From Oxyruncus cristatus (taxonomy: Eukaryota; Chordata; Aves; Passeriformes; Cotingidae), in assembly GCA_013399855.1 (NCBI GenBank), contig VXAY01006780.1, forward strand, positions 2,125,833 through 2,189,832: 64,000 nt of DNA. The letters are read 5' to 3'. The translations under genes and the position numbers were made by a program. Of the stretch, positions 1 through 64,000 are shown one piece after another; position 1 is the stretch's first letter, and each line of letters starts with the position of its first letter. Below the pieces are notes generated by a model, which was not told where the DNA came from, ran no database searches, and saw only the letters and a list, made by a program, of their open reading frames with translations.

Positions 1-886
1 TACCTTTGGAAGCAGAGAGCCCAGATCTACTGTCAGAAGTCATTGAAGACTCACAGAAATACCAGAGAGCATCCAGCTGTCTGAGTGCAGACCTCATCTC
101 CTTCTCTGACACAGCCCCAAACATATAAATAACTCTGCAATATCCACCCTAAAGGGCGAAGTGCACATCTAAACCCAGAGCTCCAGGAGCCTAATATTAG
201 TCCTCCAGCCCATCCCCTTTTGCATATCTGTCCTTTTAAAAATATACTTCTTGCTGTAATCTTTTCAGATTTAAAGCATCTTAAATTCAACATCTTACTG
301 AGCTGTGTTTTATTTATCCACAGTTCCTGACACAAATGAGACTGAGAAGGAGCAGCAGGTTCATTATGTTCTATGCAGAAAGGTTTAAAATCTCTGCTTC
401 TCACCAACCACTTCTCCTTGCATACACAATCTTAGCTTGGATTAGTAATAATCCTGTCAGACTAACCAGTTAAGAATTCACCATAACACAATCAAGGCAA
501 ATCACTGCTCTTTGACTTTCTTGTGGACACTGAAAAGGTTAAATAGGTGTAAATATTGTCATTTTCTTTCCTGTTCTTAGTGTTTGTTTTCTCATATTAT
601 GATGATATTGTGTCTCCAATTATTATCAAAATACTGAAAAATTGGAATGTAAACACAAAAATATTCAGATTCTATGATATTTAGAACTGGTTGCCTCCTT
701 GTAATAAACTGTCCCTTCTGACACTGATGTTTAGAAGTCTGAGTCATATGTCAAAAGGAGCACACAGGGCCCTGTGGGGTTTTTTTAATGGAACAGATAC
801 GAAAACTTGATATCAGAAAATGTAATTCTCAAATGTGACAAAAAGGAGGGAGGAAGAACTGTAATAATAGAGGTCTCATGCCATAC
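1..886 (-). other. Last intron of EFCAB7 (incomplete)
   Basis: AT-rich sequence after the exon 11 donor. I see no convincing terminal exon. A short phase-compatible stretch at 51-138 ends in TGA, but it lacks a pyrimidine tract and does not resemble the expected C-terminus. Confidence 0.6.
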
Positions 887-1096
887 CTTGTTTTCAATAA
901 CAGAAGTGATTCTCCTGCCTGATTTGTAGGTGTGGACCACGATGTTCTCCGAGCCATCCAGTACTCTGGGCTCTCCTTTGCTCACCACAGCCCTGCAAAC
1001 AGCCCTGCTGAGCTGGGAGCCCCCTGCCTCCAGATACAGGGCTTTAATTCTGGGTTTGCATCTCTCTGTGTAGATGTCAATGACAAAGGGACAGGC
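887..1096 (-). CDS. EFCAB7: EFCAB7 coding exon 11 (last one inside the window)
   Basis: Residues 499-568, phase 0 at both ends. Acceptor ttccattgcag|GCCTGT, donor AACAAG|GTATGG. Encodes ACPFVIDIYTERCKP through RRITSVIENK. Confidence 0.95.
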
Positions 1097-4000
1097 CTGC
1101 AATGGAAAAGATGGGGTTTATCATCACCTGAGCTGTTGTTTCTCCCCTCAGATTTTTATCCATAGCTCCTCAGTATTGTCATATCTGCTCTGAAGTAGAA
1201 TTACCCCAATACAAGTATGTCCTTGAATATCAAATACACCAAACCTGAGAGCTGGGGCAATATTTTACAGGACAGATGACATTTTTCATGCCAGCCACAG
1301 CACACTCAATATCTAGTTTGGTGCGTTCAGCTCCATCACAGGAAACCCTTCCTTGGACAGCAAAATGTACAGGAATTAGGATGAAGTATGAATGTATTCC
1401 AGTGTCTGAAATAACCCTGACTCCTTTCCCTGTCACACTGTTGCTGTTTGTGCCACTTCCCCCAGATTTAATACATCTGCGGTGTGGCATCAAGCAATGT
1501 TACTCCTGGTGTAACAACCAGGAGTTTGCATTTTTTCAGACACAGTAACAGCACCTCAGTTCCTTTCAAATGCCTGCTGGAATCCACCAGGATTTCTCAA
1601 GTTCTGCCTTTAACTTGTTAGAGGCTCAATGCTCCCAAAACACCACTCTTGAACTGTTTGAAATCAAGGAATTAAAGTGTTAAGCAATAGACACAAGTTA
1701 ACAGATGGAGATATTTAGATTAATGTTGTCCTTTGGAAAGCAAAGGTTGGAGCCATAAACCACAGTTGGTGTAAGGCACGAAACACCTGCCTGAAATTCC
1801 CAACTGGACAAAAACCTCCCCAAAATCTTCTTTCTTGGACGATCACTCCCTCTCGCGGCTGAAATGCAGAAAAACAGCTTTGCAGGGGCTCTGCCAACCA
1901 CAACTTGGAGGAGAAGGAGAAACTGCTCATCATGAAATCACTCACCAAGAGCCCAAGATTTTCCCTGAGAGCTGGTATCTCTCATACTGACTGCTTTGGG
2001 GTCTGCATATATTTGTTTCACACAGATATTTTATACAGTGACTACACCAACCTGTTTTACTTTAATAAAATTAAATGACATGATCAGACTATGATCCTAG
2101 AAGTCTTTTCTTGCGAATGAAACTGAAATGATTTAATTATCTGTATATTTAATGTTTTCTTCGTTTTTCATAAGTTTTTTTCTCTTCATAAAAAAGATCC
2201 TCTTTCTTGAGAGAGAACTATTAACACCAAAATTATTTCTGTAAAAACAAATTTTAAAAATGAAATAAAATAATACAATAAAATATCTAAGTATATATAC
2301 ACATTAGAAGAATAATCCCTGGACCTGTAGGTAAACAGTGTGTCACCCAAAGCCTCTTCATTAAAATTTTTATGTTGAACACATTCAGACACTGTTGTGA
2401 AAGGCAACAATAACAGAAATAGTCATGTCTGAAAATTAGGAATTCTGAGTCATGTGGAAAAAAATTATCCATTTCTGTTGTGGTTTGGGCCAGGAAAGTG
2501 ACTTTTTTAAGGAGAGCAAGTGCCGCACTGTCTAAGTTTGCTGAGAGGTCACAGTTCACCATCACTGTCAGATCACATCTCACCAGCAAGGGCAATCTTT
2601 CAACGGATATAATCCAAAATGTCTTCCTCTATAACCGAAAAAATCCTGAATGCACCGTGTTTGGAGTGGATCCCTGAGCTGCTGGAATCAATTTCTGGCA
2701 GACACGAAGAGTGCTGCAGTTAAACGTGAGCAGCCGGTTTTGCTTTGTGACCCTCATACCTCTGTCATTTCCAAGGCCTTGTTGTAGCCCAGGGACAACA
2801 GAGTGACCCAGAGGTCACTGGGATCCCCTTCCCGGTCCGTGGCTTCCATGAGATTCAAATCCAGGAATCCTTGTCTTGTGAGTTCATTCTTCTTCATCTC
2901 AAAATTCTCTGTTTAAGGAAGCAGAAAGTAGCACTCAAAAGTCTGTTGTCTGCAAACACCCTTTATCCTTCCAAAACCAAAGTTAAAAGATGGAGCCATT
3001 TTGCAGCCTCGGGCTCTCCAATATTATTTGGGAAAGACTATCCTTGACCACGTATGTGCCCTTTGCAGAGCTTCCCTGTGGATTTTGGAAACAGCTGGTC
3101 CCTTGGATAACCCAAAAGAGGGTGAGATTTCAAAACACAAACAGTTCATATTGATTTTTTGCTTTATGCTAAAACTTTGTGGTTGAGTTTTGCAGAAAGG
3201 GGTATTTTAGGAATGGGAAATGAAAGTCAGCTGGAACCAGCACCCTTAGGGTTGAGGTCCTTGATAATAGAAATGATTTACTTAGTTCCTAAAAAGCAAT
3301 AAAATTCCAGTAATCCTAACACCCCTCTCTACAGCGAATATCATAGATATCACTCTAATGTCAGCAAACACATAATTGAAATGTCCTTGTGTCAGAGAGT
3401 TTTAAAAATGGTTTTCTCATCTTCATAACAATGCTAAATCTTTACTATATATTATTAAAAAGGGATTACCAATTTAATAAATCTATCCAAGGGTACAGAT
3501 GCTGTAATAAATGGCTTGAACTTTGGTGTCAAGATTTATGATATTTGTCTGAACCCTTTCAACTGATTAATGACCTGGTAAAACATTCACCAGATTCTCC
3601 TCTCTCCTGCCTTATTTATTCACACATATTTCCCCCTCCTGCTTGTGTGGAGATAAGTGCAGAGGCATCACCTGACAGACTCCAAGTGTGGAAAAGTACA
3701 TACAGGGATGAAACAGAGAAGACAGAGAAAAAGATTTTGTATGAGTTTGCCATCAGTTAGGAATAAGACCAACACCTTGGAGTGTTCTGGGGAGAAATGA
3801 TCAGTAGGATTTGCCAGATCTGAAGTATCTTGGCCAGTGTGTCACAGTCTACAAAGGAACTATGTCAAACATGACGTGGGCTGATACACAACGAGACCCT
3901 GGCAATCCACAGAAACTCTGGATGCCATTTTCTAGCACCACAGACACTAATTAAATGAACCTCTCAGCTTTTCGTGAGATATGAAAGCAGCCCCAGCCTA

Positions 4001-7000
4001 ATCTGCACAAAGGACATGGATTAAACAAATACCTGTTACAGTTTCATTCCCCACGTGATCCAGGATTAAAAAACCTGTCGTTTTTGGCAGCTACAGAACA
4101 ATTAGGAATGGGAAGAACTTTCTCAGCAGAAGGTCAGTGGCACACACACCAGAAGGAAGCAAAACAAAGGACAGGAGACTGGAAAAGGAAAAAAAAGAAA
4201 ACAAAGGGAGAAGAGAATAATATCTCCATGTGTTCTTGGAATAGGCTACAAAATACTCAGTTCTTCTATACCGTACACATACAACTGGGAAGTAGACTGA
4301 TGGCCCTAATTAGTTTAAATACAGCAATGAACTTACCTTTACACACAGCCCATGCTTCCTCATCACACTTCTCCCCACTAGTTCTCAGCTCAAAGAAGTT
4401 GTATTCCTCCAGACTCAGGAGGCCATTCCCATCCAAATCTATTGTTTCAAATATATCCAATAAAGCAGCTCTGAAAGATTAAAAAAGGCAAAACTATTTC
4501 CAAAGGCTTCTGTTCGCTCTACTGGCTCATAATATTGTCAGAAACTATTCAGTCCATTTGAGAATATACTGTATAAGGAGTATTTTAGGACAATACAGCT
4601 TTCAAAAAGCTGCATTTTAGCTGGAGCACACCCTTTTACAAAGTTGGGGAATCCCTGTTTGGGAATATGACTCACCTGAAGTCTTTGGTGAGGGCCAGCT
4701 CTCCATCTTCATCCCTATACACCAGTTTTGCTTCTCCAGTAATTGGTGTTTTCCCCTTCCTCAGCCTGCAGCCCGTTGTGAACGGGAGTAGCCAGTAATT
4801 CCCAGATCCAAGCTCCCCTTTCCAGCCAAACATCTGCTCTTGGAGGAACACAGGCAAGTTTGTCACTCACTTCTCAAATGATGCCTTTCTTTATTGCCAG
4901 TAATATCCACACAAAAGTGATGAATCCCTTGAAAACACCAGTAATGCTGGGTGCTTTCCTTAAAGATGCCATTCTAAAAACAAACCCACCAAGTGAATCT
5001 CTTACAATAAAATTAAAAAAAAAAAACATACAGGACCAGAGATGAGGGGAGAAGGGAGAACAAAGTTAATGCTGCCATTTCTCCTCCCTTATTTCTGCCA
5101 GAGGATAAGAATATCTTGTGCTCTGTCAAGTTCAAAATTATATGTGGAAGGAGATATAAAATCAGAGGAAATTTTAACACATTTTGCATTTGAAATGTTG
5201 GGTTTGGGGGTGCAGGAATAAAGTGACTTTGCGAGAGTGTCTGTAGATGTAACCAGCAACTCAGCAATACCTGCCAACACATCACACAATAACAAGGTTC
5301 TCACAAGAATTCCATTAAAATTCCGTACATGTGGAATTGCAATTCTGTTACGTCCTACCTTGCACAAGTGCTGTCAGTTTTGAAAAGGAACACGTGTGGA
5401 AAAAGGGCAGCTTGAATTCCTTCCAATCACATGGAACTCACCCATATAATATTAGCATATACAGTAAATAAATAACAATTAAAACAGGAACACAACAACA
5501 GTATCTGACCTCTTTGTTTTGTACTTCAGTAAAGCTCACAAGCTGCAGATTCTCTTGGGTTTCGTTCTCCTTCAGAATAAACAAAGCTGTATCCACTGAC
5601 AACCAGTGACAAGATCTTCCTAAAAAGAAAAATGTTCCACAGAGAAATGCTTGATGATGGCACAAAACTGGTTTTCCTTGGACCTCAAAACGGATATATT
5701 TATGGTATTAATAATATTGATCCCTGTTAGCGTAAAACAGAAATTAAGAATCCATTATACGATATTGGGATTTCCTTCCTATTTAGGCCAATCAGAGAAA
5801 TGGTTCCAAGCCTTGTGATTGTCTTACAGATAATTATTCCTATTAGTAGTTCTATCATTAGGAACTATTGATAGAATAGCTCTGTCATTAAGAGTCAAGA
5901 ATACCAAGGAGTGGTTACACAACACACAAATTTGTTCAAAATGTGAAGGCATTTTTCTCCTAAAAAGGTCATTGCTCTGCTAACGTGGATCCTTTCCTCA
6001 CACACCAGTATTGTGCCTTCCTCTCCACAAGAAAATACAGAGGTATTTCTATGCACAGGACAATAATACTGTGCAAAAGTAGAATGTTTTTATACAGAAG
6101 ATGAGGTTTTTTGGCTACTGAGAATATCTGGACAATCCTGCAGCAGAACTGTCTAAGGTACAGGTTCAACGGGTGCCATAAAAAACCCCGAAGTTCTGAG
6201 CAGAGCACTGAGACATCCTCAAATCTGTTAAATTACTCCCATCTGTCAGATTCAGATCTCTTTTTCTCACTGAAGTCTGTTGATCAGCTTCCCACTTCAG
6301 CCAGGCAGTAACTGGAAAATGACTATTTTCCATCAGTTATTTGCAGTGAAGTTTTTATTACCAATCTCAGTCGGAATCAATCATCAACCTGTAGCACAAC
6401 AGATGAGTCTAAACCAACTTTGGAATCTCATGGCCCCTGTTTTACAGGATTAGAAAAGAAATAATCTACTCGGAGAGAAATTAATTCCAATGCAGCAACA
6501 AGATGAAGGCCCCCGATAAACCACAAAGTGTTTGGAAAGCACTGACTGATCTCAGGTGCATCTAATGGTGGGTTTCACTCCTTTGAGGAGGGAAATCACA
6601 TAAAAATACACTCACCTTCTACCTGGGGAACATTTAAAGGCTTGATGGTGACACAAACTGAGGACCTCTGAGGGAAGTGCACCCTGTACTTGTGACTGAC
6701 GATTTCACCATCTTCTTCCAAGTAGAAGCAGCCTTTGGACTGTGCACATTGCCATTCCTGGGAACCGAGCAAGTGTTAGATTTTAACTGTGATCAAGATA
6801 AAAGCACCTCTTCTGAAATAATGATCTTATTATTTAATAAATCCTGCATAAAATACACCACAAGATACAGCAGCGATACTCTTTTTTAAAAACAAGAATT
6901 ATCTCAAATAGTCCTTTTTGTAGTCAATTTTTATTCCTTCACTTGTGAAAATGCCTCAAAAGCAGATTCCCCCAGTGCTCAAATAGATGAAATGAAATTT

Positions 7001-10000
7001 GAATTGCCACTGAATTAATGATTCTGAATCATTAATCACACTGAACTGGCGTGATTTACCACCAAAAGGCTGGAATTTTGCTACATCCCTCAGGCCAACC
7101 AAGCAAGGAACACAACTGATCAGCTGAGCAATGAGGGGTTATTTGCTTAGACAAATCACAAACACAAGTACTGGTCAAATAAAGTGATTTTTCTTGACTT
7201 CTGTCAAAGCTGTTGGAAAGGCAAACTGAAAAGTGCTCTGTTTGTGAATAATAAGGTTTCTAGAGATGCCATGATTTTGCTGAAACAGCTCCACGCTTCA
7301 ATTATTTATTTTTTCTGAACAGCAGCTCCCAATTTTCAATTTCAAATATCATCAGAACGATACTTCTTTAGCAAAAAGGAGATAAAATAAACACAGACAC
7401 ACTGTATGCCTTGAGGAATGTGAGATATCCTTGATTTGCCTTCTCTGGTTTGGATTAATGGAGACTCAGGGAGTCATGGATTTAAGAGCCTTAAGTTTTG
7501 GCACTGATTATTGTGGGAACAGGATCAGCTCCTCTGTTCTAAACACTTGTCATTCAAGCATTCATTTTACATAGCTGGAAACTATCCTAATTTCAAATTA
7601 TTTATTGTTATGTTCATCCAAGATATTGATCTAAAGGCAACAACTATTTCATCCTTAAAACATGACACAGCCGAGAGAAAGGGGTGTTTGCTCATTTAAT
7701 CTCCCAGTTTAATACCTGACAAAACTGCTGGACAGAAAGTTGATCAAAGCTTTAGGAAATCAAATCCTGAACTCTTATTCTTGCAGAAAGCATAAGGTGG
7801 TGCTAAGTGCCCTAAGTTATTCATGTCAAATTACAAAAAGGCAACTTTGGCAAGATAAAAGATGATTTTCTGGTTTGATTTTACTTGTCACATCAGAGCA
7901 TAACAGAAGTTGTCAAATAACAGCCAAAGTGGGAAATGATTTTGTTAGAAATGTTGATTGTACAGAAATTTAGGCACTATCTGCTGCTGGTCACTGCTAC
8001 TGCAATTTAAGTTACTACTGAAATTGTCCACACACCAGTGCAGAATTCCAAATAAAAAGCAGTGTTTGTGAGAGGAATTGTTCCTGTGATTAAAGCAAAG
8101 AGCTCCATTTTTAGGACATGATCCACTTTCTTTTTTTGCTGATGTATTTCAATCTTCACTAAAACCAACACCAAGAACATTCTGCAGAAACTTAACATCT
8201 CCATCAGTCTGTTCAAGAATTGGGATTCAGCTGCAGTTGAAGCCCAACAGGTCAACATGATGCTTAGGCACATCTGTAACTGGCTATTTTTTTCCTCCCA
8301 AGATTTATTGATATGGCTTTGAACACGTCCCAAAACTCTACTGACAAAAAGAGAACACATGGAAGAATGTGCTAGGAGCACATTGAATGGTTTTCAAATT
8401 CAGACATTCACCACGTTTGATTTCCAGAGTTCTCCTCTGCCAGAAATGTTACACTGGCTTTGGTCCAACTTCCTCAGGGCAATATTTTCGTACTGCCCCA
8501 AAACCACAGGTGAACAGCAGAAAAAAAATATATGCATATTTCTGAATAGAAGATGAATAAGAAGAATTTTTGGGTGCTACATTCTGATCCACACCACAAA
8601 GGAATCCCCGGGTAGTTATTCACCGATTCTGACAGACCCTGCATTGTGCAAAACAGAGTTCATAAAAATTAACAATTCTACTTCCACCTTCCCATGTTTC
8701 TTGATTGCTTTCCGAGTTTGTACGATGCAAATCAATACTAATTGATACCTGCAGCTGCTTTGATTTTTTTCTTAGTGGTTTGTGCAAAGAAAGAGGAATC
8801 CAGTCTCAGCTAAGTGTGTGCTGCCTTCGTACACCACACGTCATGTTTGAACAAGGTGAAATTGCAGGTTAAATTGCATGGGGGTCCAGATACCCAAACA
8901 GACTGCAAAAAATTCCTCTGAGATGATGTTTTTAAATTTTCATATAGAACAAATGTCACTCTGTAGCAATGTGGAAGATATAGAGGACTTCAGAGTTCAA
9001 TAACAAATCCAGAGTTGTTACTTGAAACAAAAATGTAGCTCCTGAGAACAATCAGTTCAGTTTTCCAGCAGCAGTTACACTATGTGGTCATAACCATTTT
9101 TTCCCCTTTTATACAGGAGTCTCAAGGTGCACATTTTTAATGTATCTGAGCAGTTTCCAGTTAATGTTTCATATTTCTGCAGCTATTATTTTCTGGTGAA
9201 AGAAAACTAGTAAAGGTTCAGTCAAGAAAGGGAAAACAAAGGAAAAAGATCAATATTAACACTCTACAAATATTGACTTAGCAAAGTGACTTTGTTGTCT
9301 CTCCCCCACAGGAATTTATATTGAATGAGTGATTTATTCAAAAGAAAACACTGATAGAACATATTAGTTTAACGAAAAATCAGTATTTTCAGGCTACAGC
9401 ATATATTTAGAAAGTCATGCCCAACAAACTGAATATGCTCCCAGATCTGTTATTTATTTCCAATTACCTTTCATGTAAAGGTTTATGATACACAATCTTT
9501 CAGACTACTTAAGCATTTAAAGTTCTCACCAACCTAATAAATTATTAAACTTTAAATTTCTCAAGAAGTCATTAAAACGTTTTCTCCAACAGTGGTTTCA
9601 TCTATAAAAAAAACACTTGGTTCTATTAAACCTTCACACCTGAAAAATTATTTTCAATAACTAGATGTCAGCAAAACCAACAGTATATAAAAATATTAAT
9701 AATAACACATATCAAACTCTAAGTAGTTTATAGCTGCCCTTGACAAACTATTAATAAAACATAAGAAGCCATTTTTCTCTGATTTTTAGCTTATTTAAAA
9801 TGCAATAACATGTGTGCCTAGAGAAAAACAGCATAATTTCAATGTGATACCTTCATAGTGTCGGGCTCAATTAGCTTTGTGCTCCTGTTGCTGCTGGAAC
9901 CCAGACTGACAACGGGACAAGTGGAAGCTTTGCCGCTTTGGGCTGATGAGGGTCTCGAAGGAGCTCTGCTGTCACCTACAAACATAGGTGTTTAGTTACA

Positions 10001-13000
10001 ATTACATTATTTCAACCCCCTCCTAGTGCTATTTATCATAAACCTTGTGTTTGCAAGCACACAGACAAACTGGGTCCCTTCATCACTGTTTTGTCACAAC
10101 GGGTTTTTGCCCAGAATTGAAGCAACTGAAACCAGCACAAACTCCATGCAAATATTCCAGACATGGCACCTCTGCAGTCTGTTACCTGTGGTCTTTTTCC
10201 AGTTTGGGAAGGTTTTAAAGTATCTTTTTCACTCCAGGAAGAACATTAAACTCCCTTATTGATTGTGCCCGAAGAGCAGCCTTGATAATTGAAACAAACA
10301 CACGGTTTATTGATAAATGTTTAAGGTTTCATCTCTGATATGGGAGGGAAATAAATAACTTGTCTGTGTTGCAACATCTGAGCATTCATTTTCTCTCTTC
10401 CTTCTGGGCTGTGTCACGGGACAGCAAAGAGAATTTACCCTTAGGAATCTAAGAGCTTATTCTTAAGAATTTGAGAACATATTCTGCTGAGATATTTATG
10501 TGACTGTCACTGTAGAAGTTACATTAATCAATAACATCCTCACTAACCTGAGAAAAATTCAACAAAAACTCAGCTGCTCACTGACCCAGAGCTTCACCTC
10601 CATTTCACAGAATGAAAACTCTCAGTGTGAAGTACAAACACCTTTTGGTAGTTTCTGATCGGTTTTCTTGGAGATTCTGGGGGATGGTTTTGGCCCTGGC
10701 AGTGTGATCCCCTCAGAGGAAGTTTCAGCTTGATTCCCAAACTGCTGCTGCCTCAACCTGCTGTCAACTTCCAGCCTCTCCCAGGCAGTCCTGCAGCTCC
10801 GCTCCCTGGTGGTCAGGTACAACTCACAAAACTGCAGGGAAAGAAAGGGAATCTGGTAAGTGAAACGTTCTTTCTCATGGTTTTAAGGAGTAAAGTTAAC
10901 AGTAATAAGGAAAGGACAGGTCAGTAGATGTGATGCATTTTCTATTTAAGCACACTTTTAATTTTCCTGAGTCGGAACAATCACTCAAACAACACAGTAA
11001 AGTGGAGCCATTCAATAAGGACGTCCAAATAATGAATAAAAATTAAGTGTGACTTTCAACCCAACAGATGACTTACATTTCTTTCTGAAATTTGAAGACA
11101 GAATCCTTCATTAAAAATCATATTAGTTTTCCTCCTATGAAAGTATACTTATGTACAAATCTTTGTGAGCTGTTTATTCAGTTCACAATTTAGTCACAGG
11201 CAATTTGGGATCCTGGGTAAGATCATCACTAGACACACGGAGGTGGTAATACTGTGTTCGATAGAGTCAATAACACCAACAACAAGTATCTTTGTTTGCC
11301 ATACCTTGCTGTAATCAAGTTTGCCACTGCAGTTAAAATCAGCCTGTTTAGTAATTGTGTTCACTTCATCCCAAGTCATTTTATCACCTCTCTGCAATAA
11401 AAAAAAACCAAACAACTCAGTTTGGGTTCATTCTTATACTGTAGCATAGTTTTACCATCTCATTTCCAAAATCTCTACTAAAGGTGGTAATTGAGTTTCT
11501 ACTGCTACTTACTGTTGTAAGAATTTTATAGAGTTCATCATGTAAAATATATCCAGTCTTATCTGTGTCTATTTTTCCAAATGCTTCAAGCAGCTCAGTT
11601 TTTGTAACTGGCTTTTCTTGTTTTAAAATAGCACAAAAATCATCAAAATTCAGTGCAGTTGTTTGTGAAGTCCAATATTTATTAATGGTCTTCTGAGATG
11701 GATTTCTTCCAGCCTGTTGAAGTACTGAACAATAAAACACAATATTAACTCTATATTTCAGCTGTCAGTAAAGGAGTTTTCTCAAAACATCCATGAAGCA
11801 CTTTCCGTCTTCAGACTTTTTTTTAAAGCCAAATCACTCCAAGGGAAAAGTGGGTCTAAATGACAGTTTTGGTTACAGTATCAAACAAAATATCCACAAA
11901 AATTCAACAAGTCTTCTCAAGTGACAAGTGTAAAATTCAGCCTGTATCCTGTGTCTTAATATCAAGAGCACACTATTTGTAAACCTGCGCATTACTAGAC
12001 CCTGTTTCTACTAAAATCTATAACAGTCTTTCCACTTAATTTGCCAAAAACTGAGATCTAGTGTAGAATTTATATTAACCAATATTTTAAGTCACATCTA
12101 TATGTTCCAACTTATCAATTCAAATTACACAACATGAAAGGAAAAATGATACCAACAGATACACATTAAAGCCAACGGCCAATCCCACACATGCAACCAG
12201 TGCCTTGGATCTCACACCTGGCAGTCTTCACCATTAATTTGCTGGATCTAGTTTGCCTCTTCAAAGTCTTCACTGAAAACATCCTTTCATCAGTTCTCCG
12301 TGTGACGAAGGTATGATGTTAAATTGAAATTAAACCCAAATGAACAGTCTGTGTGAATCCAGAGGGATGCCTCTACATCTTGCCATATAATCAAGTCTTT
12401 TAGGGAAGCACAAGAGACCCTTCAACTCCACCCAGGCTGACATTTGACTTTGAGCCAGCTGAGCACTGCCCAGGCCTGTGCTGAGAACTGCCCAGGACCA
12501 TCTGTGAAATGAGGTGGTGGAATCGTTACAATGCTCGGTGGGCAAGTGTGTCACCATCAAAACAAACAAACAAACCCAGGCACCTTTGTTGCTAATCTGC
12601 AGCTGAATGCCAAGGACTAAATAAAGATTCCTGCCCTGTCACCTCTGCAGGCAGAGCCGGGAGGACACAGTACAGTTTATATCTTTATCTGTGCCACGCT
12701 TGGGCACAGAGCAATTGTTTGGAGATTGCAGTGTCAAGGTCAGCCAAGGAAGGGCAGTTCCTCTGTGTGGTTGTTTCTGTGGATAGCAGAGTTCCCTGGA
12801 ATGTCAGTACAGCACAGTATTTACTTACATTTAACAGATTATCCTTTCATATATCCAGGGAAATCAGCACCTGCCATACCCTACCTGCCTCCCAAGTCTG
12901 TATTTGTGAAAATTCAATTAGCCTGCACCTTTTATTTATATTTCTTTATGGATTGATTCTGCTAAATAACCTCAGTATTATTACAACACACAGGAAACAA

Positions 13001-14313
13001 AGCTACTGTTTGTGAATAAGCAAAACTCGGAGCAATAAAATGTCACAGGGCCAATCCCTAAGTGAATACTTTACAGTTTAGAATATCAGCCAAACATCAC
13101 GTAGCAAGAGATGTCCAAACACTGGCACATTTGAGAAATGCCAGAATTAGGATGCAACATAATTCTGTAATTCTCAATGCTTACAAATTCTAAAACAAGT
13201 TCTAGAATATTTCTGAAAAGACTGGGAGCCTGAGCAACTAATTGCCCTCTCAAAGTTAACCTTGAAACCAAAATGCCCAAACACTTGCTATGGAGCCAAG
13301 TGGCACGTGGATAAAGATGAAAGCCAAAGCATATATTAAAGAGATGACACTTGTTCACACCACCCCTACCTTAAAATCCAGATTATCCTAAACTATCATT
13401 AGGGTGTTATAAAGGCACTTTTATTACAGCTGAGGAAGCCTGGAGAGCACAAAGTCACATGCTGTAGGAATGTGCCTGCTGATGGGTAGGATTTCATGTA
13501 CTGCTGCAGGGAAAGAAGCTCCAACGCAGACATACAGTCAGATTCTACCAACACCTTTATTTAGTGCAGCTGAAGCAGTCAGAGAGATTTCTTCCCTGTG
13601 GTACTGCCGACAGGAGCTACTTTGACACAAACACAGGCTGGATTAAAAGATGAAAACTTTTTATTTCATTCTATGGAAGCATTCTAACTCAGTAGGAATT
13701 GAAATATAGAGTAAGAATTCCTATGGAACACCAGTTACAGTGATTGTCTGTGCCAGGGCAAATGCCCAACCTAAACTGAACTGAGACCACTCATTTTGGT
13801 GATCTACAGAGAAAAAGCTCTGTCTGATATTCCCACTTCCATGAGTCATCCAACACGCAGCAACAAGGATTAAGGGTTTGAGGAAAATGAAAAACTTGGA
13901 GGAATGCCAGTTTCTATAAACTTTGAAAAATCACTGTGTGATACTTTATAACAGGAAAATGTCCTCAAAGCTATTGAAATCTAAATCCTTATCCAAAACT
14001 ACTGTGAATTGCTCAAAACAATTACTGAGCCAATGCACTGGGACACTCTCAGCGCTGAACTGCTTGTACACCACCCACTGTGCCCATCACACACAACGGG
14101 TGCAGGGAAAACCATCAAATCATTACCTAGGCTGAGCTGTTCTCTTGATTTGATATTTTCCAAGCTGCTTTTCAGAACAGTCAGATAAGCTGCTCTGCAG
14201 TTCATGTAGAAGTTTGCTTCTTCTGTATGCTGCGATTTCTTCCCTTGGGAATTTTCCCAGTGTGTGGCTTTCTGAACGGAGAGGGAAGGGTTATTCCTGG
14301 GACTGCTGGCCAT
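887..14313 (-). CDS. EFCAB7: EF-hand calcium-binding domain protein 7, 11 exons, C-terminus missing
   Basis: Known role of the family: EFCAB7 works with IQCE to anchor the EVC-EVC2 complex in the EvC zone at the base of the primary cilium, supporting Hedgehog signalling. Seen here: eleven exons on the minus strand join in frame to 568 codons: 14127-14313, 11513-11724, 11305-11391, 10642-10831, 9851-9975, 6616-6757, 5510-5619, 4676-4833, 4337-4470, 2760-2908, 887-1096. EF-hand loops lie at residues 115-126 (DTDKTGYILHDE, canonical), 151-162 (position 12 is Lys, so degenerate) and 415-426 (DLDGNGLLSLEE, canonical). The start MASSPRNN follows an acceptor (ttcacag|GATGG), so an untranslated exon lies upstream, presumably in the CpG island near 16.5-16.8 kb. 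The last exon ends at a codon boundary and ENK is followed by intron, so roughly 60 C-terminal residues lie beyond the left edge. Identification rests on alignment with the human protein as I remember it. Confidence 0.93.
1097..4336 (-). other. EFCAB7 introns 9-10
   Basis: Intron sequence on both sides of exon 10 (1097-2759 and 2909-4336). No repeat family or extra exon recognised; open frames here are short and lack paired splice signals. Confidence 0.6.
2760..2908 (-). CDS. EFCAB7: EFCAB7 coding exon 10
   Basis: Residues 449-498. Acceptor ccttaaacag|AGAATTTT, donor ACAGAG|GTATGA. Encodes NELTRQGFLDLNLMEATD and DLWVTLLSLGYNKALEMTE, matching the remembered human protein. Confidence 0.95.
4337..4470 (-). 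CDS. EFCAB7: EFCAB7 coding exon 9 (third EF-hand)
   Basis: Residues 404-448 plus one base. Acceptor aatctttcag|AGCTGC, donor TAAAG|GTAAGT. Canonical EF loop DLDGNGLLSLEE, then the strongly conserved FFELRTSGEKCDEEAWAVC. Confidence 0.96.
4676..4833 (-). CDS. EFCAB7: EFCAB7 coding exon 8
   Basis: Residues 352-403 plus two bases. Acceptor taken as caagagcag|ATGTTTGG; using the AG three bases earlier would add one Gln (a tandem NAG acceptor). Donor TTCAG|GTGAGT. Encodes MFGWKGELG, PFTTGCRLRKG and LVYRDEDGELALTKDF. Confidence 0.9.
4834..6615 (-). other. EFCAB7 introns 6-7
   Basis: Two introns around exon 7 (4834-5509 and 5620-6615). Apart from a small 8-bp-arm hairpin near 5850-5876 I see nothing of note. 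Confidence 0.5.
5510..5619 (-). CDS. EFCAB7: EFCAB7 coding exon 7
   Basis: Residues 315-351. Acceptor tctttttag|GAAGAT, donor AAAGAG|GTCAGA. Encodes WLSVDTALFILKENE and LQLVSFTEVQNKE, part of the beta-rich middle region. Confidence 0.93.
6616..6757 (-). CDS. EFCAB7: EFCAB7 coding exon 6
   Basis: Residues 268-314 plus one base. I placed the acceptor at gttcccag|GAATGG, not at the nearer gtgcacag, because the extra codons EWQCAQ match a conserved tryptophan-containing stretch before SKGCFYLEEDGEI. Donor GTAGAAG|GTGAGT. Confidence 0.9.
6758..9850 (-). other. EFCAB7 intron 5, largest of the gene
   Basis: About 3.1 kb of AT-rich intron with no recognised repeat family. It holds a 23-bp near-perfect palindrome at 7014-7036. 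The 124-codon minus frame at 8007-8381 has no splice context or family resemblance. Confidence 0.55.
7014..7036. repeat. 23-bp near-perfect palindrome
   Basis: Eleven-base arms ATTAATGATTC and GAATCATTAAT around one central T, inside EFCAB7 intron 5. Could extrude as a hairpin or bind a homeodomain dimer; function unknown. Confidence 0.7.
9851..9975 (-). CDS. EFCAB7: EFCAB7 coding exon 5 (low-complexity linker)
   Basis: Residues 226-267. Acceptor tttgtag|GTGACAG, donor ATGAAG|GTATCA. Ser-rich linker ending NRSTKLIEPDTMK, the part least like the human protein; the phase fits both neighbours. Confidence 0.88.
9976..11304 (-). other. EFCAB7 introns 3-4
   Basis: Short introns on both sides of exon 4 (9976-10641 and 10832-11304). 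No further feature recognised. Confidence 0.5.
10642..10831 (-). CDS. EFCAB7: EFCAB7 coding exon 4
   Basis: Residues 163-225 plus one base. Acceptor ttccctgcag|TTTTGTG, donor AAAAG|GTGTTT (weak). Encodes FCELYLTTRE, then a charged helix LEVDSRLRQQQFGNQ and a Pro/Ser/Lys-rich linker. Confidence 0.93.
11305..11391 (-). CDS. EFCAB7: EFCAB7 coding exon 3 (second, degenerate EF-hand)
   Basis: Residues 134-162, phase 0 at both ends. Acceptor ttattgcag|AGAGG, donor AGCAAG|GTATGG. The loop starting ADFNCSGKLDYSK has Lys at the position that should be the bidentate Glu, as I also recall for the human protein. Confidence 0.95.
11513..11724 (-). CDS. EFCAB7: EFCAB7 coding exon 2 (first EF-hand)
   Basis: Residues 63-133. 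Acceptor attgttcag|TACTTC, donor ACAACA|GTAAGT. Contains QQAGRNPSQKTINKYW and the canonical loop DTDKTGYILHDE at residues 115-126. Confidence 0.95.
11725..14126 (-). other. EFCAB7 intron 1
   Basis: About 2.4 kb between coding exons 1 and 2. No repeat family, RNA gene or extra exon recognised. Confidence 0.5.
14127..14313 (-). CDS. EFCAB7: EFCAB7 coding exon 1 (start codon)
   Basis: Residues 1-62 plus one base. ATG at 14313-14311; donor CTAG|GTAATG. It encodes the Ser/Lys-rich N-terminus and the helix EEANFYMNCRAAYLTVLKSS. The longer upstream reading frame in this phase crosses the acceptor ttcacag|G and is intronic. Confidence 0.9.
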
Positions 14314-15779
14314 CCTGTGAAGGATACAATTACAGTTAGAATTTGTTACCATTTCCCTGCTTAATAATGGCTCTGTTTGTCCTGTGAAACACACACTGGC
14401 ACCAATTACCCTAACATTTAGGTCATATCCTTCCCATTCACTAAATCTGGGATGGGAATAACTACCTACACTTGTAGGTAGCACCATGAGATCCACCAAA
14501 AAAATAGCTTGAGCTCTATTTATTACTCACAATTGATTCTTCATTGGCAATTAAAAAAGTTTAATTTAATGGTATTTTAATTTCAGACATTTGACATTAC
14601 AATTATTACACAGTATACATTATACAATACAAATATTACACAGTCATGTTTTTTGAAAGCATAAAAACACATTTTCATGTTATCTGTGAAACAAGCCATT
14701 GCTCTCCACGGTTTCTCTTTCTGCAGTTGTAACTCAATAAAACATATGGATAATAGTAAAACTGGTTAAAATTGTCACCCTTAGACTTTCAAATATGCCA
14801 AGTCAAGTGCACAATTCCAAGAGTTGTCTAAATATAAATAATAAAATAAATACAAATAATAAAAACAGATGTACATAAAACTCTAAAAATATGCATAAAA
14901 CTTTGAGCAACTTAGACCATATAATTGTAAATTAATGGAAAAAAACCCACAAAACGCAGTTATTAAAACAATTCCAAGCAGTAACTGATGCTTTTTGCTC
15001 ACCAATGGCCAGTGAACTGTAACAGCAGCTTTCTGCTTTTTCCAAGGGTGATTAAGGTTTTTAGAAGGCCACCACAGAGGGCCACTAAATCGTGTTGTGC
15101 TGTTGCTCTAACAGCCTCTCGTATTATTTTACCCAATGTTGACTTCAGAAAATATATTCCAGTATAATAAATGGAATATCTCAAGTTCAGCAACAAGACA
15201 ACGACATCAGAGGGTCCCCTCCAGGACTCATTGGATTTTGACTCGGGAGGCCTAAATCACTTGCACCTTGGTGAGTTATACAGGTCTTTTACACTTGGGA
15301 AAGGAAGATAATAATCTCTTCTCATGGATGAAGTACCCTATTTGTAATACCCAGGCTGCCTGCCTGACACTTTAATATTACACAGGCACTAGAAAGACCC
15401 CACAGGGACCCCCAGCCACAGCCTGGCTCCCGCAAACGGGTATCACTATAATAAAGCACCAGTGTTACACACACAGAATGGAACTGGGGGAAAAGTCAAG
15501 GAGGAAAAGAAGAATAAATGTTAATTTTCCAGTAACTAGTCTGTAAAATGTGAACTCTCGTTTGTGCTCCTTGGACTTCCCATTCCTGAGATATTTCCTG
15601 TGTGGGCCACAGTTCTACCAAGAAGTGCTGCCAAACCATTGAGGGAAATCCAGGGAGCAATGGCTCAGTGACAGCACTGCCAGCAGACCCATGGCTTGGC
15701 CTCGGACATTTATACTGGACAAATGACACTTCAGACAAAACAGATGGAGGGAAGCATTCCGGGCCAGGCTTTTAAACTG
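14314..15779 (-). other. EFCAB7 5' untranslated intron
   Basis: AT-rich sequence between the first coding exon and the promoter region, with A/T-rich runs around 14570-14900. The upstream untranslated exon was not placed with confidence; weak donor candidates on the minus strand lie near 16433 and 16458. Confidence 0.45.
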
Positions 15780-16019
15780 GGAGAGAGTAGGTTTAGATGG
15801 GATATTGGGATGAAATTGTTCCCTGTGAGGGTGGTGAGGCCCTGGTACAGGTTGCCCAGAGAAGCTGTGGCTGCCCCATCCCTGGAAGTGTCCAAGGCCA
15901 GGTTGGACAGGGCTTGGAGCAACCTGGGCTAGTGGAAGGTGTCCCTGCCCATGGCAGGGGGTGGAATGGGATGGGTTTTAAGGTTCCTCCTAACCCAAAC
16001 CAGTCTGGGATTCTATGGA
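15780..16019 (+). mobile_element. CR1-type LINE 3' end
   Basis: Typical avian CR1 tail: gaggccctggtacaggttg, cccagagaagctgtggctgc, ccaaggccaggttggacagg, cctgcccatggcaggggg, ending ctgggattctatg, the usual CR1 terminal octamer. Truncated at its 5' end; no intact reverse transcriptase. Confidence 0.9.
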
Positions 16020-16107
16020 CCACGAGGATGACACAACAACTATTACTTTCAATTTTTAGTGATATGATTCTAACAGATGAAAAACATCTTCCAAACAGGA
16101 ATTAAGT

Positions 16108-16395
16108 CACTGAATCACAAAAGTACAGAATCACTGAGCTTGGAAAAACCCTCCCAGCCCATCGAGTGCAGCCTATGCCTGATCCCCCCCCTTGTCCCTC
16201 AGCCCAGAGCACTGAGTGCCACATCCAGTCCTTCCTTGGGCACCTCCAGGGATGCGGACTCCACCACCCCCCGGGCAGCCGCTTCCAATGCCTGAACACC
16301 CTTTATGTGACGAAATTATTCCAAATACCCGAAGTCAGGCCCCTCACGACAACACTGACCTTCAGGACCGAGGCTCATCCATAGAGCACACACAC
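16108..16395 (-). mobile_element. CR1-type LINE 3' fragment, another subfamily
   Basis: Starts with the reverse-orientation CR1 end tcactgaatcac..cagaatcactgagcttgg, followed by ccttgggcacctccaggga and ccgcttccaatgcctgaac. Only about 90 bp from the preceding CR1, in the opposite orientation. Confidence 0.8.
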
Positions 16396-16770
16396 CTCCA
16401 CAGGGGAGCTTCGCCCTGCTCCGGCCTCGCCCACCTGAAAGGAGGAAACTTTTACCTCCTGGATCTCGTCACCTCCCTCACCCTTTCAAGGGCTAAATTT
16501 ACCACCCACCGTAGAAAGCATTACAATCCCAGTCCGCAAGCGCGACTGAGGGGAACCAACAACCCTCCCTCCCTCCGCCCCTCCCCAGGCGGCCCCTGAG
16601 GTGCGTTCGGCCGCCCCGAACCTCCCCGGCCCCGGCCCGGCTCGTACCGCGCACGGCGGAGCCCGACGAGTCCAACCCGGCCTGGTCCGGGCCCCGCAGC
16701 CCTGAGGGACTCCCTCGCCCCGCTCCGCCCCGGCCCCGCCCGCCCTCGGCGCCGTTTCCAGCCGGCGGCG

Positions 16771-16781
16771 TTTGGCGGGAA
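16771..16781 (+). promoter_or_regulatory. E2F binding site
   Basis: TTTGGCGGGAA matches the E2F consensus almost perfectly and lies 41 bp upstream of the proposed ITGB3BP start codon, consistent with S/G2 expression of a kinetochore protein. Binding is inferred. Confidence 0.65.
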
Positions 16782-16822
16782 CACGGCGGGAGATGCGAGG
16801 AGGCGGCGGGAGCGGTGGCGGG

Positions 16823-16827
16823 ATGTC
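16823..16827 (+). CDS. ITGB3BP: ITGB3BP coding exon 1 (five coding bases)
   Basis: ATGTC|GTGGGT: Met and two bases of a Ser codon, completed by the A of exon 2 to read MSVKRALKLD. Chosen because the phase fits exon 2 and it lies in the CpG island just after the E2F site. The donor GTGGGT is only moderate. Confidence 0.55.
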
Positions 16828-19800
16828 GTGGGTATCGAGGGGCGAGCGGAGCCTTTCTGCTCCCCTTTCCTCCCCTGTTCCTCTTCTTCCCTCTCCTCTG
16901 CCCTCTCCCCTCTCCCCTTTCCCTCCGCTCCCCTCCTCTCACGGTGGCGAGGCGGCTCCCGAGGGCGGGAAGCCGTGAGGGGAGCGCAGCTCCCACCGGG
17001 CGGCGGCTCCCGAGCCCCTTCCCTGGGGAGAAAAGTGCGCCGAGGGTCGTCCCGGAGAGGGGAGGAGCGGCCGGGGAGAGGGTGGGATTTGTTTACAGAG
17101 GAAAACAGGGACCAGGAAATGCTTTCGATGGTGGTTCCCCTGGCGGGGTTGGGTGGGTGATGTTGCTGTGGGTGATGTTGCTGTGGGTGATGTTGCTGTG
17201 GGTGGTGTTGCTGTGGGTGGTGTTGCTGTGGGTGGTGTTGCTGTGGGTGGTGTTGCTGTGGGTGATGTTGCTGTGGGTGGTGTTGGTGTGGGTGGTGTTG
17301 GTGTGGGTGGTGTTGCTGTGGGTGATGTTGCTGTGGGTGATGTTGCTGTGGGTGATGTTGCTGTGGGTGATGTTGCTGTGGGTGATGTTGCTGTGGGTGA
17401 TGTTGCTGTGGGTGATACTCTCTGTGTTCTGTATTTCTGAAGGGGGCCGGGGGTGACTCCTTCCAGTGGTGCCTAGCGACAGGACAAGGAACAAAGGCCT
17501 TAAACTAAAACACAGAGAGTTTCACCTCAACACAAGGAAGAACTTCTTCACACTGAGGGTGGCAGAGCACAGGAACAGCTGCCCAGGCAGGACACGGAGT
17601 CTCCCTCTCTAGAAACATTCCAAACCCACCTGGACTCGTTCCTGTGTCACCTGCTCCAGGTGACCCTGCCCTGGCAGGGGGTTGGATTGAATGATCCCCA
17701 GAGGTCCCTTCCTATCTCAGCTATTCTGTGATTCTGTATCTCTTCACACCCCGTGGATAACACGTGTCGGCCTGTGTGGGAGCGAGTGGGAGAGGGACAG
17801 GAGAAAGGATCATGGGATGGGTCAGGTTGGAAGGGACCACAGAGGGTCGTCTGATCCAACAGATGTCATCAGAGTCCAGCACTCCATCAGAGTCAACCTA
17901 GACCACACAGCCCAGGATTTTGTCCAGACGGTTCTGGAATATCCCCAGTGAGGGAGACTCCACACTTTCTCTGGGCAATCCCAGTGCTCAGTCACTGCAC
18001 AAGAAAGAGGTGCTTCCACATATTTAGATGGAATTTCCTGGGCATCAATTTGTGCCCATTGCCTCTTGTCCCATTGCTGGACACCCCCAAGCAGAGCCTG
18101 GTCGATCCTCTGATCCCCACCTTGAAGGGTTTGGCAAAAAGCAGGTTTTAATATGGATTTATGAAAGTGTGACTTTAATGGCAAGGTTCACTGTATTACT
18201 ACATAGCTGGACCATACGCAGGAAAATAGGATCAGGATCCATTTAGGATGATTTACATGGAGACTGGGGATGCAGAAGGGTCAGGGGTGCAAAGGATTTG
18301 GATACAAGAGATACGGGTGCGAAAGGTGTTGCCAACTTCAACAGCAGGAAGGTGAGGCCATAAGATCCATGATGCCTCTGTACAGGCTTGGGATATTAAC
18401 CCAGTTTATAACTCCTCATGGATTTCAAAGGTAAATGTTAGAGCTACCAGAGGTTCCAACCTCTGCCAGTCCTGACCATGGAATTTGTAGTAGGTATATC
18501 AAGATACAAAGGAAATACAAAAGAAACTTAACAATACACAAACTTTGATTTTTTTTTTTTAAGTCAGCTTCTCACTGGTTGTACACTGAGTTTCACCACC
18601 ATTTAAGCTGATCATAGGAAATTATAGGATTTCTTTCTGCTTTTCCAATTGAAAAGACATTTTCCTGGGCACATTTGCAGATGGAGCAATCTCTAAAGAG
18701 CAGAGAGGTTTTTTCTTTTTTTCTCCAGTAAAAGTAGAACCTTAAGAGGAAGCTAACTGAAGTGGCCTCAAAATGCACTACAATACTCTTTAGGGCATTT
18801 TTAATGAAATAATATGATCAAATCCCTGATTCTGTCTGAGTTTTTTGTGCATTAACCATGGACACGGCTGTTGCTGTTGCATTCATTCACAAATTATAAA
18901 GGAGAGGAAGTGAAGATCTTTAACCTGATAAATACTACGGGCAAAATAATCATTGCAGGTTGAACAGCTGGCTGGAAACATGTGCCATCATACTGTGCAC
19001 AGTCAAGAAAATAAATTACGTCTTGTCAGGCTACAGTTCAAGGGCAAAAAATGCAGATTGAGTTGTTAAATACTGTCACCTCTTGTACCTCACCTTTCCG
19101 TCTCCTTTTCTTGTTCACAGCCTGTCATTTGGTTCTGCACTGGAGCCAAAGTGAGGCTTTTCCAGCCATATAAAAAAGACAAACCAGACTAAAACTGCTG
19201 GTCTCCGTGTTGTTCCCTAAAATACTTCAGGAATTTTGTTTGCATGTGTTGGTTGTTCATCTTTTGGAAGATCAGAGGGAAGACAGTTTGGCCAGGAGGG
19301 TTTTCATGTTGGCTGTGGGGATGAATTTTGTTTTGGGGTCCAAGGCAGGGAGCACAAATTGTAACTTCTCACATTATGGCATTGGAAAGACAAACATTAA
19401 AAACACACCCACAAGCAAACGAGGCTGCTGTGTAGGATGGATTGGGAAACACAAGCAAAGGTTGACTAAAGCTAAAATTGTGACTTCCAATGTAATATTC
19501 CAGCTCTTTCCAATGTTGAAGTGCTTAGAATGAGGCTCCATCTTTGCCCCCATAATTTGGGGAATTTGCTGGGGTTTTGGAGGCCAGCAGAGAGAAATTT
19601 GGGCTGCTCTGTTCCTGTCCACAATATTTGACAGACTCCAAAGAACATACCTTTGATCAGTCCAAAACTTTCCCCCCAAGAAATTTTTCTCAATGTTTAT
19701 AATTTAATGGGATTTTCATTTAGTTTCTCATTTCTCTTCGTCCTCCAGCTGTGCTGAGTCCAGATCCTGCTTTTTACTTTGGCTTTCAGTCATAAAAACT

Positions 19801-22800
19801 TCCATCATCACATGCCTGGGTACAACATGCAAATGCACTGGCCCCCAGAGCATCCTCTCTATTAATAAATAGGATATTTCCCTGCTGCCACGGGCTGGAA
19901 GGTGGAATGGAGTCAGGATTCCTTCAATATGGGTTTCTCTTTAAAAAAGAAATACATTGTAAAAAATTCCATCAAACCGTTACAGCTTTCACTGCCCCTC
20001 GGCCAGAATTTCACAGGCTTTTTTAATTTTAATGTTACCTGTTCATTTGGCTTTTTTAAGACAGAACATTTTCTTCCCCTTTTTGTAACGGAGATGGTTG
20101 TGAAACAGTTTTCATGTAAGACCCTTACCTGGGTTACGTATCAAAGATGTGCTTCCATTTCTAGTGTCTTTAATTTACAGCAGCATAAATTTACAAAGGG
20201 TGTGTTTGGAATGAGGTCATCTTAATTCCTTACAAGGCAAAACATGCTTTTCCAAGATGAAAACTGAACCAAGTTCTTGAAATACGATGCATATTGCAAA
20301 TCCTGTTTAATTCAATATAATATATACATTTCTTGGGGGCTGTTCTTACATGGATTTTTTTTGTTCCTTGTTGTTTTATATCGTGCTTTAGACCAAGATT
20401 TAGGAACGTGCTTAAAAACTTTCAGTTGTCTGTGGGAAAAATAGTCTTAATTTATGTTGACCTTTCTTTCCTTGGAGCATTTAGCCTGCATTCAATAAAA
20501 TTTTGATGACTGCTCTTTAGCAGACAGCTGTACCATATAAAGTATTATAAATATTCAGCTTTCCCCTTCCAGTGTTGCCATTAACAGCTGGGCATCCAGT
20601 TCAGCAGAGCAGATTTTGCAGAGAGAGCTTGGCATGTTCCTGAATCAGGAGAAGGAAGAAAGGAAGCAAATAGTTTCTTATGGTTTGGGGACCTGTAAAG
20701 ACATAGAGCATCTGTTCCCCTGTTAAGTCATAGTCTGGCAGCACTGAATCATGTTAAGAGCTAAAATGATGGGAAAAACTACTTTTTTCACCTTGGCTGT
20801 GCCTGTGTTTTAAATGGCTTTGTGCATTATTTCAACTAATGGCAAAATCCTTGCAACCCTCGCTCACAAGGTATGTAAAAGAAAAGGCTTTTGTGGGTTT
20901 TTTGGTGTCTATGTCTTGGGGAAAAAGCAAATATTCAGTGTGATTTCGCTTCATTGTCTTGATTTTTATCTCTATAAAATGGAGAATCAGGTTTTCTTAT
21001 GCAAACACCTTATCCTTCTAAACAAACAATGTTCTTGGTAGACAATATATTAATCAGTTAATAGATTTGCTCTGGATGACATTTGTTTTCTTGTGTAAAT
21101 GTGAAACACAACACGGGAAACCATCTTTAAAAATATCAATTATAGATGTTACTAAAAGAAATCTTTGTGTCTGGATGACCATGAAACTTGCCCGTATTTT
21201 TGTCTTGCAGAGTTAAGAGAGCATTAAAGTTGGACACTGTCAAAAAAGATAATGTAAGTATTTTTTGGTGCATGGAACTCTCATTTATATCTATATGTGT
21301 GTGTTTCTATAGATGTGTATATATATATTTATATGTGTATATACATATATATTTATATGTGTATGTATCTGTGTGCAAAAATTATGTGTGTATGAACATG
21401 CTGTTTCATTAGAGCTGCATTCATATTGTTACGGATTGGCTGTTGTCTGGGAAAATCCTGAGGCACAAAATTACTGCTGACAAATATTATGGAATCAAAT
21501 TGGTAGTATTTCATTTGTCACAGAACTGCCTGGTGTTAAGTAATGTACATCCACGTGAATCACTTGAAAAATATGCACATGGTTATTGCCATCACTATTT
21601 ACCCAAGAGCTGAATGAGTTAAGATCCTTGGTGAAATAATTTATTAAAAATTAGCTCCATTATCCCGGGGAGCAAATGCTCTGCCCTGTAATTGTACGTG
21701 GAACAACATGGAATTATGGCAGTGCTGGAATCTGCATATCACAAACTGCAAAATTGAAATGAAAACATTAAAGGCATTTTCATGGCGGGGCTGTAATTAC
21801 CTCCCTCAGCTAATCTGGCAGAATGAAACAATAAAGTACAAACAGTGCCATAAATTTCACCACAGTTATCACAATGCAAATAAAATTGTACTGGTGCTAT
21901 TATTTTTTGTAAATGCAGCTCCAGCGTCCTCCCAGTCCCAGCACGGTGGGACATATGTCAGTTTATTATCTCTCCTGCCACAGTGGGTGTTGCTGTAGAG
22001 GATTTGGGGAGGATGGTAGGCTTTAAAGGAAGGAAAATTTGGGAAAAGTACAGGCAGAAATGACTGCTCAGCAAACGAGCTCCCAGGAAATCTCCACCTC
22101 TGTGTCACTGAGAAGAGATTTGCTCCTATGCAGCACATATTTGGAGGCCTCGCTGGTGTTTAGCAAGGTAGAAATTCACAATTTTAAAAATTTTTCTAGA
22201 TTTTTTTTTTTAAATTTAAACAAAGGTAGCAAAATACCGCAGTGGCACTAAAAAAAAATCATTAGCAATTTAATTAGCAGCTTAGTGTACCATTACCCAA
22301 CTTGTTCTGCTCACAGTGCAGCTGTGACTGTCATTTTGCATCTGTTTCTTGGGCTGTGGTAACATTTTTGTAGGTGAGTGGTCCAGCTGAAATTCCAGGG
22401 AATTCTGTTTCTGCCTTAAAGCAGATGAGCTAAAAGGAGTTATTTGATGGTTATCTGCATTCAGGTTCTTGTGCAGCAAAAAGCTTAACAAAAGCCCGTC
22501 TGAGTGATCAAAACTTTCGGTGGGAGCTCAGTGATGTGGCTTTACACTGGTTTTTAGTTCATATGCTGCCTCTAATTACATGTCAGAGATTTAAAGTGTG
22601 CCATAATTAAATAATTTTATAGAAGGTAGGAAGGAACAGAAAGTAGCAAACACAGAGTTATTTGCTTGAAGTCTCTGTTTCATCTTTGCTGTTTCTACAG
22701 TTCATTCGCTATTTTTCACCTCCTGGTCAAAATACCTATGCACTGCAGATCAGAAAGGAGTATTTTTAGATTTTGGAATGTTTGCATGATATCATTAAAA

Positions 22801-25800
22801 AATTGCATAACTGGACTAAAACTCTTCTTCCTGGAGGAGAAATTCTTACTGCCAAATAAATCCTGTCCTTGTAAGTACAACTTAAGGAACTTTCTCCAGG
22901 TATGGATATGCTTATCCATATCCAGAGGTGGCTGCTGTTCAAGCAGGAAAAATGTCCTGAATCTGTGAGCAGACTGGAGATTTGTTGACATGTAAGTGCC
23001 AAAATTGGCATTGATGCTGAAATTAATATTTCATTTAAAGATCACTTGAAACATTTCTTTAATCTTCTTGAATGTGGCAAAGCAGTGGCAACAGACTGAG
23101 GGTTTCCCTCAGGTGTTGTGCCAGTACTGACAGACAAGAGCATAAATGGCTGAGGTGAAATTATTTAGGGTATTTGAGACTAAAACAAGACAGAGGTAAG
23201 TGGGCAGCAAATTAAACATTTTAAAATACTGTGTAAGTCATATTACTAATGACCAATACCAGCACTGCCATTAGACATATTGAACTCCTAAGCCAGACAC
23301 AAAATTTGGGGTTTAAGGAACTTTGGATTTTTTAAAAGAACATTTGTGTAGAAAATCATTAGGAATAACTCTCTTTTGATACGATTAAAATCTAAAAATA
23401 GTTGTTTATAGTCCTTATGTGTCTCAAATTCTCAGTACAGTAGGAAAACTAACACCAGGTTTAGGCTGCTTTAAAAAAACCCAAACCAACCAACCAGGTG
23501 ACACCTAAATCTCTGGAAAACACAGACTATTTCTGTATGGAAAAAGGAGCTTTTCTTTTTTTGGAGTGAAACTAATATTAACAAGGAGGGGGAGTGGTAG
23601 AACAGGTTGGTGGGCACAAGGTCAACCCACCACAACATGCAACACGGGCTTCCAATTTATGGGAGTACATAAAGTTAGGAATTACTGAGGAGAACCTCTT
23701 ACCAGATGGTAAATGTTCAGAGAGATTTTATCAGTATTAATTGAGATTTTTTTTGTGTGTGTTTTGGTACATTTCAGCCATCTGATGCAACACCTCAGAA
23801 GGTCAAAAAGAACAATCTGAATTCTTACTCCCCAACAACAGGAACACGTCAGATGAGTCCCTTTTCATCCCCTGTGAGCCACAATGAACAAAATCCCAGG
23901 AACCCCCCAGCAAAAGGTTAGTTGAACATTCCCTCTTTCTTAATACACCATTTTCCTGGTTATTGGATTGATTTAGTAGACTTTCAACTTAAAAATGTTT
24001 CATCTCTTTTTGAAAAGCTGATGTGGACTTCTAAAGCCTGAATCTTTTCAGCCTAAATCTTGGGGGTGTTTGTGAAACAACTGTTTTATGAGACAAATTT
24101 TGCTTTCTGTAGCTCAGTATTAAAAATGTTTGGCTTTGACTTAGTAAAAAAACCTCCACACTGGCATTTTTTGTCAATAATTCCATTAATTCCCCTGTTT
24201 TGGTATGTTAGCAAAATCCTTTTTCATTTTGTGTATTTTTTTTGACAATTATTTTTCATGGCAAGGCACTTCAAGGCGACCTTTAATGAACATAACACTG
24301 AATGTCGTTAGCTCTCAGGAAACACATCATTATTTTTATGATTATGTCAGTTCCAGTTCCCTGTAGAATTTACATGCACTTAGTTACACAGGTACAGTTT
24401 TTGGTGCAAACTCTGAGTGCTCAGGAAGTGGATTCTCAGTGGCCTGATGTGCTTTTATGGCTCTGTAGGTTGTGGGGGTGTTGAGGAACCACAGGGAAGA
24501 AGTGGTTGTGTGTCTCAACCAGTCGTGGAAACCTCACTTACTGAAAGGAACCTGTGTTTTAGAACAGTCTTGCTCCCACAAAACTGAAGATATATCAGTT
24601 GATATGTGGTTTATTTTGTGGCCTTTTAGGAACCATGTTGGGATTTGAGATGCAAGGCCTGGATCATGTACTTCCAGGGTCTGGGATGAAGGGAGTAATC
24701 CTCTGTCTTTGTCACAGGGCCTGCCCTGTCTTGTGAGCAGTTCCTCCTCTCAAAATAAGTGGCTTCTTCTTGATTCCTGAAAAGAGGGTTATTTGGCATG
24801 GTGGGCATGTCCACACTTCCTTCACATCCCAAAATCTTCAGAGACAGTTAATCAGCCCTTTAGGTACTGACCCCTGCATTCCTAAAACACTAAACAGTTT
24901 CTCTTTGGGACTATTTTCCTCTTCAGAAAAGTTGCATTAAAGCTGTGAAGTGTTTCCACAAATACTCCTGGTTATGTGTTGAATTTTCTCCTTGGAATCC
25001 AAACCCCCTGGTTTCCAAGTTTCTTCTTGCTGTGAGAAGTAACTCTTCCAGTGGGCAGCTTCCTGACTCTGTTTGTTAGGGAACTTACGTCCTTGGCATC
25101 TAAATTTATCTGCTCCATTTTCCTTCAGAGGGAAAGGTATTTTCCAAGATTTCCCAGGTCAGATTTCTCTGTCAGTGTCTGCTTTCATCAGCAGAAAGGA
25201 AATTTTGTGTTTGAATGCTTTAACTTCTGTACCAAGATTTGATGGTACTTGGTGGCAAATATGAATCTCTTCATCCTGTACAAAGAAACCTTTCCCCGAG
25301 AAGGGTTGCCAGTAGTTGTTCTCCTCACCTTTGCAAAAGCTTTTAAAATTGTATGTGGTGATAGCAGTTAAAATTAAAAATCTGTAGCTCTTTAGATATG
25401 TTCTCTTGAATATCCCTACGTTGGTAATTACCTGCTTTAACGAACTCTTAATTTTCATGACAACACACAAATGTTTAAATTCCTACAACTTCTAAAACTT
25501 TCCCAGCCTCTCTGCACTTGAATTACATGCCTTGTCTCTCAGGTGAAAGTAGAAAGGGGGCAAAATGTCTTGAATTAAAATGTATATTAGGATGTCAGTG
25601 GGAAAGGTGAACGTGTATTTCCGTCCTGATATTAAGGATGGACGTAGGGGAACATTCCTTTTGCCTATAAAAAGCCTGATCACATGAGCAGAGCTGACAT
25701 TTAGGTGGATAATTACTCAGTAATGTAGCACTAACCAGCTCTTTTTTTTCCTGCGTTCATACAGCTACAAAATGGTGTTATATAATTATTAAATCACAGG

Positions 25801-28800
25801 TTTCAGGGTGTCCTTTTAAACCCACAATTTCTGTTCTACTTCTAAAAAAAACCACATTTTAAGAGCTGTGGTGCTTTAATAGGTTCTGGATATCACCTTT
25901 GAGGTGTTACGCTGTAATCAATGTTCTATTTTTCTGTGACCAAGGTGTAAGAAAACAACAGAACAAAAAGGATTACAAAATTAAGTCCAAGTTCTATTGA
26001 CTACTCAGATTTAAAATTAAGTCTTTGGGGGTCTCAACCTTCAGCTGCTGTATTGGAACAGCTTAGACTTGTACAGTGCTTTGTCATTCTGAGATATTTC
26101 TAAATGTTTTACAATATATTAAAATTAAAAGTTAATTCATCCTTGAGTGCTGATACTGGTGTGTAATAATTTAGATGTAATGAGAAATCAAAGTGTTTAA
26201 TGCTTAGTGTGGCCTCCCTTTTTTTAGTCTGATGTCAGGAAGGATTTATTACAGAGAGATGTGGAAAGCACCTCATTCCACAGGGTGGGATCTGGGATTG
26301 CCAGAATTATCCCGACTTCCAGTTATTAATACTCTAATCCCAAGGTTTCCAGGAATATAAATGTAAAGGGAGTTGATGACAGCTCAAATTACAAAAGTGT
26401 AAATTGTAGTGAATTTGGTGTGGTTCATTCCAGGGGATCTGTCCTGCTTTCCAAGTGAGTTTGGGGTTTTTTTTCTCCTCCTGAAAGGTCATTCTAAAAT
26501 CAAGGTTCATAGTAACACCTTCTTCACGTGCTTCAAACAGAAAATATCTCATTTTTGTCTTTATTGTTTCTTTTCTTCCTTGTGAACTCCAAGAAGGTGG
26601 GAGAGAGCAGAGCAGTTCCAACTCTGGATCATCCAGGAGAGGGCAGCCTCCAACAGAGCAGGATGGGTGAGTGCATCAAATGTGTTCACTTTGTCGTGGG
26701 GGCAGTGATTTTTATTTAATGTTTCACATAGAAGTCAATTAATAGCCATTATTTTTAATGCTTCTGATTGCACGGGATCGGATATTCAAAGGCACTGCAT
26801 GGTTGTAGGTGTAAATTAATGCAAAATCTTTTACAATTCTGGTCTCTTCTGCCACAATCTTATTTTAAAGTATAAATTTCCTGACATTGATGAACTTTGG
26901 GCAATCCCCAGTTAGTAAAGCACTTCAGTAAATGTTTCAGGTGAAGTGTCTGATCGGCTGTTTTCCTAGGTAGGCATTATTCAACTAAATGTCGGCTTTG
27001 AAGTTCTAGCTCTTCCTTTTGAACTCTCAGTTTGTCTGTTGGGCTTTTTCCAGGTAATGGATGTTTCCCCCACCCTGAGCCTGAAATTCCTTCCTTGTAG
27101 GACAGTGTTTTCTGAGTGTTGGGGTTTGACAGAGCTGTTTGGGTGACACGTCACACAGTGAAAAATAAAATACTAAAATTATACCAGTGGAAAACTGAAC
27201 TGACTAAGGGGGTTTTTTTAGTGGTTCCATAAATCCCTTGGTCAGCTCATTTCTTGGTGACAGAACCCTGAACTACAGGACAGTTGGAGTAATGAGAGTC
27301 TTCACTGACATGTAAATGTTTGCCTTCAGTAATTCAGTGTATTTTTAAAAGCTTTGCAGAAGACCAGCAGTTACTGACCTGCCTCTGCAAACGTTTATAA
27401 ACCAACACACCTACACTTGATATTTATGTGAACTTCCAGATACTTGAATTTTGCAGGTGGAAAATATATTTCTGCTATTATTATTTTCTTTTCCCAAGTT
27501 TTTTTTTCCCCCATAGTTTCCTATGTTTCTGTACTGTAGCTCTGTTCCTAAATTTGAGGGTTTTTATAAGGATAATTCTCCCTCCCTTCTCTGAGAGGAA
27601 ACAGTAAAGAGATTATTTGATTTGCGTCTTTAAATGGTTCAAAGAGAAAATACCCTAAACTGTCATGGCAGGAATTTTTTTAATGTGCAAATCCTGAAGA
27701 AAATCCTCTGATACTGCTGAACCTGAGTTCCTGTCCTTAAAATTAGGATATATGCATTTTGGGGCTCCTATCCTTAAAATTGGGATATAAAATTGGGATT
27801 TTTGGCAGTTGGGATATGAATCCCAACCAAAGGCAGGTTGGTTTTGGTGCTACAGGACACTGAGCTGGATCCAACCCGACTGCGTTGGGAAGAAACTCTG
27901 GGAAACTTTGCAAACATGGAATTTCAGTGAGTGCTGATGAGAGTAATTGGAATTGTTTTACCTTTTCCGGATCCAGGTTCCTGAAACTGCAGTCCCAAGT
28001 GAGAGGTTCGTTGGTCAGAATTCTGAAATTAAGAGCAAATCTCACAAGCCTCCAGGTCTGCTTTACACCAATTTATTTATTTTTTTTAATCTGCTTTTAA
28101 TACAGGATTTGAAATCAAAATTGAAATTTTATATGCAGCATTTAAATTTTAGGGAAGCATATAAAAGACTTGAAGCCAGGCAGGCTTGACTTGGAAATCC
28201 AGAAAATGCAAAAAAACCTCAGAATAATTTTTTAAACTAGAGGAGTTGCTTTTCCAAGTCCACCATTTTTATTTTGCATCACTCCTCATTTTGTTCACAA
28301 ATAAAAACATATGTCGTTCTCAACTGTTATTTGTAACTTGAAATATGGATTATTACTACATAGATTTTTGTGTCCTTCAAAGTGAAATATCCCGTTGTGA
28401 TGAAGTGATTGTACTCTTTAATTTACCACTAATGTGTCATCATTTAATAGTTTGTTTAATACATGTAAAAATGCAAATCACTCTCCTATTTTATTCCCAT
28501 TTTGTTTCATTTTGAATAAATGTAGCAGCAGGTTCACTGCTGTATATCAATAGCTGAGAAATAATTCAGTGTACTCAAAGTACTGAAGTGATTTATTTTT
28601 GTGATCTGACAAGGTTTTATTTACAAAAAAAAACCCCGATACTAATTTGAAATATTTATTTATTTGTTAGAATTTCTTTGAAGTATTTTAATTGAAATGT
28701 TTATTTATTAGCCATTTCCGAAAGTTCGTTCTTTCGGGTGTTTTTGATAAGTTGTGGACGAGCAGTAGATGGTTTGGGGATGGGATTTACCAGCGTCTTT

Positions 28801-31800
28801 AATTGTTGTGTTCCAGGCTTTGGAGGGCAGCAGAGAGCTGGAAAATATCCTCGGTGTCTCAGACTCCTCTCGTGCCCTGAGCGCTGAAGTGCAGAAAACC
28901 CAAACACTGCGTAAGGAGGGTTTCCAATCTATTTATGCCCTTTCTAACCGTTGAACAAGGATCACTCCAGATGCTTCCCGCTGTTATAATGGACTGTCAC
29001 ATTCCAGGACTCTGTTTCGGTCAAGAAAAATGCACTTTAAGTGTCCTCGTGCATCCAACAGGGACATAAAAGCCAGGCAGCCCCATGTCGTGCTCTTCCA
29101 ACTCAATGGGGAGGGAAAACTTGGAAGAGCAACACCTTTTCTCATGTAAATAGTTAGATACTTAGTGGGTGCTTCGCTGGGAATTAGGATAAACATTTGC
29201 ACTTGGATTGCTTTGCCTTTCTTCTCTCCTTCCGAGGAAGTTGGTTTGTTTGTTTGCCTGCAGGAGGATTAGGCTGAATATAAATTTCCAGGCTTTAAAA
29301 ATCGCTATTCATGTGCCTTTAAATGAATGGACATTCCAGATGCTTATTGTGTTGGGATGAGGGCACTTCCCAGATGGCACATCACTAATATTTTGCCAAA
29401 GGAACCCGGAAAGCTGAAGTTTTTCACTTACACGTGTCCATTTTTAGGAAACTCTTTATCCTTCCTCCAAGTCAGAGGTTCTGAAGTTCATTCCTCCTGC
29501 TCTTCCCAAGCAGAAGGGGAGGATGTGATGGGGAAATAGTCTCATGGAAAAAAAATAACCATTATGGATATTTACAGGAAAAAAACGAGACATTGGCTTC
29601 CAGGGATAAAGAATCAGGGTCTCCTTTTCCAGGTCATTTACACTATTCTTGGAGACTTGTCATGCCAACCTCATACAGTTCCCAGCTGAGCAGGGAATAT
29701 AAGCAATACCTGGAAACAGCCAGTCCCTGTGTCCACTGTCTGGACAAACATGCAAAGGTGATAAATAGTTTCTTAACCTGCAGCAAAAGTGGTATTTTGC
29801 CAGTAGACATCACCGTAACCTGCCTGGTTGCTCTGTTTTCTGCCAGGTGTAAAAACACTGGAACCAGCTCTAGGGACGCAAAACCTGGAACTGCTCTGTT
29901 TGCAGTTGGAAGCAGGTGGACAGTAAAGCCACAGGTGCTAGAGAATTCTTCTTCCCAGAGCATTGGAATTTATGCACACAATCCCAGCAGCTGCTGTTGT
30001 TTAAATTACCATTTCTTTCCTGGCTTGTATTCCAAACCTTTTCCTTTTGCATGTGTATACACTGCACTGTTCCCACTGTAATGCCAGAGCCTTTCTTATA
30101 CAGAAGGGAGTTCCCTGGAAATTGTCTGTGTTCCCATTCCCTGCTCTGGATAGGGCAGCCCAACAGCCCAGAGGAGAGCTCAGACCTACTGCTGACATCC
30201 CTGAAATGGCCACTCTTTCTGTCAGCTCCTTGGGAAGGAATCCTCTTTTCCCCCATCCCTGAATTAGGAAAAAAGCACCGTGTCAGGAAAAAATGGGAAC
30301 AAAATGTGGTATGAGGCTGAAAGCACAACTTGTCAAAATTATCTGAATTTTGAAAACTTTTTGTTAATTTTTTAAAGCACAATTACGGAGGTAAGGGCTT
30401 TTTTCCTTGAAATGCATTGAAAGTGAAGAAGGCAGCAGAGGGATCATTTCCTTTGAAATCTCTGATTTGGGATTTGTTTCTTCACTAGTGAGTCAAGCAG
30501 AAGAGCTGCAGCTGTTGAAATCAAACCATGGAAAACTCCCTGCCCCAGGTGAGAAACTCCGTGTACGTCCTGTGCAACACGTGTTTGGATTCCTTTTGGT
30601 TGATTCCTTCTTCGTTCTTTCCACTTGCAGTAAGTTGGGTAACAGGGAGGTATGAAAATCACGAGAATCAAATGTGTTTCCTCTGAAAACTTCCGCTACA
30701 CAAACTCAATATTTTCTGCTCTTTTCATTGTATTGGGTGTTTCTCCGTGAAACTGTGCAAGGAGAAGAAACCATTAGTGGTCCAGAAACAAGTGCAGTCA
30801 GGTCCTGGAGTCTTTGTACACCTTTTGTGTACCCCAATTATCCTTGTTCTTCCCCATCCTCCTCCTTTCCGCTGCCTTTTCAGCAACGAAGGGTCTTGCA
30901 GCCCAACCCTTTTCCCCCTGTACAAATTGGGAGGGGTTTACACACTCCAGGGGACTCGGAAATCCCAGCTCCTGGGTTTCTTCAGAACTAGTGCTGTGAA
31001 ACTATTTGAAGTTGGTGGCATTTAATACCAGGTGGCCACATTGGAGCCTTGGCAGGAAGGCAGGGACACACACACAGGATTGGGGTTTTCTTTCACTCGC
31101 AGTGAAATCAGCAACTTCCCCACTGGTGCGCTGATATTTCTGTTCCCTTCACACTTTCTGTCTGAAAATAGAGCAAAACCAGAATTAAAGGCGGTGATGG
31201 CATCTCTGCTGCTTCTTTTGTTTGGATCTGCTCAGGCCTAAATTCCCTCTGCTGAGGGGAATTCTCTTAAGGGAAAGCAAATTGCTTAAACTTAGGCTTG
31301 CTGGGCTCCAGCAGATTGCCTCCAAATGTAAAGGAGTGACAACCCTTTGGAAGGAATTTGGCTCATTTGTGCAGTCTGCTCCTTCTGATTTACAGCTCCC
31401 TGTGTCCTCCTGTTCCAATGATCCCAGTGATGGGAATGCCATGGGCCAGTGCAGATTTAAACACTCACTGCCTCCTTTGTGCTCTGCTCTTTAATACACA
31501 TTTCTAGTTCCATCTTTGCTCTAAAAACCAGCCCCTAACACCAAACACAGACCCAGTCTTGTTAGAGGAGAAATACTTTATGAAAGTGGGGTGGAAAATA
31601 GAATTCTGAGTTTAGGCTGACCCATTTTGATGTAGTTTCAGTGTCAGTTTTGTTTTAACAAAGAATAAATTCCGTTTTGCAGTCTTGAAAATGCAGTTGT
31701 AGGAGAGGCAGAGAAGTGTGTAATCAAAGGAAAGCATTTGGAGATGTTTTCCTTTGCCTTTTAGTTTTGGATGTGGTTTTTTCAGAATTATTTTTAATTT

Positions 31801-34800
31801 GTTATGGCAGGGCTGAGAACTTATGACTGTTCAGTGGGTTGGTACCCAGGGAATGTCACATTGTCATCACATGGTGAGGCATGAAATTTATTTACTTTAA
31901 ATAAACAACCTCCTCTTAAAACAACTCCATCCAGAACATTCCTGGCTCAATGGGCAGCCTTGTGTGGAGCTCAGTTTATCATTTTGGGTGACCAGCAGGA
32001 AAAAAGGGCGGCATTGTCTGGCCATGACTGGAATTTACAGTAAACAAAATGTTTTGGAATAGAAAGTAAGCAAATTGTAAAACAACTGCCAAGAGATGAA
32101 ATGGAGTCGGTGTGTCCCGGCCTCAGCCATGCCCTGTGTGTGCTGGGAACGGCTGGGTAGGTTGGGCTGTGTGTATTTTAAAGGGAAGTTTAATAAACTG
32201 GGAGATTCCAAGAGTGAAGATAAGATTCCTAACAGGAAAGCTACTTTAGTTGGTTGTTACAAACTACACTAATACTTTGCTTCCCAAAACCAGTGACATA
32301 GATCATATCCGTGACTCCAGCTGCTGTCCATGTGGGAAAGCAGGCAGTGTTAGAGCAGATCAAATCTTGCAGCGCTGGGTAAAAATGTTTTCAGGCCACA
32401 ATGAAATCCAAAGTACTTTCTTTCCATGGTGTTGTTCATCCTGCCCAGCTCAGGGGGAAATAGTCATCCCCCTGAGTTTAGTTCTAAACAGTCCCAGCTT
32501 CCGTCTTGGTTTTAGTACAAGTGACTCACTTTCGCACTCTCGGATCAGCAGTGGTGGCTTTCCAAGAGACTGGATCAGGATCAACTGGACGGATTTTCAT
32601 GTAATGCCACTTGGAGTCACTAATGAAAGCAAAGCTGGAGAGATCAGGGATGAGGTAAAGTTGAGTTCCCATTCACCAGTCCAGGTTTTTGAAGACTGGA
32701 TAGATAGCAAAACATAAATTCCATGGCAGAACTGCAAAATACAGAAGGCTCCTTAATAAGCAGAGTTCCTTCTCCAACCAGATAAAAAGGCAAAAATACA
32801 ATATTCCACTCTTTATCCCATCATGTCAGTTTGAGTTTGGACTTTGGGTATCCTAGGACTAGACCCCTTGGGTCTGCTCTGCTGGTGGGTTGAAGGCTGT
32901 GAGGGTAAATCACATTTACAATTTATTTTTACATCGTTCTCACATGAAGTAAAACAAATCTGTTGCTCTTCAGACGTACCTGGGGTCTCTCCCACCTATC
33001 CTTCCTCCTCCTCCTCCTCCTTTGGGATCTCCCGGGGGAAAGGGGAATACATCAGACTGCAGAGGTGAATTTTTCTCACTGTAAAACCTGAACCTAAAGA
33101 ACATGTTTATTTTTCTCAGCCCAACTTCGGACTCACTTGCAGGGAAGAAATGTCATTATCCCTTTGCTGGGAAAAGTAAGTCTCGGGAACTTAAGTGAAC
33201 TGAGTTGGTTCATAACTAAATTGATTCAGAAATTTCCAGTGTTCAGATTGGGATTCAGATGCACAGCAGCTCTAAAAGGGACAAAGACGATGCTGAAGGA
33301 CTTGTTTTCAAAGGGTTTATTAGATGGAGATTTAGAGGTTGTGTTTGCAAACATTGTGACTCAATTCTTAGGCCAGGTTTGGTGTTTTGCCTCTCATCCC
33401 AAATGTCTGCCCTGAGTTCACGTCCCTGGTGGTGCCGTTGGTTCTCCTGACTCCACATCCAGCCAGGAGATGAGTTGCCCTCTTGGCCTGGTCAGAAGGG
33501 TTCTGAAACTAAAATAGGAATTGAATTAAAAAGTAACATTTTCTGAAAAAACACACTCTAAAGCCTGATGTTGAACTGAGTTCAGCGAGCCCGGCCCCAG
33601 CCAGGCTCTGTAGGCAGAGATCAGAGAGAGGCTCAGCACACATTCCAACTGGGAGATGATTCCTTGGAGCTGAAACCCTGTGAGTGTTGTGTCCTGTGTC
33701 TCCGGGACTCAGCTCCAAGAAGTCCGAGCTCTGTGGTGCTGGAGGGATCTGGCCTTGTTCAGCTGCTCTTCCCTGTGGAAGGACGTCCGTGTTTGTGCTC
33801 CTGAGGCTTTTCCACCATCAGACACAGGGCAGAGTTATCTCAGTTCCTCTCAACTGTGGGATCGCCCCGGAGGAGTGGGCTGGGCTCTCATCTGTATCCC
33901 AGGATACAGATGAGAAGCAGTTGTTGCTCTGGCTGAATTTGGCTACACCCGTCCCTTGTTCCCTGCAGGTGGGTCTGGTTTAGTCTGGACCAAGCAAGTC
34001 CCTCCCAGTCTAGAAAGGCAACAAAACCCACTCCCCCAGTACCCAAAATCTGCAGTGCCAGTGCTTTTCCTAGGACAAGGAGGAGTCTTGTCCCGACAGA
34101 GGAGCTGGGCTGAGGTTTCCGCTGCTCCTTCCCAGCAGGACTTGGGGCTGTTGGGTGCACTCACTCCATCAGAGTCCATATTTTATAGTCCAGCCCAAGG
34201 TTTGAGGAGTCTCTCTGGGTGTGAGGAGGAGCTTTGGGCTGGAAGGAAGGAGCGGGTTCCAAAGCTGCAGTGATGGAACACCCTGTGCTATGCAGATAAA
34301 ATATTAAGCCATTACCTGCTGTGGCAGATCCAGAAATGCACGTGAGACGTATCAGTGTGGCACACTCAGAACTGTCACCCTGCATTTCAGATTTGGGTGG
34401 CAGCCCCATTTATTCACAGTTCTCCCACTCATATTTACTCTCTATTTTCCTAATTACTTTTTTAGAGACACAACAGCTATTAATTTTTAATTCTAGTGGA
34501 TCTAGTTGAGAGTATTAAGCTTAATGAAAAATTCAGAAGAATTGTAGTTCTTCCAACAGCTACATGTAGCAACTCCTCCACGACAATAAATACTGCTTTG
34601 TCCCATGAATATAATTATTTTAAATAAAAAAAGAAAAGAAACATTAGTTTGGACTCACTTAGTAGCAATTATATGTTTAAGAGGTGTAAATAACTTGCCA
34701 TCCAGACATTACAAATATCCAGGTGCTCTGTATGTGCTGATGACAACAAAATTGAAAAGAAAGACTGTAATAATTCTGACTGGTTTTCTCTGCAGAAGAT

Positions 34801-37632
34801 ATTGATTATTTGTGTGTGGTGAGAGATTTGGAAAATTCAATTAAAGGAGTTGTGCAAAGGTTTCATAAATTTCCCGGGTACAGCGTGTACACAGACATTG
34901 CTGCCTATTAAATCAATGCAGCACTTCACAATATATTTTCTTTGAAACATAAAAATAAATAACATTTAAACAGTTCTGCTTACTACAGAAACAAATTTTA
35001 TTTTCTGTGAAGCATTTAGTCATGTGCTATCACTGACTCATACACATTTGCCAGCTGTAACAAATTTTATAGACGTTTTCTCCAGAGACAGAGCTCATAT
35101 ACTATGAATTTTTAAATGAGCAAATGGTGAAGAAGGGATGTCAGCAATATAAAAATTGATCAGTTAAAAGATAAAAGCATAAGTAAAGAGATTTGTATGG
35201 TAGTCTTAATAGGTTTTATTAAATAAAAATACTATAAAAAGACAGTAATGAATAGACTGAAGGTTTTAACTGTGGTTGAGGTGGAGAAAAATTATTCTGG
35301 CACATTTAGTAGAAGATTGGTTTTATATCACCCGACAGGTGAACATTTTTTTTCTCTCTGCTTTTTAGATCTGTAAATGTTTTAGAGCAGTCAAACTTGG
35401 GGAAGAGTGGCAGGGGAACTAGGAGGGGGAAGGAAACTTGGGAAGATCCAGCCCTTTTAATGCTCCTGTGGACCGGGAGATATCGTGTCCAAGGGCAGTG
35501 AGGGCTCTGCCAACCCTCCAGGAGCAGGGTTGGGGTGATTCCAGCTCCTGCCTTACCCTGGGAACCCTAAGATTGGAGCTGAGGAGAGGAACAAGCTGGG
35601 CCTGCACCAGCCACCTCTTCTGCTGCAGCCCAAGTGCCTTCTGGTACCCTCCACATGTCCCTTTTCCAGCTGCTCTGCTCACATCCATCCTCATCCAGGA
35701 GTTTTGTGAGTATTCTCTTTGGTTTTATGTAGTTTAACTTACTCAGAAGCTCTGCAGAGAGAGAAGGGGTTTGAGGGGGTTGTCTGTGGTGTTGGGGTTT
35801 TTAAGAACAGCTCACTCTGAGGTGAGGCACAGTTAGATGGGATTTTGGGAAGGAATTCTTGGCTGTAAGGGTGGGGAGGCCCTGACACACATTGCCCAGA
35901 GAAGCTGGAGGTGTCCAAGGCCAGGTTGGACGGGGCTTGGAGCAACCTGGGCTAGTGGAAGCTGTCCTTGTTCATGGCAGGAGGTGGGACTGGATGGGCT
36001 TTAATGCCCCTCCCAACCCAAACCATTCTGGGATTGTGTGGTTGAAAAAAAAGCTGAGTTCCTGATGTTTTATGTGAATTTGGGCAGCTTGTATTTTTTA
36101 GGACGGCTCAGCGTGGCGGCTGTGGCATGTTTGGGTTCTCCACGTGCTGCACAGTCCAAATGCTGCAATCCATGATGGAAGGGAAATCAGTTCCATAAAG
36201 ACTGAGTTAGGGATTGCATTTAGTACAAGTAAACCAGCTCATAATTAAATCTGTCCTTTTTTCAGTTCCTTGACATACAGGACTGGACAGTTTCCTGTTG
36301 GAAGCAATTGTGGTGTGGTTTTGTTGATGATTTGTGTAAACAAGAGGTGGTTATCAGGAATAATGCTGGAAGTGGGACCTGAGGCTAGATTGGATTGGAT
36401 GCCTTTTTGTGGAGTGTGAGACCTGGCTTAGGACAGAGCCTGGGCTTGGTCTGGGTCAGCTCCTGGTGACATTGCCAGTACCTCAATTGTGATCCATGGG
36501 CAGGTCTTCCTGTTATATCATGTCCTGGAATTGTTGGGGAGAATTGAGGAGAACTTTCCCCAGCATCCCGTGGCCAGGGGGATTTGGTGCCCCTCCCCAG
36601 CTGGGTTTCTGCTCACTGTAAGCTGCTCTAGACACCTGCCTGTTCTTCTCGGTGTGTTTATTATAGTTCTGAATTCTCTCCTCACCCTTGGTGGTGCTGG
36701 AATTGAAGCTCCTTGTGACACTCGGGGTCCCAGGGGCAGAGCTGCTCATCTGCTGCAGGACCATTTGGCACTCAGATGCAGCCTTGGCACTCACATGCAC
36801 CTGCTTCCAGACCCTTTCCACGCATGTTCCCATTCCCCGAGTTCCTTTCTGCCCTTGCACTCTTCTCCTCTCCTTCTCCCAGCCACCTGCTCTGCCCTCA
36901 TCCTGCCCTGCCCTCCTCGGCTGCGGGGCTCAGGTGCGGGGGCCTCCAGGGATGGCTGTTCCTCTCATGCAGTCCTTGGTTGGGTTCTGTTGAATATGGT
37001 CCCGATGCATTTTTATTTATTCTTTTATTATTAATAGCCAAAAGGAAGCACCAGCTTCTAACTCTTGTAGCACATTCTGTTCTGCTTTGGTAACGTAACA
37101 CTTGTGCATCCTCTCACAAGGACAAGCTCTGAAATTACTGCTGAGACCCCATAACTGAGACTCCAAGGAAAAGGGCTTCTGGGTTGTACCCTCTGCAGCA
37201 ACTTATTTAACTTGTATTGGCAGGGGATTGTCACAGATTCTGCCATAACCCCCTTGTTTATCACACCTCATGTTTATATTTGTTTTCCCCTCCTCAGGGT
37301 ACATCCAGACTGTTGGGAGCACTGAGTTCCTGAACTTGCTCCTGGAACAAAGCAAGGAGCCCCTGGGGCTGCTCCCAGGCCTGCCCAGCACCCAGGACCA
37401 GGAATGTGACCAGGACACAGGTACTTGTTGGAAAGCATTTGCAGAGGGCTCTGGGATGTCCTGCAGGCGCCGCTCAGGACCCCAAGGGGATCAGTTTGTT
37501 CCTCCTTTGGCTCCTTGTCCTTGTGAGGAAAAAGCCCATGTAGTGACTGACCTTGTGTTACCTGAGCAGAAGAAAACTGGTTTCATAAAGTCTCTAAAGA
37601 TGACAATACCCACAGATGATCTCAATTCCTGA
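16823..37632 (+). CDS. ITGB3BP: Centromere protein R / integrin beta-3-binding protein, 8 exons
   Basis: Known role: CENP-R, also called NRIF3 or beta3-endonexin, belongs to the CENP-O/P/Q/U/R module of the constitutive centromere network and also serves as a nuclear receptor cofactor. Eight exons join in frame to 275 codons: 16823-16827, 21211-21253, 23778-23916, 26594-26666, 27977-28055, 28817-28910, 30489-30548, 37298-37632. Recognition: VKRALKLD near the start, YSPTTGTRQMSPFSSP (a conserved Ser/Pro-rich block), ILKLRANLTSLQ, ALEGSRELENILG, and STEFLNLLL where the human protein ends with a similar SYEFLKAIL. The receptor-binding LXXIL of human is LNLLL here (residues 176-180), an LXXLL motif. 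Oddity: the frame then stays open about 95 residues beyond the human end. An in-frame GT at 37421 could splice this tail differently. The first exon is the least certain. Confidence 0.9.
17161..17415 (+). repeat. 15-bp minisatellite, 17 units
   Basis: Seventeen tandem copies of TGTTGCTGTGGGTGA with almost no drift. Two variant sites occur: the last base is A or G, and two adjacent units carry TGTTGGTG in place of TGTTGCTG. It lies in ITGB3BP intron 1 just downstream of the CpG island and is open in several frames because 15 is a multiple of three; these frames are not genes. Confidence 0.97.
17461..17738 (+). mobile_element. CR1-type LINE 3' end
   Basis: aggaagaacttcttcacact, gagggtggcagagcacagga, ggcagggggttggattgaat, ccctggcagggggttgga, ending ctattctgtgattctgta with the CR1 octamer repeat. 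Belongs to a different CR1 subfamily from the copy at 15780. Confidence 0.85.
17809..18140 (-). mobile_element. CR1-type LINE 3' end, reverse orientation
   Basis: Starts gggtcaggttggaagggacc, then gatccaacagatgtcatcag, cccagtgctcagtcactgca and ttgcctcttgtcccattgct, the reverse of a CR1 tail. With the previous copy it forms a tail-to-tail pair about 70 bp apart. Confidence 0.85.
18141..21210 (+). other. ITGB3BP intron 1, distal part
   Basis: About 3 kb of AT-rich intron with no recognised repeat or exon. Open frames lack paired splice signals. Confidence 0.5.
21211..21253 (+). CDS. ITGB3BP: ITGB3BP coding exon 2
   Basis: Residues 2-16. Acceptor tgtcttgcag|AGTTAAG, donor GATAAT|GTAAGT. Encodes VKRALKLDTVKKDN, matching the conserved N-terminus of CENP-R. 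Confidence 0.92.
21254..26593 (+). other. ITGB3BP introns 2-3
   Basis: Intron sequence around exon 3, with a short imperfect TA/TG-rich tract at 21297-21375 (tgtatatatatatttatatg type). No other feature recognised. Confidence 0.55.
23778..23916 (+). CDS. ITGB3BP: ITGB3BP coding exon 3
   Basis: Residues 17-62 plus one base. Acceptor acatttcag|CCATCT, donor CAAAAG|GTTAGT. Contains SYSPTTGTRQMSPFSSP, the best conserved block in the N-terminal half. Confidence 0.95.
26594..26666 (+). CDS. ITGB3BP: ITGB3BP coding exon 4
   Basis: Residues 63-86 plus two bases. Acceptor gaactccaag|AAGGTG, donor GATGG|GTGAGT. Ser/Gly/Gln-rich low-complexity sequence with little similarity to human; supported by phase and splice signals. 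Confidence 0.75.
27977..28055 (+). CDS. ITGB3BP: ITGB3BP coding exon 5 (coiled-coil segment)
   Basis: Residues 87-113. Acceptor ccggatccag|GTTCCT, donor CTCCAG|GTCTGC. FLKLQSQVRG..ILKLRANLTSLQ aligns over 27 residues with the human segment ending IMEIMQNLSSIQ. Few residues are identical, but the length, phase and hydrophobic spacing agree. Confidence 0.85.
28056..30488 (+). other. ITGB3BP introns 5-6
   Basis: Two introns around exon 6. The 162-codon plus frame at 29593-30081 and its overlapping minus frames have no splice sites in phase with the gene and no family resemblance; treated as chance. Confidence 0.5.
28817..28910 (+). CDS. ITGB3BP: ITGB3BP coding exon 6
   Basis: Residues 114-144 plus one base. 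Acceptor tgtgttccag|GCTTTG, donor CACTGC|GTAAGG. Encodes ALEGSRELENILGVSD..EVQKTQTL, the clearest ITGB3BP signature. Confidence 0.97.
30489..30548 (+). CDS. ITGB3BP: ITGB3BP coding exon 7
   Basis: Residues 145-164 plus one base. Acceptor tcttcactag|TGAGTC, donor CCCCAG|GTGAGA. Encodes LSQAEELQLLKSNHGKLPAP in the heptad-like C-terminal half. Confidence 0.9.
33886..33915. repeat. 30-bp hairpin, 14-bp perfect arms
   Basis: TCTCATCTGTATCC, then CA, then the exact reverse complement GGATACAGATGAGA. Not part of a recognised transposon; could be a recent templated inversion event or a solo terminal-type structure. Confidence 0.8.
35832..36043 (+). mobile_element. CR1-type LINE 3' end
   Basis: agatgggattttgggaagga, gtccaaggccaggttggacg, gagcaacctgggctagtgga, ending ccattctgggattgtgtgg. 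5'-truncated copy in ITGB3BP intron 7. Confidence 0.88.
37298..37632 (+). CDS. ITGB3BP: ITGB3BP coding exon 8 with extended C-terminus
   Basis: Residues 165-275 and TGA at 37630-37632. Acceptor ttcccctcctcag|GGTACA. It begins GYIQTVGSTEFLNLLLEQSK, matching the end of the human protein and containing LXXLL, then continues with a Pro/Gln/Cys-rich tail. A possible alternative donor is GACACAG|GTACTT at 37421. No close AATAAA was found downstream. Confidence 0.82.
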
Positions 37633-40600
37633 ACAGTGTGAGAACATCTCTTTAGGAAGCTGAGGGCTAATTCCTGTAACGGAGGAGCATGGAAGCGGTG
37701 TATGGCCACAGGGCAGGGCTGAACTCCCACACCTGCATGTGCTCAACCAAGGTTTTACTTTGTAATCAGCCTTAAGGAACTGAGTAGCAAAAAGCCTTTT
37801 AAACCTCGCTTGGCCACATCTAACATTACCCTCCTGCCTCCTGGCTGCTCATGCCAGAGTTTTCTACTCCTTCTGAGCCGGTTCCCATTCCCAAGGCAGA
37901 GTCCTCGAGGGATGGCATCCCCAGCCCAGGAGAGCAGAGCCAGCATCCTCCTTTTTTCCATTCAGCATAATTCCTGAGTCCTGCAGATGCAGAGTGGCCT
38001 TTCCATGGTACAATAACACGTTAAGTCTTACACTGAGTTATCAGCTTGTAGTAAAGTCGTGCTGGCAACTCCAAGGCTTCAAAGTACTCAGGTCTACTGT
38101 GAGTTTATGTCCATGGACAGCAGAGTATAGTCAGTGACTATTTGCATAAAGCTTTGCACCTCATGTCCAAAAAATGACAATTTCCTGGTTGTCTTTATCC
38201 CTTCCATGAGTGACCAGCCCTTTCTCATTGCTTAAAAAAACACAGTTTTGGTGGCTAAATGATCTTTTAGCAATTAGTCCTCAATTTTTTCTACAGAATG
38301 TCCTTAAACCATCCTAAAATGTTCCTGCAGTCCAGGGCAGACCAGCTGCTGCTCTACATCACCTGAGGTTGTGTGTGTGTGTGTTTTACACGGTGAGGTT
38401 TGTCCTGGCCATCAGACAGCCCTGAAACTCCAAACACATCCCCTGAGTGATGATGCTGTTGTCTAACTGCTATTTATTTTAGCTTTATTTTAGCCATTCC
38501 TCATCTCCCCGCAGGCATTATGTGAAAAATGCATTCCACATCACCCCAAACTTCTACATCTGCTGGACAGGACTTAAAAGGAGCGAAGAACTGAGTGTAA
38601 ACCAATCTGCCCCCAATGCCGGTGCGGGAGTGTCGCTGGCCAGGCAGGTGCAGTCACATAACATTCCTGGCATCCATTTAAACTGAACAATGTGCACAAC
38701 CACATCATCCCAGTGGAAATAACCCACCATGCTGTAGGTTCTGCAGGTTCTTTTCGAGCACGGGTTGAGCTCTAAAGCTGGAGGAAGCTTTGCAGTGCGA
38801 GGAATTATTCTGTGTTTCAGCTGTTGACAAACACTTTCCCTGCTGGTGCTGCCACACTTGGGGATGTTTGTCATCCACAACCAGGTCTCCTCTAAGCTCA
38901 GCCCAAGCCAAGGCCTCTGCTTCAAACCCAGCATTAACACACATAGGCTCTGGGAACATTCGCTTTTTATGTCAACATTTTAGTTTAGTTCTGGTATTTA
39001 ATGATGTAAGAGCAGAGTTGTTTCATATAAATCAGCTGCTTCTCTTTTTCCACCCCTCCAGCCTAGGACACAAATCCTTGCATTAGGTTGGAGAAGTGCA
39101 GTACAAGGATTTATACTTTTTTAAGTTCAACATACACACCCACTTGAATGTCCTTTCTGCTCCTGCAAAGTCCTGCTCCTCAAATACACTGATTTGTACA
39201 ACTAAAACTCAGCACCAAAATGATGAATGTGTTCCACACGCTCAAGCTTTGGGAGTTTTTAATTAATAAAAATGGTTTTGCACCTCACTACCTGTGCAGT
39301 CCAACTGGGAAAAACATTAGTAGCTGGTGGAAGGAAATCGGGACAGTTTCTCTCCCTTCCACACCAGTCTCTCTCAGAGCTGTGGGTTGTTGTTTTGGGT
39401 GTAAGGGGCACCAGCCCATTGCTCTGTGGCATGAGGGGAGGACACTGAACCAGCGAGAGTTTATGGAACCTGACTGTAACCTCTGGAGCTGGAAATTAAA
39501 TAATTATTGATCTGAGAAGAGCCTGGAACTGACTGCTGGTCTAAATCAAGCTGTTCTGGGCAGTCTTGGGAGAACAACATAAAACTCATACAGGAAATAC
39601 CAGTGAAGGTGATGATGGGCAATGAGTTACAGCATAACTTACACCATGGCCATTACTACTATTTAGTCATTTTTTAGGGAAATAAAGCTGTACACAAAGA
39701 CTGTGCTGCACGTGCCCCCCTCACATGCCTCAGCTATTTAGGCAGTTACTGTGGCTCTGACCTCCTGCTGTACCAGCTCCTGCCTCTGAAACAGCTGGGG
39801 CTGTTAAGAACCATTTCCAGTTCCACACAAGGTGGATCGGGTGACTCTCACTTTATCACCCCCCGAGGCCACCTCAAGGACAAAGAAAAGGGATACACTC
39901 AAAACTAATGTTTGGCTATGGGGGGAAGGACAGGCCTGGGCTCCTGCTGGACACACAGACCAGGCTCATTAGACCCTCAACTGCTTCTGCTTCCTCCACC
40001 TTCCTTTTCCTTGGCACCTTAGAGACCCTCTCCAAACTTCAGGCAGCCTTTTCCCCGGCCCTGCGTGGGGCAGGGGGTGGAACATGGTGGTTTTGGGATT
40101 TCACAGCCTCTGGAGACAAAGATTCCTATGTTTGTGTCCTGAAACACATCAATGCCACCCGGCCTACACTTCCAAAAAGAAAGGCTGTGCTGTGAGTTAG
40201 TCACCCCCACAGAAAATTTTAAATACTTGTGAAAATATTGAAGTCTGTTGCTTTGTAAGAATTTGCTGAACTGTGCTCACTCCCCAGATCCTCTGAGTTA
40301 CTACTCCAGAGCACCCTTTCCACCCTGCTGGAGCTGCCAGGAGCACAGTGTTGGCTCTGGGTACTTTTTCCACAACAAATAAGGCTGGAAAAACTGCATA
40401 AATACACTCAGCTCGGAGCCACTCCATTGACAGGGCTCATAACCGACACAGTTGGAAGTTCCCAGAACAGCTGATTCACACACTGACACTAATGGCAGTG
40501 ACAGGCTGGAATGTGACAGCACAGCCAGGGCAGGGGGAAGCCTCTCAACAAGGATGGGGGGCTTTTTTTAATATTTATACATATATAGATACAGAAGAAA

Positions 40601-41191
40601 AAGCATAGACTGACTTCTAATTAAACTATATGACCCAAAATTGCTTTATGATTTATTTTCTCCCTCCATGCTTTGTTATGTTTATAATTACTCAATCAAT
40701 TTGCATTCTCTGAATTATTGGCAGTGGAGGCTGTGCTGCACCCAGGGAGAAATTGCAGAGTTGAGTTCAGTTTACGTCTGCAAATTGCTGTGCAAGGAGG
40801 GGGGTTGTTGTGAGCTTTGGGGTTTTTTTTCCCCCCCTCATACCTGGTTTCCAAGTGCACTGCAGCACCTCAGCTTTTACTGCAGGAGAAAGAACAGGTT
40901 TGGGCTTTTCAGTTGTGTTGAAGAGACAGCTGTTGAGCCCTAAGGCTGCAGAGGTGTTAAAACCACTTTAGATCAGAGCTGCTGACCAACAGTGAAGGAA
41001 GAAATGTCACGCTGGAGGAAAGTTTGTGTCACAAAACAGTTCAGCAACAATTCAGAGCTGCCAGTCCAGTGTTTCGACTTTACCTGCATGACTTAGTTAT
41101 GCTTTTTAGGCTGGGAAAGGAACAAACTCAGTGCTACTTTTGCTAATACAGCAAATACAGGGTATTTTAGCATTAATTCAAAATTTGGTCC
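37633..41191. other. ITGB3BP-ALG6 intergenic interval (tail to tail)
   Basis: Both genes end here. It holds the unplaced 3' untranslated region of ITGB3BP; an AATAAA at 39265-39270 is the nearest I saw on the plus strand and is far from the stop. The 128-codon minus frame at 38554-38940 has no recognised family. A short GT repeat lies near 38372-38384. Confidence 0.5.
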
Positions 41192-41197
41192 TTTATT
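41192..41197 (-). terminator. Candidate ALG6 polyadenylation signal
   Basis: AATAAA on the minus strand, about 265 bp after the ALG6 stop codon; the first canonical signal downstream. Use is inferred from position only. Confidence 0.55.
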
Positions 41198-41461
41198 CGG
41201 CATTTTAGGTTTACAAATGGTAACAAAAGTATGACACTTCTGAAGAAAACACACCAAATCATACTTCCAATACTCTTCAACAGACTTCTCCTTTGAAACA
41301 GTCTTTGATTGTTTTGTGTTTGAATAAGTCAAACATGTTTCCTGACTATCCCTGGGTTCCAGCAGTTGTGTCCATCCCAAACAGGTTCCCCTGCAGCGCT
41401 GACAGCACTTACCAAACACATTCTGTCCATCACACTTCAGTCCTGGAGCCCCACAGGTGGA

Positions 41462-41659
41462 TTAACTGATTTTCTTCTGGCTTTTGCTATTCTTGGAGTC
41501 CCAGAGTATCACAACGTTAAAATACACCAGAAATAATAAGAAGTGTAAGCAGGAAACAATGGACACGGATACGGGGAACAAATCCGGGAGGCTCTGGGGA
41601 GGAGGCACTGCAGCACTCAGGAGAGACAGGACACCCATCAGGGACAGGGAAAGGAGGAA
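41462..41659 (-). CDS. ALG6: ALG6 coding exon 14 (stop codon)
   Basis: Residues 443-507, TAA at 41464-41462. Acceptor ttgtcttccag|TTCCTC. Two hydrophobic helices, then [17 protein letters not shown]. Confidence 0.96.
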   Translation of the reverse strand, partial: FLLSLSLMGVLSLLSAAVPPPQSLPDLFPVSVSIVSCLHFLLFLVYFNVVILWDSKNSKSQKKIS

Positions 41660-44600
41660 CTGGAAGACAAGGGATGATGGATTAGGTGTTGGGGATGTGA
41701 CACCTCAAACAGGTGAGCTGTTACTGCATTGTTTGGGTGCTCTGTTGTAGCCCCCCCTCCACTGACACTTCTCTGCTGGAAGAAGCTGCAGCTCAGAGTG
41801 ACAGCAATTAAATCGCTTACCAGAGTCCTGACAATCCTGGGAAAGGACTTAAACCAAGACACATATCCCTTCAGGGAAAGGGAGAACGCTTTGAGCTGCA
41901 GGTCCTCTGCTGAGGTCTTGTCCAGGATGGAGAAGGAGGCCAGGCAGGTGACCAGGAATGCTGGCGTGGTCACAGCATAGGGCAGGAGCAGCCCGTCCTT
42001 CAGCAGGAGAGGCAGCATGCTGGGAGCAGGATCATCCCAGCGTGAGGGCACGGATCCAGGGGTGTTCCAAAGAATGCAAAGAAAGAGGAAAACCAGTAGA
42101 TACATTTATCCTGACAGGAACTGGGGAAGAACATGGTGTTCAAAGAATCACGGAATGGTTTGGGTTAGGAGGGATCTTAAAACTCATCTCATTCCACCCC
42201 CCTGCCACGGGCAGGGACACCTTCCACTATCCCAAGCTGCTTCAACCTGGCCTTGGCATTTCTCTGGGCAATCTGTGCCAGGGCCTCACCACCCTCACAG
42301 GGAAGAATTTCTCCCCAGTATCCCATCTAACCCAGGTGGGAAACCATTCCCCCTGTCCTGTCCCTCCATCCCTTGTCCAAACTCCCTCTCCAACCATGTT
42401 AATAGTTTACAACTCACCTGAAAGTTGATACGAGTAAAAACCACGTGGCCATAAAGGGGATTTCATTTATGATTAGGCAAACTGGGCTAGAGTGAAAAGA
42501 GGAAAAACAGGGATCAGATCTTCCCTTATCAAACACCCCTTCCAGGTCCACATGGAACAGCAGCACTGGTGACTGTCCCCTCAGCCAGAGTGACACAGGA
42601 CAGCCCAGCCTGGCTGTACTTCACACCTTCATTTCCAGGTTATTCAGAAAAGCAAATGTGCAGAGTGTTTAAAATTCAATATATATGTAAGTTAAAGAGC
42701 AGCATGCAATAAGAGCACGAGGAAAAGATCAAAATATACCCACAGGAATATAATTTACTTACAGTGCCACCAGAAGAATGGATTTTTCATGGACTTGAAA
42801 GGAGAACAGGAAAAACGACAGGGCACAACTAACCTTAGGAAAGGAGATCAGAGCTGGATTAGTGTGTGTGACTGCAATGCAAAGCTCTGCTTTAGTGTCT
42901 CTGGCACAGACTCCACATGGAGGCAGGAGTTCAATGATCTGAGTTTTCTAATTAACTGCTACATTTCCTCCAGTGCCATTTACAGGCACCCAGAGCAGCT
43001 CCTGGAACCACCCACACGTGCTGAAAACACTGGGTTTGCAAGTTGACCAGGATTAGTTAGAAACCGCTTCGTGCAGAGCCCTCACTCTTGCTCGGCTTCA
43101 CCCTGAGCACCCCCACCAAGGAAACACAATATTCACCCACACAGGCACTGGGAAACCTCAGTCATAGTAAGAACTGGCCACCTTCTAGACATAAAATTTT
43201 GCTCATCATCATGAGCAGTTAATACACCAAAGTCAATAAACTGGTTTGGGTTTGTTTGGCCTCCCACCAAATAAAAAACACACTGTAAAACATCAACTAA
43301 ATCTTAGAAAGACTGGGACTTCCAGGCAATGTTGTGATATGCTCTCAAACACTGCTCACATAAATTAAAAAATTACCTTTTAACTCCTGAAACTTTAGAA
43401 CCAGCTCCATATAATTTTTGATTTTTGCAAAACTCATGGCAACGTGCTTCAATTCAATGGTATGACTAAGGAAAGGCAAACATTTGGAAAAATAGTATCC
43501 TTTTATTTTCAAACCACTAATGAGCTCACAACGTCCATTTGGGGACTTTTTAATTGAATTTGCAGCCAACGCAATAAGAAAAACAAACACTTTGGTAGCT
43601 AAACAAAAAGAGGAGAAATCCCAACTCCATACGAGGCTTTAATGAGTATGGAATCTTCTAAAGACTCTTCAGACGAAGATGATTAAATACAGCATTAAAT
43701 AAAGAAAACTGAGGCTAAATTTAAAAGTCTGGGTGTAAAAGACAGGTCAGACCCCCTGGACATGTGAAAGTAAAGCCCTTTTGAACCAATTCCCTCAGCA
43801 TTTCATGGCACACACCCCTCTGTGCTCTGCAGCAACTGCTGTTGGAGCTGCTGGTCACACCCCAGTGCTGAGGGGTGGATGAAAACAAGCAGCAATTACA
43901 AACAAACACTTACCAAAGCAAATTTAAACCCTTTAAGGGAAGGCTGGACAGTGAGTTTGATACAGGCAGGAAGCAGGCTCAGGAATGTCACAGCAAAACT
44001 GGAGAGTTTTGTAAGAAAAACAGTTTAAATACATGAGCAACTACATCCATTAATACTTCACTTTGTAGGCCTAGACCTGAATTCTTCACTTAGCTGAGAA
44101 ACAGACCTGTGAGCTCTGACTTCTAAGAGCACTGAAAGGGGTAATTCTTTGCATTTGCAAATTTTAACTGTTTTAACCAGGCAGCTGAAATCACTGTATG
44201 GACAAGCAGGGAATTTTTCAGTTCCTAACAGCACTTGGGGAAACCCTCATCACTTGTGAGAAAAAACTACCTAAAGCACTTACGTCTTACCTGAGTTTGA
44301 GCTGAGTCTGAGGTGATACTACATTCTTTATCTTTATAAGGACACTTAAACTGCACCAAATATTGGCTACTTTATCCTGGAAGAAAATAAAAAGGTAATT
44401 AGTGATAATTATATTCATTTAAATTTATGTTTGTGTGACAACAGCGGGGCTTGGGAGGTGGGGGTTGTTGGGTTTCTACTTATGAGAGTGCAAAAACCAC
44501 TTGCAGATGTACATCATATTCTTGGATGGACTTGAGCTTATTCTGAATGGAAGTTAAGAGACTCAATTAAAACATGCTCTGAAATAACTGAGAAATTGTT

Positions 44601-47600
44601 CTTCAGCACAAGGGACAAACACTTAACTCACGAGACCACATATTCAGTGAGAATATGGCTCTGGCGCCGTGTCCCTGAGCAAACAAACACCGGCACATGG
44701 GAGTCCTTTTCCAGGAGGCCGCCATGCTGCCCCATCTCATTCATGCCTGGCTGTAGCTGTGCTCCGTGCCTGCCAGCACTGACAGAGTTAACCCCCAATA
44801 AATCAAGGAGTCTAAAGACATTAGCAGTTGTGCTAGGATCACTTTCCAAATTAAATCTGTAAGCACAGCTCGTGAAACTCATCCCCAAGCAGCTGCTGGA
44901 GGCACAGCTGTGTGGACAGAACACCACGGAGGCACCAGCACCAACAAGTGAGAGCCACCTCCCTCACGGGCTCGCAAGCAACACGGGATATGCCCAGGAT
45001 TCCGAGGGGACACGGGGTTTGGCAGCACCAGCAAACACCACTTCACAGCCAGCACCGTTCTCCTGCCTCAGCAAGTGTTACTGGGCTGCAAAGGGAGCCG
45101 AGTCAAAGAACCTGTCACACACGCCCGGGCTGAGTTACTGGGCAGTGCTTACGTGGACAATTTCTCATTTTATCTGCATTAGCATCCAGCAAGTCACTGC
45201 CCTGAGCAGCCCAGGAAATATTTGGACTAATATTAGACTAAAATCCTTCAGCTCTTTCGGACCCATTGGTTATTGTAATTTACAGACTTTATTTTTAAAC
45301 TTGGTACTGAATAAAAAGTGTGGTGACCAAAACTATTGCTTCATAAATTCCAAATAATCCCCAAGGAAAAGGGTCATTTTTTTTGGGGGGGGAGGGGGTA
45401 TCTGTGTGAGGAGGGGTCTTTTTTAGAGAGGTTGTTTGGTGTTTGTTTGTTTGTTGGGGGTTTTAAATAAACTAGCAGAGAATACACCAAGAACACTTCT
45501 GTACCACTGCCTTTGGTACATCAGCATTAACTTCTGAAGAAAAACGTGCCAGCTGTGATATTATCTACATCCAAGAAAGACTGGAATAATAAGCATGAAT
45601 TAAACTACATAAGCATTTGCTTTAATCCCTGTGACAACACAATCTGAAATTCAAAGCTTCATTTTACTGGTTAAGCTTGAAGGTGAGAATCTGCTGTATA
45701 AGAGGGTAATATTGACTTGTGCCCTAATTAAGCAAAAGAGCAGCAACAACTCCCTGTGAGTTTGGAAATGGGAACCCTTTCTTTCACCTGAAAACTCCTG
45801 TGGCATTGCCACTAGGTAAATGAGGAATTGCTTTACTGGATTAAGGCTGCAGTGGTACTCGGCAGTTGGCAGCATGCAATTGTCCGTAATCTTAGGAAAA
45901 GCAGAACTGGCCTAAAACGTTTGGAAAACATTGTGGAAGCTGGCACAAGGTGGGTCAAAAAGGAAGTTCTAGGCTGTACCCACAAAACTGTTTTAAATTC
46001 TTTTTTTAAATACTTAATGCCACTGAAAAGAGCTGAGCAGAACCAAAGACAGGCTGAAGCTGTTCACTTTCAAGGTTACATCTTCTGACACTGTCAATTA
46101 CTATGGAATCTATTTCAATGGAAAAATGTATGGATTGAACTATGGGTCTGATGATAAGTGTTGTCTACTGGTATAATATCCTGGAAGATGCCAGCTGAGC
46201 TGGGGTTAAACACTGGATTAAATAACTGGCAAGGACTGCCTGCTGAAGAAGCCTCTCGAATTACCCGTCCCGTGGTGTGTCTCCCCCATGAAATCCCTAA
46301 AGGTCACACTGAAGGTTTCTCAAGGGATCTAAGAATACAGGGCAGGGGCAGTGGGGTGGGGAGAAGAAAACATGCATGCCTCAAACAAGCCTCTGTCAAT
46401 GGGAAAGAGTCTTCTGAGTACTTGCATGATTTGTTCCACGTCGGTGCCGAACGGGAGCCAGCAGGCAGCGAAGGACAGCACCACTGTCCCTGCCAGTTTG
46501 GTCAACAGCACCAACCTGGGCCCAAGAGAAGATAAAAAGCTCTCACTTCGGGAAAAGCAACCCAGCAGAAATAGTTGCCTTAGACTTCAGCAGCGAATAC
46601 TCATTTTGCAGGAGAGGAAGGCGTTACACAGGTATCTCCCACTACAGATGAGTTCAGAAATGCCCACATGCAGGTCAGGAGAATCCCAACTCTCCATGCC
46701 AGGCTGCCCAGGCGTATTCCCGAGAAAGACAAAACAGTTTAAAGCAACTTACCCCTTTCCTTTCAGTCCCTTCTTGAAGCACTTCCCCAGTAAATAGCAA
46801 AAAAAGGGCAGGGAATGGTAGAGCTCCATTTGCTTGTAGTTTAAGGCCAAGCAAAAGGCCACCGAGCCCAGGAGGTCCCAGTCATGGGACAAACAAAGGA
46901 CACCCCACAAGGCAAAGCCAAGGCTCACTGAGTTGTATATGGTTTTTTATGTCAAGGACAAGACACACATCTCAGTTCTGCAAGTCAGTAATTAATGCCC
47001 TGAGGGACAGGCATAAATAGCTTGGAAAATTAGTTTTTCCAAATTAGTTTTAGAAACACGTTGCCAGTTGTGACTGTTTTGTTCACAGAGAGAAATAATT
47101 TTACTTCTGCTTAAAATGTAATTTTTGTATTTCCAAGGCTTGATTCAGAGCTTGCACAGGCAAATATGAGGACGAACTCTGTGTGTGTTAATTACATACA
47201 TAAAGTATATTCAGTCAACCAAGCTCTTGGTGACAGTACTATACCACATGCATCAGGGCAAAAACTTTCTTCTTGTATTTACATAATTAAGGATAAAGCT
47301 TTCCCAAGCTTTTCCTCCCAGCTCCCAGAAGATATGTGCAGAATATTCAAATATATCAGCATTGAAATGATATATAATTTAGTTCAAGGACTTCTGAGGT
47401 TCTTGTGATTCTATTACACTCACAGTGCACCCTCATCCATGACCAGTTCCCTTAAGTGCTAATCCTGCACAAACAATGAATAATAGTCACTAAAAGCAAT
47501 GTTGTTGCCTTATGACTTTGAGAAAAGGTTCACAAGACCAGTAAATTTGGAATAGACTAAGCTATGCTTACTCTTAAATTGCAACAAAATATTAGCTTTG

Positions 47601-50600
47601 TCTTTTACTTGGTATTCTTAAAAAATGAGATAAACCAGTAAGGCACAGAATCCCAGAATGGTTTGGTCTGGGAGGGACTTTAAAGCTCCTCTTGTACCAC
47701 TCCCTGCCATGGGCAAGGACACCTTCCACTAGCCCAGGTTGCTCCAAGCCCTGTCCAACCTGGCCTTGGACCCTTCCAGGGATGGGGCAGCCACAGCTTC
47801 TCTGGTTAATTTGTGCCAGGGCCTCACCCCCCTCACAGGGAAGGATTTCTCCCTAATGTCTAATCTAACCCTGCCCTCTGGCAGTGCGGAAGCCATTCCC
47901 CTTGTCCTGTCTCTCCAGGCCCTTGTAAACAGTCCCTTGCATTTCTTGTATTGTCAGAAATGTCACAATGCTTGGTTTCTCTCTGTCAGTGTAGGCATCA
48001 GTGATGACACATCCAGACTGCCCACGTTGCTTCCTGCCCACTCCCAATGCCCAGGTGTATTTCACAGCTCATTGACTTCCCATCAGCAAACTCCCACCAA
48101 AAGGCCCTGATCTTGCAGCAGTTCAGGTTAAGCAAATCTTTGACTTCCTGGGAGCAGGGCACAGGGAGTGATGTAAGAGCGGCAGGGCTGGGACAGCCCC
48201 CAGAGGCTCTGCAGGACGTCTCTGTTTCCACTGCATCCCCCCAGTGTGAGGTCAGCTGACAGCATTTGCTTGTTCATGTACAAAACCAGAACTCTGATTA
48301 AAACAGACCCCCTATGAAGGTGTCTGCACCAATGGGGACCCGTCAGCCCCCGATTCACTTCCCTGTGAAGCCAGGACAGAACAGCACATTTTACAGAACC
48401 GAACATTTCCCACAGCTACTCCTGACACTCCTCCGCCACCCAAGCAGATCTGCAGCGATTCCCTCTCCAAACACAAATCACAGGAGCATAAGCCATCATT
48501 CTCTTCCCTGTCACAGCACCACTGGTGTTATCTGCGATAAAGTGACTGACAGAAATACGAGCTGGAGGCGTGGAAAGAATTATATTCATGTTTGGATTGA
48601 TTTGTCCCAATATCAGTGATTTTTATCTCAAATATGTCTCAGACTTACAGTTTTCTTCGATATCTCTGCTTCGGGGTGGCAGAAGCCCCTCAGATGACTT
48701 TGTGTGCAAAAATAACCTTGTGCCCAGCCAAGAAAAAGGGCTAAAAACAATGTTACTCCATAAACACAAATTCATTTCAGTGCAGAACAAGGATACTGGA
48801 AGTGTCCATGGTCAATAAGAATGAGGCCTGGATAAAGCAGGATACAGAGAGCACTGGAAACCTGGAGAGAAAGATCAAAAAAGAGAGGGGAAAAATGATT
48901 ATTCCCAAATTAGACATTAGACAGAGGAACTTACACCTCTCCAGTACAAAAATATGCTCCTCCTTGGGGCACCCTATTCATAGGAATCTTATTCTCTACA
49001 AGTAATCATCTGTCAGTAACATTTTGAGGAATAAAAAAGGATAAACCTTTTCCATAAATGAGAAAATATTGAATATTGCCTGTCCTTTGCAAACAGCTCA
49101 AAGATCACCCACACCCATCTTAAACCTTCAACCACTCCAAAAACCAGGAGACTTAGTATTCCCAAACTTTTTGAATCTACTGTGAGGAGCATTCAAGACA
49201 AAGCATGTCCCAGATCCCCCCGTGCCACACCATAATCTTGCTTTTACTACTCAAGTAACACATTCAGAAAGAAATACAATTCAGGAGTTCATGGCTACTA
49301 AACTTCAGAGCATCTTGTTATTGAAAGCATTAAAATAATTGCTGTAAGATAAAATAATGGCTTTTTTAATCTTTTTAACTGAAAAGCCTTTATTATGAGC
49401 TACACTGTCATCAGTTTTACATCGGTGTTTTGGATGTTAATTAACTCAGTGTTACAGTCTACCCTGTTCTAACAGTGTTTTCTTTGTTTAATTTACACAC
49501 ACACACGGTACTTGCCTTCTTTTTAGCAGATGTTTCTTTCAAGGAAGAACAATATAAAATAACTGCAGGAATATAAACCAGCAAATCAGCAACAAACACT
49601 GCAAAATAAAGATTAACTTTACATTAGAATCCTCCCAGGAGGAGACAAGGACAACACACAGGCAAGTGAGCATTAAAATATCAGAAAGTTCTTCATCGGA
49701 ATAAACTGGGCAGTTCCACTTCAAAGGACAAAAAGAAACAGGTCCACAGAATTTGATCTTGTTAATGTGTGTAAGGCTCATTTCTGATGTCCCAAAGCTG
49801 CTGACTCCACGTGTTCAGCTGTCCTGGCTCCTGGCACAGCCTCAGTCACACAGGGAGCACACTCTAGTTCCTCACATGCCAAAACCAGGGAGGCATTTGG
49901 GAATGCCCCAAAGAAATAGGCTCTGACTGGATCCAGGCAGGTTCTTTGATGGGACAGATACTCTGGGGGCACCAACGAAGAAGCTCCAGACTGTTACAAT
50001 CCCTGTGTGAATTAGTGATGTGAGTAAATAAACTAAAACTAGTGATTTGGTTTGATAACCCGCCTACAGCGAGTATTTGTAAGAGAGGTGACAAGGAAAC
50101 AGAACCAGCGGGTTCCCCTGCCAAGCAGGTGAATTCTCCTTGAGCCTGAGAAAAACCTCAGATTATTTTTAAGAACCAGTTTCATAAAACGTGCAATGTT
50201 TCCAAGCAGGAAAGTGTACTTTGCCTCTTTTCAGCTGAGGGCCTTGGAAGAAAATGTTTCAATATCTCAGTTACTCAGTGATGAATTGTTTTGCCAGCTT
50301 AAGCCACAACTAAACAAATATACCCAAGGTGTTAGCAAAACAAATACACTGATGCTTCAAATAAAGCTGACATTGACCACTCTGAATTATTTTAATGCGT
50401 TCTTCTAACGGCTACTGTTAAAAAGTGTTTATCAGCTCTCCAGATCCATCACTGGTTTGTCAAGTGAGTTGATTTCAAAATTAATAAAGACCATTTCAAG
50501 GGTAATTAAGTTCTAGTGATTTTTATTTTTTTTCAATTCAATCAATTACCAGAGACCAGACTGAGAGGTTTGTGAAGTACAGAAAAGCTATTGATGAGCA

Positions 50601-53600
50601 ACAAATTCTGCTGTTGCAATCAGAAAGCATTTTGTGAAACTTGAGTGTTAGGGAAAGCAACACAGATTTAAAATAGAAACAGGATAAGAAGAGTTCATTG
50701 GACACATTGTTTGTTGTTTACCTGAAACAGTTAACAAATTATCTACACATTTTTTTCTGTACTTGTTTCATCATTTTCTTTGTAGTGGCACTTCAACATA
50801 ATCAAAGAGTCAGAAGAGGGACTGCAGGAAAATGAAATTCAGAACAGATGTGGTAAAATAAATTTTTACTTTTTTGTTAACAATAATAATATCAAATCTC
50901 TTTCCCTTTGAGATCAAGTATCCAGTTCATAATGAAGATCTCTGAGACCTCAACTGGCTGTTAAGTCAGTGAATGCCAGTCTACATGTAAATTAATTTTA
51001 ATATAAAAACCAAGTTCAGCTAAAAATAAAAAGACTATTTATCAGAATGGAAGGGAAAACAAGAATACTATTTTCAAAATTAAAAAATGAGTCTATGCTA
51101 CAAAAAGTAGCTTTGTTTCAGAGTTTGTAATGAATCAATTGGGTTGGAAAATTGGTAATGTATTTCATATTTATCATGATGGCAGAAGAGGAAAGAACAC
51201 AGGACTTTGGTTCATAAATGGACCTGCAAAACCACCTGAGTTAAAGAACTGAGAATAAAGCAGCAAAAGCAGAGAAGCTGCATATTAAACATGTTAAATG
51301 AGTGAGACAAATGTGCAGGACCATCCTAAGGAATACAATTTCCCTACCTGTTGTCCGCATAAATAGCTTGTGTGGCTGACTCTCGTAGCCCCGGGAGCTG
51401 TGCAGGGCAACCCAGTCAGGATTTATTAACTTGGCACTGGAAAACAAAGTACAGACACATCAAAATGCAGACAGTTCTCATTTCCCTTTACACTCCTCTC
51501 AGCAATAAAGATGACATGCACAGGAGCATATTCCAAGAGTGAAGATGAATGAGAAGAAATATTTCAAAGAGCAATAGTGATCAATGAGAGATTTTCCTCA
51601 CCCCCGGATCAGTTTACACTATAAACTATTTCACAATTAAAAAACCCTAATCTTTGGAAACAGTAAAAAGGGAGTACAATATTTATTAGAACAAGATAAC
51701 CACCTTCAGTCTGTTCCACTGACTTTTAAAAAAACAATTGTAAATACCTTTCATACTTAAGTATTAAATATAAACCATTTACAGTTCACATAGATGCCCC
51801 ACATAACTCTGCCTGTGCACTTTAACCTACATTCTTATTCCATAAGTCTCATTCCAATGGCAGTAAAGCCCTTGTGGAAAAAGTATTCCAATAACAGAAT
51901 TCTATTTACATGATATCCAGTCATCAAATGACACTGGGGCTCTCCACACACGAGAGCTTTCCCAGGCAACGCACCCAATTCCTACAGCACTTTTTCCCCG
52001 GGCATCACTGATCCAACAGTGGAAAGCTAAATATCCAACCCACATCTAAAGCTGCTAAAATTTACAGACCTGGCAAAAAGGAGAATGTCACACAGAAGTA
52101 TTTGAAATCCTGAACTCACATGGAAGCGCAGACAAAACTGTGGTAGGCTGTGAGAGGTGGATAATCAAGGCCCCAGTACAGGAGGTTGTTATCACTTGTG
52201 TTGAAGTACCTAGAAAAAAATCAAATTAAACATAAAGAAGTATCTACCTTTCCAGCTTGGTTTTGGCCCAAGGAAAAGGCTGAGTGTTCAATGTATTCAA
52301 AACCCAAAAGAGAAGGTAGCAACTTGTGTATCTGCTTAATTTTACTGCAAATAAAGAAAATCTCAAGCAACAAAGTAACAGCAAAAGTGACTCAGTCCTG
52401 GCTGCGGAGCAGGTTAAGAAAAGCTGCTGAAGTTCTCTTCTCTGGAGAGGGAAAATCCTAGTTCTCCCTCAGAACTCAGGTGGACCACATGCAAGAAAGG
52501 AAAAGGATTTTCCCATTTGTGATTCCATTGTGCCAGTATTTCCATGGAAGGCTGGCAGCAGTTCAAATTGTCACCTCTTCCAAGTGAGAAACGGAGGGGT
52601 TTGTCCAAGGCAAAGTTACGACAACAAGGCATCAGAATCTTTCTATCTCCCAGTGCAACACCGACTACTCTGCTCCAGCTGCCACAGGGCAAGCTCTTGG
52701 CTTTTCCAGTTTCTCTCTTCAAATGCAGCCAGTTTTTGACATTTATTATAGTAAATGATATTTCTTGAATTCTTTATGAGCTGCCTAAAGTGTCTTATGA
52801 ACTGATGATAAATCACATTTCTCTGAGTTGCATCTCTGCTTCTCATCCTACAATTCAAGATTGCTCATGCCAAGGCAGTGCAAATACTTCACACAGAATG
52901 TAATGGTTTGCAACTTTTAGTGAACTTTCCAGTTTGGGGAGTTAATTTTTTTAATTTTACCTTCCATAAAGTCAGAGTTTCAATAAAAAAACCAACCCCC
53001 ATATCCAGTAATATTTATCAAGAAAGCCTTCAGAATTTTAATTAGCAGTAGGATAAGAATGCTCTTAAAGCAGCCTTTAATAAATAATGTCAAGACGCCT
53101 AAGAACAACATAAATAAGAATTATTAAGTTCTAGAATATAATCCCTTGCAGAGACGTGCTATTCCCAATGCCCAAGACTGAATATGACTTTGCCGTATTA
53201 GAGACTGAATTCCCAGAGCACACCCGATCCAAAAAACGCACCCTTCCATTATAAATATAAAATTACATAAATGATAAAAACCGAGAGCAAATACACCAGG
53301 ACCAAGATGCCCACCTGGCAGCCCATCAGCCAAACCCAGCCTGCAACAGTTTCATGTGGCCCCTGGGAATGCCTGGAAATAATGGTTGCTATAACTCTTA
53401 ATTTTAAGTAGATATAGTCCGGTGTAGCAGAGTGGATCAAAGCTGCCAACTCTATTATTATGGAATATCCCTTATCCCAGGTTTGGAAATGAAAATACAG
53501 ATACAACAGGATGATCTGAGGTCACTACACAGAGCCACCTGCAGAGTTCACAGATATTTACAGAAATACAATTGAATTAATATCCTATTCTGTCATATCA

Positions 53601-56330
53601 GTCTGCTCCCCAACAGCTGAGGGAAAATCACACCAGGCAAAAACACCACCACTATGCCTGGTGCAAGATGACCTGGAATTCCAATAAATTCCAGTTTGTG
53701 TTGTATCATATATATGGACTAAATAATTTTTACTGTTCCGTGCAAGATTTAGGAAATATTAGGAGTAATGTAAAAAGAAATAAAATTTGAAATCATTTTC
53801 CTTCTGTTTTAAGTGATCTGTACAAATTAAGGTCGCTATCCTGACATCTACATTCCAGGCACTCACATCTAAAAGACTAATAGGAACACTGGTGTGAACA
53901 AAGAACTCAGAGGTGTAAAACACAACTAAAGTTTCAGTACATTCACCCTTTGTAAGCTGAGCTCCACCAGCACCACCTACCACTGCCTGATGGGTAAATT
54001 GTAAGTAATTTCTTGCCAGTGCCTCTGAGCTTCATAGTCTCCATACATAGGTGGTTTTCCTGCACCTACAAAAACAGGACAAAGTAGTCAGGAATTATTT
54101 GGTTTATACAGATTGCTTTCCCCCAGTTATGTACTGCATATTAATATATTACTGCTTTTATTCTCCATTCCCCTGTGGTATGGAGAGCAAACAGAGATTG
54201 CTATGCAGTCTAACAGGGAGGACAAAAAAGTTATGTGTTCTTTTGCCTTTCTGGATATTTCTGCAATAAGCATTTATCAAGGCACTGTGCGGTGAAGAAC
54301 TGCTTCCTCATCTGACAAAAAAAAAAATCATTTCCAAGTGCAGATGAAAAATGGGGCACTTTCCCTGATTTTGTGTGAACTACTGCACTTCCTTAGTACA
54401 TGATAACTGTCCATGCTCTCCCCTGTGTTCCAGCCATGTTGTGGTACCTTGCTACTAAAATCAACAACCAGCATTTTTTCATGGGAAAAAAAAAAAAAAA
54501 GCTTTATCAATGCAAACAGTGTCTACTCAAATAATTCTCTCACTGGAAGGTTAACTCTGAGATTGGTAGCATGTTAAGCACCTTCACAGAGTTTATTTAC
54601 TTCTATTAACCTGCTTATTGAGAACAGAGACTGGACTGATTGTATTCTCAGTGAAATATTGACAAGAGCCAGACAGAGATTTAAGAGTTTCTTTAAAATA
54701 TAGGAAAGCCATCTATATTTCTTCGCATGATCTATATTTGTGGGAGTCCCACAAGCTCAGATATGTACCATTTATTCCCAGAAAGTGGAAAGGACATTAT
54801 CTCTGCTAATTTATTCCTGGGTGGTAGAGAGAGTAGATTATCTCCACTACATGACACATTCAACCTAAACTTTCCTAAATAAGTGAGGTCACTGGGGAAC
54901 GGGAGTTTTATCAGTGTCAGTTCTGGAGTTATAAATCTAGTGGAACATAGAATCTGCTGTAGGATTATGGAAATTCAAGATTTTAATCCAAAGTTTGATT
55001 ATAAAGAGTCAAATACAGACTGATCAGTTAGTTTAAGAATGCATATTTAGCTTCCATCTATAGCAAGCACTGAGTATACAGACAAACTGGGTTAAAATTA
55101 ATAAAAAGGCAATATTTTATTTTAAAAGGGTTGCTATCAGCTTTTCCTATTCCAAAAGGAGTTACATGATCATTGTGTAGGAAATAAGACTAAAAAAAAT
55201 GTTATTTTAGTTTAGGTATTATTTTAGACTACTGTTCAAAATCTTGATTGATTTGAAATTAAATCAAGTTTTAAAAATCCTGTCAGCAGTGGAATTGTAA
55301 ATATTTGCAGTGCAAGAGAAATTCAGCGTTGTGTGGCAAAAGACAGGGTGTTTTCTGCCTAGAGATGGGTAAAAGAGCCCCAGTTACCTACAGATCTCTC
55401 GGAACGGCATTTTCAGAAAGAAAACTCAAACCAAAACAACTGGGCATGCAACTCAGGTTCAAGCAAATCCCTTCACCTGAATACTCCTCAACAGCGCCAA
55501 TCACTCGGGGCATGAGGCTCCAACTAACTCAACAGAAAACCAGAGCTGGATTAAACTGAGCTTGCGATCCTTTGAACTGAGGAAGGTTGAAAATAATGGT
55601 TCATTTTTATTTTTTCCCCTCAGTGTGCAGAGAGCAAGCTTAGAGCAAGCTTATGCTAAATGGGAATGGCATTGAGAGGTTTGGAAAGAAACTTGCTAAT
55701 TCTTTGCAAGTGTTCTGACACAGGGAGGAGAAAAACTCATCCATTAACAGGATACAGCTGTAGCTCAGGCTGTAAACAAGCTCAAGGAAGCACAGCTCCA
55801 AGGCAGAGTAATCCCTCACTCCACGTCACCTTTACACTGTCTTCATTAGCACCACTGTAGTTTTAAACCCATAATTTATATTTAGCTCTCCGATATTGAA
55901 TTTAAAGGACAATAGTAAACAAATCTACAGTTGGACTGCAATATTCTCCACATAAAAAGCACAGGGGAGAACAGCCACGAGTTCAACCTAAAACATCACT
56001 GACCACCACCACCCCTCAAAAAAAAAGTTATGGTGTTTTTTCCCCAGTGTTTTGTTCCAAGCAGCTGTGATGTTAATCATTGCACACTTCAAAAAATAAG
56101 AACAAGGAATTCTGAGGGAAATCAAGAGGCACTAAAATACCATAATACTCAGAATAACACATTGTTTCCTATTTATGACTTTCCATAAATAAAAAGTTTA
56201 CTTTAATTTACCACAAGGTCCGTAATTCAGCCTGTGAAGGTGCATTACCTGAGTAGGAGCCCAGTGACACAGCCCAGCGCACAGTAAGTGCCAGTAACAC
56301 AGTAACTGTCATTAAGCTCCACTTTTCCAT
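41462..56330 (-). CDS. ALG6: Dolichyl-P-Glc:Man9GlcNAc2-PP-dolichol alpha-1,3-glucosyltransferase, 14 exons
   Basis: Known role: ALG6 (family GT57, GT-C fold, multi-pass ER membrane enzyme) adds the first of three glucoses to Man9GlcNAc2-PP-dolichol in the ER lumen, from dolichyl-phosphate-glucose, before N-glycan transfer. Fourteen minus-strand exons join in frame to 507 codons plus stop, the length I recall for the human protein. Landmarks: MEKWSLMTV start with a first membrane helix, GDYEAQRHW at 36-44 in the first luminal loop where the conserved acidic residue sits, [35 protein letters not shown] at 160-168 (HFQYN is the ALG6/ALG8 hallmark), [36 protein letters not shown], and a KKIS C-terminus, a lysine-rich tail typical of ER residents. 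Three introns are non-canonical: intron 5 GC-AG, intron 6 U12-type ending AT, intron 8 GC-AG. The human protein reads DYGHFQ where this one reads DHGHFQ. Confidence 0.97.
41821..42019 (-). CDS. ALG6: ALG6 coding exon 13
   Basis: Residues 376-442. Acceptor cctgctcccag|CATGCT, donor ACTCTG|GTAAGC. Encodes [37 protein letters not shown]. Confidence 0.96.
42146..42385 (-). mobile_element. CR1-type LINE 3' end
   Basis: cacggaatggtttgggttag, gggacaccttccactatccc, gccagggcctcaccaccctc: reverse-orientation CR1 tail filling most of the short ALG6 intron 12, only about 30 bp from exon 12. Confidence 0.88.
42418..42486 (-). CDS. ALG6: ALG6 coding exon 12
   Basis: Residues 353-375 plus two bases. Acceptor ttcactctag|CCCAGT, donor CTTTCAG|GTGAGT. 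Encodes [20 protein letters not shown]. Confidence 0.95.
42763..42833 (-). CDS. ALG6: ALG6 coding exon 11
   Basis: Residues 330-352 plus two bases. Acceptor tttcctaag|GTTAGT, donor GGCACT|GTAAGT. Encodes [20 protein letters not shown], a membrane helix and the conserved HEKS loop. Confidence 0.95.
43914..43998 (-). CDS. ALG6: ALG6 coding exon 10
   Basis: Residues 301-329. Acceptor aactctccag|TTTTGC, donor GCTTTG|GTAAGT. Encodes [20 protein letters not shown] and KFAL. Confidence 0.94.
44291..44376 (-). CDS. ALG6: ALG6 coding exon 9
   Basis: Residues 273-300 plus two bases. Acceptor tcttccag|GATAAA, donor AACTCAG|GTAAGA. Encodes [17 protein letters not shown], then a diverged segment. Confidence 0.95.
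44377..46379 (-). other. ALG6 intron 8 (non-canonical donor)
   Basis: Begins GCATGC and ends tcctggaag-side acceptor cttccag|GATAAA read on the minus strand. About 2 kb. Plus-strand frames of 161 codons (44872-45357) and 148 codons (46351-46797) lie here or overlap exon 8 antisense and look like chance. A G-rich run (ggggggggaggggg) lies at about 45385-45398. Confidence 0.7.
46380..46515 (-). CDS. ALG6: ALG6 coding exon 8, weak GC donor
   Basis: Residues 227-272. Acceptor ttgggcccag|GTTGGT. Encodes [13 protein letters not shown] and [15 protein letters not shown]. After TTTGAG comes GCATGC, not GT; the next exon starts in phase 0 with DKVANIW, so the junction is fixed and the donor is GC. 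Confidence 0.93.
46753..46938 (-). CDS. ALG6: ALG6 coding exon 7
   Basis: Residues 165-226 plus two bases. Starts A|TAC AAC TCA GTG (completing Q, then YNSV) immediately after intron bases ACCAT. Encodes [13 protein letters not shown] and [14 protein letters not shown]; donor AAAGG|GTAAGT. Confidence 0.93.
46939..48796 (-). other. ALG6 intron 6: minor-class (U12-type) intron with GT-AT ends
   Basis: 5' end GTATCCTTG (48796-48788) fits the U12 donor consensus at eight of nine positions. Branch-like TCCTTGAC at 46958-46951 fits TCCTTRAY, its A 13 nt from the 3' end, the spacing typical of U12 introns, and there is no pyrimidine tract before the 3' end. To keep frame and HFQYNS the intron must end AT at 46940-46939. 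The intron also carries a CR1 copy. Confidence 0.85.
47645..47935 (-). mobile_element. CR1-type LINE 3' end inside the U12-type intron
   Basis: ccagaatggtttggtctggg, ggacaccttccactagccca, ggttgctccaagccctgtcc, gggcctcacccccctcacag: reverse-orientation CR1 tail, 5'-truncated. Confidence 0.9.
48797..48861 (-). CDS. ALG6: ALG6 coding exon 6, U12-type donor
   Basis: Residues 144-164 plus two bases. Acceptor tttctctccag|GTTTCC. Encodes [19 protein letters not shown]. The donor CA|GTATCCTTG matches the minor-spliceosome consensus. Confidence 0.96.
49516..49598 (-). CDS. ALG6: ALG6 coding exon 5, GC donor
   Basis: Residues 116-143. Acceptor attttgcag|TGTTTG; donor AAG|GCAAGT, the usual strong consensus of GC-AG introns. 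Encodes [15 protein letters not shown], a membrane helix, then KETSAKKK. Confidence 0.95.
51348..51436 (-). CDS. ALG6: ALG6 coding exon 4
   Basis: Residues 86-115 plus one base. Acceptor tgttttccag|TGCCAA, donor ACAACAG|GTAGGG. Encodes [20 protein letters not shown] and LFMRTT. Confidence 0.96.
52120..52209 (-). CDS. ALG6: ALG6 coding exon 3
   Basis: Residues 56-85 plus two bases. Acceptor ttttctag|GTACTT, donor TTCCAT|GTGAGT. Encodes [20 protein letters not shown] and TAYHS. Confidence 0.95.
53981..54065 (-). CDS. ALG6: ALG6 coding exon 2 (GDYEAQRHW)
   Basis: Residues 28-55 plus two bases. Acceptor gtttttgtag|GTGCAG, donor GCAGTG|GTAGGT. Contains [15 protein letters not shown], the luminal-loop motif with the conserved acidic residue. 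Confidence 0.95.
54066..56248 (-). other. ALG6 intron 1 between coding exons 1 and 2
   Basis: About 2.2 kb, AT-rich, with short A/T homopolymer runs (54308-54325, 54484-54500). No other feature recognised. Confidence 0.5.
56249..56330 (-). CDS. ALG6: ALG6 coding exon 1 (start codon)
   Basis: Residues 1-27 plus one base; donor TACTCAG|GTAATG. The exon begins earlier, at acceptor gttttttcag|GTCCCT (56360), so 30 bases of 5' UTR precede the ATG at 56330-56328 and another exon lies upstream. Confidence 0.95.
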
Positions 56331-56360
56331 GGCTGCTCTTTGTAACAAGCCAGAAGGGAC

Positions 56361-58506
56361 CTGAAAAAACACCACAAACATTGCTACAATATCATCCATG
56401 GGGTTGTTCCTTAGGCATTACTGCTAGTCCTGGTTAATGCCACCAAGTTTCTCAGTTAAGAGCCAAACTATGCAGACTGCAGATCTGGCATAGGCATTGC
56501 TGTTGGTTTAAAGGTATTAAAAGTTATTTAAATGAGGGCTGATCTCCCAGAAAACTTATTTGACCACTCTAAGGATCCAGTAACAATAAGAAACATTGCC
56601 AAATCTGTAAAAATTAAAGGCCACATGCATCAAACTCAAGAAGCAAAAATAATTATGTTGCCCTACGTAAAAAGAAAAAACAAACAAAAGAAGCCACTAA
56701 CAAACCAACTATAGAATGTGCAAACTTTGACTCGAAGAAACAAAAATATTTTAGTCTGAATTAGAAGAAAAGTGAGGAAGAAACTACTCCAGTCTTGACA
56801 GTGAGAAATGGGATGAGCCTAGTTACAACTAGCACAGATTTTCCTTGCAGGAAAGGCATCATTTGACTTAAGGGAGTTTAATCTACTCGTTCCTGAGGGA
56901 AAAAAAAAAAAAGGGAAAAAAAGGAAAACAACAACAGCCACGACAAAAAACAAACACAAAAAGCACAACCTCCTCACAGCAACAGTACTAAGCTGCTGTT
57001 TTAGTAACGGGCAAGCAACATTCAAGGTATATTTAGGTGATTCTGCTCAAATTACATCCATTTTATTCCCTATTAACAGAAAGCTGTGACCCAGCACCAC
57101 CAAGGGAAAAGTTAATTAATAATATAAATCTGTGGCAGCAGTGGATCACCATCTATCCATAGAAAGGTGAAGACTGATATTTGCATGTTTTCAATGTGCC
57201 TAAACCACAGGGGAGGCACTTTTATCTAAATAAAAGATAATTGGGTTAACTCTGTAGATCCTTTCACCCTAAGTGGACCTTTGTGCTTCCTAAATTTGGG
57301 TCTAATAGGCCCAGGGTCCTACAAGATTTCCAAAATCAAGCATTGCAAGCCAGGCCTTTCCCTTCTATAAAATACATCTGCCCTTCCCTTCTAGCTCATC
57401 AGAACGTTTATTAATTAAGTAGACCTTTTTAATTCCTACATAACACCTACAGACTACCTCATCTCTATTCCTCTCATTTACTTCTGCCATTCCCTCTTTT
57501 GGAATAACTTGTTTTTCTGAGATACTGAACTTCTTTCTCTCCCCTCAAAAGTGGTCCTTGAAATAATTCTTTCCTACTTATTTTTCAGCTTTATTAATTA
57601 TCCCATACCTCCTGAAACAAAAAGCCATGCTTGTAATAGAATCTAGAGCAGGAATCTCTAGTTTCTGCTATCCTGTGGGTAACAATATTAAACAAGGAGG
57701 AGGTTTCAGGGGATGATAAAGCTGGTTTGGTCACTCCCCAGCTTTTCACCTTCTGCCTCTGCCCATGCAACACTGAGGGTCTCTATAGTGAGATGCCAGC
57801 TGGAAGCATATGGTGAAAATCACTCAAAAATCCCACTATCCTTCTGCACTACCCACGATGAAGATAAATAGCACCAACACAAACCACCCACTCCTGGCCA
57901 CAGAGACGCTGATAGAACCCAGCCAGCGAAGCACAGCCCTTTATACAACTTGCTTTAAATCAGAACACATCTCAGCAGCGCCCTTCCGTCCCCAGAAACG
58001 CGAACGCTGAATGAAGAAATTAATCTGTTGCAGCAACACCCGTCTGTAACCCCGCAGTTCCACTCACCCTGGGCAGGAGGTGCTTTTACTCCTCACAGTC
58101 CCTCATCCCCCCCATAACTCACACACGCCGCTCTCAGATCCCACTCACACACTTCACACCCCCGGCCTTCTCAGAGACCCCAGAATAAGCTGTCGCTGAG
58201 GGACTGGCGCCCAGGGCTCCCTGCGAGTCCCCCCGAGCTGCTGCCACCCGCCAGCGGACCCTGCTCCCCTCAGCCTCCAGCCCCCTTCACCCCTCAGCCC
58301 CACTCGGCTCCCTCAGCGCCCTCACTCCCCTCAGCCACCTCAGCCGTCCCAGCGCTGTCAGCCGCCCTCGCGTCCCTCAGCCCCACTCAACCCTCAGCTC
58401 AGCTCAGCTCAGCTCAGCTCAGCTCAGCTCAGCTCAGCTCAGCTCAGCTCAGCTCAGCCGGTCCGGTCCGGTCCCGTCCCGTCCGTTCCCGCCCTCGCTC
58501 CCTCAC
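56361..58506 (-). other. ALG6 5' untranslated intron
   Basis: Lies between the exon carrying the ATG and the probable first exon in the CpG island. Base composition shifts from AT-rich to CpG-rich at about 58.1 kb. Short A-rich run at 56900-56940. Confidence 0.55.
58395..58458 (-). repeat. (AGCTC)n pentanucleotide array
   Basis: About 13 uninterrupted copies of a five-base unit (CAGCT on the plus strand), each carrying the palindrome AGCT. It begins about 50 bp inside the probable first intron of ALG6 and is followed by GGTCC/GTCCC-type short repeats (58459-58490). Confidence 0.97.
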
Positions 58507-58560
58507 CGGCTCGGCCGCCACGCGCGCTTCCGCCTGTGAGGCGCCTTCCGGGCGGGCTGT
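58507..58560 (-). other. ALG6: Probable noncoding first exon of ALG6
   Basis: A good donor, GAGCCG|GTGAGG on the minus strand, ends at 58507 in the CpG island, just downstream of the NRF1, GC-box and ETS motifs. The 5' limit given is approximate. Confidence 0.5.
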
Positions 58561-58571
58561 GCGCATGCGCG
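58560..58571. promoter_or_regulatory. NRF1 site
   Basis: TGCGCATGCGCG matches the palindromic NRF1 consensus. It lies about 50-60 bp upstream of the proposed ALG6 first-exon donor. Confidence 0.7.
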
Positions 58572-58604
58572 GGACGGGAGTGTGGGCGTCCGTCATGGAT
58601 GCGC

Positions 58605-58973
58605 GGGGGGATGGAGAGCCAGAGCCCTGGGAGAGCTGGGGGTGTTCCCCTGGAGCGGAGGAGGCTCCGGGGAGACCTTCGACCCCCTTCCAGTGCCTAA
58701 AGGGCTCCAGAAGAGCTGGAGAGGGACAGGACAGCGGGGAATGGCTTCCCGCTGCCAGAGGGCAGGGTTAGGTGGGATGTTAGGAAGGAATTCTTGTTCA
58801 CGAGGGTGGTGAGGAGGTGGGATGGAATTCTCAGAGAAGCTGTGGCTGCTCCATTCCAGGCCAGGTTGGACAGGACAGGGATAGTGGAAGGTGTCCCTGC
58901 CCATGGCAGGGGGTGGGACTGGGTGAGCTTTAAGGTCCCTTCCAACCCAAACCATTCCATGATTCCGTGGCTC
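58605..58973 (+). mobile_element. CR1-type LINE 3' portion next to the ALG6 promoter
   Basis: Longer than the other copies: gagcggaggaggctccgggg, gctggagagggacaggacag, gccaggttggacaggacagg, ending ccattccatgattccgtgg. Its 5' truncation point is within about 35 bp of the NRF1 site. Confidence 0.9.
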
Positions 58974-59178
58974 ACATCTCCACATGTAGTGCTCACATCT
59001 CCACGGCAGCAGTTCTGGGAAGCAGGAGGATACTCTAATGGGTGTTGCTGATGAAAAGCACAGTCCCAGCACACGGGAAGAAAAGTTTTTTATTCAGGCG
59101 ATGAATCTGAGTGTGGGTTCTTTTTCACAGCTGAGGACTTGTTCTTCAACACACCAGGTCACTGGGAAGAAGCTCCTC

Positions 59179-59262
59179 AGCTCGTCCCACCCCTTGCCAT
59201 GGGCAGGGACACCTTCCTCCAGACCAGGTTGCTCCAAGGCCTGTCCAACTTGGCCTTTCCTT
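59179..59262 (-). mobile_element. CR1 fragment
   Basis: gccatgggcagggacacctt, ccaggttgctccaaggcctg and tgtccaacttggccttt: a short reverse-orientation piece of a CR1 tail, about 200 bp from the previous copy. Confidence 0.8.
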
Positions 59263-60379
59263 CTGTCTGTGTGTCTAACTGAAACTGAATAGAAAACTGA
59301 TTATTTTTAAAACTAACACCACATACTGAGGTTTTCATTGCCAGACCTTCCATATGAGCTGCCAGCAGTGCTCTCCTCAAACTGGAATCCCAGGACTGAA
59401 AGTTGTGATGTGTTTAAACACAAATGCTACCAAATGTGGTCAAGAAGTGTCTCATTACTTGTAATAGAAATGTTGAAGTAACCAGAAATTATGGTAAACT
59501 AAGTGATAATTAATTTTTTTGAAGCACATGATTTTTAAAAAAATAAGTAAGTACTATGAATATAGTATTCCATAACACCAGGTTTTCTTTCTTGATGTTC
59601 TTCCAGTGCAATAATATCTAGAATACTAATTTTCACTATCCCAACCATTTTTGAGTGTAAATTGCTTGGACATCCTGGTCCCTCCTACACCTGCCATAAT
59701 TTCTTGTGGTCACTTGTGGTATTACCTCAGGTGGGACAGTGTGAAAAGACTGAAAAGTCTGAGATCTTAAACTGATAAAGGTAAAAATAACACCTGTCTG
59801 CTGTTTTACCAAGGCTTTTGGAGCCATAATCCTGGGGAAAATAGCAGATTATGCCCATCAAATTTTACACAGTTTATCTAATCTGTTGTACTCCATCAGT
59901 AATTCTGCTGCTCAGTAAAATGCTTCTATTTCAGGATATTGGCAGGATTTTAAGGAATGTCTGGAGATCACAACTCTGTAAAATAAGCATAATCCTAAAA
60001 ACTCGTCAACTGCAAAGTAGCTTGGAATACGGAGTTACACCTCCTGAACCCACCGCTGCTGGAGCTGGTGTACGACACCAAAAACACACGACGCAAAGTT
60101 AATTCCCAGCCTAAACCCAGGGAAGAATCAGCAGGGCAGGTTCCTATTTCAGTCCTCCTCTCTCAGCCCCTCTCGCCTTTCCTTCTACTCTTCCCTCCAG
60201 GATTTTCTATGCCCAGAATTACCCAAACGGCGAGGCCGAGGAGCACAGCATCGCTGGGTCACCCCCCGTCTGTGAGCGTTGCGTATGGGCTCCTACCACA
60301 AAAAAATTAGGAAGTTTTCCTGTTTTACCTTGCAGGTTATTCCTAATTAGTTTCTGGAGCTGAAATGGGCGAGCAGGAG
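59263..60379. other. ALG6-FOXD3 interval, proximal part
   Basis: AT-rich intergenic sequence. No exon, RNA gene or repeat family recognised. Confidence 0.45.
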
Positions 60380-61040
60380 CCCACGGCCTCACATTCAAGT
60401 GCATTATTTCAATTAGCTGAGCGCTCTTTGTTGCAAGGTGAAATCATTCACTCCTCGGGAAAGCTTTTTTATTGAATGCTTTCTAAATACTGGCATTGGG
60501 CACGTCGCCTGGAATTGAGTCTCTGTCACTAGTGTTTCTGCGGTGACTTTGACCGGATCAATGACTGGAAAAGGCATTAAGGACGCATTGATACCGCGGG
60601 GTAGGAGACGAGCGGAGTTTGGTGCTCAGGAGTAAAGAGAAACCGATAATGAGCAGATAAACGGCTTTTCTTAACCCTTGGCGTTCTCGGGAGGCTTCGG
60701 CAGCTCCGCTGCTTCTTCTCCTCCACCCCGGCTCTCAGGCTTGATGTAAAGCCGAGCGGTGGCAAGGCAAATATCTCCCGGGTATTCCATAAATTTAGAG
60801 TGAAATGCGGTCAGGATAATGAGAAAGTCTTTCCTGGGGCAGGCGGGGGGAAGAGCCTGCGGCCATAAAAAGTTCCAGCTCGTCAAGGATTTCGTTTCTG
60901 AGCGTAGCCGTGATACAGGAGCGAGCGGGGAAACAAACTCTGGAGACGTTTACAATTGCAGATTCACAATCTGACCTTTTATCCCGACACCAGAACATCG
61001 GCCGTGATTTAGCGGGAACAGAGCCGGGCGCTGGGAGCCA
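60380..61040. promoter_or_regulatory. Candidate conserved regulatory block
   Basis: Non-repetitive, mixed-composition sequence without coding potential but dense in developmental factor motifs: CAATTAG (60410-60416, homeodomain) ten bases before CTTTGTTG (60426-60433, Sox), and further AT-rich cores (ccataaatttagag near 60786). Its place between ALG6 and the expected FOXD3 makes a FOXD3 enhancer plausible. Conservation was not tested. Confidence 0.35.
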
Positions 61041-61489
61041 CGCACTGACAGCCTGCTGCAGCCTCGGCTCTTTCCTATCCTTTCCCGAGCAAATACAGGA
61101 ATAAACATGTTTGAAAACACATCCGGGGAGATGGAAATATTTTATTTTATTCTCCTGAAATACTAGGACTTGATAAATTAACTGGAAATTATTGAGGGTT
61201 TGGGTTGTTTTCTTAAGTCCCTGCGATTCTCTGGACGCTGAGGGACACGGAGGTCCCCGCCCGATCCGGGGACTCTCAGCCCGGGGGATGCTCCGAGCCC
61301 TCGGTAAAGCAGAGAGAGATACTCCACCGCTTCATGGAGAGGAGAGATTGGGCCGTTTCCCTGTGTCCCCGTATTTCCCATTTTGCTGAACCTCGAGAAA
61401 CCCGGGATTTTATTGCACCTGGAGTTCAAGGACGCTCCCTCTCACACTTCGCCGTCTTAAATAAAGTCGCGCAGTGCCCGCTTCCTCAG

Positions 61490-61730
61490 CTTGCTTACCA
61501 AATCCTGGATTAATAAAGTTTACTTAGTTATTTAAATAGATTAAATGTCACATTTTAAATGGAAGGAGAAGGTTCTACCTTCCTGACCTATTTTTCATTT
61601 CTGATTTAGAAAAAGGCAAGATTAGCATGGATATTGCATTTTCAAGGACCTCGCCACTATTAAATAGACTGTTAAGTGCATTTTATGGCTGAAGAGTCTG
61701 TTCCCAGTTCAGTCTGGAAGACGTGCTAAG
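61490..61730. promoter_or_regulatory. Candidate enhancer with paired POU-like motifs
   Basis: AT-rich block between CpG-rich stretches, with GGATTA (bicoid/OTX core, about 61507), ATTAGCAT (61621-61628) and ATATTGCAT (61631-61639), two octamer-like POU half motifs two bases apart. Inference only. Confidence 0.3.
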
Positions 61731-61889
61731 TTCATCTCTGCCTGCTACATTGAACATTCACTGACTAAAATACTTCCTGTGGATGTAATACCCATGCTCT
61801 GTATCTTTTAAGTACATAACGCTTTATGTTTTAGCACTGGTAACACGTAATTCAATAAAAGCCCCCGAAATAGAAGTGTTGTCTCCCAC

Positions 61890-64000
61890 GAAAACTACAC
61901 GCAGGTGTTTGGCCAGTTGCAGCGATTCCCGGCTCGGGAAAAAGGCATGGCGGTGGGTAGGGAGGCTTCGGGGAGGGATGACAGCGATGCTCGCGCTCCG
62001 GGCGGGGGTTTAAGCGGGCGCGCATCAGTCGCCGCCCCGCGGGATGCCCGTTCCCGTGCCCAGATCCGCGGGGATGGGCAGCGCAACTTGCGCGCGGAGC
62101 TCGCTGTGATTTCTCACCCTCTGCCTTCTAACACCAATAAATTCCCCCTCGGAATGGCGAGGCTGTTTTTCCGCCTCCCGGGTCTGGCTGACCCCCCGGA
62201 GCAGCGGGCCCTGAGTGCGCCTCGGACACGAGGAAGAGTCCACAAAACTGGCCCAGCTGCCCCAGAAGGCAAAATCCCATCGAATTCCCTCGGGAACTGC
62301 CCCCCTGCCCCGCACCCGCAGACGGGAGAAAAAATCTCCACCCCACCAAAAGCAAGTCCTTGTGTCTTTCCCCGAGTGGGAGACCCCTGAGGGCCCAATG
62401 AAGGACGAGGGATCGCACTTCCCAAAGAGAAATATTGGACACCCTTCCTTTGTTTCTGACCCAGGACACGGAGACGGGGCAGGTGGGATGGGGAGCGGGG
62501 GAACCGCATCCCCAGAGCCGGGGGGAGCGCTCGGAGTCGGGCAGCGCTGGGATGTGCGGGGGGTGCGCGGTTAAACGCCCCCGGTACCGCCGGCGCGGCC
62601 CCAAACCAGTGGCTCTCGAGGAACAGGGAGCCGTGTCCCAAAGGGGTTCGATGTCCCCGGTGGATGATTTTCTCCGGCCACCTCCCTGTGGGACAGACCG
62701 AGTAGAAAGGTGTCCGATGAGCATCGCTCCTTTGGTGCCCCCGGAGCGCTCCCGACAGTGTTTCCTCCGGGAAACCCAGCCACAGTTCTGCCCTCCCGCA
62801 GCTCCAGAGCCGGGTCTCCGACCGCTACCCCGCCGGGAACGCGGCTGTGCCGAGCCGGGAGGCTGGGGAGAAGGGGGGATACCCTCAACGCTGAGGCTCC
62901 TTACAGAGGAACAACGTCCAAGCGCGACAAATACACAATATCCGCAAAAGATCTTTCCCTCCGTTTTCCAACGCTCGCCGCAGCCTTTCAACACCCATTA
63001 GCCCGTAACTTTGAGCCCCGCGCTCTGCCCAGGGTCAGACCATGGTGCTATAATTAGGCGGTGTTGGGAGACGGTAGAGCGGAGTGGAGGGGGAAAAGGG
63101 GGCGCAACTCCCGCGGCCCCGCAGGGAAAGCGAGAGTTCCTCGGGAGCCCCCCATCAACCGAGGAAATGGCCCTGAGGAGCCCATCTCGTCCCTTTTTCA
63201 ACCAACGTGATGGTTTAGAGGATTAGGGCCAGGTCCTATTGTATATTCCTGCTCCGGACGGAGGGAGCGGCGGGGCCGTAATTGTAATAAATAAGCGGGG
63301 AGGGTATCAGCGGGGTGGGGGTGGCTCTGGGTAAACTCTCCGGGCTGCGAGGAGGGTCATTTTCGCGGTGTTTCGGATCTAGTTACTTCCAACACACCCC
63401 AGGGACAGACGTGACACGACTTACACTAATGGGCATCTGTCACCGGCCGTGTCAAGTTGTGCCATATGCGTCGGACAAGTTTGTGGAAGGGAAAAGCAGA
63501 GAAAGAACAAGGAAAAGAGTTTCTGTGGTCTGGCTGAGGCCCGTTGCTGAGGAAAGTTATCCAGAACATGGTTCTCCCGGCTGCCCCCGGCCCGCCGCTC
63601 CCGGTCCGGCTGTGGGGGCTGCGCCCATTCCTCTGGTCAGCACCGTGCTGGAAAGCCCCTCCCGTCCTGGCTGCAAGCCCTCCCCTATTTGGGGACCGAC
63701 TTCTGGCACCCCCGGGACCGCAAAGCCCGGCCGGTAGCTTTGTGCCGATTCGGTGCCGTCCCGGGCGGCTGCGGACACAGGGAGTGCTCCCGGACCTCTG
63801 AAGCGCTCCCGGCTCCCCGGGGTGCTCCTGGCCCCGGGGGCTGTGGGGGTGATCTCAACCCCTAGTGATGCTCCGGGCTCCGGGGGATGCGGGATGCTCC
63901 CAGTCCCGGGGGTGCTCCCGGCCCCGGCGGGGCGCACTCGTTCCCCGCGGGCGCAGCGGGACCTGCCGCGCCCCCCGCAGGCCCCGGTGCGCCACTGCAG
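61890..64000. other. CpG-rich tract without a recognised gene
   Basis: About 2.1 kb of CpG-rich sequence continuing to the right edge. Long frames here (for example 62128-62994 minus, 288 codons) reflect high GC and lack domains. No forkhead signature (KPPYSYIALI type) occurs. Homeodomain-like TAATTAGG (63051-63058) and GTAATTG (63278-63284) lie in it. It may be an island on the 3' side of FOXD3. Confidence 0.5.

What the first reader, a model, noticed from the sequence alone, without database searches (positions are those of the whole stretch)
46939..48796. U12-type intron in ALG6 with GT-AT termini
Donor GTATCCTTG and branch-like TCCTTGAC (branch A 13 nt from the end, no pyrimidine tract) are hallmarks of a minor-spliceosome intron. 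The downstream exon must start A|TAC AAC TCA to restore Q-Y-N-S of the HFQYNS hallmark and the exact 507-residue length, so the intron ends CCAT|, not AG or AC. The only in-frame AG nearby (46925-46924, 28 nt from the branch A) would replace QYNSVS with a single His and destroy the motif. The ends lie next to the most conserved motif of the enzyme, so splicing accuracy here matters for N-glycosylation.
Basis: partly seen in the sequence, partly recalled or inferred. Interest (0 to 1): 0.75.

Follow-up and report, generated by a model that had tools for sequence, protein, structure and literature searches.

The report
Rare GT-AT minor intron in ALG6
A bird gene for sugar-coating proteins contains a rare intron that ends in unusual letters; the human gene is already reported to have such an intron, gene-prediction software often goes wrong there, and a sister gene has the same rare kind of intron almost at the same spot.

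Summary
The minus strand carries an intact 14-exon ALG6 gene (507 aa). Intron 6 (48796..46939, 1858 nt) has a perfect U12 donor (GTATCCTT), a U12 branch site (gTCCTTGAC, 8/9) whose A lies 13 nt from the end, no pyrimidine tract, and ends CCAT. Of the ends tested, only that one gives HFQYNS and 507 aa. A paper (PMC10402094/PMC11543605, passages) already calls a human ALG6 intron a rare annotated GT-AT U12 intron. I add two things. First, wrong gene models have translated bits of this intron: 64 of 185 read HFQYPLSLG, and 22 read bases before YN that, decoded, imply an AT end in 18, AC in 3 frogs, AG or CG in a bat. Second, the paralog ALG8 in this genome also has a U12-type intron (GT-AG), only 13 nt away in the same DHxHFQYN motif. 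No RNA from this species was seen.

The parts
41462..56330 (-). ALG6 coding region, 14 coding exons, 507 aa (dolichyl pyrophosphate Man9GlcNAc2 alpha-1,3-glucosyltransferase)
   Evidence: tblastn with recalled human ALG6, exon assembly; closest listed proteins are bird ALG6, up to 95% identity
48797..48861 (-). Exon 6, ends GAC CAT GGA CAC TTC CA| (DHGHF + first two bases of Gln)
46939..48796 (-). Intron 6, 1858 nt, phase 2, U12-type, GT-AT termini
48788..48796 (-). U12-type donor GTATCCTTG, 8/8 match to GTATCCTT
46951..46958 (-). U12-type branch site TCCTTGAC, branch A at 46952
46939..46942 (-). Intron end CCAT, 13 nt from the branch A
46942..46943 (-). Rival in-frame AC end, 10 nt from branch A, would give HFHIYNS (508 aa); in 0 of 185 listed proteins
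46924..46925 (-). Rival in-frame AG end, 28 nt from branch A, would give HFHLGF (502 aa); the HFHLG form is in 6 of 185 listed proteins
46928..48788 (-). Forced GT-AG pseudo-intron (GTTCTG...CTCAG) that gives HFQYPLSLG, the form in 64 of 185 listed proteins
46753..46938 (-). Exon 7, starts A|TAC AAC TCA GTG (Q-Y-N-S-V)

Best explanation
Intron 6 of this bird ALG6 gene is a U12-type (minor spliceosome) intron with GT-AT ends, most likely the ortholog of the GT-AT U12 intron reported in human ALG6. U11 and then U6atac pair with GTATCCTT, and U12 pairs with TCCTTGAC and bulges the branch A (recalled mechanism). The second step then takes the site 13 nt downstream, within the usual 11-13 nt, although it ends AT. 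Shown here: the signals, their spacing, reading frame, protein motif, and the pattern of database misannotation. Inferred: use of the minor spliceosome in this species, the exact junction in RNA, and that the last base drifts between lineages (AT in amniotes, AC in some frogs) while branch distance and A at -2 are kept.
For: Donor 8/8, branch 8/9, branch A to end 13 nt; none of the other 12 introns has such a donor. Of the ends tested only this one gives HFQYNS and 507 aa; HFQYNSV is kept in the solved ALG6 structure 6snh. 8 of 8 listed proteins whose only source is 'lgn', on contigs of 1.8-2.2 kb (too short for a gene of 14.9 kb, so read as transcripts), carry HFQYN; one, P0006, is 90% identical to this bird protein. 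Human ALG6: GENCODE annotates a GT-AT U12 intron; the authors say minimap2 forced it to GT-AG by a six-base deletion. GT-AT is listed among human minor intron types. 18 of 22 models with extra residues before YN decode to AT: 13 QNI, 2 QNM, 1 QHI, 1 QTNI and P0132; the 6 extra bases of the two-residue forms equal the six-base deletion. U12, U6atac and U4atac genes are in the same assembly, with U12 GUAAGGAA and U6atac AAGGAG stretches present.
Against: No RNA from this species was seen; protein-level data cannot tell CA|A TAC from CAG|TAC. In the human figure legend the read junctions, as minimap2 mapped them, did not support the exon's 5' junction. A U11 gene was not found, with 40 of 71184 candidates scored. 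Three frogs decode to AC and one bat to AG or CG, so AT is not universal; the decoding assumes the same junction codon in those species. 105 of 185 listed proteins do not show the expected QYNxVS; I read these as faulty models, not as isoforms.
Confidence: 0.91

Rival explanations
1. The intron is U12-type but ends at the AC 10 nt from the branch (GT-AC), adding one residue: HFHIYNS, 508 aa.
For: In frame; AC is a normal end of minor introns; 10 nt is close to the usual distance. Three frog models decode to an AC end, though at the usual codon.
Against: 0 of 185 listed proteins carry HFHIY or HFHMY. It breaks a motif kept in 6snh. GT-AC is called disfavoured and 11-13 nt optimal (PMC3584512, passage).
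Confidence: 0.04
2. The intron is really spliced to a downstream AG: 46923 (HFHLGF, 502 aa) or, with a shifted donor, 48789/46927 (HFQYPLSLG).
For: 6 of 185 listed proteins carry the first form and 64 of 185 the second; the second is reproduced exactly from this window.
Against: These AGs lie 24 and 28 nt from the branch.
Confidence: 0.03
3. A base error or private allele: the true end is CCAG (canonical GT-AG) and this assembly has T for G.
For: One base change would make the end canonical; one bat model decodes to AG or CG.
Against: 71 of 185 listed proteins translate the donor (HFQYP), as expected where no AG is at the right place; 18 of 22 decodable models imply AT; human is annotated GT-AT.
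Confidence: 0.03

Closest known systems
Human ALG6 GT-AT U12 intron (GENCODE; discussed in the LRGASP paper, PMC11543605 / PMC10402094)
   Same: Same gene, same stated termini and type, same forced GT-AG failure of software; the six-base deletion fits the mammal models with two extra residues.
   Different: Bird copy; the two bases that end 6 nt upstream of the intron end read AA here, where the mammal models imply AG, so bird models fail differently (HFQYPLSLG).
U12-type GT-AG intron of the paralog ALG8 in this same genome (G000:C199:14203-12718)
   Same: U12 donor GTATCCTT 8/8, branch TTTCTTGAC 8/9 with A 11 nt from the end, in the same DHxHFQYN motif.
   Different: 13 nt upstream in homologous coordinates, phase 1 instead of 2, canonical AG end.
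GT-AN (G-type) minor introns listed in the CENATAC study (PMC8280824)
   Same: GT start, U12 signals, variable last base.
   Different: Human cells; ALG6 does not occur in its main text, its data sets were not seen.
Non-canonical minor introns of the pan-eukaryotic survey (PMC10639083)
   Same: Most termini are one base away from a canonical pair; about 3.8% of orthologous animal minor introns are non-canonical (section 30).
   Different: The text names AT-AA and AT-AT as commonest; the share of GT-AT is in a figure and table not seen.

Membership tests
U12-type (minor) introns | 5' splice site RTATCCTT | tested here: met
   GTATCCTT, 8/8; other 12 introns 2-5/8
U12-type (minor) introns | Branch site TTCCTTRAC | tested here: met
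   GTCCTTGAC, 8/9
U12-type (minor) introns | Short branch-to-end distance (11-13 nt optimum) and no pyrimidine tract | tested here: met
   13 nt, stretch CATAAAAAACCAT; optimum from PMC3584512 passage
U12-type (minor) introns | Minor spliceosome snRNAs present in the organism | tested here: inconclusive
   U12, U6atac, U4atac over cut-off; U11 not found with 40 of 71184 candidates scored
U12-type (minor) introns | Spliced by the minor spliceosome in cells | not testable with these tools
   No RNA data or knock-down in reach
GT-AT minor introns | Intron ends AT at the junction used in RNA | tested here: inconclusive
   Frame and motif demand it here and a human ALG6 intron is annotated so; no RNA from this species
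Ortholog of the human ALG6 GT-AT intron | Same gene and same codon position as in human | tested here: inconclusive
   Gene match met. The codon is not stated in the passages seen; mammal models with two extra residues at this codon fit the six-base deletion
Shared ancestral intron of ALG6 and ALG8 | Same codon position and phase in both paralogs | tested here: not met
   Both U12-type, but 13 nt apart and in phases 2 and 1; common descent would need the intron to have slid

The most novel reading that the evidence does not exclude
ALG6 and ALG8 inherited one minor intron from before their duplication, and in one paralog it slid by 13 nt while staying U12-type. In ALG6 the shifted end landed where no AG or AC suited the frame, leaving the GT-AT end, tolerated because branch distance and A at -2 decide the site. 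That would be a minor intron older than an ancient gene duplication, and a slide, which the pan-eukaryotic survey calls at most very rare.
Probability: 0.3. Interest if true: 0.65.

Novelty: new member of a known kind. Interest (0 to 1): 0.45.

Why it matters
The intron interrupts the HFQYNS motif of an enzyme of N-glycosylation, and its odd end makes standard tools write a wrong protein there: 105 of 185 listed proteins do not carry the expected QYNxVS. Comparisons of ALG6 built on these models will see false changes in a conserved motif. The lineage series (AT, AC, perhaps AG at one site) can test how the minor spliceosome picks its 3' end, and the neighbouring U12 intron in ALG8 bears on how old minor introns are and whether they can slide.

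Tried and rejected
Intron-shift readings: CAG|TAC (TA-TA), CAGT|AC (AT-AT) and CAGTAT|AAC (CC-AC) give the same residues but lose the RTATCCTT register; set aside on the donor consensus, not on RNA. The U11 search found nothing but scored few candidates, so I draw no conclusion. Control on that nearness: reading the alignment by eye, three other ALG8 introns also lie within about 13 nt of an ALG6 intron (about 5, 9 and 10 nt), so nearness alone is not unusual; what is unusual is that both members of this pair are U12-type (rough chance near 0.001, taking 12 ALG8 introns, a 0.5% share of minor introns and a 27-nt stretch of the coding sequence). Three protein searches listed 120 rows each of 4828, 3824 and 4347 hits; the 185 distinct proteins are those nearest to the queries, clustered, not a random sample; two QNI models are from one monkey species; no fish is named in the lists, so age beyond tetrapods is untested. 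Literature: ALG6 with 'U12-type intron' and with 'minor intron': 0 papers; ALG6 with 'U12': the LRGASP paper and its preprint; GT-AT with U12; ALG8 with 'minor intron': 0; ALG8 with 'U12': 3 papers, listing only, by title unrelated; sliding with U12 and paralog: 6, listing only. These cover open-licence main texts; supplements and intron databases (U12DB, IAOD, MIDB) could not be opened, so the ALG8 intron and the bird ALG6 intron may be listed there. Pfam scan of seven long ORFs elsewhere in the window gave nothing.

Full report
What is there. The minus strand of the window carries ALG6. tblastn with human ALG6 (recalled) gave 14 strong matches in order, among weak chance ones. Joining 14 coding exons from 56330 to 41462 gives 1524 nt, 507 aa and one terminal stop, and a gapless 507-residue alignment with recalled human ALG6 at 73.8% identity. 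The nearest listed proteins are bird ALG6, best 95% (Neopipo, Tachuris), so the bird is probably a suboscine passerine. A 64-base exon probe found one match in the 1.04-Gb assembly.

The intron. Intron 6 runs 48796 to 46939, 1858 nt. Its donor GTATCCTT matches the U12 consensus 8/8, and GTCCTTGAC matches the branch consensus 8/9 with the A 13 nt from the end. The 12 other introns have donors that match at 2-5 of 8 and end AG. A crude composition estimate of both signals so placed in any of 13 introns is about 8e-7.

Which end. I listed in-frame ends and AG/AC ends from 7 to 43 nt after the branch. Only CCAT| (13 nt) gives HFQYNS and 507 aa. HFQYNSV is identical in the solved structure 6snh (that it is the yeast enzyme is recall). 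Sliding the junction (TA-TA, AT-AT, CC-AC) keeps the residues but loses the donor register.

What databases show. Three protein searches listed 185 distinct proteins. 80 of 185 have the expected QYNxVS. 64 of 185 have HFQYPLSLG, all 64 from birds by the names; splicing this window with a forced GT-AG intron (48788..46928) reproduces that string, in which Y-P is the translated U12 donor. 7 more have other HFQYP forms. 6 have HFHLG. 22 (21 with the GHF motif, plus P0132) read extra residues before YN, as if an upstream AG had been used. The other 6 lack the region or skip exons. 0 of 185 show the AC form. 8 of 8 proteins listed from source 'lgn' alone, on contigs of 1.8-2.2 kb that must be spliced, read HFQYN. 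That 'lgn' means assembled sequencing runs is my recall.

Decoding the misread introns. If the true junction stays at the same codon, the residue before Y gives the last two intron bases. Isoleucine or methionine (ATN) is seen in 18 of 22 (placentals, a marsupial, a snake), threonine (ACN) in 3 frogs, arginine (AG or CG) in one bat. This is inference from protein models, not from DNA.

Literature. The LRGASP paper and preprint (passages) call a human ALG6 intron 'a rare but annotated GT-AT U12 intron' and say that minimap2 forces GT-AG with a six-base deletion. Six bases is the extra length in the two-residue mammal models, so I infer that mammals pass over an AG six bases upstream of the real end. 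In this bird that place reads AA. The CENATAC paper (passages) lists GT-AT among human minor introns; ALG6 is not in its main text. The pan-eukaryotic survey (section 30 read) puts non-canonical ends at about 3.8% of orthologous animal minor introns. The review PMC3584512 (passages) gives 11-13 nt as the optimal branch distance and calls GT-AC disfavoured.

The paralog. ALG8 in this genome (G000:C199) has an intron of 1486 nt (contig 14203 to 12718) whose donor is GTATCCTT (8/8), whose branch TTTCTTGAC matches 8/9 with the A 11 nt from the end, and which ends TTCAG. Joining it gives LLIVDHIHFQYNGFLF. It is the only [AG]TATCCTT on the gene strand of the 13.3-kb slice. So ALG6 (DHGHFQ|YN) and ALG8 (D|HIHFQYN) both carry a U12-type intron in the same motif, 13 nt apart, in phases 2 and 1. 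Nearness alone is weak evidence, as three other intron pairs are also near by eye. That both are minor introns is the striking part, roughly a one-in-a-thousand coincidence by a rough count. I think common descent with a slide and separate origin are both open; the survey (passage) holds intron sliding to be at most very rare.

Machinery. The same assembly has U12 (150 bits), two U6atac (132 and 113 bits) and U4atac (86 bits) genes. U11 was not found, with few candidates scored.

Verdict. The thing itself is a bird copy of a known human oddity, so a new member of a known kind. The parts worth following are the drifting last base, the widespread annotation fault, and the neighbouring U12 intron in ALG8.

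Noticed in passing
L018 / G000:C199:14203-12718 (minus strand of contig): The paralog ALG8 has its own U12-type GT-AG intron 13 nt upstream, in homologous coordinates, of the ALG6 GT-AT intron.
   Followed up: partly
window 49515..48862 and 46379..44377 (minus strand): Two other ALG6 introns have GC donors (GCAAGT and GCATGC) with AG ends; some gene models seem to go wrong there too (17 of 185 read KKKAST, 3 of 185 read RGL...QDKVAN).
   Followed up: partly
window about 47650-47930 (minus strand), inside intron 6: A stretch that looks, from memory only, like the 3' part of a CR1 retrotransposon.
   Followed up: no
L005 1501-1604: A second, diverged U12 snRNA copy at the edge of the family cut-off (53.3 against 53 bits), perhaps a pseudogene.
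   Followed up: no
proteins P0179, P0181, P0185 (frogs) and P0160 (bat): Gene models that decode to AC (frogs) or AG/CG (bat) at the same intron end, suggesting that the last base changes between lineages.
   Followed up: partly
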